The notes under the pieces were generated by a model. The model saw only the letters and a list, made by a program, of their open reading frames with translations. It had not been told where the DNA came from and searched no databases. Source: Myxococcaceae bacterium (GTDB lineage Bacteria; Myxococcota; Myxococcia; Myxococcales; Myxococcaceae). From it: DNA of 57,264 nucleotides. Below are positions 1-57,264 of the stretch, in pieces. Where the stretch lies: assembly GCA_016926755.1 (NCBI GenBank), contig JAFGNZ010000118.1, positions 1-57,264 on the forward strand. The letters run 5' to 3'. The position numbers were made by a program, and so were the translations under genes. Every line of letters begins with the position of its first letter. The stretch's first letter is position 1.

Positions 1-89
1 ACTTCCGAGCCGGGCGGCGCCGGCAGCGTGGCACAGCCGGTGGCCACCACCAGCGCACACAGCACCAGCGCATGCGCGCCGCCCCTCAT
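1..89 (-). CDS. Lipoprotein, N-terminus only (runs off the window start)
   Basis: Read on the minus strand from an ATG at 89, the frame is open to the window edge and gives 29 residues. They form a lipoprotein signal peptide: n-region MRGGAH, a hydrophobic stretch, then lipobox VATGC with the cysteine at residue 19, followed by a Pro/Ala-rich linker. Myxobacterial toxin lipoproteins of the SitA type often begin this way, but so do many other lipoproteins, so the mature function cannot be called. The gene is divergent from the one starting at 155, with 65 bases between the two starts. Confidence 0.6.
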   Translation of the reverse strand, partial: MRGGAHALVLCALVVATGCATLPAPPGSE

Positions 90-154
90 ATATGAGTGCC
101 GGACCAGAGGCATCGAGACAGTCTATTTCGACATTCCAGCGAGGAGCCGTGCGA

Positions 155-835
155 ATGAATGACTTGACGCGGGCGTCACTGGTTGGAATCGCACGCCACT
201 TCTACCCAGCAGGCTTTCCCGTGGAGGAGGAAGATTTGAGCGCGCCGACACCCGCTCACCAGCGCACGCCCGAGCACGAGCGGTTCATGGCGGCCTGGGA
301 GAAGGCACTGGCGTGGCCTGAATGGAAGACGCTCATGAAGGAACTCCCACGCGCCTTCCCAGGCCTTGGTGTCGGCGGTGGGACTCAACCCTTCGTGTCT
401 GCCTGCATGCGGTGTTTTGTATACCGCGCGGAGCCCATGCCTGGGGGTGAACGGTTCGCAACTCGCATCGCCGCAGCGGTCAGCGTCCTCGCGCCGCTCT
501 ATGTCGTTTATGTCACGACCCAGCTCTGGCGCCCCACCTACACCACCTACGGCAAGCCGCGTGGAATCCACCCTTCAGGCGATGCGACAGACGACGAGTC
601 CTCTCGCCTCTATCACTTCTCCCCGCCCCAGCTCACGTTTGAGCCGCCCAGCGCGGTAAAGCCCGAGGCGGACACCCTGGCTCGCCTGTTGGAAGAAGTG
701 CTCGGCTATCGGCGCTTCCCCTTGGCTCTCGCGGGCGAGCCTCTTCCGGATCTCCGTGTGGGTTTCCTCAACGGTGAAGGCCCCCCGACGCTCTTGGACG
801 CACTCTTCTCCGACAACCTTGCTCATCTCCCTTGA
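155..835 (+). CDS. Hypothetical protein, probable myxobacterial paralogous family
   Basis: A 226-residue protein. I chose the ATG at 155 because GAGGAG lies 8-13 bases upstream; an in-frame start at 92 would add 21 residues with no ribosome site. The sequence begins MNDLTRASLVGIARHFYPAGF and ends with LLDALFSDNLAHLP. A short hydrophobic segment (VSVLAPLYVVYVTT, about residues 116-129) is not a convincing membrane helix, so it is probably cytoplasmic. From memory, proteins with the ARHFYPxGFP opening occur as many copies in Myxococcus-type genomes, often near lipoprotein toxins; I cannot verify that here. An immunity or accessory role beside the truncated lipoprotein is possible, but the genes are divergent, which is unusual for a toxin-immunity pair. 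Confidence 0.65.
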   Translation: MNDLTRASLVGIARHFYPAGFPVEEEDLSAPTPAHQRTPEHERFMAAWEKALAWPEWKTLMKELPRAFPGLGVGGGTQPFVSACMRCFVYRAEPMPGGERFATRIAAAVSVLAPLYVVYVTTQLWRPTYTTYGKPRGIHPSGDATDDESSRLYHFSPPQLTFEPPSAVKPEADTLARLLEEVLGYRRFPLALAGEPLPDLRVGFLNGEGPPTLLDALFSDNLAHLP

Positions 836-903
836 TCCGGATTCGCCTGGGGAGCCGCGCGCGCGCCTTCTGCGGCCTCCTCCTCCCGAGCTATCGTCGG
901 GCA

Positions 904-1815
904 ATGGCCATGTGGACACGACTCCTGATCGTCGCCGTGAGCGCCACCGTCACAGGCTGCGCGAGCGCTGCTCGCACGCCGCCGCCAGCACCTCCGCCCG
1001 AGGTCGCCGTACCAGCGGGGCCGTTTCTCATGGGCACCTCCCAGGAAAAGCTGGAGCTCGTCTACGAGCTGTGCCGGGCGGCCCACCCGGAGCCGACGAG
1101 GTGCAACCGCGAGAAGCTGCTCGCGCACCACCGAAACGAGACGCCGCAGCGCGAGGTCTACCTGTCGGCCTTCTCCATTGGCCGCACGGAGGTGACGAAC
1201 GCCGACTACGAGCGCTGCGTGCGCGCGGGGGGCTGCACGCCGCTCGACTTCGAGCGCTGCATCTTCTTCGTCGACGACAAGCACGTGCGCGGCGGGACGC
1301 TGGAGGCGGCCCAGGCGCGGCCGGACAGCCCGGTGGTGTGCGTGAGCTGGGAGCAGGCCGCGGCGTACTGCCGCCACGCGGGCGGGGCGCTGCCCACCGA
1401 GGCGCAATGGGAGAAGGCGGCGCGCGGCGAGGATGGGCGCGTGTTTCCGTGGGGTGACACGTGGGAGCCGCTGCGCGCGAACTCGGGCGAAGGCGAACAC
1501 CCGAACACCCTCGACGGCCATGCCACGACCGCGCCGGTAGGCAGCTTCCCGTCCGGTGCCAGCCCCTACGGAGCGCTCGACATGGCCGGCAATGTCTGGG
1601 AGTGGGTGGCGGACTGGTACGCCGAGGACGCCTACTCCCACGGCCCGTCGCGTGATCCCCGCGGCCCGGAGACGGGCACGGCGCGGATCATGCGCGGTGG
1701 CGGGTACGCGGCCAACTCCTTCGCGCAGCGGACCACCAAGCGCATTCCTCGCGATCCACTGGATAGCTACGTGAACATCGGCTTCCGCTGCGCGCATCCA
1801 GCCCCCGAAGGCTGA
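904..1815 (+). CDS. Formylglycine-generating enzyme (SUMF1) family lipoprotein
   Basis: A 303-residue lipoprotein: the signal peptide ends at lipobox TVTGC and is followed by a proline-rich linker. The rest is an FGE-sulfatase/SUMF1 domain. It opens with VPAGPFLMGT, has the IGRTEVTNADYERCV segment, the PVVCVSWEQAAAYCRHAGG segment, LPTEAQWEKAARG, and the closing signatures DMAGNVWEWVADWY and RIMRGGGYA followed by IGFRC. Bacterial lipoproteins with this fold are usually not sulfatase-maturing enzymes; many are binding or scaffold proteins, often tied to Ser/Thr-kinase or toxin loci in myxobacteria. Catalysis is therefore not assumed. The ATG at 904 fits the signal peptide; a TTG at 832 would add 24 residues and overlap the previous stop codon. 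Likely location is the outer-membrane inner or outer leaflet. Confidence 0.88.
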   Translation: MAMWTRLLIVAVSATVTGCASAARTPPPAPPPEVAVPAGPFLMGTSQEKLELVYELCRAAHPEPTRCNREKLLAHHRNETPQREVYLSAFSIGRTEVTNADYERCVRAGGCTPLDFERCIFFVDDKHVRGGTLEAAQARPDSPVVCVSWEQAAAYCRHAGGALPTEAQWEKAARGEDGRVFPWGDTWEPLRANSGEGEHPNTLDGHATTAPVGSFPSGASPYGALDMAGNVWEWVADWYAEDAYSHGPSRDPRGPETGTARIMRGGGYAANSFAQRTTKRIPRDPLDSYVNIGFRCAHPAPEG

Positions 1816-1947
1816 GACGGGGGTGGACCGGCCCCCTTCCACCACGGGGCGTCCACCCATCGCTGCCCAGCGAACACTTGGAGGTGGAATTCCGGGCATG
1901 GCGGAGCGCGCGTGCGCATCCAGCAGGGCACCTCGCGAGGAGGAGCC

Positions 1948-2799
1948 ATGAACCGCCTCATCCCTCTGTCCATGCTGCTCGGCCTGTCCACCGCCGCGCT
2001 CGCGCAGGAGCGCCCGCCCGAGCCGCGCTTCCAGGTCCGCGCGGTGGGCGAGCTGGGCTTCCTGGATGTGCACTCCCACACCGTCCGCTACGGCCAGGGC
2101 GGCACCCTCTTCCGCTTCACCGAGGAGGGCGGCCAGGACAACCTGTTCCTCTTCACCCGGCTGAGCGCGGAGCTGTCCTGGCGCGGGCGCCACACCGCCG
2201 TGCTGCTGTACCAACCCATCGATCTGCGGGGCGAGACACTGTTGTCCCGTGACATCTCCTTCCACGACATCACCTTCCCGGCGGGCACGCCCCTGGACGT
2301 GCGCTACGGCTTCTCGTTCTGGCGGGCGAGCTACCTCTACGATCTGCTCTCCGGCCCGGAGCGGGAGCTGGCCGTAGGGGCCTCGCTGCAGCTGCGTAAC
2401 GCCACGCTCACCTTCACCTCGGCGGATGGCCTGCGGCGCTGGGCCAGCCGGGACGTGGGGCCCGTGCCTGCCCTCAAGGTCCGCGGGCGCTACACCTTCA
2501 CCTGGGGGGCCTGGCTCGGGCTGGAGGTGGACGGCATCTACGCCTCGGGGGGCTTCCTGAACCGGGACAACACGGAGGACAGCTTCGACGCGGGCCTGCT
2601 GGACGCCAGCGTGCGTGCGGGGATGCGCGTCACCGACGCGGTGGACGTGTTCCTCAACCTTCGCTACCTCGGCGGCGGCGCGCGCGGCACGGACGAGGAG
2701 GAGGCCGCGCGGGGCCCCGGCGACGGCTACAGCAGCAACTGGCTGAACACGGCCAGTGTCTCCCTGGGCTTCATCTACCGGTTGCCCACCGGCAGCTGA
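1948..2799 (+). CDS. Probable outer-membrane beta-barrel protein
   Basis: A 283-residue protein starting at an ATG with AGGAGG just upstream. A GTG at 1912 is in frame but has no comparable ribosome site. It has a Sec signal peptide (MNRLIPLSMLLGLSTAALAQ, cleavage after AQ or ALA), then alternating hydrophobic/polar strands rich in aromatic residues, typical of a beta-barrel, with glycine/aspartate turns. No catalytic motif is visible. A conserved-looking segment DNLFLFTRLSAELSWRG resembles other bacterial outer-membrane proteins of unknown substrate. It stands alone on this strand and its stop codon abuts the stop codon of the convergent small gene at 2800. I do not recognise a named family. 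Confidence 0.72.
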   Translation: MNRLIPLSMLLGLSTAALAQERPPEPRFQVRAVGELGFLDVHSHTVRYGQGGTLFRFTEEGGQDNLFLFTRLSAELSWRGRHTAVLLYQPIDLRGETLLSRDISFHDITFPAGTPLDVRYGFSFWRASYLYDLLSGPERELAVGASLQLRNATLTFTSADGLRRWASRDVGPVPALKVRGRYTFTWGAWLGLEVDGIYASGGFLNRDNTEDSFDAGLLDASVRAGMRVTDAVDVFLNLRYLGGGARGTDEEEAARGPGDGYSSNWLNTASVSLGFIYRLPTGS

Positions 2800-3105
2800 T
2801 CACCCACCTCCCTGCGGACCCGCTCCCGCGCTGGCCTTGGCGCGGCGACGGCGCCCGGCCTGGCTCTCGGCCGCCGCCTTGGGAGCGGGCCGGTTGTGCC
2901 ACTGCTTCTCGATGCGCGCCTCGATCTCCTCGCGCACCCGGCGCGCATTCGCCAGCGCCGTGTCGATCTCCTCACGCACCCGCACAGCCTGCTCCTGCGC
3001 GGTGGCCCGGTACTCCGCGGTGTCCCGACGCACCTGGATACGCCCCGCCTCGCGCTTCCCCCGCACCGCCTTGCGCTTGCCCGCCGTCTGCCGCTTCTCC
3101 GCCAT
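2800..3105 (-). CDS. Small basic coiled-coil hypothetical protein
   Basis: A 101-residue protein read from the ATG at 3105, which has CTGGAGGC just upstream on its strand. It is very basic at both ends (MAEKRQTAGKRKAVRGKREA at the start, GRRRRAKASAG near the end). Between them is an amphipathic, heptad-like helical stretch (YRATAQEQAVRVREEIDTAL and following). Such composition suits a nucleic-acid- or membrane-surface-binding coiled coil, but no family is recognised. It is convergent with the barrel-protein gene, stop to stop with no spacer. The neighbours give no functional clue. Confidence 0.6.
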   Translation of the reverse strand: MAEKRQTAGKRKAVRGKREAGRIQVRRDTAEYRATAQEQAVRVREEIDTALANARRVREEIEARIEKQWHNRPAPKAAAESQAGRRRRAKASAGAGPQGGG

Positions 3106-3337
3106 CGACGCCTCCAGGGTCCGATCCTCTCCGCAAGGTGGAACATGCCCCCGGCACTCGGAACCCCCGCTACGCACCCCAGGGGACAGGTGCCTGCTGA
3201 CCAGCCAGGCACGGCCTTCATCCGCTCCATGTCCGGCAACAGGGGGAAGGGTGACATGCGCAAGAAACCGTGAAATGGAACGCGCGCCCGCGCGTTCTGC
3301 TGCCCGCGACGGGGGCACCCATCACGAGGGGGATGAC

Positions 3338-5923
3338 TTGAGGACTGCGCGCTCTGGCATGCTGCGTCACGGCCTGGCACTGGCCCTGTGGCTGAGCGCC
3401 GTGACGGCGGGTGCGGCGGTGGAGGGGCCGGGCCGCGACCAGTTCATCCAGGCGGCGCCCGCTCGGGGCGAGCTCCGCGTGGACGGGAAGCTGGACGAGG
3501 CCTCCTGGGCCCAGGCCCCTGTCTTCTCGGCCTTCGTGCAGCGCTACCCCCTGGCCGGCGCGGCCCCCAGCGAGCGCACCGAGCTGCGCGTCCTCTATGA
3601 CTCGGAGCGGGTCTACTTCGGCATCATCGCCCGGGACTCGCAGCCGGGGCGCATCGACCGGCGCCTGGGCCGCCGCGACAGCTTCCCGGCCACGGACTCG
3701 GTGCAGCTCATCATCGACTCCACGCATGACCACCGCACCGCGTACGCCTTCTCCCTGAGCGCGGGCGGCGTCCACGGGGACGGGCTCTTCTACGACGACC
3801 GCAACTTCACCACGGACTGGGACGGGGTGTGGGACGGGGCCACGAGCCTCCAGGAGGACGGCTGGGTGGCCGAGTTCGCCATCCCCCTGTCCGTGCTGCG
3901 CTTCCCGGAGGTGCCCGTGCAGACGTGGGGCTTCTCCGTGCGCCGGCAGATCGCCCGCCTCAACGAGGAGCTCGAGTCCGTGGACAACCCGCGCACCAGC
4001 AACGCGAACGTCTCGCGGCTGGGCCACCTCACGGGCCTGGAGGGGCTCGTGTCCCGGCGCAAGGTGGAGCTGGTGCCCTACCTGGCCTCGCGCGGCACCC
4101 TCCGCCCGCAGTTCTCGGACTCGGCCCGGCCCTTCCCCCGGCTGGTGGAGCCGACGCTGGACGTGGGGCTGGACGTGAAGGCGGCGCTCACCAGCGACCT
4201 GTCCCTCAACGCCACCCTCAACCCGGACTTCGGGCAGGTGGAGGCCGACCAGCTCATCCTCAACCTGTCCACCTTCGAGGCCTTCTTCCCGGAGAAGCGG
4301 CCCTTCTTCACCCAGGGGCTGGAGCTCTTCCAGCCGGTGGGCGGTGGAGCGGGGAACGTGTCTCAGTCGCTCTTCTACTCGCGGCGCATCGGCCTGGAGA
4401 CGCCCGTGCTCGGCGCGGCGAAGCTGACGGGCACGCTGACGAAGGGCGTGGAGGTGGGCGTGCTGGACGCGCTCGTCACCGGACCCTGGCAGGCCCAGGA
4501 CGAGGAGCGCCCGGATCGGCAGTGGCGCCTGCACTCCAGCCGCCCGCTGCACCTGAGCCCCAACAGCGCGCTGCCCGGCCGCCCGCAGCCGGCCACCAAC
4601 TTCCTGGCCGCGGTGGCGCGCGGCTCGGTGGGGGAGAACTCGCGCGTGGGCGGCAGCTTCGCGGCGGCCACGCCCCTGGTGGGTGGGTGCAGCGCGGAGG
4701 AGGCGGCGCTGGACGAGGAGGAGCAACCCGCGGAGTGCCTGGCCCTGGGCGGGCTGGGGGCCGCGGCGGACTTCGACTTCAAGACGGCCAGCAGCGAGTA
4801 CGGGGTGCTGGGGCAGGTGGACGCCAGCCGCACCGTGGGCGGGCTGCCCGAGCGCACGCTGCGGGATGGCACGGTGCTGCGCCGGGGCGCCAGCGGCTAC
4901 GGCGGCTACCTGCGCGCGGGGAAGTTCGGCGGCGAGGGCTTCCGCTGGCAGGCGGGCTATGACTTCGCCTCGCCCGCGCTGGACCTGAACGCCGCCGGCT
5001 TCCAGCGCACGCAGAACGAGCACGCGTCGCGCCTCTCGCTGGGCTACCAGCGCCCCAATGGCTTCGGGCCGTTCAGGGCGCTCAGCGCCAACCTCGCGGG
5101 AGGCTCGGCCTGGACCAGCGATGGACGCGGCGTCAACCGGGGCAGCTGGGTGAACTTCAACGGCTACGTGGAGCTGCCCAGCTCCGATGTGGTGGGCTGG
5201 GAGACGGGCGTGAACCTGGGCGGCTACGACGTGCGCGAGCTCGATGGCACGGGCATCCCCCTGGAGCGGGAGCACACCGGCTTCTTCGTCGTCTTCATGG
5301 AGTCCAACGCCAACCGGGCGCTCGCGCTGAATGCCTTCGCCGTCGCGGGTCACCATGACCGGGGGCCCGCCCCGGGGGCCTGGGGCTGGGCGGGCAACCT
5401 GGCCCTCGCGCTGCGGCCCCACCCGGCGCTGGAGACACGGCTGGAGGTGACGACGGACCGCACCGAGTACGCGCCGCGCCTGGTGGAGGAGCTGGGCGAC
5501 TCCCGCTTCCTGCTGGGGAACCTGCAGTCCAACTTCCTCTCCCTCACCCTGCGGCAGCAGTGGGTGCTGCGCCCCCACCTGACGCTGCAGGGCTACGCCC
5601 AGCTCTTCAGCGCGTACGGCCGCTATGGCCCCTTCTACGAGGCGCAGTCCGACGCGGCGCGCACGCCCATCCGCTTCTCCGCGATGAGGCCCACCGAGGC
5701 CACGGCGGACGACTTCTACGACGTGGCGCTCAACCTCAACGTGGTGCTGCGCTGGGAGTACCGGCTGGGCTCCACGCTCTTCCTCGTCTACACGCGCTCA
5801 CAGCAGGGCCTGCCGACCGCCGAGGGCGAGCAGCCCCCCGCCACGGTGCTGCCCCGCCGGCTGTGGTCCGGCCCCGCCGTGGACGCCGTGCTGCTCAAGT
5901 GGTCCTACTACTGGACCGCCTGA
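3338..5923 (+). CDS. DUF5916 family protein with N-terminal CBM9-like domain
   Basis: About 861 residues. The TTG at 3338 is chosen because GAGGGGG sits about 8 bases upstream; an ATG at 3359 is the alternative, and both give a signal peptide ending near VTAGAA. After it comes a CBM9-like beta-sandwich ([20 protein letters not shown], then DSVQLIIDS and a [14 protein letters not shown] segment). The rest is the long DUF5916 region with its hallmark [13 protein letters not shown] and FFPEKRPFF motifs. The C-terminal half is strand-rich and aromatic, like an outer-membrane barrel. Proteins of this family are common in Bacteroidetes and myxobacteria as envelope proteins of unproven function; a carbohydrate-related role is inferred only from the first domain. 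It is convergent with the metallopeptidase gene, 31 bases away. Confidence 0.85.
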
Positions 5924-5954
5924 GCCCACCGTCCAGCGCTGAGCCCGGGCGCGG

Positions 5955-7778
5955 CTACCGCAGCGACGGCGCCGTGTCCCCCGGCATCAACGCCTTGCGG
6001 GCCAGCGACAGCGGCAGCCCCAGCTTCAGCAGGCGATCGTGGAAGTCGCGCAGCGAGAAGGGCTGGCCGCGCGCCTCCAGGTGGCGGCGGTAGTCCTCGC
6101 GCAGCTGGAGGATCTGCATGCGCCCGAGCGCGTAATAAAGGTAGGTGGGGTTGAAGGTGCCGCGGTGCACCTCGCGCAGCGCCGGGAAGGGCTCGAAGTA
6201 GGCGATCTCCGCGTAGCGCTTCGCCGCGGCCTCCACGGACTCACCGAAGACGTGGAGCGCGAGCGCCGCGTGCCAGCGCGCGTGCCGCTGCAGGGCCCGC
6301 CGCAGCTGCCCGAGCCGCACCGCGGGATCGCCCCCGCCCAGGCCCTCGTCCACCATCATCTGCTCCGTGTAGTGCGCCCAGCCCTCCACGAGCGAGGCCG
6401 GGGCGAACACCTTGCGCACCTCGGTGGGGATCCGCGCCTCGTAGAGGAGCTGAACGAAGTGGCCGGGCATCGCCTCGTGCACGGTGATGCCCAGCAGCCC
6501 GGCGCGGTTGAAGTACGTGAGGTGCTGCGCCTTCTGCTCCGGCGTCCAGCCCGGCTCCACGTTGGTGATGTTGTACCAGGCCTCCGTGGCGCGCTGCTCG
6601 AAGGGGCCGGGGGTGTCCATGGAGGCAAAGCCCATGCGGGCATAGGGCGGCGTCTCGCGCACGAGGGGCAGCCGCTCCGAGGGCAGCGTCACCAGCCCCT
6701 TGTCCATCACGAAGCGCTGCACCTCCTGGAGCTGCCGCCGCGCCGTGGGGATGAGCTCCTCCGCCGGAGGGTGGTCCTTCGTGATGGCCTCCATCACCTG
6801 GGCCGGCGTCCGCTTCGGATCGATGCGCGCCGCCTCCCGCGCCACCCACTCCTGGTAGAAGCGGATGGCCCGCTCGTTGAGCTCCCGGAGCTGCTCGGCC
6901 GACAGCTCCACGTGCTCCTCCAGCGCCAGCTTCCTCTCGAAGAGCGCCTTGCCCAGCCGGAAGTCTCCGTGGGCCTGGGGGAGCACCTCCTTCTCCAGCC
7001 AGCGCGCGAAGCCCTCCACCTCCCCTTCCGCCTTCTTCCGGGCGGCCTCGAACTCCTCGCGCAGCCGCGCGTCCACCCGCGCCAGGCCCTGCGCCTCCAG
7101 CGCCTGCCCCAGGTCCCTGCGCAGGTAGAGCACCGTGCCCTGGGTGTCCTTCACGGCCTGCTCGGCCCAGGGCCTCGGCACGTCCGCCAGGTTGGCCTTC
7201 GCCGCGGCGATGACGGCGGGCAGCCGGCCCATGCGCGCCACGAGGCTGCGCAGCCGCTCCTCCAGGGGAGCGAACTCGCGCGAGGACAGCGAGGCCAGCC
7301 CGCCGACGATGACGCCGTTGTAGGCCATCGGGTTGCGCCGCCACTCGCGCACCTCCTCCAGCTCCAGCAGGTCCGCGCGCAGGGCGTTCTCCAGGATTCG
7401 CGCGTCGAACACGGCGTCGCCCGTGAGGGCCGTGGCGTCCATGCGCTCCAGCCGCGCGAGCCAGTCCCGGAGCTCCCGAGCCTTGCGCTCATGCGCCTCG
7501 GCGGACAGGTCCGGCAGCTCCCCGTCGTAGCGGTGGAGGCCCAGCGCCGTGGCGCGGACGGGGTTCTGCGCGTAGTACCAGTCGAGGTACTCGCGAGCGA
7601 AGCGGGTGAGCTCGGCATCGGCGGGCGTGGACATGGCGGTGGGGGCAGGCTCGGGCAAGGCCTTCACGCGCGGCGCGCAGGCGGCGAGGCAGGCCAGGAG
7701 GAGAAGGCGGGAGAGCGTGCGGAGGTGGATCATGGCGCGGCCGGGAGTCTCGGGCTTTCGGAAGGCCTCGGGAAGCAT
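5955..7778 (-). CDS. DUF885 family lipoprotein, predicted zinc metallopeptidase
   Basis: A 607-residue protein. The ATG at 7778 has GAGGGG at proper spacing; an ATG at 7733 would remove 15 residues and leave a more typical signal peptide. A lipobox (ACLAAC) anchors it to the membrane. DUF885 features are clear: the N-terminal [26 protein letters not shown] segment and the metallopeptidase-like HEAMPGH motif (residues 434-440). An EGWAHYTEQ motif about 25 residues later supplies the likely third zinc ligand. This pattern matches gluzincin-like M3/M32-related folds, so peptidase or dipeptidase activity in the periplasm is a reasonable inference. It is divergent from the AsmA-family gene and shares the 208-base region between them. 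Confidence 0.88.
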
Positions 7779-7986
7779 CCTCTCCCCTCGCCTATTCCCG
7801 AGGCCACCCCCGCACTTCAGCCCGCCCGCGGGGCATCCCTGCTACCCCCTATCAATCCGGGAAACGTGAAGTCTTTCTCTCTTCTTCACGTCGGAGCTGT
7901 AGGTGACCTGGAAGGTGGTTAGGTTCTCGGCCCAGGTCGAACCCGGACCGTGCCGGAGGTCCGAATGCTGGAGGAGGGAGCAAGCG

Positions 7987-10686
7987 ATGGAGGCTCAGAA
8001 GAAGAGGCGCTGGCCCTATGTGGTGGGAGGCATCTTCGCCGTGCTGGTGCTCGCCGTGGCGATCGTCCTGTGGCGGCTCGACGCCATCCTCTTGAAGGAG
8101 GCGCGCGCCCAGGCGGCCACGCTCTCGCAGCAGCTCGGGCGGCCGGTGGAGATCGGCGACATCTCCACCCGGCTCTTCCCGCACATCGGCGTGGACGTGG
8201 ATGACGTCTCCGTGGGGCCCGCGGAGGGCGAGGAGCTGCCCCTGACGCAGCTGAAGAACGTGGACGTGCGCGTGGCGGCCATGCCGCTGCTGCGCTCGCG
8301 CGGCAAGGACCTCCAGGTGCTCAACGCCGAGGCGTCCGGCCTCACCGTCAACGTCATCCGCCTGCCGGACGGCACCACCAACGTGCAGCGCCTGATGGAC
8401 AAGCTGGCGCAGCAGCAGAAGCCGGAGGAGCCGCCCGCCGAGGAGAAGCCACCCACGGACCTGTCCGGCGTGCGCGTGGAGCGGGCCGCGCTCACCGATG
8501 GCACCATCCGCTTCGTGGACCGCTCGGGCGGGAAGGCGCAGGAGCTGGCCATCTCGGACCTGGACATCGAGGTGAAGGACCTGCGCGTGGGCCAGCCGCT
8601 GGAGGTGACGCTGGCGGCGGGGGTGCTGGCGCAGAAGCAGAACCTGTTTTTGACGCTGGCGGCCGCGCCGCTGCCGCCCACGCTGGTGCCCACCCCGGAG
8701 CGCCTCACGCTGAAGGCCGAGAGCATCGACCTGGCGCCGCTGGGCCCGTACCTGCCGCCCACCGTGGGGCTCCAGGCGGGCACGCTGACGGCGGACTGGA
8801 AGGCGGAGCTGGGAGGCGTGGTGCCCGGCGGCAAGGGGCCCACGCGGCTGGAGGGCGTCATCCGCGCGCTCGGCCTGCGCTTCGCGGGCGCCGAGGGCGG
8901 CAAGGCGCTCGACGTGGTGCTGGACACGGACGTGAAGGCGGACCTCGCCGCGGGCGACCTGGCGCTGGACCGGCTCAAGCTGGACTTCGGCCCGGCGGGC
9001 ATCACCGGCAAGGGCCGCGTGAGGGGAATGCTGGGGGGCTCGCCCGCGGTGGAGGGCTTCGAGCTGACCAGCCATGACCTCGACCCGGCCGTGCTCGCCG
9101 AGTACTACCCGCCGCTGAAGAAGCAGCTCCAGGGGATGATCGCCGGCCCGGTGGGGCTCTCGGTGAGGGGCAGCGGCACGCAGGAGGCGCAGGCGCTGAA
9201 CCTGGAGGTGGACCTGACGCCCGTGCGCCTGCGCATCCCCGAGCAGCTCGCCAAGGAGGCGGGGGCGCCCATGCGGCTCACCTCGCGCATCACGGGCGCG
9301 GCGGCCAGCGGTGGGGCCCTGCGCTTCGACGCGAAGGCGGAGCTGGACGGCGCGGACCTGCGCCCCGGCCTGCTGCTGGACAAGGGGCCCGGGCAGCGGC
9401 TCGGCGTGGCGGCTGCGGGCACCTACCAGTCCACGAAGGACGGGATGAAGGTGGACGTGGGCCAGCTCACGGTGAACGTGCTGGAGGACACGCTGGGGGG
9501 CACCGCCTCGTTCGCGCTGGCGGGCGCGGGGAAGAAGCAGACGACCACGTTCGCGCTGGACATGAAGAGCCAGCGGCTGAACGCGGACGCGCTGCTGATG
9601 ACGGACGAGGAGATCAAGGCGCGCAACAACGGCGTGATTCCCCCGCCGCCGGACGACCCGACGCGCTTCAACGGCATGCGCGGCGACATGCGCTTCCAGG
9701 TGGCCTCGCTGCGCTACAGCGAGAAGGAGCTGAAGGACATGGTGGCCCACATCACCCTGGTGGATGACCTGATCACGGTGGAGAAATTCTCCTCGGTGGC
9801 CTACGGCGGCACGGTGGTGGCGGACGGGACGCAGGTGCACCTGGGGCCGCTGCCGGAGGAGCGGGCCTTCGAGGCCAAGGTGCAGCTGAAGGGCGTGGAC
9901 GTGGCGGCGGTGCTGGCGGAGCGCACGCCGAAGAAGGTGATGACGGGCAGGTTCAACGGGAACATCGACCTGAAGGGCGTGGGCTACACGCCGGAGAAGC
10001 TGAAGGAGACGCTGCTGGGGGCCATCAACGGCAACCTGGAGGACAGCGCGTTCCTGGGCGTGGACGTGCTCTCGAAGGTGTCCGAGCCGCTGGCCAAGGC
10101 GCTGCCCTTCGCGGGCAAGGCGCTCAAGAGCGGGGACATGACGTCCCTGGGCGAGAACCTGCCCTTCGGCGTGGAGATCAAGAACGGCGTGGCGCAGCTG
10201 GAGAAGCCCATCACGTGGACTCGGCCGGAGGCGGCGATGCGCTTCGAGGGCGGCATCCAGCTGGACGGGGTGCTGGCTCTGAACGGCACGGTGAGCCTGA
10301 CGCCGCAGACGGTGAACAAGCTCACGCTGGGCAAGGCGAAGCCCACCGAGCCGATCCCCGTGACGCTGAAGGTGACGGGGCCGGCGTGGAAGCCGGAGGT
10401 GACGGAGGTGGACGTGAAGCCGGCGGTGGCGGCGATCGTGAAGCAGTCGGCGGCGGGGCTGGCGGGGCAGGTGCTCGGCGAGAAGGGCAAGAAGGTGCAG
10501 GAGATCATCACGGGCGGCGAGCAGGCCGCGCGCGAGGAGGCCGAGCGCAAGAAGAAGGAGCTGGAGGCCAAGGCGGCCGAGGAGAAGAAGCGGCTCGAGG
10601 AGGCCGCCCGGGCCGAGCAGGAGCGGGCGAAGAAGAAGGCGGAGGAGGAGGCCAAGAAGCGCCTGCGCGGCATCTTCGGCAAGTAG
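7987..10686 (+). CDS. AsmA family protein
   Basis: An 899-residue protein starting at an ATG preceded by GAGGAGGGAG. It has a short basic N-terminus (MEAQKKRR), one transmembrane helix (about residues 10-30), and then the AsmA signature LSQQLGRPVEIGDISTRLFPHIGVDVDDVSVG. A long repeat-like beta-rich periplasmic region follows. The AsmA C-terminal domain ends near residue 830, and a strongly charged, helical Lys/Glu-rich tail closes the protein. AsmA-like proteins span the periplasm as bridge-like lipid carriers or affect outer-membrane assembly; this is family knowledge, not seen directly. The charged tail is unusual for the family and could be a coiled coil. The gene is monocistronic as far as can be seen, divergent from the DUF885 gene. 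Confidence 0.87.
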   Translation: MEAQKKRRWPYVVGGIFAVLVLAVAIVLWRLDAILLKEARAQAATLSQQLGRPVEIGDISTRLFPHIGVDVDDVSVGPAEGEELPLTQLKNVDVRVAAMPLLRSRGKDLQVLNAEASGLTVNVIRLPDGTTNVQRLMDKLAQQQKPEEPPAEEKPPTDLSGVRVERAALTDGTIRFVDRSGGKAQELAISDLDIEVKDLRVGQPLEVTLAAGVLAQKQNLFLTLAAAPLPPTLVPTPERLTLKAESIDLAPLGPYLPPTVGLQAGTLTADWKAELGGVVPGGKGPTRLEGVIRALGLRFAGAEGGKALDVVLDTDVKADLAAGDLALDRLKLDFGPAGITGKGRVRGMLGGSPAVEGFELTSHDLDPAVLAEYYPPLKKQLQGMIAGPVGLSVRGSGTQEAQALNLEVDLTPVRLRIPEQLAKEAGAPMRLTSRITGAAASGGALRFDAKAELDGADLRPGLLLDKGPGQRLGVAAAGTYQSTKDGMKVDVGQLTVNVLEDTLGGTASFALAGAGKKQTTTFALDMKSQRLNADALLMTDEEIKARNNGVIPPPPDDPTRFNGMRGDMRFQVASLRYSEKELKDMVAHITLVDDLITVEKFSSVAYGGTVVADGTQVHLGPLPEERAFEAKVQLKGVDVAAVLAERTPKKVMTGRFNGNIDLKGVGYTPEKLKETLLGAINGNLEDSAFLGVDVLSKVSEPLAKALPFAGKALKSGDMTSLGENLPFGVEIKNGVAQLEKPITWTRPEAAMRFEGGIQLDGVLALNGTVSLTPQTVNKLTLGKAKPTEPIPVTLKVTGPAWKPEVTEVDVKPAVAAIVKQSAAGLAGQVLGEKGKKVQEIITGGEQAAREEAERKKKELEAKAAEEKKRLEEAARAEQERAKKKAEEEAKKRLRGIFGK

Positions 10687-10728
10687 GAGCCTCAGCGCAT
10701 CCGGCGCGCGCCGGGGTGACTTGAGGCC

Positions 10729-10751
10729 CCGCTGTGTCAGCGGTATGTCAG
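10729..10751. promoter_or_regulatory. Candidate operator upstream of the WYL/YafY regulator
   Basis: A perfect 6-base inverted repeat (CCGCTG, 3 bases, CAGCGG; 10729-10743) overlaps two direct TGTCAG copies at 10735-10740 and 10746-10751, exactly 11 bases apart, one helical turn. A related TTGACA...CAGTCA arrangement (11489-11506) lies upstream of the next gene, the VOC protein. Regulators of this family often control themselves and an adjacent glyoxalase-like gene, so these may be operator copies. It is a pattern read by eye in GC-rich DNA, hence the low confidence. Confidence 0.3.
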
Positions 10752-10762
10752 TTGCCTTTGCC

Positions 10763-11407
10763 ATGCAGCGAACCGAGCGTCTCTTTGCCCTCGCGGAGTA
10801 CCTGAGGGGCCGTCGCACCGGGGTCACCGCCGAAGCCCTCGCCGAGCGCTTCGGGGTGACCATCCGGACCATCTACCGGGACCTCGATGCCCTGCGCGCC
10901 GCGGCCCTGCCGCTCGCCGCCGAGCGGGGGCGCGGGGGCGGCTACGCGCTGGACCGGAGCTACAGCCTGCCTCCCGTGAACTTCACCGCGCGCGAGGCGG
11001 CGCTCCTCGTCGCGCTCGGGCGCTTCGCGAGCGACATGCGCCTGCTCCCGTTCACCGACACGCTCGAGTCGGCGCTCGACAAGGTCCGCGCCGCCCTGTC
11101 CACCTCCGCCCAGCGCGAGCTGCTCGCGCGCCTCAAGGAGCTCTCGTTCCTCGGCGTGCCGGCGCTCCCTGCCAGGAAGGAGGTCCGCGCGGCGCTCGAG
11201 CGCGCCTGGTTCGAGCAGCAGCCGCTGCGCATCACCTACGTCGACTCGAACTTCCTGGAGACGACGCGCACCGTGCAGATCAAGTCGGTCATCATGGACC
11301 GGCACGAGACGCGCGTCGACGCCGTGGACCTGGACAAGGGCGAGCGCCGCCACTTCCGCCTCGACCACATCGCGCGCGCCGAGGTGCTGCGCCTCCCCGC
11401 GCCTTGA
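10763..11407 (+). CDS. YafY/WYL-domain transcriptional regulator
   Basis: A 214-residue one-component regulator. The HTH_11 domain is at the start: MQRTERLFALAEYLRG, then the recognition region VTIRTIYRDLDALRAAALPL and the wing GRGGGYALDRSYSLPPVNFT. The C-terminal part holds the WYL effector domain in a diverged form (LRITYVDSNFLETTRTVQ, ending HFRLDHIARAEVL); WYL domains bind nucleotides or other small ligands. Alternative in-frame starts exist at 10721 and 10745; I chose the ATG that begins the conserved domain. The VOC gene follows on the same strand after 174 bases, a pairing often seen for YafY-type regulators, suggesting it is the regulated target. Confidence 0.87.
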   Translation: MQRTERLFALAEYLRGRRTGVTAEALAERFGVTIRTIYRDLDALRAAALPLAAERGRGGGYALDRSYSLPPVNFTAREAALLVALGRFASDMRLLPFTDTLESALDKVRAALSTSAQRELLARLKELSFLGVPALPARKEVRAALERAWFEQQPLRITYVDSNFLETTRTVQIKSVIMDRHETRVDAVDLDKGERRHFRLDHIARAEVLRLPAP

Positions 11408-11581
11408 GCAACAGCTCGCGGACCTCGCACTCCAGGGCGAAGCCCCGTGCTCCAGCCAACGTTCCAGGTCCAGCCGCGTGCAGAGGACTTGACAGATGTT
11501 CAGTCAGGCAATACGTGGGGCCGGCTGCGTGAGCAGCAGCGGCAACACCCACGTCCAACACATGAGCGGAGGAGGGAAATC

Positions 11582-12046
11582 TTGGCCAAGGCAATTCCAG
11601 AGGGGTACCACACCGTCACGCCGTACCTGATCGTCAAGGGCGCGGCCCGGGCGCTCGAGTTCTACAAGAAGGCGTTCAACGCCAAGGAGCTCGGCCGCAT
11701 GGAGGGCCCCGGCGGGACGATCGGCCACGCCGAGTTCCAGATCGGCGACTCGCGCATCATGATCGCCGATGAGTCCCCCGACATGGGCGCGCGCAGCCCC
11801 GAGACGGTGGGGGGCTCACCGGTCGGGCTCTGCCTCTACGTCGAGGACGTGGACGCGCTCTTCAAGCAGGCCGTCTCCGCCGGCGCAAAGGAGGAGCGAC
11901 CGGTGAAGGATCAGTTCTACGGCGACCGCTCCGGCACCGTGCGCGATCCCTTCGGCCACCAGTGGACCATCGCCACGCATAAGGAGGACGTCCCCCCCGA
12001 GGAGATGAAGCGCCGGATGGACGCGATGATGAAGCAGGGCGCGTAG
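11582..12046 (+). CDS. VOC (glyoxalase/PhnB-like) family protein
   Basis: A 154-residue protein, starting at a TTG with GGAGGAGGG directly upstream; no in-frame ATG fits. It is a PhnB/YdcE-type vicinal-oxygen-chelate protein: VTPYLIVKGAARALEFYKKAFNA opens the first beta-alpha-beta-beta-beta module. GHAEFQIGDSRIMIADE and GLCLYVEDVDALFKQAVSAGA follow, and the second module closes with DRSGTVRDPFGHQW. The last residues are a charged helix. Members are mostly of unknown substrate; resistance, isomerase and dioxygenase functions are all known in the fold. A candidate TTGACA box lies at 11489-11494. It is convergent with the chemoreceptor gene. Confidence 0.88.
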   Translation: MAKAIPEGYHTVTPYLIVKGAARALEFYKKAFNAKELGRMEGPGGTIGHAEFQIGDSRIMIADESPDMGARSPETVGGSPVGLCLYVEDVDALFKQAVSAGAKEERPVKDQFYGDRSGTVRDPFGHQWTIATHKEDVPPEEMKRRMDAMMKQGA

Positions 12047-12063
12047 AGCGCCTCGCCCCCACT

Positions 12064-12117
12064 CAGATCGTCTCCGGCTCCGAGAGGAGTCTACACACGG
12101 AACTCGGAGACGATCTG
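12064..12117. terminator. Long perfect inverted repeat between convergent genes
   Basis: CAGATCGTCTCCG at 12064-12076 is matched exactly by its complement CGGAGACGATCTG at 12105-12117, with 28 bases between. The right arm lies inside the last codons of the chemoreceptor gene and the left arm beyond its stop codon, between it and the convergent VOC gene. A 13-base perfect stem in this position suits a bidirectional transcription barrier or an mRNA 3' end, although there is no T-tract. Confidence 0.5.
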
Positions 12118-13686
12118 CCGGAGCTGGGCCACGGTGGAGTTGATCTGCCCCACCGCCTCCTCCGCGGTGGTGGTGGCCAGCACCACGTCGCCCATCATCC
12201 CCGAGAGCGTCGTCATCACGTCCGTCATCTGGGAGATGCCCGCGTTCTGCTGCGTCACCGAGGCGACGATCTGCCGCGCCGCCTTGCCGCTCTCCTGCAG
12301 CACGCTGGTGATCTCCTTGAGCCGGTCCGCCGAGGCGAGCACCTTCTCGATGCCCACCTCCATCTCCTTGCTGTCGCCCTCCGCCGAGGTGACGGCCTGG
12401 CGGATCGCCATGCTGATCTCCAGGAGGATCTTCCCGATGCGCTCGGTGCTCTGCAGCGACTGGCCGCTCAGCGTCCGCATCTCTCGCGCCACCACCGCGA
12501 AGCCGCGCCCGCCCTCGCCCGCGCGCGCCGCCTCGATGGCGGCGTTGAGCGCCAGCACGTTGCTCTGGTCCGCCAGGTCCTTCACGCTGCCGATGATGTC
12601 CCGCGCGTGCACGGCCTGCTCGGAGAGCTGGCCGATGTTGCCCACCATCGCGCCCACGCGCTGACGGATCTGCTCCAGCCCCTTGGCGCTCTCCTCGATG
12701 GACTGCTGGCTGGCCACGGTGAAGCTGTCGGCCTGCTCGGCCACCTGGAGCACCATCTCCGCGCGGCTGGAGGCCATGCTGGACGTCTGGGCGATCTCCG
12801 CCATCGTCGTGCCGGCCTCGGAGAGGCTGCGGGCCTGCTCGGTGAGGAAGTTGATCTGCTCCTGGCTCACCTTCGTCAGCCGCTCGGACGCGGTGGACAG
12901 CTCGCCCACCAGCCCCTGGAGCGCCACCGGCACCGCGCGCAGCCGCTTCACCAGCAGCTCCAGGCTGCCCGCCAGCCGCCCCACCTCGTCCCGCGCGTTC
13001 ACGTCGATGCTCACCGTCAGGTCGCCCTCCCGGGCGATGCGCGAGGCCGTGTGGGACAGGCGCATCAGCGGCTCGGCCACCTCTCGCACCATCCACCAGC
13101 ACAGGCCCCCCAGCAGCAGGATGCACAGCGCCACGAGCACGCCGATCAACACCTGCCCGCGCGAGCCCGCCACGCTGGCCCTATGGAAGGCGTCCGTCAG
13201 CCCGCGCTGCTGCTCCTCCACCATCAGCTGGAGCGCCGTCTGCAGGGACTCGAAGCGCGTGTTCACCCGCGTGTGCGCGGCCGGGGCCTGCGCGTCCTCG
13301 CGGGCGCGGAGCACCACCGCCTGCTCCAACTCCTCCAGGTACTGGCTGAAGTCCTGCTGGAGCACGCTCAGGTGTTGGGCGCTGAGCGCCGGGTTGCGGC
13401 GCGCCGTCTCCAGGTCCGCGGAGATCCTCCGCCCCAGCGCGCGCATGGGCTCCAGCCTGCGGGCGTCCTTGAGCAGCACCGCGTCCTGCAGCTCATGGTG
13501 GAGCGTCTGGAGGTCGGCCATCATCGCCTGGCTCTGCGCGAGCGCCGGCGCGTGGCCCTGCTCGATGAGGGTGTGCGCCTTGCTCGTCGTCATCCCCATC
13601 ACGATGGACAAGGCCAGGATGCCCAGCAGGAACAGCGACGCCAGGCCCGGCAGCAGCATCATCTTCTGCTTGAACGTCAGCGTCAT
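12091..13686 (-). CDS. Methyl-accepting chemotaxis protein
   Basis: A 531-residue transducer of the classical layout. Transmembrane helix 1 is at about residues 10-32. A periplasmic four-helix-bundle-like sensor (about 33-177) has no cache or PAS signature. Helix 2 is at about 178-200, followed by a HAMP domain (about 201-253). The signalling domain contains the hairpin tip hallmark NVLALNAAIEAARAGEGGRGFAVVA in two overlapping motifs. It ends QIVSEFRV with no CheR-tethering pentapeptide. It controls a CheA/CheW array, in myxobacteria either motility or a gene-regulatory Che-like pathway; no che genes are in the window, so the pathway is unknown. Confidence 0.93.
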   Translation of the reverse strand: MTLTFKQKMMLLPGLASLFLLGILALSIVMGMTTSKAHTLIEQGHAPALAQSQAMMADLQTLHHELQDAVLLKDARRLEPMRALGRRISADLETARRNPALSAQHLSVLQQDFSQYLEELEQAVVLRAREDAQAPAAHTRVNTRFESLQTALQLMVEEQQRGLTDAFHRASVAGSRGQVLIGVLVALCILLLGGLCWWMVREVAEPLMRLSHTASRIAREGDLTVSIDVNARDEVGRLAGSLELLVKRLRAVPVALQGLVGELSTASERLTKVSQEQINFLTEQARSLSEAGTTMAEIAQTSSMASSRAEMVLQVAEQADSFTVASQQSIEESAKGLEQIRQRVGAMVGNIGQLSEQAVHARDIIGSVKDLADQSNVLALNAAIEAARAGEGGRGFAVVAREMRTLSGQSLQSTERIGKILLEISMAIRQAVTSAEGDSKEMEVGIEKVLASADRLKEITSVLQESGKAARQIVASVTQQNAGISQMTDVMTTLSGMMGDVVLATTTAEEAVGQINSTVAQLRQIVSEFRV

Positions 13687-13962
13687 CGCCTCTCACCCGG
13701 CACGAGCGCACGCGTCCCCTGGATGCGGCCACCCACCGTGTCTCGTTTCCTCCCAGGGCTGCCGGGCCTCAGGCGCCAGCAGCTCAGGGCTACCCTACCC
13801 CGCAGGATACCCAACCGCTCCCCCCACCGCTCAAGGACTCCCCACTGTGCGTGCCGGGCTCCCAACCCTCGGCAACACATCCTCATACAGGTGTCGAGGA
13901 GGGGGAGGCAGGCGTCCAACCGCGCGGATTGCCTGGCTCCTCGCCGGGTGGCCGGGCGTCGT

Positions 13963-15039
13963 TCATCCGGGCAGGACGTCCAGGCGCTGGCAGCCCTCGA
14001 CGGAGAGGACGAAGTCGGCCCCGAAGGCCTGCGCTGGGGTGAGCGCCCCCTGGCGCTCGTGGGCCAGCACCTGCTCCACCGCGCGCACCGCGGCCAGGGC
14101 CGTGAAGGCATAGCCCTCCGGCAGCTCCAGCCACGCCTGGGCCCGCCGGCCGTCCGCCGCGCGAGCCTCGGCCCAGACATGGGAGCGGTGCTCGCTGCGC
14201 GCCGTCTCGTTCGGCCCCTGCACCCGTGCCTCGATGAGGCGCTCGGCGCCCTGGCGGACGGCGTCCACCGCGAGCACCCGCTTGAGCAGCGGATAGGTGA
14301 AGCGGATGACCCGGGCGGCGGCGCGCGGCAGGGCCATGTAGGTGGTGATGTTGGGGATGCCGGTGGTGTGCCACGCCGTCACCAGGTCCCCCCAGGGGAT
14401 GGGCGCCACGGTGCGCTCGGCGTCCGCGAAGCGCACGCGCCGCAGGCCCTTGCCCATGGGCCACGGCTGGAGGGCACCGCCGCGGCGCACCCGCCCGCCC
14501 GCGGGGAGGTGCTCGAGGGCGGACTTGGCGGTGCCAGCGCTGGCCTGGCCCAGGGAGATGGCCAGATCCAGTTCGTGCGCCCCGGGCACGCGCTCGGCCA
14601 CGTAGCGCGCCAGGCAGTCGGTGGGCACCACGTCGAAGCCCACCCCGGACATGAGGGTGATGCCGCGCGCGCGCGCCTCCGCGTCATGCCGGAAGGTGCT
14701 CTCGAAGACGGGGATCTCCCCGGTGATGTCCAGGTAGTGCGCGCCGGCGGCCAGGCACGCCTGCACCATGGGCTCGCTGGTGCGCACGAAGGGGCCCGCG
14801 GCGTGCAGCACCAGGGGCAGGCCCTCCAGCGAGGACACCAGGCCGCGCACGTCGTCCAGCCCCGCCACCACCAGCTCCAGGCCGAGCCGCTCGGCCAGGG
14901 GCGCCAGCTTCTCGCGGTTGCGCCCGGCGAGCACGGGCCGATGGCCCCGGCGCACGGCCTCCTCGGCGATGAGGCGGCCGGTGTAGCCAGAGGCGCCGTA
15001 CAGCATCCAGCGAGGGGCGGTGGACGGGGGTGCGCTCAC
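13963..15039 (-). CDS. Saccharopine dehydrogenase NADP-binding fold protein (trans-acting enoyl reductase-like)
   Basis: A 358-residue protein starting at a GTG at 15039, where GGTAGGG lies upstream. The N-terminus is a Rossmann fold with the variant nucleotide loop YGASGYTGRLIAEEAVRRGH and AGRNREKLAPLAERLGLE. HAAGPFVRTSEPMVQACLAAGAHYLDITGEI and SGVGFDVVPTDCLA follow; together these typify the MLCR/trans-acting enoyl reductase and saccharopine-dehydrogenase-like group. Length and motifs fit single-domain reductases that act on lipids, not lysine-pathway enzymes. The substrate is not predictable. No partner genes of lipid synthesis are adjacent; the downstream gene on this strand is a chemoreceptor 276 bases away. 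Confidence 0.87.
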   Translation of the reverse strand: MSAPPSTAPRWMLYGASGYTGRLIAEEAVRRGHRPVLAGRNREKLAPLAERLGLELVVAGLDDVRGLVSSLEGLPLVLHAAGPFVRTSEPMVQACLAAGAHYLDITGEIPVFESTFRHDAEARARGITLMSGVGFDVVPTDCLARYVAERVPGAHELDLAISLGQASAGTAKSALEHLPAGGRVRRGGALQPWPMGKGLRRVRFADAERTVAPIPWGDLVTAWHTTGIPNITTYMALPRAAARVIRFTYPLLKRVLAVDAVRQGAERLIEARVQGPNETARSEHRSHVWAEARAADGRRAQAWLELPEGYAFTALAAVRAVEQVLAHERQGALTPAQAFGADFVLSVEGCQRLDVLPG

Positions 15040-15103
15040 GTGGCCATACCCTACCACCGCTCCTGCCGGGAGACGGAGGGGGCGGTGGGCGCCGGGCCAC
15101 CCC

Positions 15104-15466
15104 TCAGGGCGCGGTGCCCTGGAGGAAGGGGGCCAGCTCCGCGCGGCAGGCCTCGTCGCACTGGGGGAAGCGCAGGAGGAACTCGGCGCGCTTGCGGCAC
15201 TGGCTCTCGGGCTCTCTGGGGCCGGCGTCCCCCAGGCACTTCGCGCGCTGGTCCGCCCAGGCCTCGCCATAGAAGGCCTCTTGCTGCGCGGGGGACATGG
15301 CCCGGATCGCCCCTTCCCCCGAGCTGTTCACCCATAGCCACATGGCCAGCATCACCGCCCCGAAGGCGGCGAGGATCACCGCCCGGCGTCGCCAGGGCCC
15401 ACGCGGCGGGGGAGCCAGGTCCCGAGAGAAGAGTCCACCGCCCGAAGGCTCCGCGCCGTCCGTCAT
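15104..15466 (-). CDS. Single-pass membrane hypothetical protein
   Basis: A 120-residue protein; the ATG at 15466 is favoured over one two codons upstream (15472) because AGGGG then lies at normal spacing. The N-terminal 27 residues are proline/arginine-rich and cytosolic, followed by one helix (AVILAAFGAVMLAMWLWV). The outside part of about 70 residues has four cysteines in two pairs (KCLG, SQCRKR, PQCDEACRAE), suggesting disulfides in the periplasm. No family is recognised. It is upstream of the reductase gene on the same strand, 64 bases away, and could be co-transcribed with it. Confidence 0.62.
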   Translation of the reverse strand: MTDGAEPSGGGLFSRDLAPPPRGPWRRRAVILAAFGAVMLAMWLWVNSSGEGAIRAMSPAQQEAFYGEAWADQRAKCLGDAGPREPESQCRKRAEFLLRFPQCDEACRAELAPFLQGTAP

Positions 15467-15584
15467 CCCCATGCCCCTGAAAATGCCGCAGGGCGCGGGC
15501 GGTTGCCAGGGCGCTCGTCATCCAGTGTACGAGAGCTGTCAGCCCTTGCGGCCCACTCGCACCGAAGGTGCATAGGATGGACCC

Positions 15585-16979
<1,395 letters not shown>

Positions 16980-16991
16980 CCTCGCCCCGGG

Positions 16992-18842
16992 CTACGGCTT
17001 CTCGGCAGAGGGGGCCGGCAGGTGCTGAGGCAGGGTGAACCAGAAGGTGCTGCCCTGCCCGGTGGCGCTCACCACGCCGATCTCCCCGCCATGCGCGTGC
17101 ACGATGTCCCGCGCGATGGACAGGCCCAGCCCCGCCCCGCCCGCGGGCGCTCCGGGCGCCCGGTAGAACTTCTCGAAGATGCGCCCCTGCTCCTCGGAGG
17201 GAATGCCCTCGCCGGTGTCCTTCACCTCGAAGCGCACCCGGCGTTCCTCCTGCGTCACCCTCACCGACACCGCTCCTCCTGAGGGAGTGTGCCGCACACC
17301 ATTGGCCAGGAGGTTCGACAGCACGAGCTGTACCCGCTCCGGGTCCACCTCCACCTCCTCTCCCTCGGGAGCGATCTCCTGGAGCAGCTTCACGCCCCGG
17401 TCCTCCGCCACCGCCTGCTGCGCCGCCAGCGCCTCCTCCACCAGCGCCGTCACGGACACGCGCCGGAGGTTCAGCGTCAGCTGCCCCGCCTGGATGCGCG
17501 AGAGATCCAGCAGATCATCCACGATGCCCTGCAGCCGCTCGCAGTCCTCGCGGGCCGCGGAGAGCAGATCCGCCTGCTTCTCCGTCACCGGCCCCACCAC
17601 GCCCTCGGCGCACAGGTGGATGGCCATCCGCAAGGACGTGAGCGGCGTGCGGAACTCGTGCGCCACCGTGGCCACCAGGTCGTTCTTCAGCTCGTCGAAC
17701 CTGCGCAGCCGCGTCACATCCTGGAGGATGACCGTGGCGCCCACCACGTCCCCGCTCTCTCCGTACACGGGGCTGCCGCGCGGCAGCAGCCAGCGCTCCC
17801 CTTCGGGCGCCGCCACCCGCACCGCCTCCTCGTAGCCGCGCGGCTGGTAGGCCCCCTTACCCCCCAGCACGGAGAGCCGCACCCGCTCCAGCACCTCGCG
17901 CACCTCGGGGGGGACTCGCCCCAGCACGTCCCCCCCCGCCTCCAGCGAGCTCCTCAGCACATCCTCCGCGGCGCGGTTGACGTTGAGCAGCACGCCCCCC
18001 GTGCCGAACACCAGCGCCGGATCCGGCAGGCTGTCGATGGCGGCCTGCGAGGCGGCCTGGGCCTGGAGCAGATCGCCCAGGCTGCTCTGCCGATACTGCT
18101 GGAGCCGCTCCGCCATGGCATTGAAGTCCTGGCTGAGCTGGGAGATCTCATCCCGCCCCTCCACCACCGCGCGCGCCGCCAGGTCCCCCTGCCCCACCCG
18201 CCGCACCGCCTGCGAGAGCACCGACACCGGCCGCAGCGCCCGGTGCGTGAGCGACGTGGAGGCGAACAGGCCCACGAGGAACGCGGCCAGCACCGCCGTC
18301 ACCATCAGCGTGTTGACGCGCTCGCTCTGCCGGCGCAGGGCCTCGCTCTTGCGCATCATCGCGTCCTGGTTCAGGTCCAGGATGGCGGCGGCGGCGGCCT
18401 TGGCCTCCAGAAAGGCAGGGGCCAGCGCCGCGAAGTAGCGCTCGCGCGTGGCCTCCTTGTCTTCCAGCGCGATGAAGCCGTCATAGGCGGCCTGGTAGCC
18501 CGCCCAGGCCTCGCGCAGTCTGCGGGTCGCCTCCACCTCTCCCACCTCGGTGATGTTGCCCTCCTGCACGCGCAGCTCCGCCTCCAGCTTGGGGCGCTGC
18601 TCGGCCTGCTGCTCCTGTCCCCGCTGACGCTCGCCCGCGACGATGAAGAGCGCGGCGCTGTCCATGCGCTCCAGCTGCTCCGTCATCCGCTGCATGGCCA
18701 GCACGCTCCGGTAGTTGTCCTGGAGGATCTCCTGCCCGGAGCGCCCCACCCGCGCCAGCGTGACGACGGCCGTGACGCCCACCAGCACCAGCGCGAGCGC
18801 CAGCGGGGCCTGGGCCAGTAGCAGGCGGCCTCGCAGCGTCAT
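16992..18842 (-). CDS. Membrane sensor histidine kinase with HAMP and PAS domains (kdp-linked)
   Basis: A 616-residue kinase. Helix 1 is at about residues 8-28, a periplasmic four-helix sensor (VGRSGQEILQDNYRSVLAMQ and following) spans about 30-170, and helix 2 lies near 175-195. HAMP follows (RALRPVSVLSQAVRRVGQGD), then a PAS domain (AIDSLPDPALVFGTGGVLLN). HisKA has the phospho-histidine in VAHEFRTPLTSLRMA. The ATPase has N box SNLLANGVRHTPSGG, G1 KDTGEGIPSEEQGRIFEKFY and G2 GAGLGLSIARDIV. The layout resembles NtrB/KinB-type partners of sigma-54 activators, fitting the convergent NtrC-like gene. Its ATG overlaps the stop codon of the truncated kdpD by four bases, so the two are translationally coupled. 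In ordinary KdpD these kinase domains are in the same chain. Confidence 0.93.
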   Translation of the reverse strand: MTLRGRLLLAQAPLALALVLVGVTAVVTLARVGRSGQEILQDNYRSVLAMQRMTEQLERMDSAALFIVAGERQRGQEQQAEQRPKLEAELRVQEGNITEVGEVEATRRLREAWAGYQAAYDGFIALEDKEATRERYFAALAPAFLEAKAAAAAILDLNQDAMMRKSEALRRQSERVNTLMVTAVLAAFLVGLFASTSLTHRALRPVSVLSQAVRRVGQGDLAARAVVEGRDEISQLSQDFNAMAERLQQYRQSSLGDLLQAQAASQAAIDSLPDPALVFGTGGVLLNVNRAAEDVLRSSLEAGGDVLGRVPPEVREVLERVRLSVLGGKGAYQPRGYEEAVRVAAPEGERWLLPRGSPVYGESGDVVGATVILQDVTRLRRFDELKNDLVATVAHEFRTPLTSLRMAIHLCAEGVVGPVTEKQADLLSAAREDCERLQGIVDDLLDLSRIQAGQLTLNLRRVSVTALVEEALAAQQAVAEDRGVKLLQEIAPEGEEVEVDPERVQLVLSNLLANGVRHTPSGGAVSVRVTQEERRVRFEVKDTGEGIPSEEQGRIFEKFYRAPGAPAGGAGLGLSIARDIVHAHGGEIGVVSATGQGSTFWFTLPQHLPAPSAEKP

Positions 18843-20005
18843 GAGCGGCGCTCCTCGTGCGGCGACTCGAAGGCCACCACGTGGATGTCGAAGCCCGTCC
18901 CCTCCCGTAGCAGACGCACGTCCGCGGAGCGGCCCAGCAGCTGCTTCCACCAGGGCTGGTGCGAGCGGCCCACCATGATGTGGCCCACGCCGTGCGAGCG
19001 CGCGAAGTCCAGCAGCGCCTGCACGGGATCCTTCGCGCGCAGGCGGACCACCTCCGCGCCCAGCTCCCGGGCCTTCTCGATGTTGGCCAGCAGGTGGCGC
19101 TGCGCCTCCGCGTCGATCAGGTGCGGGGCCTCGCGTGGCGTCTCCACGTAGACGACGAACCAGTCCGTGTTGAGCCGGCCGGCCATGCGCGAGCCCCGCC
19201 GCAGCAGCGTCGCCGCGCGGGGCGGGTAGCTGGAGAGCGCCACCATCACCCGCCCCCACCCGCCGCCCTTGCCCGACGGCTCCTCGCCCGCGCGCGCCTG
19301 CTGGCCGGCCGTGGCGCGATCCAGGCTCTCCGCCACCTCGCGCAGGGCCAGCTCGCGCAGCGTGGAGAGGTTCTCCTGCTTGAAGAAGCGCTCCAGCGCG
19401 TGGGCCACCTTCTCCGGCGCGTAGATCTTCCCCGCCTTGAGGCGCTCGTGGAGATCCTCCACCGCGAGATCCAGGTTCACCACCTGATCGGCGTTCTTCA
19501 GGAAGCTGTCGGGGATCGTCTCCCGGACGGTGACGCCGGTGGCGCGCTCCACCAGATCATTGAGGCTCTCCAGGTGCTGCACGTTGAAGGCGCCGATGAC
19601 GTTGATGCCCGCGGCGAGCAGCTCCTGCACGTCCTGGTAGCGCCTGGCGTTGCGGCACAGCGGGACGTTGGTGTGCGCCAGCTCGTCCACCACGGCCACC
19701 TGGGGCTTGCGCGCCAGCACCGCGTCCACGTCCATCTCCTCCACCGTGACGTCGCGGTAGGTGAAGGCCTTGCGCGGCACCACCTCCAGGCCGGCCACCA
19801 GCTGCTCGGTCTCCGCGCGGCCATGCGTCTCGATGAAGCCGAGCACCACGTCCACGCCTCGCTTCTTGAGCGCGTGGGCCTCCTCCAGCATGCGGTACGT
19901 CTTGCCCACGCCGGCGGCGAAGCCGATGTAGAGCTTGAGGCGGCCGCGCCGACCCCGCTCCACCAGCTCCAGGAAGTCCTCCGCGCGTGTGCGCCGCGTC
20001 CTCAC
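18839..20005 (-). CDS. kdpD: KdpD N-terminal sensor module as a stand-alone soluble protein
   Basis: A 388-residue protein read from a GTG at 20005 with AAGGAG 8 bases upstream. It contains the KdpD domain: Walker A-like GFAAGVGKTYRML, then VVLGFIETHGRAETEQLVAGL, Walker B-like VAVVDELAHTNVP and QDVQELLAAGINVIGAFNVQ. A universal-stress-protein-like domain follows (VMVALSSYPPRAATLLRRG ... VGHIMVGRSHQPWW). It stops at 388 residues, whereas full KdpD is near 900: the four-helix membrane region, GAF, HisKA and ATPase are absent. Those functions are supplied by the coupled kinase gene downstream (4-base overlap). Short KdpD proteins are known from some cyanobacteria and Deinococcus. Presumed role: cytosolic sensing of potassium or ATP, passed to the kinase by interaction. 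Confidence 0.92.
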   Translation of the reverse strand: MRTRRTRAEDFLELVERGRRGRLKLYIGFAAGVGKTYRMLEEAHALKKRGVDVVLGFIETHGRAETEQLVAGLEVVPRKAFTYRDVTVEEMDVDAVLARKPQVAVVDELAHTNVPLCRNARRYQDVQELLAAGINVIGAFNVQHLESLNDLVERATGVTVRETIPDSFLKNADQVVNLDLAVEDLHERLKAGKIYAPEKVAHALERFFKQENLSTLRELALREVAESLDRATAGQQARAGEEPSGKGGGWGRVMVALSSYPPRAATLLRRGSRMAGRLNTDWFVVYVETPREAPHLIDAEAQRHLLANIEKARELGAEVVRLRAKDPVQALLDFARSHGVGHIMVGRSHQPWWKQLLGRSADVRLLREGTGFDIHVVAFESPHEERRS

Positions 20006-20132
20006 GCTGGCAGCTCCTTGCCTCGCTCCAGGCCCCGCGAGCGCGCCGCTGGCCCGCTGGCCTCCTCGCGGCCGGCGGGAATCGGGATGTAGCGTCTCCT
20101 GGGCCCTGGCGCCATGTCCGCGTGCCGTGCCC

Positions 20133-20783
20133 TCAGGGCGCTGTCCTGGAGTCCTCGGAGGCTCCCATCGTAGGGACGATCCCCGCCGAGCTCCCGGGGA
20201 CCTCGGGCCTGCCAAACTGCCGATCCAACGCGAGGTTCAGCGCCAGGACGTTCACGCGCGGCTCGCCCAGCACGCCCCAGGTGCGGGCCTCGACGTGGGT
20301 GTCCACCACGGCGGCGACACGCTCGGGAGCCACCCCGCGCGCCTTCGACACGCGGGCCACCTGCCACCGCGCGGCCTCGGGAGACAGGTGCGGGTCCAGC
20401 CCGGAGGCAGAGGTGGTGACGAGCTCCGCCGGCACGGGCCCCGGAGCCTCCGGGTTCTCCCGGCGCAGGCGCTCGGCCTCCGCGATGGCGCGGTCGCGCA
20501 GCTTCTGCGAGGTGGGGCCCAGGTTGCTGCCCGAGGAAGCGGCCGCGTCGTACCCATTGCCCGCCGCCGAGGGCCGCGGCTGGAAGTACGCCGCCTGGGT
20601 GAAGCCCTGCCCGATGAGCGCGCTGCCCACCACCCGGCCGCGCTCGTCCGTGATGAGCGAGCCGTTGGCCTCTCGCGAGAAGAGCAGCTGGGCCCCGCCC
20701 GTGACGACCAGCGGGTAGAGCACCCCGGTGAGCACCAGGGTGACGAGGCAGGCCCGCAGCGCGGTGAGGAGTGCGGATGACAT
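20133..20783 (-). CDS. kdpC: Potassium-transporting ATPase subunit C
   Basis: A 216-residue protein starting at an ATG with AAAGGA 7 bases upstream. One N-terminal membrane helix ([21 protein letters not shown]) precedes a periplasmic domain. Family hallmarks are SLIGQGF-like [29 protein letters not shown], and [20 protein letters not shown], then RVSKARG and the C-terminal [11 protein letters not shown]. The tail beyond this ([20 protein letters not shown]) is slightly longer than usual. KdpC is the inhibitor/coupling subunit that stabilises the KdpFABC complex. It follows kdpB after 33 bases; the gap to kdpD downstream is 127 bases. Confidence 0.95.
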
Positions 20784-20816
20784 GACGGAAGTCCTTTCGT
20801 TCACGAGGTGGGCCGC

Positions 20817-22877
<2,061 letters not shown>

Positions 22878-22878
22878 A

Positions 22879-24597
22879 TCAGAACACCTTTCCGGCCCCG
22901 GCGAGGAAGTGCTCGACGATGGGGCCCAGGGAGAGCGCGGGGAAGAACGTGAGCGCGCCAACGATGACGATGACGCTCACCAACAGCCCGGTGAAGAGCG
23001 CGCCGTTGGTGGGGAAGGTGCCAGGGCCCGCGGGCACCACCTTCTTGCCCACCATGGAGCCGGCGATGGCCAGCACCGGGATGATCATCAGGAAGCGGCC
23101 CGCCAGCATCACCAGCCCCAAGCTGATGTTCCAGAAAGGGGTGTTGGCGTTGAGGCCCGCGAAGGCGCTGCCGTTGTTGCCCGCGCCGCTGCTGTACGCG
23201 TAGAGGAGCTCCGACAAGCCGTGTGGCCCCGCGTTGTTGAGCGAGGAGATGCCCTGGGGGAGGACTGCCGCCACGGCGCCCAGCCCGAGGATGAGCAGCG
23301 GGAAGATGAGGATGTACAGCACGGAGAGCTTCATCTCCTTGGCCTCGATCTTCTTGCCGAGATACTCGGGCGTGCGTCCCACCATGAGCCCAGCGATGAA
23401 GACGGAGAGCACCACCATCACCAGGATTCCGTAGAGGCCAGCGCCCACGCCGCCGAAGATCACTTCGCCGAGCTGGATGTTCAGCAGGGGCACCAGCCCG
23501 CCCAGCGCGGTGAAGCTGTCATGCATGGAGTTGACGGCGCCGCACGAGGCGTCCGTGGTGACGGTGGCGAAGAGCGTGGAGGCGGAGAGGCCGAAGCGCA
23601 CCTCCTTGCCCTCCATGTTGCCCACCTGCGCCACCTGCGCCGAGGCCACGGCGGCGTTGTCCGCGGACTCGGCCGCGTAGGCGACAGCCACCCCCGCGAA
23701 GAAGAGGACGCTCATGGCCGCGAAGAGGGCCCAGCCCTGCTTCGTGTCCCGGGCCATCTTCCCGTACGTGTAGGTGAGGGCCGCGGGGATGGCGAAGATG
23801 GAGAGCAGCTGCACCAGGTTGGTGAGCGGCGTGGGGTTCTCGAAGGGGTGGGCGCTGTTGGCGTTGAAGAAGCCACCCCCGTTGGTGCCCAGCATCTTGA
23901 TGGCCTCCTGGGAAGCCACCGGCCCCATGGCGAGCGTCTGCTTCGCTCCCTCCAGCGTCGTCAGCTCGCGGTAGGGCGCGAAGTTCTGCAGCACGCCCTG
24001 GGACACGAGGAAGAGCGCGTAGAGGACGCACAGGGGCAGCAGCACGTAGAGCAGCCCGCGGACGAGGTCCACCCAGAAGTTGCCCAGCGTCTTCTGCCCC
24101 TCGAGACCCGGGCGGCGGGTGAAGCCCCGCGCCAGCGCGAGCGCCACGCAGATACCCGCCGCCGAGGACACGAAGTTCTGCCACGTCAGCCCCGCCATCT
24201 GGGTGAGGTAGCTCATCGTCGATTCGCCCGCGTAGGACTGCCAGTTGGTGTTGGTGGTGAAGCTGACCGCGGTGTTGAAGGCCTGCTCCGGCCCCACCGC
24301 CGCCAGGCCCTGCGGGTTGAGCGGCAGCACGTGCTGGAGCCGCTGGAGCAGGTAGACGATGAAGACGCTGAACAGGCTGAAGGCCAGCAGCGCCAGCGTG
24401 TACTGGCTCCAGCTCTGCTCGCGCTTCGCGTCCGCCCCGCACAGGCGCAGCAGCAAGCGCTCCACCGGGCCGAGCACCCGAGGCAGGGGCTGGTGCTCTC
24501 CCTCGAAGACGCGGAAGAGGTAGCCGCCCAGGGGCTTCGTCAGCGCGAGCACGAGCCCGAAGAACAGGAGGATCTGCAACCAACCGATGAGAGTCAT
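22879..24597 (-). CDS. kdpA: Potassium-transporting ATPase subunit A
   Basis: A 572-residue, ten-helix channel-like subunit. Opening [24 protein letters not shown] is typical. Selectivity-filter type segments are visible: [37 protein letters not shown], and two later glycine-rich loops ([38 protein letters not shown]). It binds and conducts potassium, energised by KdpB. It sits inside the operon downstream of kdpF (13 bases). A potassium-scavenging system of this type works when external potassium is very low. Confidence 0.97.
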
Positions 24598-24610
24598 GAA
24601 GGGTCCCGAG

Positions 24611-24700
24611 CTAGAACCGCTCCGGGCGGAGCAGGGCGTAGACGAGGTAGACGGTGAGCAGCACCGCGAGCGTGGCGCCGGCCGCATATTCGAAGGTCAT
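24611..24700 (-). CDS. kdpF: Potassium-transporting ATPase subunit F (29 residues)
   Basis: A 29-residue peptide. Translation gives [19 protein letters not shown] and then [10 protein letters not shown]. The single hydrophobic helix followed by LLRPERF is the KdpF signature, and its position 13 bases before kdpA is where KdpF always lies. It stabilises the KdpFABC complex in the membrane, touching KdpA. GAGAGG lies about 12 bases upstream of the ATG. Confidence 0.92.
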
Positions 24701-24716
24701 GGCAGAGGGTCCTCTC

Positions 24717-24797
24717 TCAGAGGCGCTCGCAGCCGCGGGCATAGGCCCACGAGAGCGCGAAGAAGCCGGTGGTGACGAGCACGAGCACGAGATCCAT
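24717..24797 (-). CDS. 26-residue membrane peptide upstream of kdpF
   Basis: A 26-codon reading frame on the minus strand: MDLVLVLVTTGFFALSWA, then YARGCERL and TGA. It has AAGGG 10 bases upstream of the ATG, one hydrophobic helix and a short polar tail with the pattern FFALSWAYxxGCxRL. From memory, very similar unnamed peptides precede kdpF in several proteobacteria, which makes chance unlikely; this needs a search. It lies between the porin (16 bases) and kdpF (16 bases), so all are probably one transcript. A further small subunit or regulator of the Kdp complex is the obvious guess, unproven. Confidence 0.78.
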   Translation of the reverse strand: MDLVLVLVTTGFFALSWAYARGCERL

Positions 24798-24813
24798 GGG
24801 CGTTGACCCTTCT

Positions 24814-25965
24814 CTAGAAGTAGGCCGTGATACCGGCGACCACGAGCGTCTGTGAGGGCTTCAACACGGGAGCTCCTTCCTCTGTCGTCTCACGGCCAGA
24901 GAAGGCGTCCTCGGTCGAACGATCGTGCCTCGCCTCCAGCTTGAGGGTGAGGTGCTCGGCGGGCGTCACCTCGAGGGTGAGGGTGCCCCCGGAGAGAGTC
25001 TGCGCAGTCCCGGTGATGAGCCCATCACGGTCCCTGTAGAACTCGGCGCGAGCGGCGAGGGCCACGGGCTCGGAGAGCTGCAGGCGGGCGTTGAGGCCCG
25101 CGGCGTACCAGAGCGCCGCGTCCGCGCCCGGGAGGCGTTGTGTCCCCACGTCCGCGGTGACCCCCAGGCTGAAGGCCTCCGTCACCTTGTACGTGGCCAC
25201 CACGTCGCCGAACAGGCGCAGGCCGTCACTGTCCTCGCTGCCCTCCTCACCGATGAAGGTGTTGAAGGAGGCGGAGAGGCGCTCGCCTGCATAGGCCACC
25301 TGCGTGCCCAGCGCCTTGCCGTGGTTGTTCTCGCCGATGTTCTGCCAGCCGTTGATCAGGTGGAGCTGCGCGCTCCACGCGTCGTTGAAGCGCCAGGCGC
25401 CCTTGAGGCCCGTCTGGTAGAAGGGCGACAGCTCGCCCATCCACGAGCGCGTGTACGTCCAGTTGAGCTGCGACTGGAAGGACTCGAAGCCGATGTGGCT
25501 CGGGTACATGCCCGCCTCCAACGTGAGCGGGCCACGCGCGAAGGATACCGAGGCCTGCTGCACGTGGCGCCACACGGCGGGCCCCGCCGCCGTGCCCTCC
25601 GGCTCGCCTGCGTGCAGCACCTCCATCGCCGTGCCGTAACCCAAGAAGAGGCGGAACCCCACGGGCGCCGGATCCACGCTCACGCCCAGGGTGGCGAGGT
25701 TCACCGAGAACTCGTTGGCGCGCTTCGCGGTGGTGCCAGTGCCCGGAATGAAGCTGGCCGCGTCCTCGGGCCGGTTGAAGTTGAGGCCGTAGTACGCATC
25801 CACTCCGCCCTCGAGCTTCAGGCGCGAGGCGAGCGCCTCGACAGGGGACGGAGCAGGTGGCTCCGCCGCGGCGGGCGCGGGAGCAGTCGGCGCCTGAGAA
25901 TCCAGGGGTGCAGCCTGTGCAGCGCACAAGCTGTACAGCAGGGTGGTGAGTTCGAGGATCGCCAT
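24814..25965 (-). CDS. Outer-membrane beta-barrel porin (OmpL/BBP2-like), first gene of the kdp operon
   Basis: A 383-residue protein with a signal peptide (cleavage near AAQA, residue 18), an Ala/Pro-rich linker and a long beta-barrel. Alternating strands run to the C-terminal phenylalanine (VVAGITAYF) expected for barrel assembly. The segment GGVDAYYGLNFNRPEDAASF and the later GMYPSHIGFESFQSQLNWTY/RSW region match the putative-porin group called BBP2 or OmpL-like. It precedes the 26-residue peptide by 16 bases and therefore probably shares the kdp promoter; a channel delivering potassium across the outer membrane is an attractive inference. No good ribosome site lies before the ATG; a small GGGAG-CAAT-CTCCC stem occupies the leader instead. 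Confidence 0.8.
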   Translation of the reverse strand: MAILELTTLLYSLCAAQAAPLDSQAPTAPAPAAAEPPAPSPVEALASRLKLEGGVDAYYGLNFNRPEDAASFIPGTGTTAKRANEFSVNLATLGVSVDPAPVGFRLFLGYGTAMEVLHAGEPEGTAAGPAVWRHVQQASVSFARGPLTLEAGMYPSHIGFESFQSQLNWTYTRSWMGELSPFYQTGLKGAWRFNDAWSAQLHLINGWQNIGENNHGKALGTQVAYAGERLSASFNTFIGEEGSEDSDGLRLFGDVVATYKVTEAFSLGVTADVGTQRLPGADAALWYAAGLNARLQLSEPVALAARAEFYRDRDGLITGTAQTLSGGTLTLEVTPAEHLTLKLEARHDRSTEDAFSGRETTEEGAPVLKPSQTLVVAGITAYF

Positions 25966-26001
25966 GGCTCAGGAAGAGGGGGAGATTGCTCCCTTCCCCG
26001 A

Positions 26002-26017
26002 AGCACCTGCCGTGCCA
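26002..26017 (-). promoter_or_regulatory. Sigma-54-type -24/-12 promoter element of the porin-kdp operon
   Basis: Read on the minus strand: TGGCAC, five bases, GTGCT. The -24 half is a perfect consensus match. The -12 half differs from TTGCT only in its first base, and the invariant GG and GC are exactly ten bases apart. The predicted transcript would start near 25991, about 26 bases before the porin ATG. The neighbouring NtrC-family activator has an intact GAFTGA loop, which needs exactly such a promoter. Confidence 0.6.
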
Positions 26018-26087
26018 GACCCGCTGACCCACCCCTCCAATCATTCCAGGCAGTTATCTCTGGTCACCTCGCCGCACGGTTGCAGAT

Positions 26088-26115
26088 TGCACGACTCGAT
26101 TGAAACCATCGTGCA
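26088..26115. promoter_or_regulatory. Inverted repeat, candidate activator-binding site (UAS) for the kdp promoter
   Basis: TGCACGA at 26088-26094 is matched exactly by TCGTGCA at 26109-26115, with 14 bases between. The centre is about 110 bases upstream of the predicted sigma-54 start, the usual place for an NtrC-family activator site. A third GCACG copy lies at 26074-26078. The surrounding DNA is less G+C-rich than the genes. Binding by the protein at 15585-16979 is inference. Confidence 0.45.
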
Positions 26116-26201
26116 TGCTGGCGGGCCTGCTCCCGAGCTTCCCACTCGAGCAGCACCTCAGCGACCATCCGCCAGCACGACCGTGAAGCGAACGAGCCCC
26201 C

Positions 26202-26933
26202 TCATACCCCGGCCGCTGGATCCCACCCGTAGAAGCGCCTCATCTCCTCGTAGAGCTCCGGCGTCTTCTCCTTCATCTCCCGGGGCTTCTCGAAGAAGGA
26301 CTCGGTGGCCACCGCGAAGAACTCCGCCTCGTTGAGCGTGCCGTAGTCGTCCAGCACCTTGCGCTCCACGCGCCGGCCCTGCCGCAGCGCCTGGAAGTGC
26401 TCGCCCATCACCGCGGCCCAGGCCCGGTAGTGCGAGTACTCGCGCAGCCTCGGCGTCCCATCGAAGGCCCCGTCCGCCCGATCCAGCACGTGGGCGAACT
26501 CGTGCGCCGCCGTGTCATGCCCGTCCCGCGGGTTGTTCAGCCCGGCCAGCACCGCGGGCCACGAGAGGATGACCTGGCCCCAGTGCTTCGCCTCGCCGAG
26601 CGTCGCCCCCGTGCGCTCCGGCAGCTTGAAGGCTCTGGGGTAGACGATGATCTCCCGCAGCCGGTCGTAATAGGAGAGGTCCAGGTGGAGCACGAGCTGC
26701 ACCGCGGAGGCCCCCACCACCACGCGCACCTCGTCCGTGATGACGAACCCGTTGGCCCCGAGGAACTCCTTCTCCCAGATGAACACCTTGAGCATGTCCA
26801 GGAAGCGCTGGCGCAGCTCCGGGGACAACGTGCGGAGGAAGGAGACGCGCGCCTCGAGAGCCCCCAGCCACTCGGGAGGGAAAGGGCGGCGCGTCAGCCG
26901 ACGGCGCCAAAGCCAACGAAAGGGTCCAGCCAT
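26202..26933 (-). CDS. MtfA-like zinc-dependent peptidase (M90 family)
   Basis: A 243-residue soluble protein. The catalytic motif HEFAHVLD lies near residue 143, preceded by NPRDGHDTAAH and followed by DYGTLNEAEFFAVATESFFEKP, where the second glutamate and later ligands of the M90/MtfA family are found. Upstream, the RPFPPEWLGALEARVSFLRTLSPE opening and VYPRAFKLP...GQVILSWPAVL also match. In enterobacteria MtfA is a peptidase linked to the glucose-regulator Mlc; here no such link is visible. The stop codon is 236 bases upstream of the porin-kdp operon, on the same strand. It overlaps nothing and may be co-transcribed with the DUF6232-like gene upstream of it. Confidence 0.88.
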   Translation of the reverse strand: MAGPFRWLWRRRLTRRPFPPEWLGALEARVSFLRTLSPELRQRFLDMLKVFIWEKEFLGANGFVITDEVRVVVGASAVQLVLHLDLSYYDRLREIIVYPRAFKLPERTGATLGEAKHWGQVILSWPAVLAGLNNPRDGHDTAAHEFAHVLDRADGAFDGTPRLREYSHYRAWAAVMGEHFQALRQGRRVERKVLDDYGTLNEAEFFAVATESFFEKPREMKEKTPELYEEMRRFYGWDPAAGV

Positions 26934-26982
26934 CGCCGCGCCAGCTTGCCACCGCGGCCCGGCGCCGCACCACTGGGCCAGC

Positions 26983-27510
26983 TCAGCGCGACACGAGGCG
27001 CGGCGGCCAGGACGACTCCGGGAGCCGAATCACCAGCGCCGCGTCCAGCGCCTCCACCACCTGGGTGAAGCACTGATGGTCCCGCGTCTGGAACACCTCG
27101 TGGTCACCCTCGGCGGTGCGCAGCACGAGCCAGTACGTCTCGCTGGCCACCAGCGTGTACAGCAGCGCGGCGAGCAGCAGCCCCATGATGGCCGTGAGCG
27201 CCGCGTACACCGGGCCCGAGTCCGGGTGCGCGAGCAGCGCGGGCACCCCCAGCGTCACGCACACGCCCGCCAGCAGCAGCGGCAGGGAGGGGCGGGGGGA
27301 CTCGCGCCGCGTCCGGAAGCCAGTGAGCTCCTTCAACCGGTACACACCGCCACCCGCCTCCACGGCGTCGTGCGTCAGCCGCAGCCCGCGTGTCTCGAGC
27401 AGGGGGCGTGCGCTCGACGGTGGACAGGGCTCAGGGGGCAGTGGAGGCACGAGCCGCAGGACGACTCGGGGGCGCTGGGGCGCCACGGTCGAGGGTTCCT
27501 GATCGCTCAT
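26983..27510 (-). CDS. Two-helix membrane protein (DUF6232-like)
   Basis: A 175-residue protein. The first 70 residues are a Pro/Arg-rich cytosolic part, then LKELTGFRTRRESPRPSLP leads into two adjacent helices (LLLAGVCVTLGVPALL; AALTAIMGLLLAALLYTLV). A cytosolic tail has the pattern YWLVLRTAEGDHEVFQTRDH and FTQVVEALDAAL. The arrangement of a GVYRLKELTGF segment, a two-helix hairpin and a LRTAxGDxxVFxTRD tail resembles DUF6232 proteins, of unknown role. It lies 49 bases before the peptidase gene on the same strand. Confidence 0.7.
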   Translation of the reverse strand: MSDQEPSTVAPQRPRVVLRLVPPLPPEPCPPSSARPLLETRGLRLTHDAVEAGGGVYRLKELTGFRTRRESPRPSLPLLLAGVCVTLGVPALLAHPDSGPVYAALTAIMGLLLAALLYTLVASETYWLVLRTAEGDHEVFQTRDHQCFTQVVEALDAALVIRLPESSWPPRLVSR

Positions 27511-27663
27511 CCTGCCTCCCTCGGGCTGGTGTCGCGGGAGACTCTGACACGGGTCGGCGGCGCTCCGAGCGCTTTGCGCGCCTCGTGCGTGAGGATGCGC
27601 CAGGGATTCAACGATTGGGGGACCGGGATGTCCGGCATGTGACGCCCCGGCGGTGGGGCGCGC

Positions 27664-28401
27664 TCAGGAGGGTGGGGGCCTGAGCAGCCCCGCCCGGTCG
27701 AGCAGCTCTCGCACGCGCAGGCCCAGGGCGATGTGCTCGGGGTTGGAGGCGGTGAAGCGCTCGGGGGTGAGGGTGATGAGCGTGCCCAGCGAGCCCACTG
27801 GCTCGATGCGCACGGGCGCGGGGAGCGGAGGCACGGTGCCCCGACGGTGCGCGAAATACGTTATCCAGCCCACGCGCGCATCCCCTTTCTGAGCCTTGGG
27901 GATAAGCTCCATGGCGTGAGTGGTGCTCGCTACGCCCCAGTCAGGATCCCACGCCAAGGCCATGCTTGCGAGTACCTGCCCTAACGCGGTGGCACTGAGC
28001 ATTCGCTCTGCCACTTCACCTTCTCTGGGTGGATGCAGCAAGCACACGTTGCTCACCCATTCGGTGTAGACACCGCAAGTGATGTCCAAGGTCGTTGCCT
28101 TGGCATCAGGCCGCTGACTCCAGACATGAAGACTGAATCCGAGGTCATCGATGACGGAGCTGTCGAGATCCGCTCGGTTCCTTCCGTGGAGAAGAAGCTT
28201 CTTGAGTTCTTCTCGATCATCCACGCGCACCGGATGACCTGGCGAGCCACGGGCTGCTCGGCCTTTTCGATACCATTGGCCGAGCGACGCATCACACTGC
28301 GCCAACATCTGAAAGAAGAGTTCTGCGCGCCGGGCGCACTCACCCGCATCCTCACGCCGAGCCCCCCAGTATGCACCCACGTAGTGGACTTCCTCCTGCA
28401 T
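27664..28401 (-). CDS. Immunity protein, Imm52 family, cognate to the upstream toxin
   Basis: A 245-residue cytosolic protein. Its N-terminal YVGAYWGARREDAGECARRAELFFQMLA and the following SLGQWYRKGR motif are those of the Imm52 family, which pairs with restriction-endonuclease-fold toxins. The C-terminal half has the LGTLITLTPERFTASNPEHIALGLRVRELLDRAG tail. It lies 10 bases downstream of the toxin gene on the same strand, the classical toxin-immunity order. The first two thirds of the gene are visibly less G+C-rich than the surroundings, as is the 3' end of the toxin gene, consistent with the pair being exchanged as a unit. It should bind and block the nuclease tip. Confidence 0.88.
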   Translation of the reverse strand: MQEEVHYVGAYWGARREDAGECARRAELFFQMLAQCDASLGQWYRKGRAARGSPGHPVRVDDREELKKLLLHGRNRADLDSSVIDDLGFSLHVWSQRPDAKATTLDITCGVYTEWVSNVCLLHPPREGEVAERMLSATALGQVLASMALAWDPDWGVASTTHAMELIPKAQKGDARVGWITYFAHRRGTVPPLPAPVRIEPVGSLGTLITLTPERFTASNPEHIALGLRVRELLDRAGLLRPPPS

Positions 28402-28411
28402 GACCCATTCC

Positions 28412-29848
28412 CTACGGTATTGGCGGCGTGTGGACGATCTGGATGTTCTCTATGCCTGCTCGGTCGAAGTAGCTGCGAAGAATGTCGACCATTTCGCGCT
28501 CGGCCATGTGCCAATAGACTGGGGTACCACGGGCTGCTTTCGATTGCCGCGCGGCCTGATCGAGGAGTTTCTGGAAGTTCCCTGATGCTTTGTACCAGTC
28601 CTCAGGCTGTCGATCCTTCTTGAAGAGCTTGCGGTAGCCTGGCCCCTTGGCCTCCTTCAGCACACCCGCATTGAAGCCGTCGTACTCCACCTTGCCGATG
28701 AAGTAGACCTCGTCGGCAGAGCGGCCGGTGATCTGCTCCTGGTAGCGCCTGGAGCGCTCGGAGCCAGAGAACTTCTTGCGCCTCCACTCACCAGGGCCCT
28801 TCGCTGGGGTGGCTCTTCGTTCGCCACCCGGAGCCCTCTCCGCAGTCATGAGGACGTAGACGGCACCGGCGCCCGTGCCCAGCGCCTTCGCCGTGGCGCC
28901 CACGGGGACCAGCACCTGCTCCACCGCCAGCGCTCCTTCGGCGCTCAGTGACAGCACCGGCAGCCGCGCTCCCGCTGTGCCGATGCGCGTCGCGGTGCCG
29001 GCCGCGCTCCCGTAGAGCATGAGCAGGTGCGTGGCCAACCGCGCCGCCTCTCGAATCTGCTCCTGCAACGGCAGCGCCGAGTAGCGCGCGAAGTACTCCG
29101 GCGAAGAGGCAATCAGCACCGCCACCGCCGATGGAAGCTGCTTCAAGCCCTCGATGCTGTGGATGGGCTCAGTGACGAGCTGGGCCAGCGCCAGCACCAT
29201 CTCCCCCAGCGCGTCCTCGGCTCCGTCCAGCGCGGCGTTGAACCAGTCGCGCTCCAGTCCCAGCTCTCCCAGCAGCGGGCCGGACCTCTGCAGTGACTCA
29301 TCCACCGGGTAGAAGACTCCGCCCCTGTCCCAATAGAAGGCTCCCACCTCGAACTGGCCTGCCATGAGCCTGCCCTCACGCAGCTCCACGCGACCCATTC
29401 GCTGCAGAGGCCTCCCCGTGACAGCGCTCACCAGGTAGCCGTCTGGGCGCATCACCACCAGAAACTCAAAGGGGCGCGTGCGCTTCAACACCTCCGCATA
29501 CGGCACCTCCTCACCCGCGCCGAGCACCTGCCGCAGCACGACGACAAGAGCGCGCCGTGGGCCAAAGCTCTGGAGGGTGGTTCGTGTACCCGCCAGGGCC
29601 TCCCACATCCCCTGCGCCTCATCGGTCTCCAGCGCTTCGCCCACCTCAAGCCTGGAGCCCTCCTCCAGGCCAGCGGCTCGCTGCAGCCGTTGAAAGCTGT
29701 CCGCCTGTTCCCAGAAGCCGAAGCCACCCCCGTCATCCAACTGCCTCTCTGCGTGTCGCCTCAGAGCGCCACTCGTGACGCACCCCGCCAACGACAGCGC
29801 GACTCCCAACAAGAGGATGTAGCGAGCCACGGTGGACGTGATGAGCAT
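28412..29848 (-). CDS. Lipoprotein polymorphic toxin with C-terminal Tox-REase-5 nuclease (SitA-like)
   Basis: A 478-residue lipoprotein: signal peptide to lipobox SLAGC (cysteine 23), with AGGAGGT before the ATG. The central region (about 45-335) carries the myxobacterial delivery-type segment RPDGYLVSAVTGRPLQRMG and GAFYWDRGGVFYPVDESLQ, plus a hydrophobic helical patch (about 215-335). The tip (about 350-478) is Tox-REase-5: YQEQITG, VEYDGF with D390, and LKEAKGPGY with E399 and K401, the D...ExK nuclease core. It ends with VYWHMAE and NIQIVHTPP. In Myxococcus, SitA lipoproteins of this design are passed between kin by outer-membrane exchange and kill recipients lacking the immunity gene. 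Delivery by that route is inference here. Base composition changes at the tip. Confidence 0.88.
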   Translation of the reverse strand: MLITSTVARYILLLGVALSLAGCVTSGALRRHAERQLDDGGGFGFWEQADSFQRLQRAAGLEEGSRLEVGEALETDEAQGMWEALAGTRTTLQSFGPRRALVVVLRQVLGAGEEVPYAEVLKRTRPFEFLVVMRPDGYLVSAVTGRPLQRMGRVELREGRLMAGQFEVGAFYWDRGGVFYPVDESLQRSGPLLGELGLERDWFNAALDGAEDALGEMVLALAQLVTEPIHSIEGLKQLPSAVAVLIASSPEYFARYSALPLQEQIREAARLATHLLMLYGSAAGTATRIGTAGARLPVLSLSAEGALAVEQVLVPVGATAKALGTGAGAVYVLMTAERAPGGERRATPAKGPGEWRRKKFSGSERSRRYQEQITGRSADEVYFIGKVEYDGFNAGVLKEAKGPGYRKLFKKDRQPEDWYKASGNFQKLLDQAARQSKAARGTPVYWHMAEREMVDILRSYFDRAGIENIQIVHTPPIP

Positions 29849-29873
29849 CCCGCACCTCCTGGAGGGCGTTGGA

Positions 29874-32495
29874 TCAGGGGCTGCTGAGAATTCGGACCTG
29901 GGAGCCGCTCAGCGCGCCGTTGGACACCGTCAGCGTCACCGTGCCGGGCTGTGGTGCCTTGAAGTAGAAGGCCGCCTCCGCCTGCGCCGTGGACAGCGCC
30001 ACCGTGCTCACCGCGGGCCCCGCACACTCCGGATCCGCGTGGAACGTGAGCCCCGAGGCCGCCTCCCCGCTCGCCGTGAGGTTGAACTCCTCCGGCGCGG
30101 GCTTCGACAGGTTGCCCTGGGCGTCCTGGCTCTGCACCACCACGCTCCCCGAGCACGCCCCTGCCGCCACTCCCTCGGGCGCCGTGAGGAACACCACCTG
30201 GGACGCCGCCCCCGCCAGCACGTCCACATCGAATGTCGCCCCCGGAGCCGTGTTCGGGTCGTACCCCTCCCCCGTGATGATGTTGGAGCTGATGAGGTTG
30301 CCAGTCCCGAGATCCGAGATCCCCGCCTGATACGCCGGGTTCGTCACCGCGCCGTTGTGCAGCGTGTTGTTGCGCACCCGGAGGTGCGTCGGCATCACAG
30401 GGCTGCCGCCGTTCGCCTCGGCCTGGTAGAGGTTGAGGCCCACGTCGTTGCCGGTCAGCGTGTTGCCCTCGAGGATCGCGTCCTGCACGAACGCGATGCC
30501 GAAGAGCGGCCCCCCCGCAACCAGGATGCCCGAGCCCGAGGCACTGCCTCCGGTATACGCGTGGCCCGTGAGCTGATTCCCCGTCACCTGCCCCGTCGCG
30601 CCGTCGCTGAGCTGGATGCCATTCTGCGCGATGTGGCCCACCGGCCCTGCCCCCGTCACCGTGTTGCTGGCGACGTGCACCTGCATCCGCCCGGCCAGTA
30701 AGAGGCCCGCCTTCTGGTAGCCGCTGACGCTGTTGCCCAGGAGCTCCACCTCCCGAGCCACGCTCGCGTCCGGGTTGCGCACCTCGATGGCGAACCCCTC
30801 CTGGCACCCCCACGGCACACCCGCTGGATTGTCGGCGACCCGCTGGTTCCTGGAGATGCCGGAGACCTCGCTCTCCACCACGGAGCCCGAGGCCCCCAGC
30901 AACCGGATGCCGGCCAGCCTTTCACTCCCCGCGGCGCACGGCCCCTCCGTCAGCAGCCCTTGCGCCCTCACCTTCACGTTGCGCACGTGGGCCGTCTCGC
31001 CCCGGTTGCGCAGGATGGCGCCGCCAAAGGTGCCTCCCACCGGATCCACCGCCGTGAGCACCCGCCCCGCACCGTCGAGCGTGAGCCCGTCCGGGATGAA
31101 CACCGGCGTGTCCGTGATGCAGTCGTCCTCCAGCGTGATCAGCTCCTGCCCGAGCCGGGCCTTACATTCCGGGTGGCCACAGGCAGGCCCGCTCCAGCTC
31201 ACCTCATAGCGGACGCGAATGCTGAGCCCCACCGAGTTGGTCACCGTGACTTCGATCGTGGGCATGACTCCCGACGGCACGCAGGACAGGGCCGTCCAGA
31301 GCACCTCGCTCGTGTCCCCCGTCTGCACGGGGACCCCCAGCGTGCCGGTGTTCGCCTTCCAGCCGAAGCTCAGCGTCCCACCCGATGGGTCCTCGGCCGA
31401 GATGCTCAGCTTCAGCAGCTCTCCGGGCGCGGCCGTCAGCGTCGTGGGCGAGGCAGCCACGATCGAGGGCGGCGTCCTGTCCCGCACGCACAGGCCCACC
31501 CCGTACCCCACCGCCCCACCGTACGCGTCCTCGACGCGCACCTGCACGATGCAGTTGTCGCAGGTCGCCGCCTCGGGCAGGGCGCTCGGGGTGAAGCGGA
31601 ACGCCGGGCCGGTGCCTTCCGCCCGGCTCCCTTCACAGCTCGCCGACCACGTATAGGTGAGCGCGTCACCCTCCTCGTCGGCCACGCCTTGAAGCTCCAG
31701 CGTCACCTCCTGCCCCACGGCGACGGTCTCCGCGGGGACCGCCACCAGGCGCCCGGCCTTCGGCCACCGGTTGAGCCGCACCGTCGTCCCGTCACTCAAC
31801 GTCCCCACGCCCGTGACGTCGAGGGTGAATGTCAGGGAGAGCGTCTCCTCGCCGGAGCCCACCACCAGCGTCAGCGTCCGCTGGCCGCCCGAAGCGGGGG
31901 CCGTCCACGTCGGTGATGCGGAGTGCGCATCATCAAAGGTGCCCGCGTCCGCCTCCCACGTGTACGAGAGCTCCTCCCCCGCATCCAGGCCACGCGCCAC
32001 GGCCCGAAGCTGGATCGCCCCCCCCGGCACCACCGAGGCCTTCGAGCCCACCACGGCCTCGATGAACGGCGGCGTGGGGGCCAACGGCGCCGTCGCGCCT
32101 GGCACTCCTCCCACCAGGAGGATCAACGCCGGCTGGTGCTGCTCGAGCGGCTCGCTGTCCACCTCGACGTCGAACTGCCGCGCCCCCGCCGCGTCGAAGG
32201 CCTCGATCCGGAAGGCGTAGCGCTGCCTCGCGGGGAGGGAGCGCAGCCAGCCCTGCCACACCGTCCCTTCACCTTCGAGCACCAGGGAGGAGGAGAAGAA
32301 GCTGCCCCGGGACGCGGTGGCCGTCACCCGCGCCACGGAGTCCGCCGGTACCGAGCGAGGCAGCACGAAGACCACTCGCGCCGAGCCCACCGGGCCCAGC
32401 TCCACCGGGGGAACCTCCGCCACACAGCCCGCCAGGGCCACCATCCACACCATGGCCCACGACGAAGAAAGGCGCCTGGCCTCTACCCGGATCAT
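29874..32495 (-). CDS. Cell-surface lipoprotein with Ig-like domains and a parallel beta-helix
   Basis: An 873-residue lipoprotein starting at an ATG with GGAGGTG upstream; lipobox ALAGC. After an N-terminal beta domain come two or three Ig/PKD-like domains (segments such as GEELSYTWEADAGTFDD, DALTYTWSAS, GGTLSFGWKAN). A right-handed parallel beta-helix (about 490-770) follows, with NNTL/NTVTG-type turns and a repeating pattern of NxVTGAGP, GNQLTGHAY and GNTLTGNDVGL. The C-terminal 100 residues form another beta-sandwich. Such proteins bind or cut polysaccharide, or act as adhesins; no catalytic residues are identifiable. It lies 25 bases upstream of the toxin gene on the same strand, so the toxin may be read from its transcript. 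Confidence 0.82.
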   Translation of the reverse strand: MIRVEARRLSSSWAMVWMVALAGCVAEVPPVELGPVGSARVVFVLPRSVPADSVARVTATASRGSFFSSSLVLEGEGTVWQGWLRSLPARQRYAFRIEAFDAAGARQFDVEVDSEPLEQHQPALILLVGGVPGATAPLAPTPPFIEAVVGSKASVVPGGAIQLRAVARGLDAGEELSYTWEADAGTFDDAHSASPTWTAPASGGQRTLTLVVGSGEETLSLTFTLDVTGVGTLSDGTTVRLNRWPKAGRLVAVPAETVAVGQEVTLELQGVADEEGDALTYTWSASCEGSRAEGTGPAFRFTPSALPEAATCDNCIVQVRVEDAYGGAVGYGVGLCVRDRTPPSIVAASPTTLTAAPGELLKLSISAEDPSGGTLSFGWKANTGTLGVPVQTGDTSEVLWTALSCVPSGVMPTIEVTVTNSVGLSIRVRYEVSWSGPACGHPECKARLGQELITLEDDCITDTPVFIPDGLTLDGAGRVLTAVDPVGGTFGGAILRNRGETAHVRNVKVRAQGLLTEGPCAAGSERLAGIRLLGASGSVVESEVSGISRNQRVADNPAGVPWGCQEGFAIEVRNPDASVAREVELLGNSVSGYQKAGLLLAGRMQVHVASNTVTGAGPVGHIAQNGIQLSDGATGQVTGNQLTGHAYTGGSASGSGILVAGGPLFGIAFVQDAILEGNTLTGNDVGLNLYQAEANGGSPVMPTHLRVRNNTLHNGAVTNPAYQAGISDLGTGNLISSNIITGEGYDPNTAPGATFDVDVLAGAASQVVFLTAPEGVAAGACSGSVVVQSQDAQGNLSKPAPEEFNLTASGEAASGLTFHADPECAGPAVSTVALSTAQAEAAFYFKAPQPGTVTLTVSNGALSGSQVRILSSP

Positions 32496-32633
32496 GTCTC
32501 GCACCTCCGGTCCGGTGCTCCGGGACCTGATCCACGATACCGGCGCGAGGCCCCGCGTCAAAAGACGCCTCACCGCTACATCCTCCGCGAGCCGTGAGCC
32601 GCGCCCGCGGGACGGCCCGGCTCAAGGAGCCGA

Positions 32634-33068
32634 TCAGACCGTGGCGAGCTGGTGGCTGCTGGACGGCCGGGAGACGGTGCGCCGCCGCATCGCGTCGCGA
32701 TCCGCCAGCAGCGCCATGAGCGCCTGCATCCGCGTCTCGTACTGGTTCACCGGGTAGCCGTGGAGCACGCCGCTGGTGCTGAGGAACATCCGCGTCATCT
32801 CGTCGCCGCCGTAGCTGAAGGCGCGCTGCGTGTAGCGCTCCAGCACCTCGCGCCGCGCCTGCCCGAAGAGGCGCCCCGCGGTGAACGTCACCTCGAGCCC
32901 TTCGAGATCAATCAGCAGATCCACCCTGCGGCCGAACGTCGACAGCTTCTCCTCCATGTCGGCCTTCCAGTGCTGCACGTCCGCGGCGCTCACCAGCAGG
33001 CACCGGGTGAAGTGCGCGTGCACCACATCGTTCTGGGGGTCGTACTCGAACGTCATCCTCCAGGACAT
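32634..33068 (-). CDS. Hypothetical protein, possibly STAS/SpoIIAA-like fold
   Basis: A 144-residue cytosolic protein from the ATG at 33068, which has GGAG upstream. It opens MSWRMTFEYDPQNDVVHAHFT and has the segment LSTFGRRVDLLIDLEGLEVTFTAGRLFGQARREVL. That alternation of strand and helix, with a DLLIDLEGL core, resembles SpoIIAA/STAS-like domains used in myxobacterial regulatory proteins, but no phospho-serine motif is convincing. The tail is Ser/Arg-rich. It is divergent from the methyltransferase gene, 242 bases away, and is probably monocistronic. Confidence 0.62.
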   Translation of the reverse strand: MSWRMTFEYDPQNDVVHAHFTRCLLVSAADVQHWKADMEEKLSTFGRRVDLLIDLEGLEVTFTAGRLFGQARREVLERYTQRAFSYGGDEMTRMFLSTSGVLHGYPVNQYETRMQALMALLADRDAMRRRTVSRPSSSHQLATV

Positions 33069-33310
33069 GGCTTCTCCTCTCCGAGAACCTTCGGTGGCCG
33101 CGCCCACGAACCCTGGAGACAGGTTGGCAGGGTGAGCCGGGTAGACAGTCAGAACCGTTACTTCCTGATTTGTATTTCTAGCTGGTTTTCAAAGTTAGAT
33201 CAACGGCGGCCGCCACCCACGAAGGCGCCGGAGGTGAGGTGGCTGGGGCATAATGTGCGCCCCATGTCCCTCCGCGGGTGGAGCGGCGCGGCCTGGGCGC
33301 GGAGGTGGTG

Positions 33311-34057
33311 ATGATCCTCGGAGAGGACGACACGAGGAGCGGGGCGGAGCGGCCCGAGCCACAGCGGACGGTGGAGTGCGCCGAGGCGGTGGAGTGGCTG
33401 TCGGGCCGAGCGCTCCTGGAGGGGTGCTCGGTCATCACCTCCCTGCCGGACGTGTCCGAGCTCCCCGCGCTCTCGCTGGCCGAGTGGAAGCGCTGGTTCA
33501 TCCACGCGGCGGCGCGGGTGATGGCGAAGGTGCCGGCAGAGGGCGTGGCCATCTTCTACCAGACGGACGTGAAGAAGGCCGGGGCGTGGGTGGACAAGGG
33601 CTACCTGATCAGCAGGGCCGCGGAGGAGGCCGGCTGCGAAGCGCTCTGGCACAAGGTGGTGTGCCGACGGCCTCCGGGCACGGTGACGTTCGGGCGCCCG
33701 GCGTACTCGCACCTGCTGTGCTTCTCGCGAGGCGTGCGCGTGGACCTGGGCCGGGCGACGGCGGACGTGCTGCCCGAGGCGGGCGAGGTGACGTGGACGC
33801 GCGGCATGGGCGTGCAGGCGTGCCTGGCCGCGTGCCGCTTCATCCTGGAGCACACGCCCACGCGCACGGTGGTGGATCCGTTCTGCGGCCACGGCACGGT
33901 GCTGGCGGTGGCCAACGCGCTGGGGCTGCACGCGGTGGGCGTGGAGCTCAGCCGCAAGCGCGCGAAGAAGGCGCGAGCCCTCCGCGTCACCCTGGACGCG
34001 GGCACCTTCACCCTCGCTGCCGCGCGCAATCAGCCAGGGCCCGAGGACGACTCCTGA
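33311..34057 (+). CDS. Conserved class I SAM-dependent methyltransferase, substrate unknown
   Basis: A 248-residue protein starting at an ATG with GGAGGT 5 bases upstream. The SAM-binding motif is at the C-terminal end (TVVDPFCGHGTVLAVANALG, with VGVELSRKRAKKAR), and the candidate catalytic loop comes earlier (CSVITSLPDVSELPAL). This circular order, with motif IV before motif I, is that of beta-class DNA/RNA amino-methyltransferases; TSLPD would occupy the DPPY position. Between them lie IFYQTDVKKAGAWVDKGYL and FGRPAYSHLLCFSRGVR. The family appears widely conserved in proteobacteria, from memory. An AT-rich CATAAT at 33249-33254 may be its -10 box. Confidence 0.83.
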   Translation: MILGEDDTRSGAERPEPQRTVECAEAVEWLSGRALLEGCSVITSLPDVSELPALSLAEWKRWFIHAAARVMAKVPAEGVAIFYQTDVKKAGAWVDKGYLISRAAEEAGCEALWHKVVCRRPPGTVTFGRPAYSHLLCFSRGVRVDLGRATADVLPEAGEVTWTRGMGVQACLAACRFILEHTPTRTVVDPFCGHGTVLAVANALGLHAVGVELSRKRAKKARALRVTLDAGTFTLAAARNQPGPEDDS

Positions 34058-34390
34058 CGCGAGCCGTGAGCCCAACCTCCGACTCGAGGGAGGGGCGGTG
34101 TCGACCCGGGTGCACTCGAAGGTGATGTCCTGCACCCTGGCCAACATTTGGCCTTCCCGGTGGTTTGACGTGTCTGTGGACGCCCGGTCTGATCACACGT
34201 GAGCGGAGAGAGAGCTCCTCTTCGCAGCAGCTGAGAGGGCGTGTGGTTTCGACAGCTGGACCCGGGGGGGGACCCAGCATGAAGCGTTTGGAGATCGACA
34301 TCCGTTCCTCCGCGCTCCTCGCAGGTATCGAGGTGCCCGGGCCTGGCGCCGCGCGGGGTTCCCCCCGGACTCAACACAAGGGAGCACCGC
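34058..34390 (+). promoter_or_regulatory. Long leader and candidate promoter of the isoprenoid-kinase operon
   Basis: No gene is visible in these 333 bases. A candidate promoter reads TTGACG (34165-34170), 17 bases, TCTGAT (34188-34193). Immediately overlapping its start region is the palindrome TCACACGTGA (34193-34202). The transcript would carry about 190 bases of leader, including a GCTGG...CCAGC stem (34255-34278) around a run of seven G. This arrangement looks like a regulated leader, though every element is by eye only. Confidence 0.35.
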
Positions 34391-34702
34391 ATGAGCAACC
34401 GCAGCAACAGCCAGGGCGTCGTCCACCTCCCCTTCGCCGCCGCCTTCGGAGCGTACCTCCGGCGCATCGGCGAGCTGGGGGCCGTGGAGGGGCCCAACGG
34501 CGCCGCCGAGCTCAGCCCCACGCTGCAGCCCATCGTGGCGGCGATGCACCATGTGCTCGCCGGCGGCGAGGTGCAGGTCCACATCGTGCAAAGCGGCCAG
34601 CCGGACATCTTCCAGGAGCTGCAGCAGCGCGCGGAGCAGGCCATCTCGGAGACCAACGCCCTCAACCACTCCCCGGGAACCCTGGTCGTCACCGCCGTAT
34701 GA
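34391..34702 (+). CDS. 103-residue hypothetical protein, first gene of the isoprenoid-kinase operon
   Basis: Starts at an ATG with AAGGGAG 8 bases upstream. It is a small soluble protein with no signal peptide, no cysteine and no tryptophan. The C-terminal half (VQVHIVQSGQPDIFQELQQR, then an AEQAISETNALNHSPGTLVVTA tail) looks well ordered and helical. Its stop codon overlaps the kinase start codon (ATGA), so it must be made in step with the kinase. The lack of Cys/Trp argues against it being a prenylated pheromone precursor like ComX. An accessory or adaptor role for the kinase is possible. I recognise no family. Confidence 0.72.
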   Translation: MSNRSNSQGVVHLPFAAAFGAYLRRIGELGAVEGPNGAAELSPTLQPIVAAMHHVLAGGEVQVHIVQSGQPDIFQELQQRAEQAISETNALNHSPGTLVVTAV

Positions 34703-36054
34703 GCCCGTCCTCGCGCCTCCAGGGAGTCCTCCGAGCCGCCTTCCGGCGCTGGGTCAACGCCCAGAGCGTCCAGGAGGTGCTGGCCGCCAGCAGCGTGGGC
34801 GCGTGGGTGGCGCTCGTCGCGCTGGTGCTGGTGATGCTGGCGGCCAGCCAGTGGGCGCCGGGCGCCGAGGAGTTCTTCGCCCTGCCGCTGGGCACCGCGC
34901 TGCTGTGCTTCACGCCCGCCCTGGTGGACTTCGCCTTCGCCCTGCTGCACCGCGAGCAGCAGCACATCGACTCGCGAGGGTGGCTGCTGGCGCTCATCGG
35001 CACCACGGGCCTCCAGTTCTTCGTCGCGAGCCTGATGGCGCTCTCCGCGCTGCCGGGGGCCACCGTCTTCGGCGCGCTCTTCCTGTTCACCGCCGGCTTC
35101 CACGGCCGACTCTTCCGGGTCACCCCCCGCACGCCCTTCCTCGCGCTGGGCACCGCGCTGGCGCTGGTGCTGGCGGCGGCCCTCTTCGCCCGGCGGGAGC
35201 ACGCGGCCCTCTTCGCCGTCATTGGCCCGGCGGCCCTCATGGCCGAGTTCTACCTGGGCACCTTCGCCGTCCAGCATGATCGCACCGCCGCGGAGGCGGA
35301 GCGGCTGCGCGCCGCCGTCCAGGCGCAGCTGCTGGAGCAGCAGGAGCGGGACGTGGGCCGCATGTCCCAGGCCCTCACGGAGATCATCAACCACAGCCAG
35401 GACATCCACGAGGCGCAGCTGGCGGCGGGCAGCGCCGCAGATCTGCTGGCGGGCCTGGTCGCGCGCAGCCAGGTCCTGGGCCGCGGAGAGCCGGCGAAGC
35501 TCGTCCGACAGCTCCACGAGAACCTCACCCACATCCGCGATCGCGTGATGGAGATCCACCAGAAGGGCCGCCTCCACGTCGGCAGTGATCCGGAGGCGGT
35601 GGACCTGGCACCGGTGCTGGACTCCGTGCGGCAGAGCATGGCCCTGCGCTTCCCCGAGGTGGACATCCAGGTGCAGGTGGACCGCGGCGAGCCGCTGCGC
35701 GCGTGGGTGCGAGGGGGTGTCACCACGCTGCGGCGCGTGGTGGACAACCTCGTTACCAATGCATGCGAGGGGGACGGCTTACGCGCCGCCGCGAGCGTGC
35801 GTATCTCCGCGCGCACCGAGCCCCTGAGCGGGAGGTTGGAGATGCTCATCGAGGATGATGGTCCCGGCTTTCCGCCGGAGCGGCTCGCGGTCCCCATCCA
35901 GGGGCTGTCCAGCACCAAGCCCCAGGGCACGGGGCTGGGGCTGTACACCAGCGAGTGCCTGATCCGTGCGAGCGGGGGGCTCCTGGAGCGCCAGAACGCC
36001 CAGGCGGGGGGCGCGGTGCTGCGCGTCCTGCTGCCCCGGGAGGTGCGCACATGA
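34699..36054 (+). CDS. Six-helix membrane sensor histidine kinase
   Basis: A 451-residue kinase. Six hydrophobic helices fill residues 25-190 (starting ASSVGAWVALVALVLVMLAA) with only short loops, so the sensor is the membrane domain itself, as in ComP, AgrC and CqsS. A helical linker and a phospho-acceptor region follow (QALTEIINHSQDIHEAQLAAG; His in INHSQD the likely site, although the motif is not the standard HExxxP). The ATPase is complete: N box VVDNLVTNACEGD, G1 IEDDGPGFPPERL and G2 GTGLGLYTSECLIRASGG. It starts by ATGA overlap with the 103-residue gene and ends by ATGA overlap with the isoprenoid-synthase-like gene. No response regulator is adjacent. Ligand is presumably lipophilic, possibly the product of the next two genes. 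Confidence 0.9.
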   Translation: MSPSSRLQGVLRAAFRRWVNAQSVQEVLAASSVGAWVALVALVLVMLAASQWAPGAEEFFALPLGTALLCFTPALVDFAFALLHREQQHIDSRGWLLALIGTTGLQFFVASLMALSALPGATVFGALFLFTAGFHGRLFRVTPRTPFLALGTALALVLAAALFARREHAALFAVIGPAALMAEFYLGTFAVQHDRTAAEAERLRAAVQAQLLEQQERDVGRMSQALTEIINHSQDIHEAQLAAGSAADLLAGLVARSQVLGRGEPAKLVRQLHENLTHIRDRVMEIHQKGRLHVGSDPEAVDLAPVLDSVRQSMALRFPEVDIQVQVDRGEPLRAWVRGGVTTLRRVVDNLVTNACEGDGLRAAASVRISARTEPLSGRLEMLIEDDGPGFPPERLAVPIQGLSSTKPQGTGLGLYTSECLIRASGGLLERQNAQAGGAVLRVLLPREVRT

Positions 36055-36779
36055 GCGGCGGATCCATCTACCAGGAGGCGCTGCGGGTGCTGCGGCGGCT
36101 GAACCTGCCGGAGACGGCCGAGCGGGACGTGGTGGCCGCGCTGGAGGCCGCGCAGCCGGGGCCCTTGGCGCTCCTCTACGAGGCGGGAGTGGAGGCGGGG
36201 CTGCGGCGCGAGGCGCTGCTGGCCCGAGGCGCCGGCATCTTCCTCAGCTTCGCGGCGGGCAACCTGGCCGATGACGTCAGCGACGGAGACTGCACCTACT
36301 ACGCCAGCCCCTACCGGGTGGGGCCCTATGTTCAGTTCCTCCTGCAGAACCTGGCGTGGGCCACGCTGGCGCGGGCGGAGGTGCCAGGCGAGGTGCTGGC
36401 GGAGGCGGCGGGGGCGCTGGCGAGCGCGGCGGGGCCCCAGGCGCTGGAGGTGCGGACGCAGGCGTGGACGGCGCCCATCTTCCGCCGGGTCGCCGAGGGG
36501 CTCGCGGGCCAGCAGTGGGCAGCGTACCTGCGGCTGCTGTGGACGGGGACGCCGCTGGCGGAGCGCTCGGCGGTGGGCCACGGGCTGGGCATCGCGGCCC
36601 ACGTGGCCGAGGACATCCGCTCCAAGGACCCGCGCTTCTTCAGCATGCCGGAGGCAGATCAGCGCGAGGTGGTGCGCTGGGCCCGGGCGGGGATGGAAGG
36701 CGTGCGGCGCGAAGGACTGCGGTGCCTGGACGCGGCGCTCAGGCGCATTGATCCGATTCTTCCGGAGGTGGTGCCATGA
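36051..36779 (+). CDS. Class I isoprenoid-synthase-fold protein
   Basis: A 242-residue, all-helical soluble protein, starting at an ATG preceded by GGGAGGTG. The first aspartate-rich motif is DDVSD at residues 74-78, inside FLSFAAGNLADDVSDGDCTYY. A second acidic motif is at 186-193 (AEDIRSKD), inside IAAHVAEDIRSKDPRFF. The spacing of about 110 residues is that of the two magnesium-binding motifs of trans-prenyl transferases and class I terpene synthases. The chain is shorter than polyprenyl synthases (near 300), which lose no core helix here as far as I can see. It is translationally coupled to the kinase before and the methyltransferase after. Substrate is unknown: it could elongate, cyclise or transfer a prenyl group. 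Confidence 0.78.
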   Translation: MSGGSIYQEALRVLRRLNLPETAERDVVAALEAAQPGPLALLYEAGVEAGLRREALLARGAGIFLSFAAGNLADDVSDGDCTYYASPYRVGPYVQFLLQNLAWATLARAEVPGEVLAEAAGALASAAGPQALEVRTQAWTAPIFRRVAEGLAGQQWAAYLRLLWTGTPLAERSAVGHGLGIAAHVAEDIRSKDPRFFSMPEADQREVVRWARAGMEGVRREGLRCLDAALRRIDPILPEVVP

Positions 36780-37642
36780 GGACGGAGCCAGCACAGGACG
36801 GGGCGTTCAGTGGTGAGGTGGCCGCGTACTACGACGCCAAGACGGAGGCCATCCTTCGCCGCTACGGACCCGGGCCGCGGGTGCACTACCACACGGGCGT
36901 GGTGGATGAGGCGCCACCGCCGGGACTGCCGGCCGAGGCGCTGCGGAGGCTCATCCATGAGTCGCAGGAGCTGATGCTGCGCGAGCTGTCGCTCGCGGTG
37001 GGCATCCCTCGCGGGGGCGTCGAGGTGCTGGACGTGGGCTGCGGGCTGGGAGGTGGCTCGCTGTACTGGGCGTCCCAGCACCGCGCGCGCGTCACGGCCA
37101 TCACGATCGCCCCCTCCCACGTGCCGTGGGTCAGGCACTTCGCGAACGTGGCAGGCGTGGCGGATCGGGTGACGGCCATGGTGTGCGACGCGCTGGAGGT
37201 GCCAGGCGAGGAGCGCTTCGACCTGGTGGTGGCGGTGGAGAGCTCTTGCTACCTGCCGCGGCGCGAGTGGTTCCGCGGGCTGTCCAGGCTGCTGCGACCG
37301 GGCGGCATGGTGGCCATCGCCGACTGCTTCCTCGGCCGGCAGGAGCTGGCGGCGCCGTTCGACCGGTACTGGCGCACGCACATCGGCACCGTGGAGGAGT
37401 ACTTCCGCTCGGCGAGCGCGGAGGGCCTGGAGTTGGAGCTCCACCAGGACATCTCCGGGCGGGCGGTGAACTTCTGGACGCTGACGCTCGACCTGCTCGC
37501 GCGGGAGCGCGAGGCGGCGCTGCGCGCGGGCACCCAGAGCGTGGGCCGGAGCGAGTCCCAGCGCGAGCACCTGCGGCTCCAGCAGGCGTTCCTCGACGGA
37601 GGCATCCACTACGGGATGATGGTGCTCAGGCGCCCGGACTGA
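36776..37642 (+). CDS. SAM-dependent methyltransferase, GPP C-methyltransferase-like
   Basis: A 288-residue class I methyltransferase starting at an ATG with GGAGGTG upstream. The glycine-rich SAM loop is VLDVGCGLGGGSLYWA (84-99). The layout N-terminal to it, VAAYYDAKTEAILRRYGPG, then HYHTGVVDEAPPP, resembles geranyl-diphosphate 2-C-methyltransferase and the sterol/tocopherol methyltransferases (their YYD and HHHxG patterns). The substrate-side segment VVAVESSCYLPRREWFRGLSRLLRPGG is also of that type. It is the last gene of the ATGA-linked operon, right behind a class I isoprenoid-fold protein, so methylation of a prenyl diphosphate or terpenoid product is the most economical inference. Confidence 0.85.
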   Translation: MRTEPAQDGAFSGEVAAYYDAKTEAILRRYGPGPRVHYHTGVVDEAPPPGLPAEALRRLIHESQELMLRELSLAVGIPRGGVEVLDVGCGLGGGSLYWASQHRARVTAITIAPSHVPWVRHFANVAGVADRVTAMVCDALEVPGEERFDLVVAVESSCYLPRREWFRGLSRLLRPGGMVAIADCFLGRQELAAPFDRYWRTHIGTVEEYFRSASAEGLELELHQDISGRAVNFWTLTLDLLAREREAALRAGTQSVGRSESQREHLRLQQAFLDGGIHYGMMVLRRPD

Positions 37643-37778
37643 GCGCGCGGCTGCCTCGCCTGGCCTCCCTCGGTTCGCACGGCCATCGGGAGCGCGCGCC
37701 CTCGGCTGTTCGCCTGGGACATGAGCCAGCCAGCGGCTCTGTTTCTTCGTCCGATGCCCTCCGGCCGGATCAGACCAA

Positions 37779-37803
37779 CCGTTGAGTACGTAGCAACCAA
37801 CGG
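37779..37803 (+). repeat. Leader inverted repeat abutting a ribosome-binding site
   Basis: CCGTTG (37779-37784) and CAACGG (37798-37803) form a 6-base stem with a 13-base loop. The right arm touches the GGGAGG ribosome site (37802-37807) of the acidic lipoprotein gene at 37813. Folding could affect access of the ribosome, or this could be an operator; no evidence separates the two. Confidence 0.3.
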
Positions 37804-37812
37804 GAGGCTCAC

Positions 37813-38214
37813 ATGACTTTCAAACGGATGGTGATGTTGGGGGCTGTGGCGTCGGCGCTGGTGTTCACGGGGTGCCAGCAGCGCAGCCAGGAGCAGGGCG
37901 GCGAGGCAGGTCAGCAGCCGGGCACGGGCGAAACGGGCACCGGAACGGGCGGTGCTGGCACGACGCCCAGCGGCACGGAGCCCAGAGATGAGGACGTGCG
38001 TATCCCCGGCGGCGCGGAGACCGAGGAACCCGGCCCCATGGAGACGGAGGGCACGAGCCCTGACGGCATCAGCCCTGAGGACACGGGCGGCGCCGGCGAA
38101 GCCGACGACACGGGCGGCACGGGCGGCGCCGGGGACGTGGGCGGCACCAGCTCGGAGGTCGACGACAACCTCGGCTCCGAGGTCGAGAGTGAATCGGAAT
38201 CGGAGGAGCGGTAG
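37813..38214 (+). CDS. Acidic low-complexity lipoprotein
   Basis: A 133-residue lipoprotein, starting at an ATG with GGGAGG upstream. The signal peptide ends at lipobox VFTGC (cysteine 21). The mature part is entirely Gly/Thr/Glu/Asp/Ser/Pro, with repeated short runs (TGTGTGG, DTGGTGG) and an SESESEER end. There is no predicted fold; it looks intrinsically disordered and strongly negative, as a surface spacer or cation binder might be. The gene lies 170 bases downstream of the methyltransferase and has its own leader, so membership of that operon is doubtful. No family is recognised. Confidence 0.7.
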   Translation: MTFKRMVMLGAVASALVFTGCQQRSQEQGGEAGQQPGTGETGTGTGGAGTTPSGTEPRDEDVRIPGGAETEEPGPMETEGTSPDGISPEDTGGAGEADDTGGTGGAGDVGGTSSEVDDNLGSEVESESESEER

Positions 38215-38413
38215 CCCCACCCGCTGAGCTCGACAGGCGCAGGATCCGGGTGTGAGCCGACGAGCACGCCCCGGGCCCTACGCCTGTCCTCTCTCCCGCC
38301 GGGCGCCCAGCGCGCAGCCAGGCAGCCCCGAGCCGAGGGGATGAGTGCCAGGCTCCCCTGTGCCTGCCTCACATGGCCCCGGTGGAATGTCCATCCTTGC
38401 CGGGGGTGTGAAC

Positions 38414-39520
38414 ATGCCGCGCAGCTTCGCCATCACCACGTCTGTTCCCTCGGTCCCGCTCAATGGCTCGGGCCAGGGTGAGTTCACCTTCACCGTCTCC
38501 AATGCCCTGGGCCGGCCCGTCCGCGCGCGGGCGGTGATTGAACCCGAGGGACAGCTCCAGCGCGGCTGGGTGATGATCAGCGGGGAGGCCGAGCGGGAGC
38601 TCGCCCTGGATGGCACCCAGAACTATGCGGTGAAGGTCTCCACCCCGCCCGGAGTCCCCGAGGGGACCTATTCGTTCCGCCTGGTCGTGGTGGATGTCGC
38701 AAACCCGGATGAGGAGTTCGCCATCGGACCCTCGGTGGCCTTCCAGGTCCAACGCCCCGCCGCGCCGCCTCGCAAGCGCTTCCCGATCTGGATTCCCCTC
38801 TCGGCGGTCGCGGTCCTCCTCCTGGGCATCGTCACCACGGCGCTCCTGCTGCGCGGTGATGACTCGGGCGCCGGGGGCTCGGGAGCCACGCCCACCGTAT
38901 CCCTGAGCTTCGACGGCCAGCGCTCCTATGTCGATCTGGGCCAGCCCCGTGCCCTCGACTTCACCGGCAACGTCACGATCGAGGCCTGGATCCGGCCGAG
39001 CACCACGGGCGGCTTCCACGACATCCTGGCCCATGGCTACACCCTGCAGCCCTTCGGTGAGCTCTACCTCCGCATCTTCGCCGGGACCTATCAGGTCGGC
39101 TCCTGGAATGGCGTGGACCACGGCGTGAGCGCTCGCATGCCTTCGGAGGACGCGGGGCAGTGGGTGCACCTGGCCGGCGTTTATGACGGGACGCACTGGC
39201 GCCTCTACCGCAACGGGGAGGAGGTGGCCTCCAGGCCCGACCCGGTCGGCGTCGTTTCCGTCAACGCGCCCTGGGCCATCGGCGCCCGGGGCGGTGGCAC
39301 GGAGCGCTTCTTCCACGGGGACATCGCCGAGGTGCGCCTCTGGAGCGTCGCGCGCACCCCAGCGCAGCTCCGAGAGGACATGCGCCGCGCCCCCAGGGAG
39401 GACACGGAGGGCCTCGTCGGCTCCTGGCCCTTGAGCGAGGGCCGAGGCGCCATCGCCGGGGACCGCTCCCGGAGCCAGGCGCACGGCGTCCTCCGCGGGG
39501 CGGACTGGAGCACCCCCTGA
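38414..39520 (+). CDS. Membrane protein with C-terminal LamG (concanavalin-like) domain
   Basis: About 368 residues from the ATG at 38414, with GGGGGTG upstream; an ATG at 38387 would add 9 residues. The N-terminal 110 residues are an Ig-like beta domain (SVPLNGSGQGEFTFTVSNALG, GVPEGTYSFRLVVVD). A Pro/Arg linker and one helix (IWIPLSAVAVLLLGIVTTAL) follow. The LamG domain comes last: SLSFDGQRSYVDLGQPRALDFTG, VTIEAWIRP, WVHLAGVYDGTHWRLYRNGE and FFHGDIAEVRLWSVARTPAQL. The Ig domain would be cytosolic and the LamG domain periplasmic, an unusual topology, since there is no signal peptide. LamG domains bind glycans or proteins. The stop codon lies three bases from that of the convergent subtilisin-like gene. 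Confidence 0.83.
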   Translation: MPRSFAITTSVPSVPLNGSGQGEFTFTVSNALGRPVRARAVIEPEGQLQRGWVMISGEAERELALDGTQNYAVKVSTPPGVPEGTYSFRLVVVDVANPDEEFAIGPSVAFQVQRPAAPPRKRFPIWIPLSAVAVLLLGIVTTALLLRGDDSGAGGSGATPTVSLSFDGQRSYVDLGQPRALDFTGNVTIEAWIRPSTTGGFHDILAHGYTLQPFGELYLRIFAGTYQVGSWNGVDHGVSARMPSEDAGQWVHLAGVYDGTHWRLYRNGEEVASRPDPVGVVSVNAPWAIGARGGGTERFFHGDIAEVRLWSVARTPAQLREDMRRAPREDTEGLVGSWPLSEGRGAIAGDRSRSQAHGVLRGADWSTP

Positions 39521-39523
39521 GCT

Positions 39524-41746
39524 CTACTGCAGGAGCAGCTCGCTGAAGGTGGAGTACGAGATCCCCGCCTCCTCGCCGCGCATCGTGAGGGCGGCGTTCT
39601 CGATGGGGAACCAGGCCTTGTCCAGGGGGACGTTCGTCACCCTCACCTCGTCACCCGCGGAGAGCTCGGACTGCCCCGAGAGCTCGAGCAGCTCCGAGAG
39701 GTCTACCTCATACTTGCCGTTCACCCGCAGCGTCGGATCATACAGGCTCCGCGACGAGTACTCGCTGTCGATGCTGATGTAGAGCGTCGCGGAGGGGGCC
39801 AGGCTCTCCGGGTTGTCCACCTGCATCAGGCAGAGGGTGCAGGGGTTCTTGCTCGGCTGCGGGTTCGTCCAGGGCTGGAGCGGGATGCCGTAGTACTGGC
39901 GGAGCGGACAGACGGTCTCGTCGTAGCTCCAGCTCAGGGCCCTCAGCGCCGCATGCTGACACACGGGCAGCACCGGGGGCAGGTCGACGTCGAGCAGGGA
40001 GCCGTCCACCGTCAGGGTGAGCTTCGAGTCGATCTCGGCCAGCTCGCTCGCGTCCAGCTGCGGCAGCGAGTCCGCCCGCGAGGGACAATCATCCAACAGC
40101 GTGGGGTCCGGGCAGTTTCCAGCACCTGCCTCGCAGGCCTTCATCAGGGCCTGGCAGAGCGAGACGCGATGGATGCTGCGGCGCGGGTCCGTGGCGCTCA
40201 AGGGGCAAGGGTCTCCGCCCAGGCAGAAGTCCGCGAGCTCCTCCAGGTCGACCGAGCCCTGGCGCACCAGCGCCATCACTTCGGGCCCGGACAGCTCGGG
40301 CCGGTAGCCCCAGAGGGTGGAGACAACCCCGGACACCACCGCCGCGGACACCGAGGATCCCGTGAGGATGTCCGTGGGCACGACGCCGCCATCCGCGCCG
40401 ACATCGGACGCCACCGCGTGCGCTCCGGGCGCCACCAGGCGTGGGCGCCCTCCTGGCCGGGTGCTCGCCAGTGGCCGATAGTCTCCCCGCACGCCGCCCA
40501 CCGCGAAGACCAGCGGCTGGTACACATCCAGCCCGGCGGGAGGAAAGAGGTGATACGTCACGGTCCCCGGATAGCCCGGGGCCTCCAGGGACGCACACTG
40601 CAGGGGCCCTGGCGCCGGCTTCTGCTCCCACCCCGCGGGGAACATGGGGCCCTTCACCTCATCCGGCCCGCCCGGATCATTCCCCGCCGCCGCGATGACC
40701 ACGGCCCCATGGCACACGGCATGGGTGATGGCGGCGTGGACGGCGCGCGCCGGCGCCGGCAGCTGCTCCACCTGGTCGCCCGGGTAGGGCCCGCCGTAGC
40801 GCCCGTCCCAGGCGAGGCTGAGGCTGACGACCATGCGAGGCTGCTGCGCGCCAGGCGTCTCCGGGGTGCTGCTCCCGAGGTTGTAGGAGCGCCAGTCGCT
40901 CACCGCGGAGTGGATGGCTCGCGCCAGCTGGGTCTGCTCCCCGAAGTAGCCCCCAAGCTCCGGATCCCTCCGGGTGGGCGTCACCTGCGGGAGCGCCAGG
41001 TGGTTGGCCACCTGGGAAATACAGGCCGCGCTCCCATCCGGGCAACCCAGCTCGCGGATGATGCGCCCCATCGCGTACCCGTGGCCGAGCCGATCCTCCA
41101 CCGCCTCGCCATCGCTGTAGCTCCGAGGGGAGGAGTCCACCACCGCGACGCGCACCTGCTCGGGCGGGGAGTTCGCGTCCACCGGGAGGGTCTCCAGCCG
41201 CCCCGTCTGCGCGTGGAAGTCCGTGTGCAGCGTCTGCCACGCGGCCTCGGTGGTGGCGCTCGTGCCCAGGGGCGCCACCGCGCGGCGCTCGGGATCCACC
41301 CGCTCCACCTTATGGGCGAGCGCCGTCTTCAACGTCTCCACCGCCTCCAGCGACGGGGGGGCGCTCCCCGCCGGCTCCCAGTCGTAGGCACAGAAGCGCG
41401 CGAGCCCTGGGGGAACGAGCCACTCCCCGGCGGATTCGGCGAACAGCTGCGAGCCCACCCATCGGCCCTCGTTTGCCTTCGGCCCCGGCGGGCACTCCTG
41501 GGATTCCTCCGTAAGGACCGCGATCCATCGCTCGGCCGAGTACGCCTTCGCCAACGTGCTCGCGGGAGACACGGGGACGCAGTCGCCCCCCTCCGTGGGG
41601 CACGGCGGCGCGCCCGCGTCCAAGGAGAACCCCTGCCGCGCCAGCTCCGGTCTCCCCTCCACTTCCAGGAGCGCAGAGCCGGACGGCGTACAGGCAGCGA
41701 CGATGATTGCCAGTGTGACTGTAACTAGAGGGCGTGAGGATTTCAT
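39524..41746 (-). CDS. Subtilisin-like (S8) serine peptidase lipoprotein
   Basis: A 740-residue lipoprotein with lipobox IVAAC (cysteine 19). The subtilase triad is intact: D204 in VRVAVVDSSP, H222 in RLGHGYAMG, and S465 in LTGSSVSAAVVSG, with oxyanion N356 in AAAGND. The N-terminal 190 residues are a propeptide-like region. The C-terminal 250 residues hold a cysteine-rich region (a DFCLGGDPCP motif, CQALMKACEAGAG) and a beta domain, together with a CTLCLMQVD motif. It would act at the outer face of a membrane. It follows the CHAT gene on the same strand after 25 bases, so it is probably the last gene of the sigma/anti-sigma/CHAT operon. Confidence 0.88.
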   Translation of the reverse strand: MKSSRPLVTVTLAIIVAACTPSGSALLEVEGRPELARQGFSLDAGAPPCPTEGGDCVPVSPASTLAKAYSAERWIAVLTEESQECPPGPKANEGRWVGSQLFAESAGEWLVPPGLARFCAYDWEPAGSAPPSLEAVETLKTALAHKVERVDPERRAVAPLGTSATTEAAWQTLHTDFHAQTGRLETLPVDANSPPEQVRVAVVDSSPRSYSDGEAVEDRLGHGYAMGRIIRELGCPDGSAACISQVANHLALPQVTPTRRDPELGGYFGEQTQLARAIHSAVSDWRSYNLGSSTPETPGAQQPRMVVSLSLAWDGRYGGPYPGDQVEQLPAPARAVHAAITHAVCHGAVVIAAAGNDPGGPDEVKGPMFPAGWEQKPAPGPLQCASLEAPGYPGTVTYHLFPPAGLDVYQPLVFAVGGVRGDYRPLASTRPGGRPRLVAPGAHAVASDVGADGGVVPTDILTGSSVSAAVVSGVVSTLWGYRPELSGPEVMALVRQGSVDLEELADFCLGGDPCPLSATDPRRSIHRVSLCQALMKACEAGAGNCPDPTLLDDCPSRADSLPQLDASELAEIDSKLTLTVDGSLLDVDLPPVLPVCQHAALRALSWSYDETVCPLRQYYGIPLQPWTNPQPSKNPCTLCLMQVDNPESLAPSATLYISIDSEYSSRSLYDPTLRVNGKYEVDLSELLELSGQSELSAGDEVRVTNVPLDKAWFPIENAALTMRGEEAGISYSTFSELLLQ

Positions 41747-41771
41747 GTCGGTGTCTCCCTGGTGTCAGTGA

Positions 41772-44519
41772 TTACGGAACGAGTGAGCGGAAGGCGGCCC
41801 AGTCCGCATCCGGCCGGCGGGCGCGAAGCTCGAGCTGGGCCTGGCGCAGCGCCTCCGGCAGCTCGGGAGCGGCGCCCGCACCGCCATGGCGGTAGAGGGC
41901 CCGCATCAACTCCATGGCGTGCGCGTCGTCCACCACGCGCCAGGCGGCCACTCCGCCCCGCGCGCCCGCCGCCAGGAAGGCCTGCGCCAGCCCCATGCCC
42001 TCCACGGGGGACTCCTGCGAGGCGCGGGCCGTCTCGCACCCCGAGAGCACCACCCACGAGGGCACCCGGCGCAGGGCCAGCACGTCGCCCACCGTCAGCC
42101 GCCCTTCGTAGAGGGGCATCGAGCTCTCCCACCCGCCGAGCCCGGCGAAGCGGCCATGCCCCGCGTAGTGGAAGAGCTCCGCGCGCTCGAGGGCGGCGCG
42201 CACCGCGGTGCCGCTCGCCGCGGGGCCCTCCTGAACCTGGACACGCCAGCCCTCCCGCAGCGCCTCGCCGACGCGCCGCGCCTCGTCACGTGCCAGGGGC
42301 AGGTTGCCCTCGGGGTCCGCGACGATGAGCGCGGTGCGCTCCTGGGCCTCGGCGGGCGCGGGCGGCGGCCTCACCAGGTCCAGCGCATAGGCCACCGGGC
42401 GCCCCGCGACGAGCGCGTCTCCCTCGAAGGGCAGCGCGTGGAAGTCCACCGCGCGCAGCACTCCATAGGGAATGAAGATGAGGCGCCTGGCCGCGGCGAT
42501 CTCCTGGCGGAACGGCTCCAGCAGGGCGGCGGCCAGCGTGGCCGGCGGCGCGTCCGGAGCGACAGGCTCGAGGAGGCGGGCCTTCACGGCGCCGGCGTCC
42601 GCCGCGAACCCGATCCAGCCCCGCGGCGCCGGGTAGTAGACGAGCCACAGCTCTCCAGGAGCAGGGCGGGAGAGCGCGCCCCGCGTGGAGCGCCCCGCCC
42701 GCGCCGGCTCCAGCAGGGAGAAGGCCTCCTCCAGGATGCTCCGCAGCCGCTGCTCCCGCAGCCGTCGGGCCTGGCGGATCTCCGCGAGCCGGTTCACGGG
42801 CAGCCGCCAGTCCTGCGCGGCCTCGCCGTCCAGCGCCTCTCGCTCCTTGCGATAGGCGGAGATGGCGGCATCCCACCGGGCGCGCTCCGCGGGCGGCAGG
42901 TGGGACAACCTGTCTGACAGCCGGACAGCTTCGAGCACTCGCCCGCGCGCGCGACGGGCCACCTCCAGCGCCTCCTCGAGCTGCCCCGCCCCCACCGCGA
43001 GCGCCACGTACGCGCGGCTGCCCCGCTCGCGCTCGCGCAGGAAGCCATGCCGGCCCTCCATGAGCGGCACGCGCAGCACCTCGCCGTCCAGGAGGGCCTC
43101 GGCCTCGGCATACGCCGCGAGCGCCGCGCGCACCTCCCCGAGCTGCTCGGCCGCCCGGGCCCGACCGAAGGCCGCGCGCCAGCGGGCCTCGGGTGATGCC
43201 GAGGCCTCGGCCAGCTCCGCCAACCTCGCGAAGAGCTGCTGCGCCTGGCGCGCACGGCCCGCCGCCAGGTGGATGCGCCCCTCGAGATCCAACCACCACA
43301 GGGCCAGGCGTGTCCCCGGCTCGGGGCGCACGCGGCGAGCCTCCCGCAACCGCGCCCCCGCCGCCTCGGAGCGCCCCGCCTGCAGCTCCGCCAGCGCCAG
43401 GTTCACGAGGACGTTGGCCTCGTCGTCGGGGCTGGCACACTCCCCCCGGTAGAGCGCGAGCGCCTCCTCCAGGGAGGGCACCGGCTCGCCCTGGGGCGTG
43501 CCGCCGGCCTCCCGCGCCAGCAGCAGTCCCCAGCCGATGTTGGTGAGCAGGTCCGCCCGCTCGCACGCGGAGGCCTCCGCGCCCAGGTCCTCCCGCAAGG
43601 CCCGCAGCAGCGCCAGGGACTCGGCGTCGCGGCCGAGCGACTGGAGCGTCGTCGCCAGGACCTGCCGCACCGCCCGGTGCAGGCGATCGATGCCCAGCCG
43701 CTCCGCGAGCTGCTCCGCCTGGGTGAAGCGCTGCAGCGCGGAGCCGATGTCCCCTGATTCGATGGCCAGCAGCCCCTGGTAGTAGGGGAGCTGTGCGCTG
43801 CCCTCGGGGTAGTCCCGCTCCAGGGGGCCCAGCGCCTCGAGCGCCGCGCGCGCCTCGGTGAAGCGGCGCCCGTGGTGGATCAGCGTGTAGGCGAGCACCA
43901 GTGAGTCATTCGCCTCATCCGAGCGCCGCCCCAGACCGCGGTGGAGCACCAGGGCCTCCCGCAGGAGCGCTACCGCCTCCTCGGAGCGGCCCAGGGACAG
44001 CTCGAGGCGTGCCAGCAGGCTCCTGGCGCGGGCACGCCCCGCACCCTCGAGTCCCGGGGCCTCCTCGCGCAACAGGCGCGCGGCCTCTTCGCCTTGCCCC
44101 TCCGCCCGCAGCGCCAGCGCACGCCGCAGGAGCGGCACCTGCTCCGCCTCCCGCACCGGCAGCCGCCACACGCTCACGCCCTGGGGCAGCGCCGCCTCCA
44201 GCACCACCTCGGTGGCTCCGGCCGGCACCGCGAACGCGCACGCGCGCCCGCCACGCACGGCCCGCTCCTCCACCGGGAGCCGGCTGCCCCCGGCCGAGAC
44301 GCTCAGCGCCACCCCCTCCGGGAGCTCCACCCAGAGCCGCAGGCGCCGATCCTCTGGGAGTTCACACACCGGCCCGCCCGAGACGGCCGCGCAGCCAGCG
44401 AACCCGACCTGCAGGGGCGGAGGCGGCGTGGTGACCAGAGCGGGCGCCTTGCCCCCGCACTTGCAGGCTCCGCTGGCGAGCACGGCCCCCAGCGCCAGCA
44501 AGAGCGAGGCGCGCCTCAC
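41772..44519 (-). CDS. TPR-CHAT caspase-like protease, putative lipoprotein
   Basis: A 915-residue protein read from a GTG at 44519 that overlaps the stop codon of the anti-sigma-like gene. The N-terminus is a signal peptide ending near LASGACKCGG, a possible (atypical) lipobox. After a beta domain come TPR/helical repeats (about 130-560: ALALRAEGQGEEAARLLREE, LLAIESGDIGSALQRFTQA and others). The C-terminal CHAT domain (about 620-915) contains FHYAGHG with the catalytic His at about 788, and VVLSGCETA with the Cys at about 828. CHAT proteases are relatives of caspases. Location appears to be the envelope, which is unusual for this fold. Substrates might include the anti-sigma-like protein; that is inference. 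Confidence 0.9.
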   Translation of the reverse strand: MRRASLLLALGAVLASGACKCGGKAPALVTTPPPPLQVGFAGCAAVSGGPVCELPEDRRLRLWVELPEGVALSVSAGGSRLPVEERAVRGGRACAFAVPAGATEVVLEAALPQGVSVWRLPVREAEQVPLLRRALALRAEGQGEEAARLLREEAPGLEGAGRARARSLLARLELSLGRSEEAVALLREALVLHRGLGRRSDEANDSLVLAYTLIHHGRRFTEARAALEALGPLERDYPEGSAQLPYYQGLLAIESGDIGSALQRFTQAEQLAERLGIDRLHRAVRQVLATTLQSLGRDAESLALLRALREDLGAEASACERADLLTNIGWGLLLAREAGGTPQGEPVPSLEEALALYRGECASPDDEANVLVNLALAELQAGRSEAAGARLREARRVRPEPGTRLALWWLDLEGRIHLAAGRARQAQQLFARLAELAEASASPEARWRAAFGRARAAEQLGEVRAALAAYAEAEALLDGEVLRVPLMEGRHGFLRERERGSRAYVALAVGAGQLEEALEVARRARGRVLEAVRLSDRLSHLPPAERARWDAAISAYRKEREALDGEAAQDWRLPVNRLAEIRQARRLREQRLRSILEEAFSLLEPARAGRSTRGALSRPAPGELWLVYYPAPRGWIGFAADAGAVKARLLEPVAPDAPPATLAAALLEPFRQEIAAARRLIFIPYGVLRAVDFHALPFEGDALVAGRPVAYALDLVRPPPAPAEAQERTALIVADPEGNLPLARDEARRVGEALREGWRVQVQEGPAASGTAVRAALERAELFHYAGHGRFAGLGGWESSMPLYEGRLTVGDVLALRRVPSWVVLSGCETARASQESPVEGMGLAQAFLAAGARGGVAAWRVVDDAHAMELMRALYRHGGAGAAPELPEALRQAQLELRARRPDADWAAFRSLVP

Positions 44520-45313
44520 GGCCGGTCCAGGAGCAGGAACCTCCGGGTGAGCAGGCGCCACGAGCCCGCCTCTGGCGCGCGGCCCTGCTCCAACAAGGGG
44601 AGCACCTCGCCCGGCTCCTCCGGGAGCGTGCCGGGACGACCCACGGCAATGGCCAGGGTCCACTCGCCCGGGGGAACGGAGAGCAGCGCCTCCACCGGAC
44701 CGCGGATGCGCACCGCGCCCTCGGGGGAGCGCTCCATGGGCGGCGTCCAGGCCCGCGCCTCTCCCGGGCGCAAGAGGAAGGCACGCACCTCCACCGGCCC
44801 CTCCACCGCCTGCTCCGGGCGCAGCACCAGCTCCAGTAGGGAGCCCGGCCCCAGCCGCGGCACCTCCTGCTCCGGCGCCCCCGAACGCACACCCTGCTCG
44901 CTGGAGAAGGACAAGCCATAGCCCGGCAGGGGCGGCCCCCCGCGCGGGAACACGACAAAGAGGACCGCGGCCGCCGCGGCCAGGGCCGCCACCGCCGGAG
45001 CAACCACCCGCAGGCGACGCCGGGACGCGAGGGGGATGACACGAGCAGGGGGCGGCTCTTCCCTGGCAGGCTCCGCCGCGAGCTCCCGCTCCAACCGCGC
45101 GGCAATCCGCTCCCGCGCCGCCTCCTCCAACGGCCTGAACGCCTCGTACGCCTCCCCCGCCGCCGGCTCCTGTTGCGCCAGCCGCTCCAGCTCCCGCCGA
45201 TCGGCCTCGGAGAGCGTCCCCTCGGTGAGAGACTCCCAGCGCTCGTCGCGCGCCTCTGCCTGTCGACGCTCGCGCGCCACGCGGCCCAGCTCCAGCAGAA
45301 GTTTGTCGCTCAT
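44516..45313 (-). CDS. Membrane anti-sigma-factor-like protein
   Basis: A 265-residue single-pass protein. The cytosolic N-terminus (about 1-100) is helical and highly charged (LTEGTLSEADRRELERLAQQ resembles the anti-sigma zinc-finger-like fold without the His/Cys ligands). One helix (VVAPAVAALAAAAAVLFVVF, 103-122) and a periplasmic beta domain of about 140 residues follow (LLELVLRPEQAVEGPVEVRA, LLSVPPGEWTLAIAVG). It overlaps the sigma gene upstream by ATGA and the CHAT gene downstream by GTGA, so the three are one coupled unit. The position directly after the sigma gene is that of anti-sigma factors. Confidence 0.78.
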   Translation of the reverse strand: MSDKLLLELGRVARERRQAEARDERWESLTEGTLSEADRRELERLAQQEPAAGEAYEAFRPLEEAARERIAARLERELAAEPAREEPPPARVIPLASRRRLRVVAPAVAALAAAAAVLFVVFPRGGPPLPGYGLSFSSEQGVRSGAPEQEVPRLGPGSLLELVLRPEQAVEGPVEVRAFLLRPGEARAWTPPMERSPEGAVRIRGPVEALLSVPPGEWTLAIAVGRPGTLPEEPGEVLPLLEQGRAPEAGSWRLLTRRFLLLDRP

Positions 45314-45969
45314 GGGGTGGCACTCACTTTGGGTATTTGCGGCGAGCCCTGGAAATCTGACGAGAGCTCCGCGCCGAGCCGGCGACTCAGCTTCCCCAGG
45401 CGGCTCTGCCAGGCGTACACGGCATCCCGGCTCATCCCCGACTGCTCGCAGACCTCGGCCACGGACCGCTGCTGGATGAAGAGCTGCTCGAAGAGGGAGA
45501 GGCCCAGCGGACTCAGCTCCTCGCGCAGCCGGTCCAGCAGGGCCTCCAGCATCTGCTGGGAGGCCACCCGCAGCTCCGCGCTCGCGTCCACCGCGGGCCC
45601 GTCGAGCTCCTCCAGGAGCGTCGGATCCTCCGTCCAGGGGCTGCGGCGCGTGGTGCGGAGGATCGACGCCACCTGCCGCTCGGCGAGGAACCCGACGAAG
45701 TTGATCAGCGACAGCCCCCGCTGGGGCTCCCAGGCGCGCAGCGCCTTGCCTCTCTCGGCGAAGAGCGAGACGAACACCTCCTGCGTCAGGTCCTCCACCT
45801 CCTGGCGGATGTTCCGGCCGCTCGCGGAGGCCGCCCGGCGCAGCAGGGCGCGCGCCACGCGGGCCTGGATGACGGGGGTGAGGACATCCACCAGGGACCG
45901 CAGCGCGTCGCGCTCCTGGGCGAGCGCTCGCTCCACCAGCTCCCGGGTAGCCTCCATCTCGCGACTCAT
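45310..45969 (-). CDS. RNA polymerase sigma factor, ECF/sigma-70 family
   Basis: A 219-residue sigma factor. Region 2 is visible as IRQEVEDLTQEVFVSLFAERGKALRAWEPQRG followed by SLINFVGFLAERQVASILRTTRR. Region 4 is SLFEQLFIQQRSVAEVCEQSGMSRDAVYAWQSRLGKLSRRL, a helix-turn-helix. The start is uncertain: ATG 45969 or 45957, both with weak ribosome sites. A perfect TTGACA lies upstream on this strand but lacks a good -10 box. It is the first gene of the sigma/anti-sigma/CHAT/subtilase operon and divergent from the lipoprotein gene at 46122. Confidence 0.88.
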   Translation of the reverse strand: MSREMEATRELVERALAQERDALRSLVDVLTPVIQARVARALLRRAASASGRNIRQEVEDLTQEVFVSLFAERGKALRAWEPQRGLSLINFVGFLAERQVASILRTTRRSPWTEDPTLLEELDGPAVDASAELRVASQQMLEALLDRLREELSPLGLSLFEQLFIQQRSVAEVCEQSGMSRDAVYAWQSRLGKLSRRLGAELSSDFQGSPQIPKVSATP

Positions 45970-46121
45970 GAAAGTCAGGCAACTGTAGAGGTACCGAGAA
46001 AAAATCTCCAGGCGTGTCAAAGCCAGAAATCCCGCTGCGTATCCCCGTTCAAGCCGCTCGGCGCCGAGCTGGCGCAACGGAAACGACGCAAGCGAGGGCC
46101 GCCTGGCCCGAGGAGTCCGAC

Positions 46122-47069
46122 ATGAAGCTGAAGAGCCTGTTGGGAGTGCTGGTGATGCTGTCTTCGGTGGTGGCCTGTGGGCCGGACGCGGCGCTCGAGG
46201 CCGAGGCGGCGCTGGCCACGCGGGCGAGCGCCGTACAGGGCGACATCGACGACGACGGCATTCCGGATCTGGAGGACAACTGCCCGGGGCGGCCGAACAC
46301 GGAGCAGTTCGACAAGGACGGTGATGGCAAGGGGGATGCGTGCGACGTCGTGCTCATCACCTACAGCCCGAAGCAGGAGGGAATCAAGGTGTCGGTGGGG
46401 CCGAGCCGCTATGAGCGCCTGGTGCCGGTGGCGCTGTTGCTGAACAACACGAACGAGGCCGTGAGCTTCACCGCCACCAGCAACCAGCCGTGGCTGCTGG
46501 TGCCGCAGAGCCATCAGGTGGGGCCGGACAGCCGGTTCAACCTGCTGGCGCAGCTCAACCCGGCCGGGCTGCCGAATGGACTCCACAAGGCCACGGTGAG
46601 CCTCACCCGGGGTTTGATCGTCTTGAACGTGGACATCTACATCGACATCTTCTTCCCGCAGCAGGAGACCTGTGACTGGGTGGTGAGCCTGCACAAGGCC
46701 AAGGTCACCGAGGGCCAGGGCGTCTTCGAGGGCAAGCTCGAGGTGCAGATCATCGGCAAGGCCAACGGCGATCAGGCGGTGTATCCGCGCTCGGGAGACT
46801 GGGACCAGATCGCGGAAGGGCAGACGGTGATGCTGGAGAAGGAGATCACCCGCATCACCCTGCCCGATGATGGCTCCACCGTCTCCATCCCCGTGGACCT
46901 CGTGGTGGACGAGGATGACACCGGGTTGCTGGGCGCCAATGACACCGGCAATGGCACCGTGACGGTGAATATGTCGTGCGACACCACCGTGGACTACGCC
47001 TCGAAGACGATCAGCCTGGGCAGCCCCGGCAAGGTGTGGGTGGAGGTGAAGGCCGAAAAGGAGCTGTAG
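46122..47069 (+). CDS. Lipoprotein with calcium-binding thrombospondin type 3 repeat
   Basis: A 315-residue lipoprotein starting at an ATG with AGGAG 7 bases upstream; lipobox VVACG. Residues 40-75 hold a thrombospondin type 3 repeat (DIDDDGIPDLEDNCPGRPNT, then FDKDGDGKGDACD), which binds calcium. The remainder is a two-domain beta-sandwich of Ig-like strands (VPVALLLNNTNEAVSFTATS; VDLVVDEDDTGLLGANDTGNGT). It is divergent from the sigma-factor gene (152 bases between starts), so it may be a target of that sigma factor. A strong hairpin follows its stop codon. Confidence 0.82.
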   Translation: MKLKSLLGVLVMLSSVVACGPDAALEAEAALATRASAVQGDIDDDGIPDLEDNCPGRPNTEQFDKDGDGKGDACDVVLITYSPKQEGIKVSVGPSRYERLVPVALLLNNTNEAVSFTATSNQPWLLVPQSHQVGPDSRFNLLAQLNPAGLPNGLHKATVSLTRGLIVLNVDIYIDIFFPQQETCDWVVSLHKAKVTEGQGVFEGKLEVQIIGKANGDQAVYPRSGDWDQIAEGQTVMLEKEITRITLPDDGSTVSIPVDLVVDEDDTGLLGANDTGNGTVTVNMSCDTTVDYASKTISLGSPGKVWVEVKAEKEL

Positions 47070-47085
47070 TCGAGCGGCGCGGCAG

Positions 47086-47114
47086 GCCCACCCGGCGGAT
47101 TGTGCCGGGTGGGC
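47086..47114 (+). terminator. GC-rich hairpin downstream of the lipoprotein gene
   Basis: GCCCACCCGGC (47086-47096) and GCCGGGTGGGC (47104-47114) form a perfect 11-base stem with a 7-base loop, 16 bases after the stop codon at 47069. There is no T-tract, but the stem is strong and lies immediately before the promoter of the next gene. It is a candidate terminator. Confidence 0.6.
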
Positions 47115-47130
47115 GCTTGCCCTTGCGCCG

Positions 47131-47145
47131 CTTGTGCTAAATCCG
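47131..47145 (+). promoter_or_regulatory. Extended -10-like element shared by two large repeat-protein genes
   Basis: TGTGCTAAATCCG lies just upstream of the ATG at 47153. A near copy, TGTGCTAAACCG, lies upstream of the WD40-HEAT gene (53439-53450). TG-N-GCTAAA is compatible with an extended -10 box, and TTGCCC (47118-47123) could be a distant -35. It leaves a leader of only a few bases. The agreement of the two sites suggests common control. Confidence 0.35.
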
Positions 47146-47152
47146 CATCTCC

Positions 47153-49882
47153 ATGGCCCAGAGCGAAGAGCTGAGCGCAGCAGATCTCCAACGGCTGGCC
47201 CACGCCGAGGCGCCGGACCTGGCCGAGGCCGTCACCGCCTTCCAGTCCCAGCCGGAGAAGCCCCTCGACAAGCCGCTGCCCGAGGGCGCCATCGACTTCC
47301 AGGGCCTCAAGCACCTGCTGGCGCAGGCCCAGGCCCGCCGCAGCGCCAGGAGCCGCCGCGCCGCCTCTCGCGAGGCCTGGCAGCGCTTCCTCGCCCAGAA
47401 GGACGTGCCGCTGCCGCCCCGCTTCGCCCTGGCGGACCTGCTGGTGGCCCTCTACGAGCGCAACACCGACGCCAGCCGCGCCGTGCTCTTCGAGCTGGTG
47501 CGCGGCGCGGAGCTGAACTTCGGCCTGTGGGGCGGGCTCAAGCGCATCTACAAGCGGGCCGAGCAGCGCCATGACGCGGAGATGTTCGGCGTGCTCGCCT
47601 GGCGCTTCGACACCGAGCGCCACGGCACCCGCAGCCGCGAAGTTTCGCTGGGCACCCTCACCTACCTGCGCAGCCGCGCGTGGCGCTACCTGCGGCAGCT
47701 GGGCGCCGCCGTGCCGGAGCTCTACCCCCAGTTCGCCGTCGAGGTGCTGCGCCACTACACCGGCGACACGCGCTGGCGGGAGCTGTGGGTGGCGATGCAC
47801 ATCCTCGCCCACGGCACCGGCAAGTACCACGCCCAGTCCTTCAGCACGGACGTGCCCGCGGACCTGGTGAAGCACCGCGCGTACCCGGACGCGTGGACGC
47901 GCTCGCCGGACGCGCTCATGCGCCTGCTGGACACCTGCCAGTCGGATCCGGCCGCGCGCTTCGCCATCCAGGGCCTGCGCAAGGACTTCCCCGAGGTGCT
48001 GCGCAGCCAGCTGACGCCCGCGTGGCTGGAGCGGCTGGCGCGCAGGCCGCTCGCCAGCGCCCACGAGTTCCTCGTGGAGACGCTGCAGGGCTCGCCCGAG
48101 TTCCACCAGGGCAAGCTGCGCGGGCTGGGGCTCCACGAGGCGGTGCTCGCCCTGCTGGTGTCCCCCAGCCCCAAGGCGCGCACCTACGCCATCGAGTACG
48201 CGCGGGCGCACGCGCAGGACCTGGCCGCCGAGCGGCTGGCGGAGCTGGTCTCCAGCGCCTCGGCGGACACCGTGGCCTTCGCCGCCGCGGTGCTGGAGAA
48301 GCGCAACCCGCGGGAGCTGGGCGCGGACTTCCTCGGGCGGCTGCTGGCCTCCAAGGCCACGAACGCCTTCGCCGCCAAGGCGCTGGCGCAGGCCTTCGAT
48401 CGCGCGGAGCTCACCCACCGCTTCCTGATCGACATGTTCTACGGCGCGCGGGAGCAGCTCGAGTGGGTGAAGGGCTACATCGACTCGAAGTACGCCGCCG
48501 CCGAGCTGCCCGCCTCCTTTTATAAGGAGCTGCTGGCGGACGCGCGGCACGGCAAGTTCCCCACGTACTACGCCAGCCCCGTGGAGCAGTACGCCCTCAA
48601 GGCGCTGGGCGCGTACACGCCGGCGGCTATCGGCCCGGACTGGCTGCTGGACAACGCCCTCCACCCGCGGCTGGGCACCCAGGTGCAGAAGTGGCTCATG
48701 CGCGCTGAAGCGCTGCCGGGCCTGGACGTGGAGCGGGTGAAGGGGCTGGTGTTCAACGCGAAGTACCGCGAGGTGGCGCTGGCGCTGCTGGGCAACCGCA
48801 AGCTGTTCAGCGCGCGGCAGCTCACCGTGCCCTGGCTGCTGGCCCTGGCGCGGCGCGCGGATCCGGCGCTGCACGAGTTCGCCCACCGCTACCTGCTGGA
48901 GAACCTCTCGCCGGCGGACTTCAGTGAGTCCGAGGATGCGGGGGCGGGCCTGGAGCGCCTCTTCGAGCTGGCCCTGGGAGCGAAGCAGCCCGCGCCCGTG
49001 CGCCAGTTCGCGCAGACGTACCTGCGGTGCCACCACCCCGTCATCGGCCCGGAGCAGCCCGAGTCCAAGTCCTACCAGCTCAAGCCGAAGGCCCCGCGCA
49101 AGGCGTACACCGCTGAGCGGCTGTGGCCCGCCCTCTTCGACGCGCGCGACGACGTGCGGCGCTTCGCCCTGGCCATCGCCCGCGCGGAGCTGCGCGCCTG
49201 GGGCTATCACACCCGCGTGTACGAGCTGGCCGAGGCGGACTCCAAGGAGGTCCGCAACCTGGCGTACGACGCGCTGCTGCAGGCCGGGGAGGCCGGCGCG
49301 GACGAGCGCCACACGCTCAAGCCCGAGGAGCTGGACGCGGTGAAGGTGTTCACCCTCACCGAGAGCACCCGGCGCAGCACGCGCGAGGTGGCGGTGGAGC
49401 TGATCCGCCGGCACTACGCGCGGCTGGGCGGCGCCGAGCGGCTGGCGTGGCTGATGGAGAGCGCGGACCGGGAGGTGGGCCTGTTCGCCGTGCGCCTGCT
49501 CTGGGAGAAGCACCGCCCCATGCACCTACCCGAGGGGTGGAAGCCCGCGGGGGCTGCCCAGGCCCTGGCCGTGGGCGGCACGGAGCGCTTCGCCAACGTG
49601 GAGGCGCTGCGCGCGTTCCTGCGCCGCATGCTCTTCGGCCTGCCGCCGGGCCGCTCGAAGGAGGGGCGTGAGGGCATGGTGCAGCGGCGGCTGTCGGCGA
49701 GCACGGCCAAGCGCCGCGTCATCGAGCTGGTGAGGGATTTGGGGCTGGAGGATCAGGCCTTCGCGCGCGTGGTGTCACCGGTGCTCAACGAGTTCACCGG
49801 CTCGCTGGCCAAGGGAGAGTGGCAGAGCTGCCTGGCCTCGCTGGTGAGGCTGCGCACGGCACACCCCGGCGTCACCTTGTAA
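47153..49882 (+). CDS. Large helical-repeat (HEAT-like) protein
   Basis: A 909-residue soluble protein without signal peptide. It is almost entirely alpha-helical, with many LxxL/RLAEL-type helical pairs (LSRQLTPAWLERLARRPLAS-like segments and VRRFALAIARAELRAWGYHT), suggesting an armadillo/HEAT-type superhelix. The N-terminal 130 residues include ALADLLVALYERNTDASRAV and a Lys/Arg-rich part. No enzymatic motif is seen. From memory, proteins of this sort occur with WD40/HEAT giants and MoxR-vWA ATPases in myxobacteria; I cannot confirm it. It is followed after 89 bases by the Uma2 gene, and a WD40-HEAT gene stands 3.6 kb further on, on the same strand. Confidence 0.7.
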   Translation: MAQSEELSAADLQRLAHAEAPDLAEAVTAFQSQPEKPLDKPLPEGAIDFQGLKHLLAQAQARRSARSRRAASREAWQRFLAQKDVPLPPRFALADLLVALYERNTDASRAVLFELVRGAELNFGLWGGLKRIYKRAEQRHDAEMFGVLAWRFDTERHGTRSREVSLGTLTYLRSRAWRYLRQLGAAVPELYPQFAVEVLRHYTGDTRWRELWVAMHILAHGTGKYHAQSFSTDVPADLVKHRAYPDAWTRSPDALMRLLDTCQSDPAARFAIQGLRKDFPEVLRSQLTPAWLERLARRPLASAHEFLVETLQGSPEFHQGKLRGLGLHEAVLALLVSPSPKARTYAIEYARAHAQDLAAERLAELVSSASADTVAFAAAVLEKRNPRELGADFLGRLLASKATNAFAAKALAQAFDRAELTHRFLIDMFYGAREQLEWVKGYIDSKYAAAELPASFYKELLADARHGKFPTYYASPVEQYALKALGAYTPAAIGPDWLLDNALHPRLGTQVQKWLMRAEALPGLDVERVKGLVFNAKYREVALALLGNRKLFSARQLTVPWLLALARRADPALHEFAHRYLLENLSPADFSESEDAGAGLERLFELALGAKQPAPVRQFAQTYLRCHHPVIGPEQPESKSYQLKPKAPRKAYTAERLWPALFDARDDVRRFALAIARAELRAWGYHTRVYELAEADSKEVRNLAYDALLQAGEAGADERHTLKPEELDAVKVFTLTESTRRSTREVAVELIRRHYARLGGAERLAWLMESADREVGLFAVRLLWEKHRPMHLPEGWKPAGAAQALAVGGTERFANVEALRAFLRRMLFGLPPGRSKEGREGMVQRRLSASTAKRRVIELVRDLGLEDQAFARVVSPVLNEFTGSLAKGEWQSCLASLVRLRTAHPGVTL

Positions 49883-49971
49883 GGAGCCAGGGGCCAAGGT
49901 CCGGATTGAACGCTTGGGCGTTGCGCCCCCTTGGTACGCGCGGCGTGAGGGCTTAGTCTCCTAGCAGCCCC

Positions 49972-50784
49972 ATGCCTGCCAAGCTCTACCGCGTCGACCC
50001 GGATGACCCGCGTGCGCCGCCCCAGGAAGTATGGGAGCGGCTCACGGCCGAGGAGCGCGCGCAGATCGTCGCAAGCCTGCCCTCCGAGTTTCCTCCCTCG
50101 GAGGCCACGCCCCCTGAGGGAGATCCGCACTTCGAGGCCAAGGCGCGTGCGCGCGAGGTGCTCGGGAGCTTCTTCTCGCGGATAGGCCGGAAGGTGTACT
50201 TGGCGTGCGAGCTGCCCATCTACTACCCGGGCGAGCCCATGTTCGCTCCAGACGTCATCGCCGTGGTGGAGGTGGAGACGCACTCCCGCATGAGCTGGGT
50301 AGTGAGCGCCGAGGGCAAGGGGATTGATCTCGCCCTGGAGATCCACGTGGCGGGCGAGCGGCGCAAGGACCTGGAGAAGAACGTGGAGCGCTACGCGCGG
50401 TTGGGCATCCGCGAGTACTTCGTGTTCGACCGGAAGCGGCTGCGGCTGTTGGGTTGGCGGCTGGGCGAGGATCGCCGCAGCTATCGCCCGGTCCTGCCGC
50501 AACACGGCTTCTACCCGTCGGAGGTGCTCGGGCTGGAGCTGCAGCTCGAGGGCGAGCGGCTGCGCTTCTACCATGGCCGGGCAGTGCTGCCGGAGGCGGA
50601 CGAGATGATCGCCACGCTGGAGCGGATGGTGGAAGGGGTGGAGCAGCGCCGCGCGGAGCTTGAGCAGCAACTCGCGGAGGAGGCCCGGCTGCGCGCGGAG
50701 GAGGCTCGGCGCCGAGAGGAGGCCGAGCGCAAGCTGGCCGAGGCACTCGCGGAGCTGGAGCGGCTCCGCCGCGGCCAGAGCTGA
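49972..50784 (+). CDS. Uma2 family (DUF820) PD-(D/E)XK nuclease-like protein
   Basis: A 270-residue protein. The restriction-endonuclease-like core has PDVIAVVEVETHSRMSW and LALEIHVAGERRKDLEKNVERYARLGIREYFVFD; the E...H...D/E...K arrangement and the YARLGIREYFVFD ending are those of Uma2. The N-terminus (PPQEVWERLTAEERAQIVASLPSE) is also typical. The last 60 residues are a Glu/Arg-rich coiled coil (LEQQLAEEARLRAEEARRRE) which is an addition seen in some members. Uma2 genes often come in many copies, and whether they cut DNA is not known. TTGGTA-17-TAGTCT at 49941-49969 is a possible promoter just upstream. Confidence 0.88.
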   Translation: MPAKLYRVDPDDPRAPPQEVWERLTAEERAQIVASLPSEFPPSEATPPEGDPHFEAKARAREVLGSFFSRIGRKVYLACELPIYYPGEPMFAPDVIAVVEVETHSRMSWVVSAEGKGIDLALEIHVAGERRKDLEKNVERYARLGIREYFVFDRKRLRLLGWRLGEDRRSYRPVLPQHGFYPSEVLGLELQLEGERLRFYHGRAVLPEADEMIATLERMVEGVEQRRAELEQQLAEEARLRAEEARRREEAERKLAEALAELERLRRGQS

Positions 50785-50785
50785 C

Positions 50786-51023
50786 TCAGAAGGACAAGAC
50801 CTTCCCGTGGGTGGAGATCAACTGCCTGGCCGCCTTCCAGCTCGGCATGGAATCCGCCACGAAGGTATAGGTTCTGATCTCCGTACTCAGCGCCCTCGAG
50901 CTCTTCATCGCCATCAAGTGGGCGCCCGAGCGAGCGAAGTCCTTCATCGCCTCTGCGCTCTCCCAGGCGCTCAAGGTGTAGTGCAAGTACCCTCAGCCTG
51001 ATCGAAGTCACAGTGATGACCAT
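50786..51023 (-). pseudogene. Remnant of a DUF3291/monooxygenase-like gene, internally deleted and frameshifted
   Basis: Two pieces of one small family are joined out of frame. The ATG at 51023 has GGACGCCAGGAC upstream and reads MVITVTSIRLR, a typical start. Then the frame carries nonsense, while the frame one base away opens with LHYTLSAWESAEAMKDFARSGAHLMAMKSSR and ends GKVLSF at 50786. The expected middle portion of about 60 residues is missing. Proteins with the pattern WES..xMxxFxRSGAHLxAMK are usually near 120-150 residues. Either the gene decayed by deletion or the sequence has an error; the missing middle favours decay. It lies between the Uma2 and soxR genes. Confidence 0.5.
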
Positions 51024-51063
51024 GTCCTGGCGTCCTTGTGGAGAGCCGAGCCTTATATTGAAT

Positions 51064-51561
51064 TCATGAAATGGAGGCGTCGTCCTCCCTTTCCGCCGCC
51101 GCCATTGGCTGGGGGGTGTCGCCGAGGAGGTAGCGCGCCCCGGCTCCCGCACGGGCCGCACGGTCTCCGGGATTGTAGAGCTTGCACCGCTGCAGGGACA
51201 GACACCCACAGCCGATGCACGAGGTGAGCTTGTCGCGCAGCCGCTCCAGCTCGGCGATCCGCTCTTCGAGCCGGTGGCGCCAGACGCGCGACAGCCGCTC
51301 CCAGTCCGCGCGCGTCGGTGTGCGCCCGTCAGGCAGGGTCGCCAGCGCCTCGCGGATCTCCTCCAGCGTCAGCCCGACGTTCTGGGCCGCACGGATGAAC
51401 GCCACGCGCCGCAGCTCGCTTCTCGGGAAGCGGCGCTGGTTCCCACCCGTCCGCTCGGCCCGGATGAGCCCCTCTCGCTCGTAGTAGCGCAGCGCCGACG
51501 TGGCCATGCCGCTGCGCGCCGAGAGCTCGCCAATCGTGATCATCGGAGGAAGGGCGGACAT
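51064..51561 (-). CDS. soxR: Redox-sensitive MerR-family regulator SoxR
   Basis: A 165-residue protein. The MerR HTH is TIGELSARSGMATSALRYYEREGLI, with RRFPRSELRRVAFIRAAQNVGLTLEEIREAL. A dimerisation helix and the [2Fe-2S] motif CIGCGCLSLQRC follow, with YNPGD after it, matching SoxR. The start may be the ATG at 51561 or the one at 51543. SoxR is activated when its cluster is oxidised or meets redox-active compounds. The gene is divergent from the split transketolase, and a SoxR-box-like palindrome sits in the shared region, so that pair is the likely target. In non-enteric bacteria SoxR usually drives small defence regulons, not SoxS. Confidence 0.93.
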   Translation of the reverse strand: MSALPPMITIGELSARSGMATSALRYYEREGLIRAERTGGNQRRFPRSELRRVAFIRAAQNVGLTLEEIREALATLPDGRTPTRADWERLSRVWRHRLEERIAELERLRDKLTSCIGCGCLSLQRCKLYNPGDRAARAGAGARYLLGDTPQPMAAAEREDDASIS

Positions 51562-51576
51562 GCGCGCGAATCTGTC

Positions 51577-51607
51577 TTGACTTGAAGTTCACTTCAACTT
51601 CTATGAA
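51577..51607 (+). promoter_or_regulatory. SoxR-dependent promoter with a 19-base spacer and operator palindrome
   Basis: TTGACT (51577-51582) and TATGAA (51602-51607) are separated by 19 bases, the over-long spacer that MerR-family activators correct by twisting DNA. The palindrome TTGAAGTTCACTTCAA (51582-51597) fills the spacer and resembles the SoxR box of enteric bacteria in its AAGTT..CTT core. Transcription would begin at about 51614-51615, exactly at an ATG, which implies a leaderless transcript. Confidence 0.75.
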
Positions 51608-51614
51608 TACGGGC

Positions 51615-52307
51615 ATGCCAACTCCAACCCCTCTGCCCCTTGGGGAGCTGCCCCGGCTGCTGTCGCTGATGACCGGCGCCGAGAAGCATGCTCCCAGCGC
51701 GACCTCGACGCTCGACGTCATCTGGGTGCTGTATGACCGCGTGCTGCGCGTGTCCCCCGCCACCCGCGAGGACCCCGAGCGTGACCGCTTCCTGCTGTCG
51801 AAGGGGCACGGGCCCATGGCGTACTACGCCGTGCTCGCCGCGAAGGGCTTCCTCCCCGTGGACACCCTGCGGAGCTTCGGCGCGTATGACTCGCCGCTCG
51901 GCCACCACCCGGACCGTGTGCTCGTCCCCGGCGTCGAGGTGGGGAGCGGCTCGCTCGGCCACGGGCTGCCCCTCGCGGTGGGGGTGGCGCTCGGCCTGCG
52001 CGCGCAGCGGCGCTCCCGGCCCCGCGTCGTCGTCCTGCTCGGTGATGCGGAGATGGACGAGGGCAGCAACCATGAGGCGCTCGCCCTCGCGGGACGCCAG
52101 GGGCTGGACTCCCTCACCGCCGTCATCATCGACAACCGCTCGGCCACGCACGGCTGGCCCGGCGGCCTCGCCGCCCGCTTCGCCTCTGAGGGCTGGCACG
52201 CCGAGAGCGTGAACGGCCGAGACCATGCCGCGCTCGAGCGCGCCTTCTCCCACCCGCGTGACGGTCGGCCGCGGGCCGTCGTCGCCGTCGTCGAGCCCAA
52301 GGAGTGA
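51615..52307 (+). CDS. Transketolase-like protein, N-terminal (thiamine-diphosphate-binding) half
   Basis: A 230-residue protein. The TPP-binding motif is GDAEMDEGSNHEALALAGRQGL with IIDNR, and SLGHGLPLAVGVALGL and LLSKGHGPMAYYAVLAAKG precede it as in transketolase and DXS N-domains. ATG 51615 is chosen: an upstream ATG (51603) lies inside the -10 box, and a TTG at 51582 lies inside the operator. There is no ribosome site, consistent with leaderless translation. The C-terminal half is encoded three bases after its stop codon, at 52311; the two would form an alpha2beta2 enzyme. The substrate is not predictable; it is not necessarily the pentose phosphate pathway. Confidence 0.87.
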   Translation: MPTPTPLPLGELPRLLSLMTGAEKHAPSATSTLDVIWVLYDRVLRVSPATREDPERDRFLLSKGHGPMAYYAVLAAKGFLPVDTLRSFGAYDSPLGHHPDRVLVPGVEVGSGSLGHGLPLAVGVALGLRAQRRSRPRVVVLLGDAEMDEGSNHEALALAGRQGLDSLTAVIIDNRSATHGWPGGLAARFASEGWHAESVNGRDHAALERAFSHPRDGRPRAVVAVVEPKE

Positions 52308-52310
52308 GCC

Positions 52311-53198
52311 ATGGAGACCATGCGCGATCGCTTCATCTCCACCACCCACGCGCTGCTCGATCGGGAGCCCCGGCTCGCGCTCGTGCTGGCCGACATCTCC
52401 GCCGCCACCTTCAAGGAGGCGAAGCGGCGGCACCCGGACCGCGTCATCAACGTCGGCATCCGCGAGCAGCTCATGGTCGGCGTCGCGGCGGGCCTGGCGC
52501 TCACGGGGCTGCGCCCCATCGTCCACTCGTACGCGCCGTTCCTCGTCGAGCGCCCGTATGAGCAGGTGAAGCTCGACTTCGCCCACCAGGACGTGGGGGC
52601 CGTGCTGGTGAGCATCGGGGCCTCCTACGACTGGGCCGCGGGAGGACGCACCCACCAGGCACCGGGCGACGTCGCGCTGCTCGACGCGCTGCCGGATTGG
52701 ACGGTGCACGTGCCCGGTCACCCGGACGAGGTGGAGCCCCTCCTGCGGGAGGCCGTCTCCGGTGATGGCCGGGTGTACGTGCGGCTGTCGCTCCAGGCGA
52801 ACAAGGCCCCACGCCCCGTACTGCCCGGTCGGTTCGATGTCGTCCGTCGCGGAGCGCGGGGCACCGTGGTCGCGGTGGGGCCCATGCTCGACCGCGTCCT
52901 GGAGGCGACCGCCGGACTGGACCTCACCGTGCTGTACGCGGCGACGGTGCGCCCCTTCGACACGGGCACGCTCCTGGCCACCCTGGGCAGGCCCGACGTC
53001 ATCCTGGTCGAGCCCTACCTCGAGGGCACCTCGGCCCACGTCGTCTCCTCGGCGCTCGCGCACCTGCCCCACCGGTTGCTGTCGCTGGGCGTGCCACGCA
53101 AGGAGCTCCGCCGCTACGGCACCCCCGAGGAGCATGACGCCGCGCATGGGCTGGACGCTCCTGGCCTGCGTGAGCGGATGAGAGCCTTCCTGCTCTGA
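52311..53198 (+). CDS. Transketolase-like protein, C-terminal (pyrimidine-binding) half
   Basis: A 295-residue protein that pairs with the upstream N-half. The pyrimidine-domain signature is VINVGIREQLMVGVAAGLAL, where the glutamate activates thiamine diphosphate. HSYAPFLVERPYEQVKLDFAHQD and GASYDWAAGGRTHQAPGDVALL follow, and a transketolase C-terminal domain (TVVAVGPMLDRVLEATAGL, then VLYAATVRPFDTGTLLATL) ends it. Split pairs of this length occur in many bacteria, with substrates ranging from sugar phosphates to secondary-metabolite precursors. It is translated from the same SoxR-linked transcript; the ATG is three bases after the previous stop codon. No biosynthetic neighbours reveal the product. 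Confidence 0.87.
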   Translation: METMRDRFISTTHALLDREPRLALVLADISAATFKEAKRRHPDRVINVGIREQLMVGVAAGLALTGLRPIVHSYAPFLVERPYEQVKLDFAHQDVGAVLVSIGASYDWAAGGRTHQAPGDVALLDALPDWTVHVPGHPDEVEPLLREAVSGDGRVYVRLSLQANKAPRPVLPGRFDVVRRGARGTVVAVGPMLDRVLEATAGLDLTVLYAATVRPFDTGTLLATLGRPDVILVEPYLEGTSAHVVSSALAHLPHRLLSLGVPRKELRRYGTPEEHDAAHGLDAPGLRERMRAFLL

Positions 53199-53438
53199 CG
53201 ACCCGCGCAGCTCCGCTGGCGCAAGGCTGTCCGACAACTTGTCAGGTTCAGACAGGCCGTCTCCGCCAGCGCTCCCCCAGTGAGTTCAGGCGTGGGACTG
53301 CCTCGGGAAAGTGGCTCGGTAATCGCTTCAAGGCGCTGGTGGAAGGCGACCGAGCTCCCGCGCGCCAGGGCTCCCGGTAGGAGCAGGCTCGCCGCATCAG
53401 CCTGCCCATATGCCCAAGTCCCCTGCCGCGCCAGCGCC

Positions 53439-53450
53439 TGTGCTAAACCG
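53439..53450 (+). promoter_or_regulatory. Second copy of the TGTGCTAAA promoter-like element
   Basis: TGTGCTAAACCG, 33 bases before the WD40-HEAT start codon, nearly repeats the site at 47134-47145 before the other repeat protein. Possible extended -10 box. The rest of 53199-53482 holds no other gene or clear signal. Confidence 0.35.
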
Positions 53451-53482
53451 ACGGCTCCACGCTCGGAGGGGTCTACAGCCTC

Positions 53483-56400
53483 ATGGCCAACACCGGCATC
53501 GGTCATTTCGAAAAGGTCCGCGCCCTCGCCGCCAACGGCCGCGTGCTCCTGGTCGGCGGCGCCCGCGCCTCCCCGGCCAGCCGCCTTACCGCGTTCGACT
53601 TCGCCGGCACCAAGGTGCTGTGGAGCGTGGAGCTGCCCTCCGCCGTGCTCGCCCTGGCGCTCGCCGGTGAGCGCTGGGTCGCCGCCGGCGCCGACGGCTC
53701 CGTGCGCATTGGCACCCTGGCCGAGGGCAAGCTGGAGCGCGAGCTGACGGGCGCGCACCCCGGCGGCTGCACCGGCCTCGCCCTCAGTCCGGACTCGCAG
53801 CGCCTCTATACGGTGGGCGTGGATGGCTTCCTGCGCGGCTGGGCGCTGGACTCCGGCAAGAAGGTGCACGAGTGGCAGGCCTCCTCGCAGCCCCTGCGCG
53901 CCGTCGCCGTGGACCCCAGCAACGCCTTCGCCGCCTGCGCCGGTGATGATGCCGTGGTGCGCTCCTTCACCCTGGCCTCCGGCGCCCGCCGTGACATGCC
54001 GGGCCACGAGGGCCCCGTGCGCACCCTGGCCTTCACCCCGCGCGACGGGCGCCTCGCCTCCGCCGGCGATGATGGCCGCATCCGCATCTGGTACCTCGTC
54101 GGCGCCGTCGAGTTCGAGGTGCGCGGCGACAAGGACTCCGGCCACGCCGGCCCGGTGCTCGCCCTCCTCTTCCCCCCGACGCCCACCGCCGAGCCCGGCC
54201 AGGAGCCGAGCGATCGGTTCTGGACCGCGGGCGCCGATGGCAAGGTGAAGGTGTGGCGCCTGGACGAGCGCCGCAAGCCGCGCACCCTCGACTGCGGCAG
54301 CAAGCCCCTCAACGCCCTCGCCTTCGCGCCGCCGCCCAACGCGCGACAGGCCAAGGTGATGCTCGGCCACGTCTTCACCGGCGGCGATGACCGCCGCGTG
54401 CACCAGTTCACCCTCGAGCCGGACGGCAAGCCCTCGGATGATCAGACCGACTTCGCCCACGGCTTCGACGCGCTCACCGAGGCCCTGAGCGCGGGCCGCC
54501 CCAAGCGCGAGGCCGCCGTGCGCGAGGCCGCCGCGCTGGAGGAGCCCGAGGCGCTGGACTTCCTCCTCAAGGTGCTCTCCACGGACCGCGAGGCCGAGGT
54601 GCGCCGGCTGACCGCCTCCGAGCTGGCCGCTCGGGGCCGCACCAGCGCCCGCCCCAAGCTGCGCGAGCGGCTGGATGACGACCACCCCGCCGTCCGCGCC
54701 GCCGCGCTGGACGCCCTGGCCACCCTGGAGGAGTCCCCGCTGGCCGCCCCGCGCGCCGCGCTCGACTCGCGCTTCGCGGACGTGCGCGTCTCCGGCTTGA
54801 AGCGGCTCGCCGCGCTGGCGGGCACCTCTCCGCTGGTGCCGGGCCTCATCGCCGGGAAGCTCACGGACGCGGACGCCAACGTGGGGCTGGCCGCGCTCGA
54901 TGCCCTCACCGCCGTGTCCCCCGCCGGGAGCACCGAGCCGCTGAAGACCGCCTTCGAGCGAGGCCCCGCCCATATCAAGGTGGAGGTCCTCCTCCGCGCC
55001 ACCACCGCGGGCCTGCTCGGCGCCGCGCAGCTGCAGCCGCTGGTGGCCCGCGCGCTGGATGACGAGGACGCGGACGTGCGCCGCGTCGCCTTCACCGTGC
55101 GCGTGCTGGAGCGCCGGCCCCTGGCCCAGGTGCTGGATCAGAAGGACGAGGACTTCCGCCTCGCCGTGCGCGACGTGGCCCGCCGCATGGTGGTCTCCGC
55201 CCGGCGCGCGTCCCCCGAGGGACAGGCGGGGAAGCCCTCCACCGAGGCCGAGCTGACGGCCGCTCGCGACAAGCTGATCGAGAAGTTCCTCGGCTCGGGC
55301 CAGCCCGGCGCGGTGCTCCCCGAGGGGGACCTGGAGCCGCTGCTGGCCGCCATGGCCTGCCGCACGCCCGACACGGCGGTGCGCGGGGCCCGAGGGCTGG
55401 CGCAGCTCGGCGACGCTCGGGCCCTGGGCGCCCTGCTCCAGCTCTCGCGCGAGCCGGATGCGTTGATCCGCCGGCAGGCGACCACCTCCCTCCAGGCGCT
55501 GCAGGATGCGCGCGCCCGCGAGCGGCTGGTGTGGATGCTGGATGACGCGGACGCGGACGTGCGCTCCTCCGCGCTCGATGCCGTGGTCGCGCTGGACGCG
55601 GAGGCCCCCCTCTCCAGCGCCGAGGCCGCGCTGCGCTCGGGCTTCGAGGACGTGCGCGTCCGCGGCCTGGACCGGCTGGTGAAGCTGGGCACGCAGGGCA
55701 AGCGCCCCGAAGGCGCCGAGCCGCTGCTTGGGGACGCGCTGGAGGACGAGTCCGCCAAGGTGCGCGGCGAGGCCTTCCGCACCCTCTGGGCCTGGAACGA
55801 GAAGGAGCCACAGAAGGCGCTGGACCGCGCCCTGGCCGGCCGCTTCCCGGACCTGCGCCTGCGCGCCGTGGAGGAGCTGGCCTCGCGCGCCCCCAAGGAG
55901 GACTGGGCGCTCGAGCGGCTGAAGCAGGCCGTGCAGGATCGCGACGCGGGCGTGGCCACCGCCGCCTACGAGGCCTGGGTGAAGCTGGCCGGCAAGGAGA
56001 AGGCCGAGCCCCACCTCGCGGCGCTGGAGACGACGCACGCTCCGCTGCGGGCGCTCGCGGCGAAGAACGCCGTCCACGCTCCCGTCGAGGCGGTGCGCTC
56101 GCCGCTGCTCAAGCTCATCCAGGACGAGGAGCCCACCGTCCACCTCCAGGCCCTGGAGTCCCTGGACAAGCTCGTCCCCAACGAGAACGGGCCGCTGCTG
56201 GCCGGCCTGCTCGCCGCCGCCCTGCCCCTGAAGGTGCGCGCCGCGGAGCTGCTCGCCGCGCGCGGCGCCGAGGACATCATCGAGCCGATGCGCGTCCTCA
56301 TCACCGACAAGGAGCTGGAGCGCCGCCACCCCGCCCCGTTCCTCAACCCGCTGCGCGCCCGGGCCGCCAGCGCGCTGGCCACCCTGGGCTCGCGCCGGCT

Positions 56401-57264
56401 GCTCTCCTTCTACGCCACCACGCTGCTCAAGCACGAGCTGGGCGAGGTGCGCGAGCAGGGCGCCCGGGGCCTCGCCACCGCCAGCCGCCGCGGGGACGAG
56501 GGCTACCTGCTGGACGCGCTCGGCCACGCGGACGTGGCGGTGCGCTCCTGGGCCGCGGATGGCCTCTCGCGGCTCGGGGACGCGCGCGCCCTGCCCGTGC
56601 TCACCGGCACCCTGCGGCACGAGCACCTGCCCATCCGCCTGGGCGCCATCCTCTCCTTCGCCGCGCTCGGCGCCGAGGGCGAGGGCGGCATGCTCCACGG
56701 CCTGGAGGACAAGGCCCGCGAGGTGCAGGAGATGGTGTTCGCCATCATCCTCGCCAGGGACTTGCGCGCCTCGCGCCGCGGCGAGCCCCCGGATCTGCTC
56801 ACCAGCGCGCTCTCCAGCGCCCGGCCCGAGGTCCGCTACGCCGCCGCGCGCTCGCTGGAGCTGCGGGCGGACCCCGAGGCCTCCCACGCCCACCTGGTGG
56901 AGGCGCTGCTGCCCCCCAGGCCGGAGAAGGCCGGAGACATGAAGGAGTGGCCCGCCGAGGACGAGCGCGCCCGCCGCATGGTGGGGCTCGCCGAGGCGCT
57001 CGCCAGCGAAGTCTCCGAGCAGCGCTACGCGGCCGCCCAGGTGCTCAACCTGCGCCACAAGCCGCTGGACTACTTCCGCGAGGCCCAGAAGGTGGCGCGC
57101 CCGCGCTCCCTGGAGCAGCCGTGGAAGCCGGAGACGACGCCCAAGCCCCGGCCCGAGGCGGACAAGCCCGCGAAGAGCTGGCTGCGGCGCCTCTTCACCT
57201 CCGGCAAGGAGGCCACCGCCTCCCCCGAGGCCCTGGCCTCCGCCGAGCGCCAGCACCTGCGCCG
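53483..57264 (+). CDS. WD40 beta-propeller and HEAT-repeat protein, partial (runs off the window end)
   Basis: Over 1260 residues, open to the end of the window, starting at an ATG with GGAGGGG 11 bases upstream. Residues 1-330 form WD40-like blades (GHFEKVRALAANGRVLLVGG, GCTGLALSPDSQRLYTVGVD and GPVRTLAFTPRDGRLASAGD). From about 340 a long run of HEAT repeats follows, each about 35 residues with the VRxxAxxAL core (for example DREAEVRRLTASELAARG; DDHPAVRAAALDALATLEE; DEDADVRRVAFTVRVLER). The end in view is a Pro/Lys-rich linker. No enzymatic motif is seen. Such propeller-HEAT giants have been linked to MoxR-vWA ternary conflict systems; the ATPase and vWA partners are not in this window, so that link is unproven. 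Confidence 0.85.
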   Translation, partial: MANTGIGHFEKVRALAANGRVLLVGGARASPASRLTAFDFAGTKVLWSVELPSAVLALALAGERWVAAGADGSVRIGTLAEGKLERELTGAHPGGCTGLALSPDSQRLYTVGVDGFLRGWALDSGKKVHEWQASSQPLRAVAVDPSNAFAACAGDDAVVRSFTLASGARRDMPGHEGPVRTLAFTPRDGRLASAGDDGRIRIWYLVGAVEFEVRGDKDSGHAGPVLALLFPPTPTAEPGQEPSDRFWTAGADGKVKVWRLDERRKPRTLDCGSKPLNALAFAPPPNARQAKVMLGHVFTGGDDRRVHQFTLEPDGKPSDDQTDFAHGFDALTEALSAGRPKREAAVREAAALEEPEALDFLLKVLSTDREAEVRRLTASELAARGRTSARPKLRERLDDDHPAVRAAALDALATLEESPLAAPRAALDSRFADVRVSGLKRLAALAGTSPLVPGLIAGKLTDADANVGLAALDALTAVSPAGSTEPLKTAFERGPAHIKVEVLLRATTAGLLGAAQLQPLVARALDDEDADVRRVAFTVRVLERRPLAQVLDQKDEDFRLAVRDVARRMVVSARRASPEGQAGKPSTEAELTAARDKLIEKFLGSGQPGAVLPEGDLEPLLAAMACRTPDTAVRGARGLAQLGDARALGALLQLSREPDALIRRQATTSLQALQDARARERLVWMLDDADADVRSSALDAVVALDAEAPLSSAEAALRSGFEDVRVRGLDRLVKLGTQGKRPEGAEPLLGDALEDESAKVRGEAFRTLWAWNEKEPQKALDRALAGRFPDLRLRAVEELASRAPKEDWALERLKQAVQDRDAGVATAAYEAWVKLAGKEKAEPHLAALETTHAPLRALAAKNAVHAPVEAVRSPLLKLIQDEEPTVHLQALESLDKLVPNENGPLLAGLLAAALPLKVRAAELLAARGAEDIIEPMRVLITDKELERRHPAPFLNPLRARAASALATLGSRRLLSFYATTLLKHELGEVREQGARGLATASRRGDEGYLLDALGHADVAVRSWAADGLSRLGDARALPVLTGTLRHEHLPIRLGAILSFAALGAEGEGGMLHGLEDKAREVQEMVFAIILARDLRASRRGEPPDLLTSALSSARPEVRYAAARSLELRADPEASHAHLVEALLPPRPEKAGDMKEWPAEDERARRMVGLAEALASEVSEQRYAAAQVLNLRHKPLDYFREAQKVARPRSLEQPWKPETTPKPRPEADKPAKSWLRRLFTSGKEATASPEALASAERQHLR

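Follow-up and report, generated by a model that had tools for sequence, protein, structure and literature searches.

A stretch of 57,264 nucleotides from a Myxococcaceae bacterium (hereafter the window) carries on its forward strand four adjoining genes, in which a putative isoprenoid synthase-like protein and a methyltransferase are encoded together with a histidine kinase-like membrane protein. This raises the question of whether the locus encodes both an isoprenoid signal and the kinase by which it is sensed. The features described below suggest that the locus could be a system for isoprenoid signalling from which the kinase step has been lost.

Structure and conservation of the operon

The four open reading frames code for proteins of 103 (P0001), 451 (P0002), 242 (P0003) and 288 (P0004) amino acids and, as stated in the original prediction, successive frames overlap by an ATGA tetranucleotide (34699-34702, 36051-36054 and 36776-36779). 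Among the relatives read from Hyalangium, Myxococcus and Pyxidicoccus, almost all likewise have -4 overlaps at all three junctions, and the gene set is kept together across the 42-89% identity range of the P0003 homologues. This recurrence in relatives, together with the genes staying together, goes beyond what chance would produce. The four-gene operon is real and common to these three genera, in which the predicted gene order was sought and recurs; dispersal of the genes among related genomes, which had been named as the outcome that would speak against the prediction, was not encountered. The four proteins would presumably be produced in a fixed ratio.

A consensus scan revealed no full sigma-70 site upstream of the operon. 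A TTTGAC element (34164-34169, + strand) was discerned by eye and may represent a -35 box; by eye also, this element precedes a DyP-type peroxidase gene in Archangium and Citreicoccus and the small gene in Hyalangium and Myxococcus. A short reading frame (34280-34390, + strand; MKRLEIDI...) begins with an ATG after a poly-G tract. The DyP genes of Archangium and Citreicoccus start in a matching poly-G...CAGCATG context, and a Pyxidicoccus locus (L036) harbors a short stretch of the DyP N-terminus (MRPQERLLHP...) in the same position, suggesting that the ATG at 34280 is likely the leftover of a deleted DyP gene. The peroxidase accompanies the gene set in Archangium and others. Following the operon, a terminator-like stem-loop is found at 37723-37739 (+ strand; one found against 0.1 expected). 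The gene set is generally present in the sampled Myxococcus genomes, including that of M. xanthus (L037), and in a further relative (L044) the small gene, synthase and methyltransferase genes are present without an adjacent kinase gene.

P0001 (34391-34702, + strand) belongs to no known family. Strong homologues are present in 46 Myxococcota genomes, with 46 of the 50 genomes that have a strong synthase match also having a strong P0001 match (listed coordinates within about 3 kb), and residues G30, H53, G58-G59 and L77 are invariant. The predicted absence of Cys and Trp, on the basis of which a small-molecule signal had been proposed, was borne out, and neither residue is conserved in the family alignment. 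Comparison with known families and folds gave no match that would make P0001 a leader peptide, whether Nif11-type or of another known kind, or a phosphotransfer protein. Its LAGG motif is reminiscent of a double-glycine leader, but a conserved, helical region follows it and the neighbouring genes include no peptidase. A large in-frame deletion affects P0001 in one genome (G141), where the synthase and methyltransferase look intact, suggesting that the conserved core of the small protein is not always needed.

P0003 is predicted to adopt an isoprenoid synthase fold

The AF2 model of P0003 (36051-36779, + strand; pLDDT: 94.9) predicts a divergent trans-isoprenyl-diphosphate synthase, with the all-helical isoprenoid synthase fold extending over the whole chain. 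The best 50 solved matches listed for the model are all isoprenyl-diphosphate synthase-type proteins, and a Foldseek search supports the fold with an e-value of 2e-5. The model matches 4WK5 (Z: 23.1; 2.6 Å over 232 aa) and the FPP synthase of E. coli (1RQJ; Z: 22.7), the two alignments spanning 232-235 aa at 2.6 Å. These matches support the class I fold that had been proposed, and the placement of P0003 in a non-isoprenoid helical family, which would have told against that proposal, is ruled out by the Foldseek/VIA comparison. No P0003 match to PF00348 was obtained above the cut-off, a single one of 12 family members producing an e-value of 0.16, and a search of the PDB by sequence alone with the synthase profile yielded nothing useful. 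The family profiles extend to genuine polyprenyl synthetases, with profile comparison placing the P0003 FARM on FARM and its EDIRS residues on SARM.

The residues of the two Asp-rich motifs are as originally described, but only the first constitutes a full Asp motif (FARM, DDxxD; D74, D75 and D78). It is intact in P0003 and, among the relatives, lost only in Citreicoccus. The second is a pseudo-SARM (E187-D188-I-R-S191) in which only the second Asp of DDxxD is left, and thus falls short of a SARM; its first residue, Glu187 in P0003, is Glu, Lys, Ala, Ile, Gln or Ser in the relatives. Residues D74, D75, D78, D188, D193 and R195 are invariant in the family alignment down to 18-24% identity. P0003 resembles members of the PF00348 family (e.g. 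IspA) in its whole-chain fold and FARM, but differs in its degenerate SARM and in the IPP-binding residues (GGKRxRP, the arginines after the FARM and the KT lysine), which are missing from P0003 and its relatives when aligned to the host synthases. The reduced SARM and missing IPP-binding residues make chain elongation improbable, and P0003 is unlikely, judging from its residues, to be an ordinary prenyl elongase. Few parts are as constrained as P0003, for which dN/dS is 0.13-0.17 within the subclade of the window; this constraint, together with the invariant Asp and Arg residues, argues for catalysis.

P0004 resembles C6-prenyl-diphosphate methyltransferases

The closest solved methyltransferases to P0004 (36776-37642, + strand) are the C6-FPP methyltransferase 9TB4 (phmmer; Bitscore: 189; e-value: 1.2e-54) and the C6-GPP methyltransferase BezA (7FBH; Bitscore: 172; e-value: 1.5e-49), whereas the match to the GPP 2-C-methyltransferase is weaker (Bitscore: 50 or less; e-value: 3.6e-12). 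As such, the earlier designation as GPP-methyltransferase-like was correct as to the isoprenoid type of this SAM enzyme, but P0004 belongs with the C6-FPP and C6-GPP enzymes and the 2-C assignment was rejected. P0004 E155 aligns with the catalytic Glu165 of 9TB4, and the Phe-Trp pair (F233 and W234) is retained, both being features of C6-prenyl-diphosphate methyltransferases (PMC12929941); a YGPGPRVH segment is also shared with 9TB4 and BezA. Position F45 of 9TB4 is occupied by Tyr38 in P0004, as it is by Tyr in BezA. The pocket differs from those of both enzymes, with Cys184 in place of H194 and Trp199 in place of Y209, and the substrate can therefore not be assigned. His194 is indispensable in the C6-FPP methyltransferase, but as Val is aligned at this position in BezA, Cys184 counts only against a strict C6-FPP type.

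Published C6-FPP methyltransferase genes adjoin a classical terpene synthase, whereas that of P0004 adjoins the synthase-fold protein and kinase genes; a classical terpene synthase was sought as a partner of P0004 and none was found in the window's genome. In two MAGs the synthase and methyltransferase are fused into one open reading frame, while in Archangium the synthase is present and no methyltransferase close to P0004 was found. Four other Hyalangium genomes carry a classical terpene synthase 6-19 kb from the operon.

The kinase has lost its phosphoacceptor, and a receiver is encoded in several relatives

P0002 (34699-36054, + strand) is a histidine kinase-like membrane protein, for which hydropathy indicates about six transmembrane helices (residues 23-191), in agreement with the original prediction. 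The N, G1 and G2 boxes of its HATPase_c domain are intact (PF02518; e-value: 4.3e-15). In the H-box alignment, the canonical phosphoacceptor His column is occupied by Gln234 (codon at 35398-35400, + strand), and the His is missing in all Hyalangium examined, with changes on the tree indicating at least four losses across the family. A substitute phosphoacceptor in the DHp region was looked for and no His column is kept across Hyalangium. DHp constraint is relaxed in the window's lineage (dN/dS: 0.55-0.60 vs 0.07-0.16 in Archangium), whereas the ATPase domain is still constrained in the window's subclade (0.15).

The predicted absence of an adjacent response regulator holds for the window but not for several relatives, in which a receiver without an output domain is encoded beside the kinase. 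A search for receivers of the type encoded in the relatives yielded no close homologue in the seven Hyalangium genomes covered. Receiver, small protein, kinase and synthase genes make up the two most divergent loci, with the phosphoacceptor His and receiver Asp intact and the methyltransferase and DyP genes lacking, while one MAG (L048) combines an intact kinase and receiver with the synthase and a methyltransferase. As the divergent genomes carry signalling and synthase genes without the methyltransferase, signalling and synthase genes represent the older core, and the methyltransferase was added to the gene set later. The proposed coupling of synthase and kinase is thus supported by the divergent loci but not by this genome, given Gln234, the relaxed DHp region and the lack of a close receiver homologue in the Hyalangium genomes searched.

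Comparison with known signalling systems

The operon resembles, by its gene content and motifs, the ComQXPA system without being a member of it. In both, a single operon encodes a synthase-fold protein together with a small protein and a kinase of several membrane helices, to which a receiver is added in the divergent relatives, and P0003 shares with ComQ an intact FARM and a pseudo-SARM with a lone second Asp, a pattern with which ComQ is nevertheless an active transferase (PMC5331326). ComQ, however, needs Asn or Gly as the first pseudo-SARM residue, where P0003 has Glu187; ComX has a Trp near its C-terminus, whereas P0001 is larger and lacks Trp and Cys; and the adjacent DNA-binding regulator of ComQXPA has no counterpart in the window, the receiver of the relatives being without an output domain. 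P0002 further differs in lacking the phosphoacceptor. In a published census, comQXPA was restricted to the Firmicutes (PMC4008528), and our literature search yielded no match for the gene set described here. A different precedent is provided by CqsA/CqsS and LqsA/LqsS, where a membrane kinase adjoins a signal-making gene. CqsA is a PLP-dependent acyl-transferring enzyme, and its chemistry is unrelated to that of the window's operon.

Interpretation of the locus

The simplest functional reading, a working autoinducer system in which an isoprenoid signal produced by synthase and methyltransferase is detected by the kinase and relayed by phosphotransfer, would account for the conserved, coupled gene set and for the synthase-linked kinase and receiver that are still intact in the divergent relatives and in L048. 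Gln234, with no neighbouring His column to replace it, the relaxed DHp region and the missing receiver type in Hyalangium count against it, making it highly improbable in the window. A somewhat stronger, though still unlikely, candidate is a terpenoid biosynthesis operon whose two-component genes served expression control alone (for instance under membrane stress), the kinase never having sensed the product and being vestigial in Hyalangium. The repeated loss of the His while the biosynthetic genes mostly persist, the synthase-methyltransferase fusions, the kinase-free arrangement of L044 and the accompanying DyP peroxidase are consistent with such an operon. It is opposed by the constrained ATPase domain and by the two most divergent loci, where kinase, receiver, small protein and synthase occur without methyltransferase or DyP, suggesting that the tie between kinase and synthase is the oldest. 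With its degenerate second motif, P0003 could also be a non-catalytic sensor of prenyl diphosphates that controls the kinase or methyltransferase. The missing IPP site, GGKR and KT lysine and the tight tie to the kinase and P0001 would fit this role, but the invariant FARM, D188, D193 and R195 and the transferase activity of ComQ with the same pattern (PMC5331326) speak against it, and we consider it doubtful.

We tentatively favor, at somewhat less than an even chance, an isoprenoid-modifying unit formerly connected to a two-component system, a link that was later lost in the window's lineage. In this unit, P0004 would first C-methylate a prenyl diphosphate, probably near C6. P0003 would bind an allylic prenyl diphosphate via Mg2+ at its first Asp motif and ionise it and, lacking an IPP site, would direct the prenyl group to an acceptor, to water or into internal cyclisation, so that its chemistry would resemble that of FPP synthase less than that of ComQ or a terpene synthase. 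P0001 may be the partner or acceptor of the synthase, and the membrane domain of P0002 would formerly have sensed the lipophilic product and passed a signal on to the separate receiver. Given Gln234 and the absence of a receiver gene, a working product-sensing phosphorelay is unlikely here, and with phosphoacceptor and receiver both gone from this lineage, P0002 would at most be an ATP-binding membrane receptor or scaffold. Counting against this reading are the degenerate second motif of P0003, the synthase of Archangium with no close P0004 counterpart, the kinase-free locus L044, the deletion in P0001 of G141 and the altered pocket of P0004. There is a slim chance that the locus is a Gram-negative counterpart of ComQXPA, with ComQ-like prenylation of P0001 or a small molecule, a prenyl group that is methylated in most lineages, a six-helix reader and signalling that is kinase-dead in several lineages.

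P0003 represents a synthase-fold family below Pfam detection, and the repeated loss of the phosphoacceptor from a sensor kinase in an otherwise intact operon would provide natural replicates of this event. The system would show that isoprenoid enzymes and sensor kinases are paired in Gram-negative bacteria as well, and methylated prenyl compounds would probably be among its products. Since the sampled Myxococcus genomes generally have the gene set, a genetically tractable carrier is available in M. xanthus.

Conservation of the four-gene operon

The four reading frames of the original prediction, encoding a 103-aa small protein (P0001; 34391-34702), a 451-aa kinase-like membrane protein (P0002; 34699-36054), a 242-aa synthase-fold protein (P0003; 36051-36779) and a 288-aa methyltransferase (P0004; 36776-37642), were confirmed in the window sequence, as were the positions of the three ATGA overlaps joining them. 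The window belongs to a Myxococcaceae genome, whose closest named relative in the comparison set is Hyalangium versicolor. The same small-kinase-synthase-methyltransferase order, with -4 overlaps, recurs in all Hyalangium examined and, with few exceptions, in the Myxococcus and Pyxidicoccus loci read, which shows the operon to be both real and ancient. No description of it was found in the literature searched, a set with few subscription journals. A typical Myxococcus locus is also carried by a record named Comamonas sp. KCTC 72670 (L031; BNCN01000009.1), a name that is probably wrong. An upstream gene (33278-34057), whose product shows a weak N6_N4 DNA methylase match in its C-terminal part only, is conserved near the operon in most Myxococcaceae. 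A Subtilase-type protease (PF00082; 39524-41746, minus strand) is encoded near a LamG-domain protein (38345-39520).

The synthase-fold protein and the methyltransferase

P0003 has no match among Pfam, NCBIfam and PDB sequences. Its AlphaFold2 model, built from 23 sequences (pLDDT 94.9; pTM 0.92), nevertheless matches trans-isoprenyl diphosphate synthases over the whole chain (Foldseek, VIA-align; Z 23.1 to 4WK5, 22.7 to E. coli FPP synthase), upholding the proposed isoprenoid-synthase fold. Profiles of the P0003 family furthermore match genuine polyprenyl synthetases in G161 (E 2.5e-5) and G122 (6e-4), both with a GGKR-like segment, DDVVD and a second Asp motif, and P0003 is thus homologous to these enzymes by profile as well as fold. 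Profile-profile alignment places the first Asp-rich motif (FARM) on FARM and EDIRS on the second (SARM). Of the two motifs originally noted, the first is complete (D74, D75, D78), while the second retains only the second Asp of the SARM (D188), followed by D193 and R195; D188, D193 and R195 are invariant down to 18-24% identity. IPP-binding residues are absent. Within the window's subclade, dN/dS is 0.13-0.17 (NG86). Four Hyalangium genomes also encode a classical terpene synthase (PF19086, about 365 aa) at a distance of 6-19 kb from the operon (G001:C10:91056, G003:C3:251014, G004:C2:5973062, G005:C1:246919), whereas the window's genome has no PF19086 match.

The best solved matches of P0004 (METHYLTRANSFERASE) are the C6-FPP methyltransferase 9TB4 (1.2e-54) and the C6-GPP methyltransferase BezA (1.5e-49). 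The predicted prenyl-diphosphate type is thereby borne out; C2-GPP methyltransferases match far more weakly. The catalytic Glu (E155), a Phe-Trp pair and a YGPGPRVH segment are kept. Cys184 occupies the position of His194, which is indispensable in 9TB4 (PMC12929941), and Tyr38 that of Phe45, where BezA also has Tyr. P0004 thus appears C6-prenyl-diphosphate-methyltransferase-like by its best matches, although with these two substitutions it may differ in methylated position and substrate. The synthase and methyltransferase are fused into one ORF in two different MAGs (L046:2348-3916 and L049:6001-7572), strong evidence that they serve one pathway.

The small protein

P0001 matches no known family, and its model (three predicted helices; moderate confidence, pLDDT 73) yielded no fold match. 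G30, H53, G58, G59 and L77 are invariant across highly divergent copies. Counted by eye, a strong P0001 match occurs in 46/50 genomes with a strong synthase match, and all strong P0001 matches fall in synthase-carrying genomes, with the listed coordinates of both near each other. The exceptions are two Citreicoccus-type genomes with a FARM-less synthase, a truncated contig and G141, where an in-frame deletion removes the conserved His/Gly-Gly core (L137, around 2510-2680) and the synthase and methyltransferase look intact. In locus L044, P0001, synthase and methyltransferase occur without an adjacent kinase. Given this co-occurrence, the nature of the exceptions and L044, P0001 is tied more tightly to an intact synthase than to the kinase.

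Loss of the phosphoacceptor and ancestral context

P0002 has about six membrane helices, as predicted, and an intact HATPase domain. The phosphoacceptor (NHD, HHD, HHE) is present in the H-box of divergent relatives, Archangium and most Myxococcus. The window H-box is NHSQDIHE, with Gln234 at the His column, and Gln or Glu occupies this column in every Hyalangium examined and related genus g15 (G020). The phosphoacceptor is also lost in Corallococcus-type genomes (genus g32), one Myxococcus clade (G130, G141) and M. dinghuensis, amounting to four changes by parsimony on a tree built without the H-box columns in question. Four Hyalangium kinases have altered G1/G2 boxes. For the DHp region, the usual site of the phosphoacceptor, comparing the window with its closest relatives gives a dN/dS of 0.55-0.60, well above both the 0.07-0.16 of Archangium and the synthase value in the window's subclade. 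All of these are simple NG86 estimates, pairwise and not independent.

Receiver, small protein, kinase and synthase stand side by side in two divergent genomes (G164, G161), with His and Asp intact and the methyltransferase absent, while L048 carries all five genes. Wherever present, the receiver consists of just one domain. A DyP-type peroxidase gene (PF20628) heads the locus in Archangium (L024:3350-4225) and others (L038, L041, L042, L046, L047). In Archangium, where no close methyltransferase was found, this gene and a receiver precede small-kinase-synthase; the receiver-like protein (L024:4225-4590) carries Ala where the phospho-Asp is normally found, although the kinase keeps its His. 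An N-terminal DyP fragment remains upstream of the small gene in Pyxidicoccus (L036), and the window retains at 34280 a DyP-like start context and nothing more of the gene, so that both genes, DyP and receiver, probably disappeared by deletion in the ancestry of these two lineages. Corallococcus-type loci (L081, L082) hold a kinase lacking the phosphoacceptor and a methyltransferase whose SAM motif is damaged, with synthase and small protein missing, as in a decaying copy. In Citreicoccus, synthase, methyltransferase and DyP all have damaged motifs. This joint decay supports the gene set being one functional unit.

Comparison with ComQXPA and proposed mechanism

The operon resembles ComQXPA, found in Firmicutes only in a comQXPA census (PMC4008528), in layout and synthase active-site state. 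ComQ has an intact FARM and a pseudo-SARM with the second Asp only, both required for activity (PMC5331326), and P0003 shares this state. However, ComQ also requires Asn or Gly as the first pseudo-SARM residue (PMC5331326), where P0003 has Glu. Tests for the ComX Trp, a DNA-binding regulator and, in the window, the phosphoacceptor were likewise negative, and membership in ComQXPA is rejected on these four grounds.

In the likeliest scheme, P0004 would methylate a prenyl diphosphate, which P0003, with P0001, is predicted to ionise, making a lipophilic product or transferring the prenyl group. Prenyl substrate supply would not be limiting, since the window's genome encodes two ordinary polyprenyl synthases. 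It is plausible that the kinase of the ancestor responded to this product. The original prediction of a kinase able to sense a compound made beside it is not supported as a working relay in this genome, where Gln234 replaces the phosphoacceptor His; since the relay appears broken in the window lineage, P0002 would be at most a receptor or scaffold.

Follow-up and report, generated by a model that had tools for sequence, protein, structure and literature searches.

Can a sigma factor be released by a caspase-like protease that is encoded beside it and exported from the cytoplasm? This question was raised by a locus in a 57,264-nucleotide contig of a Myxococcaceae bacterium (GCA_016926755.1, JAFGNZ010000118.1; this whole stretch is the window), where a first-pass annotation had placed genes for a sigma factor, an anti-sigma-like protein, a TPR-CHAT protease and a subtilase in one coupled operon and had suggested that the anti-sigma is cleaved to free the sigma factor.

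The four genes and their products

The coupling was found as described: the genes run on one strand in the order sigma, anti-sigma-like, TPR-CHAT and subtilase, with overlaps of 4 bp at the first two junctions and a gap of 25 bp at the third (Table 1).

Table 1. Features of the cassette and its surroundings in the window.
Feature	Positions	Strand	Remarks
ECF-like sigma factor, first gene	45310-45969	-	219 aa
Membrane anti-sigma-like protein	44516-45313	-	265 aa
Exported TPR-CHAT (caspase-like) protein	41772-44519	-	915 aa; GTG start; H788/C828
TPR-CHAT signal peptide, residues ~1-21	44456-44519	-	Kept in five orthologues; lipobox-like, non-canonical LASGAC
Subtilase (S8) lipoprotein	39524-41746	-	740 aa; D204, H222, N356, S465; lipobox VAAC at 16-19
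Candidate autoregulatory promoter TGGA-N17-TCTA, weak	45986-46010	-	5' of the sigma gene
Block missing from congener G002	39500-47126		Cassette and divergent lipoprotein gene (46122-47069)

Pfam scanning of the first product gave a match above the cut-off to HTH_28 and a weak match to Sigma70_r2 (E = 0.0038, below the cut-off), and the TIGR02937 sigma70-ECF model matched residues 40-191 at 3.5e-8, below its cut-off. Sigma regions 2 and 4 nevertheless aligned clearly over 20 rows (five close and 15 further sequences), and the orthologues were 78-80% identical. The protein is a divergent, ECF-like sigma factor. When the DNA upstream of the sigma gene was aligned for five orthologues, all of them shared TGGA and TCTA. 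The combined motif occurred twice in the window, compared with 0.46 expected, and two occurrences were reached in 9 of 100 shuffles; it is therefore too weak to define a regulon. The divergent lipoprotein gene, which had been proposed as a member of that regulon, lay away from the cassette in all four close orthologues, and its membership is thus without evidence.

The second product was predicted to have a cytoplasmic helical part (residues 1-80), one transmembrane helix (~104-122) and a C-terminal beta-sandwich (130-265). All but one of the 14 anti-sigma rows, an incomplete one, showed the transmembrane helix, and a VIA search with the outer domain gave beta-sandwich-like matches with a best Z of 9.9. 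No Pfam family matched the protein, and the zinc motif HxxxCxxC was absent from it and from its four orthologues. A distant homologue (L165) carried this motif at the aligned place (HLVRCREC), with a zf-HC2 match of E = 0.0012, below the curated cut-off. Profile comparison of the cytoplasmic part with the zinc anti-sigma domain gave no clear similarity (a score of 12.9, with shuffles reaching 16.9); with an enlarged anti-sigma alignment the result was marginal (score and best shuffle both 14.9; without L165, 15.9 against 12.8). The proposal of a membrane anti-sigma-like partner was supported, but the label is a putative one, drawn from topology, position and the distant homologue and not from a direct family match.

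Residues 660-910 of the third product matched the CHAT family at 9.9e-31, covering positions 5-284 of the 289 in the model, and the product also matched TPR. Its H788 and C828 were invariant in five close orthologues and in all 11 CHAT rows aligned. A secretion signal had been claimed for this protein; the signal peptide was kept in the five orthologues, and a hydrophobic N-terminus, predicted to be an export signal or membrane anchor, was present in 11 of 11 CHAT homologues. An exported CHAT protein that never meets the anti-sigma had been named as a finding that would speak against the model. Export appears to be real, but it does not imply separation, since the anti-sigma-like protein has a predicted extracytoplasmic C-terminal domain. 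Two structure models were weak (mean pLDDT of 68.6 and 58.7); in the TPR-CHAT model pLDDT was mostly 20-50 over the CHAT domain and fold matches were mainly to the TPR, so that the active sites are not comparable by structure. CRISPR had been said to be missing here, and a PADLOC scan of 14 window proteins gave no Cas match.

The fourth product matched Peptidase_S8 (2.1e-8) and has the S8 features of an Asp/His/Ser triad and an oxyanion Asn (N356). The triad residues D204, H222 and S465 were invariant in the five close orthologues and in distant homologues (9 subtilase rows), which, together with the CHAT residues, confirmed the earlier statement that the catalytic residues of both proteases are intact.

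Conservation of the cassette in the Myxococcota

A search with the whole TPR-CHAT protein over 59 genomes (that of the window and its relatives) returned the window only, because the carriers found later were not among the relatives sampled; the close carriers were found with an anti-sigma query over the family. Identical gene order and both 4-bp overlaps were present in four other Myxococcaceae genomes, with CHAT proteins 78-79% identical and differing flanks. Outside the Myxococcaceae, three genomes from other families of the Myxococcota share the order (CHAT 29-37% identical). In the congener G002 the genes that flank the block of Table 1 abut (L127), with no cassette between them. Against the four close orthologues, dN/dS of the window genes was 0.24-0.54. 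This recurrence in four genomes and the dN/dS values showed that the unit is more than a chance arrangement. Lack of conservation as a unit, which had been named as a possible refutation, was not borne out.

Across 195 Myxococcota genomes the full order was found at 8 of 21 sigma loci (five close loci, L153, L156 and L158), and the 4-bp overlap of the sigma and anti-sigma genes at all five close loci and L156. CHAT was present at 11 of the 21 and was not found at L157, L159, L155 and L008; three loci (L152, L154, L161) were broken by contig ends near the sigma gene. At L162, L164 and L165 a subtilase accompanied the sigma gene and no CHAT was detected. A search of genome contigs by a profile of the aligned CHAT proteins gave a single locus, in Pyxidicoccus caerfyrddinensis CA032A, probably the same genome as G087. 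Plasmid searches gave CHAT-domain matches only, among them a Streptomyces match that had no annotated sigma gene beside CHAT, and no paper on the four-gene unit was found in the literature searched.

These patterns can also be read in a way that removes the proteases from sigma control. An autoregulated sigma/anti-sigma pair may drive secreted hydrolases for predation, competition or envelope repair, in which case the two proteases would be its outputs. It is common for ECF operons to include genes that their sigma factor controls, both proteases have predicted export signals, and the three loci with subtilase and no detected CHAT fit this explanation, as does the finding that the subtilase evolves fastest (dN/dS of 0.52-0.54 versus 0.24-0.33 for the anti-sigma and CHAT genes). 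However, the constraint on CHAT is similar to that on the anti-sigma, and in the DdvA family CHAT and the anti-sigma form one polypeptide, and copies that lack the zinc domain also lack an adjacent co-directional sigma gene. We consider this explanation rather doubtful. It is unlikely, too, that the proteases form a cascade in which one of the two, CHAT or the subtilase, activates the other and the second of the pair, rather than CHAT, cuts the anti-sigma. The retention of both proteases with intact catalytic residues at eight loci would be consistent with such a cascade, as would the same three loci and the ECF54 sigma genes of Actinobacteria, which CHAT and subtilase genes adjoin according to a review (PMC8999054).

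Relation to DdvA and other known systems

The locus had been likened to type III-E CRISPR. The comparison holds in that a TPR-CHAT protein occurs with a probable sigma inhibitor, but the closest precedent is DdvS/DdvA of Myxococcus xanthus, in which the anti-sigma itself carries TPR-CHAT. DdvA was also the nearest solved relative of the window-type CHAT profile (1.2e-9); the next chains, at 4e-4, are presumably Csx29. In DdvA a TPR-CHAT is fused to a membrane anti-sigma (PDB 8rot/8rw5), and DdvS is reported to be active when DdvA is inactivated (PMC4374960). As in DdvS/DdvA (PDB 8rlz, 8rot, 8rw5; Bernal-Bernal 2018, 2024), the ECF-like sigma gene of the window lies directly upstream of that for a predicted single-pass membrane anti-sigma-like protein, and the TPR-CHAT is predicted from sequence to lie outside the cytoplasm. 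DdvA, however, is a single chain that includes an HxxxCxxC zinc domain for its anti-sigma function, whereas the window and the other split-type loci have separate ORFs. In the window, moreover, no zinc motif occurs in the anti-sigma-like protein, Pfam coverage indicates a full-length CHAT domain, and the set includes a lipoprotein subtilase.

The source genome carries at least two fused anti-sigma-TPR-CHAT proteins, and this zf-HC2-TM-TPR-CHAT family, which matches DdvA (PDB 8rot/8rw5) at E = 1.9e-232, was present in 67 of 195 genomes. An ECF sigma gene lay directly upstream on the same strand in 48 of 48 copies with the zinc motif, compared with 0 of 15 copies without it; 7 of the 70 copies were left out for too little upstream DNA (six with less than 600 bp, plus L067). 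In eight copies with a sigma gene the motif sits behind a longer linker, and at two motif-less loci (L104, L105) a sigma-like ORF lies upstream on the opposite strand. Alignment of the window CHAT protein with the fused family was confined to the CHAT domain, which in three fused proteins covered model positions 109-270 or less.

The CHAT protein might also act in sensing or binding, with its catalytic activity playing no part in sigma control. The DdvA active site was reportedly described as incomplete in 2024, and DdvA still works as an anti-sigma. The wider model coverage of the window CHAT and the invariant His and Cys of all 11 homologues argue against such a role, which we regard as highly improbable.

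Two other systems share part of the gene content. Type III-E Craspase (Csx29, Csx30, CASP-sigma; PMC10028731) likewise encodes a TPR-CHAT protease, a sigma inhibitor and an ECF-like sigma factor together, but Csx29 acts together with Cas7-11 and a target RNA. A Craspase would be expected to have Cas7-11 and Csx30/Csx31 alongside and a CHAT protein that is bound to a ribonucleoprotein and lacks an export signal; the CHAT protein of the window has a predicted export signal, and no Cas match was seen among the window proteins scanned. The ECF54 loci resemble the cassette in the subtilase and CHAT genes beside the ECF sigma gene, but are described without an anti-sigma (PMC8999054), whereas here a membrane anti-sigma-like gene stands between the sigma and CHAT genes at the eight full loci.

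A possible split switch

We give about even weight to the interpretation that the cassette is a split, four-gene relative of the DdvS/DdvA switch, in which exported CHAT cuts the anti-sigma and frees the sigma factor. The single-pass anti-sigma would hold the sigma factor through its helical part in the cytoplasm, with the beta-sandwich outside the inner membrane. The TPR and the N-terminal beta domain of the CHAT protein would serve as its sensor, and on a signal it would cut the beta-sandwich; a housekeeping intramembrane protease of the RseP type and cytoplasmic proteases would complete the release, and the freed sigma factor would probably drive its own operon. The lipoprotein subtilase, as a second extracytoplasmic protease, may act upstream of CHAT, downstream of it or as an output. 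Membrane anti-sigma proteins are cut on their outer side in the regulated proteolysis of RseA/DegS/RseP and RsiW/PrsW; in the split switch the site-1 protease would probably be CHAT, a caspase-type cysteine protease, and not DegS or PrsW.

More tentatively, two proteases may operate the switch on the outer side of the inner membrane, with free, full-length CHAT as site-1 protease for a dedicated anti-sigma and the subtilase as upstream activator or second cutter; the split cassette and the fused DdvA would then be alternative arrangements of a single ancient myxobacterial theme, and Craspase a cytoplasmic offshoot of the same control of an anti-sigma by CHAT. The idea is not wholly new, as the DdvA fusion and the CHAT and subtilase genes beside ECF54 were already known; what sets this cassette apart is the separate, full-length CHAT, the missing zinc motif and the added subtilase.

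The cleavage step should be easy to test, because protease and substrate are separate proteins, CHAT looks complete, and loci with and without CHAT are natural controls. In the fused family, where zinc domain and sigma gene went together without exception, a ready set of DdvA-like switches is at hand for finding their signals. The conserved cassette suggests that bacteria can turn genes on through a caspase-like protease outside the cytoplasm. Should CHAT indeed cut the anti-sigma, switching genes on from outside the cytoplasm by caspase-type proteases would be a general mechanism in bacteria, not one peculiar to DdvA or to CRISPR.

Organisation and occurrence of the four-gene unit

The first-pass annotation had described a coupled sigma, anti-sigma-like, TPR-CHAT and subtilase arrangement, and the ORF coordinates bore this out: 4-bp overlaps joined the sigma to the anti-sigma-like gene and the latter to the CHAT gene, and 25 bp separated the CHAT and subtilase genes. 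The CHAT protein gave a strong Pfam match (9.9e-31, model positions 5-284 of 289) and the subtilase a clear S8 match (2.1e-8). The sigma factor matched weakly overall; HTH_28 was above its cut-off, and Sigma70_r2 (0.0038) and TIGR02937 (3.5e-8) each fell under their own. The anti-sigma-like protein had no match in the Pfam scan.

Coordinates and basis of assignment of the four genes in the window
Gene	Position	Strand	Basis
Sigma factor	45310-45969	minus	ORF and weak sigma matches
Anti-sigma-like	44516-45313	minus	ORF, position, topology
TPR-CHAT	41772-44519	minus	ORF and Pfam CHAT
Subtilase	39524-41746	minus	ORF and Pfam S8

A search with the anti-sigma-like protein, in which up to 27 candidates per genome were scored, covered the family sample of 95 genomes besides the window's own. 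It detected orthologues in at least four (G087, G101, G106 and G112; 73-79% identity by segment), all from one genus other than that of the window. Two borderline matches (G060, G095) had no cassette at either, and none was found in the six sampled congeners among these candidates. The four orthologous loci were identical in gene content, order and overlaps, with flanking genes unlike those of the window. Identity to the window and NG86 dN/dS were 78-80% and 0.40-0.45 for sigma, 76-79% and 0.24-0.27 for anti-sigma, 78-79% and 0.30-0.33 for CHAT, and 64-67% and 0.52-0.54 for the subtilase, respectively. The two genes bordering this block in the window lay directly next to each other in the congener G002 (locus L127, 6782-7891 and 7918-10644), where the equivalent of window 39500-47126, the cassette plus a divergent lipoprotein gene, was absent. 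Because of this patchy occurrence, the differing neighbours and the abutting flanks in G002, the four-gene unit behaves as an accessory cassette.

The lipoprotein (46122-47069), which has thrombospondin type-3 repeats and was missing along with the cassette in G002, did not adjoin the cassette at any of the four close orthologous loci. At two of these, a gene was transcribed divergently from the sigma gene (L035 10604-11743, trypsin-like by a sub-threshold Pfam match; L036 10602-11762). Adjoining the insertion point, window 47153-49882 matched the PADLOC candidate HEAT-ARM_XIII (1.9e-299), a protein present in all seven sampled genomes of the genus; window 28412-29539 matched another PADLOC candidate, the phage-defence family PDC-M17A (1.6e-154).

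Distant loci across Myxococcota

A profile built from the five sigma factors was run on 195 Myxococcota genomes, with up to 15 candidates scored in each, and detected at least 21 loci spread over 12 of them (E <= 1e-9); profiles of the four genes were run on plain ORFs of 14 fetched regions. Complete sets were present at eight of the 21 sigma loci listed. Conservation as a unit, on which the first-pass annotation had made its proposal depend, was seen in the four close orthologous loci and, in the same order, at three loci from other families: L153 (CHAT 3e-125), L156 (CHAT 1.8e-149; 4-bp sigma/anti-sigma overlap) and L158 (CHAT 2e-82; subtilase truncated where the contig stops). Elsewhere, the order was CHAT, sigma, anti-sigma (L160), a divergent CHAT accompanied sigma and anti-sigma (L161), or CHAT followed sigma, which was preceded by a TM protein (L163). 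Sigma and anti-sigma alone were recognised at L152 (which stops at a contig end), L157 and L159, and sigma without recognised partners at L154 (close to a contig end), L155 and L008 (genome G011).

In genome G136, sigma relatives lay beside a subtilase with CHAT not detected (L162 4459-5964, with two of the 21 sigma genes; L164 4552-6834, subtilase called by Pfam; L165 2854-4800, called by motifs read from the translation), a possible sign that the sigma factor was paired with a subtilase before it was paired with CHAT. Such loci, with sigma and subtilase only, also favour a reasonable alternative, that CHAT and subtilase are simply outputs of the sigma factor and not its regulators.

The anti-sigma-like protein and the fused DdvA-type family

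Judged by its gene position, its topology and a helical N-terminus, the window membrane protein is probably an anti-sigma factor. When its profile was compared directly with that of the zinc anti-sigma domain, no support emerged, and a second, enlarged comparison was marginal. The best sequence evidence came from a homologue at L165 (6.5e-12 over 58-242 of the anti-sigma profile), which carries HLVRCREC at the corresponding alignment position and matches zf-HC2 below threshold (0.0012). Since this homologue keeps the motif, the window protein would be a zinc-less descendant.

Two further contigs of the same genome encoded an ECF sigma factor whose gene overlaps or abuts one for a fused zf-HC2-TM-TPR-CHAT protein (C317, L017: 12871-13407 and 9935-12871; C91, L018: 6292-6789 and 3353-6295). 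Two other copies of this fused family (L019, L022) had neither a zinc domain nor an adjacent sigma among the gene calls. Also in this genome, L020 (C121, 1198-6739) carried another coupled CHAT operon with 4-bp overlaps. Its products are a CHAT protein of 1268 aa, one protein of 349 aa and another of 230 aa; the beginning of the last is similar to an anti-sigma domain without zinc ligands (hhalign probability 92).

With the best four candidates per genome scored, the fused family matched in at least 67 of 195 Myxococcota genomes, most with several copies. Upstream DNA was examined for 70 of the matches listed, seven being dropped as too short; a co-directional sigma gene lay directly upstream at 48/48 loci with the zinc motif and at 0/15 without it, counts that are not independent events because the loci are related. 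Two of the 15 (L104, L105) had a sigma-like ORF upstream on the opposite strand.

The family matched PDB 8rot/8rw5 over 976 positions (1.9e-232); 8rlz is named anti-sigma factor DdvA and 8rw5 is titled dimeric transmembrane anti-sigma factor DdvA. By this match and these names, the fused family is identified as DdvA, the M. xanthus anti-sigma of the ECF factor DdvS. A 2024 DdvA paper reportedly proposed that DdvA molecules cleave one another in the manner of a caspase, ahead of RseP, and termed the active site incomplete. DdvS becomes active on inactivation of DdvA (PMC4374960), and the signal is described in that source as not known.

Predicted location of the proteases and a proposed model for sigma release

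As the first-pass annotation stated, the catalytic residues were intact: the His of (F/L)HxxGH and the Cys of SGCE/SACE/TSCE were invariant in 11 CHAT homologues, as were Asp204, His222, Asn356 and Ser465 in nine subtilases. It had been recognised that an exported CHAT protein might never meet the anti-sigma. Export was supported, and separation was not: a hydrophobic N-terminal stretch was present in 11/11 CHAT homologues, followed by a good lipobox in L153, L161 and L163, more anchor-like in L158 and L160, and with a non-canonical lipobox (LASGAC) in the window; a good lipobox is shared by the window subtilase and its orthologues; and the anti-sigma carries a single TM helix, with arginines before it in the window protein and a predicted beta-sandwich after it. 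From these signals and this topology, CHAT, subtilase and the anti-sigma C-terminal domain are predicted to lie together on one side of the inner membrane.

In contrast to the fused DdvA family, CHAT is here a separate, predicted exported protein with the whole domain (Pfam positions 5-284; 2-285 in L153), whereas three fused proteins covered 109-270 or less and L022 had no CHAT match; lesser coverage also occurred in split-type proteins (L163 48-265, L160 82-266). Window and fused proteins were alignable over the CHAT domain only (29% identity). The nearest solved relatives of the window-type CHAT profile were DdvA (1.2e-9) and then CHAT-domain chains including 8d9f and 7x8a (4e-4), which are Csx29 entries. 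The Csx29 of Craspase cleaves Csx30, which inhibits an ECF-like sigma factor (PMC10028731). ECF54 loci share subtilase and CHAT genes with the window and also have a carboxypeptidase gene, but are described in a review (PMC8999054) without an anti-sigma, which in the window would be the membrane protein. The association of ECF sigma, CHAT and subtilase had therefore been pointed out already; our literature search gave no description of the complete unit of four genes, membrane anti-sigma included.

The protease-gated switch that had been likened to type III-E CRISPR was thus supported in part, with DdvA now its closest anchor. Most likely, CHAT would act as the site-1 protease for the anti-sigma, by itself or jointly with the subtilase.
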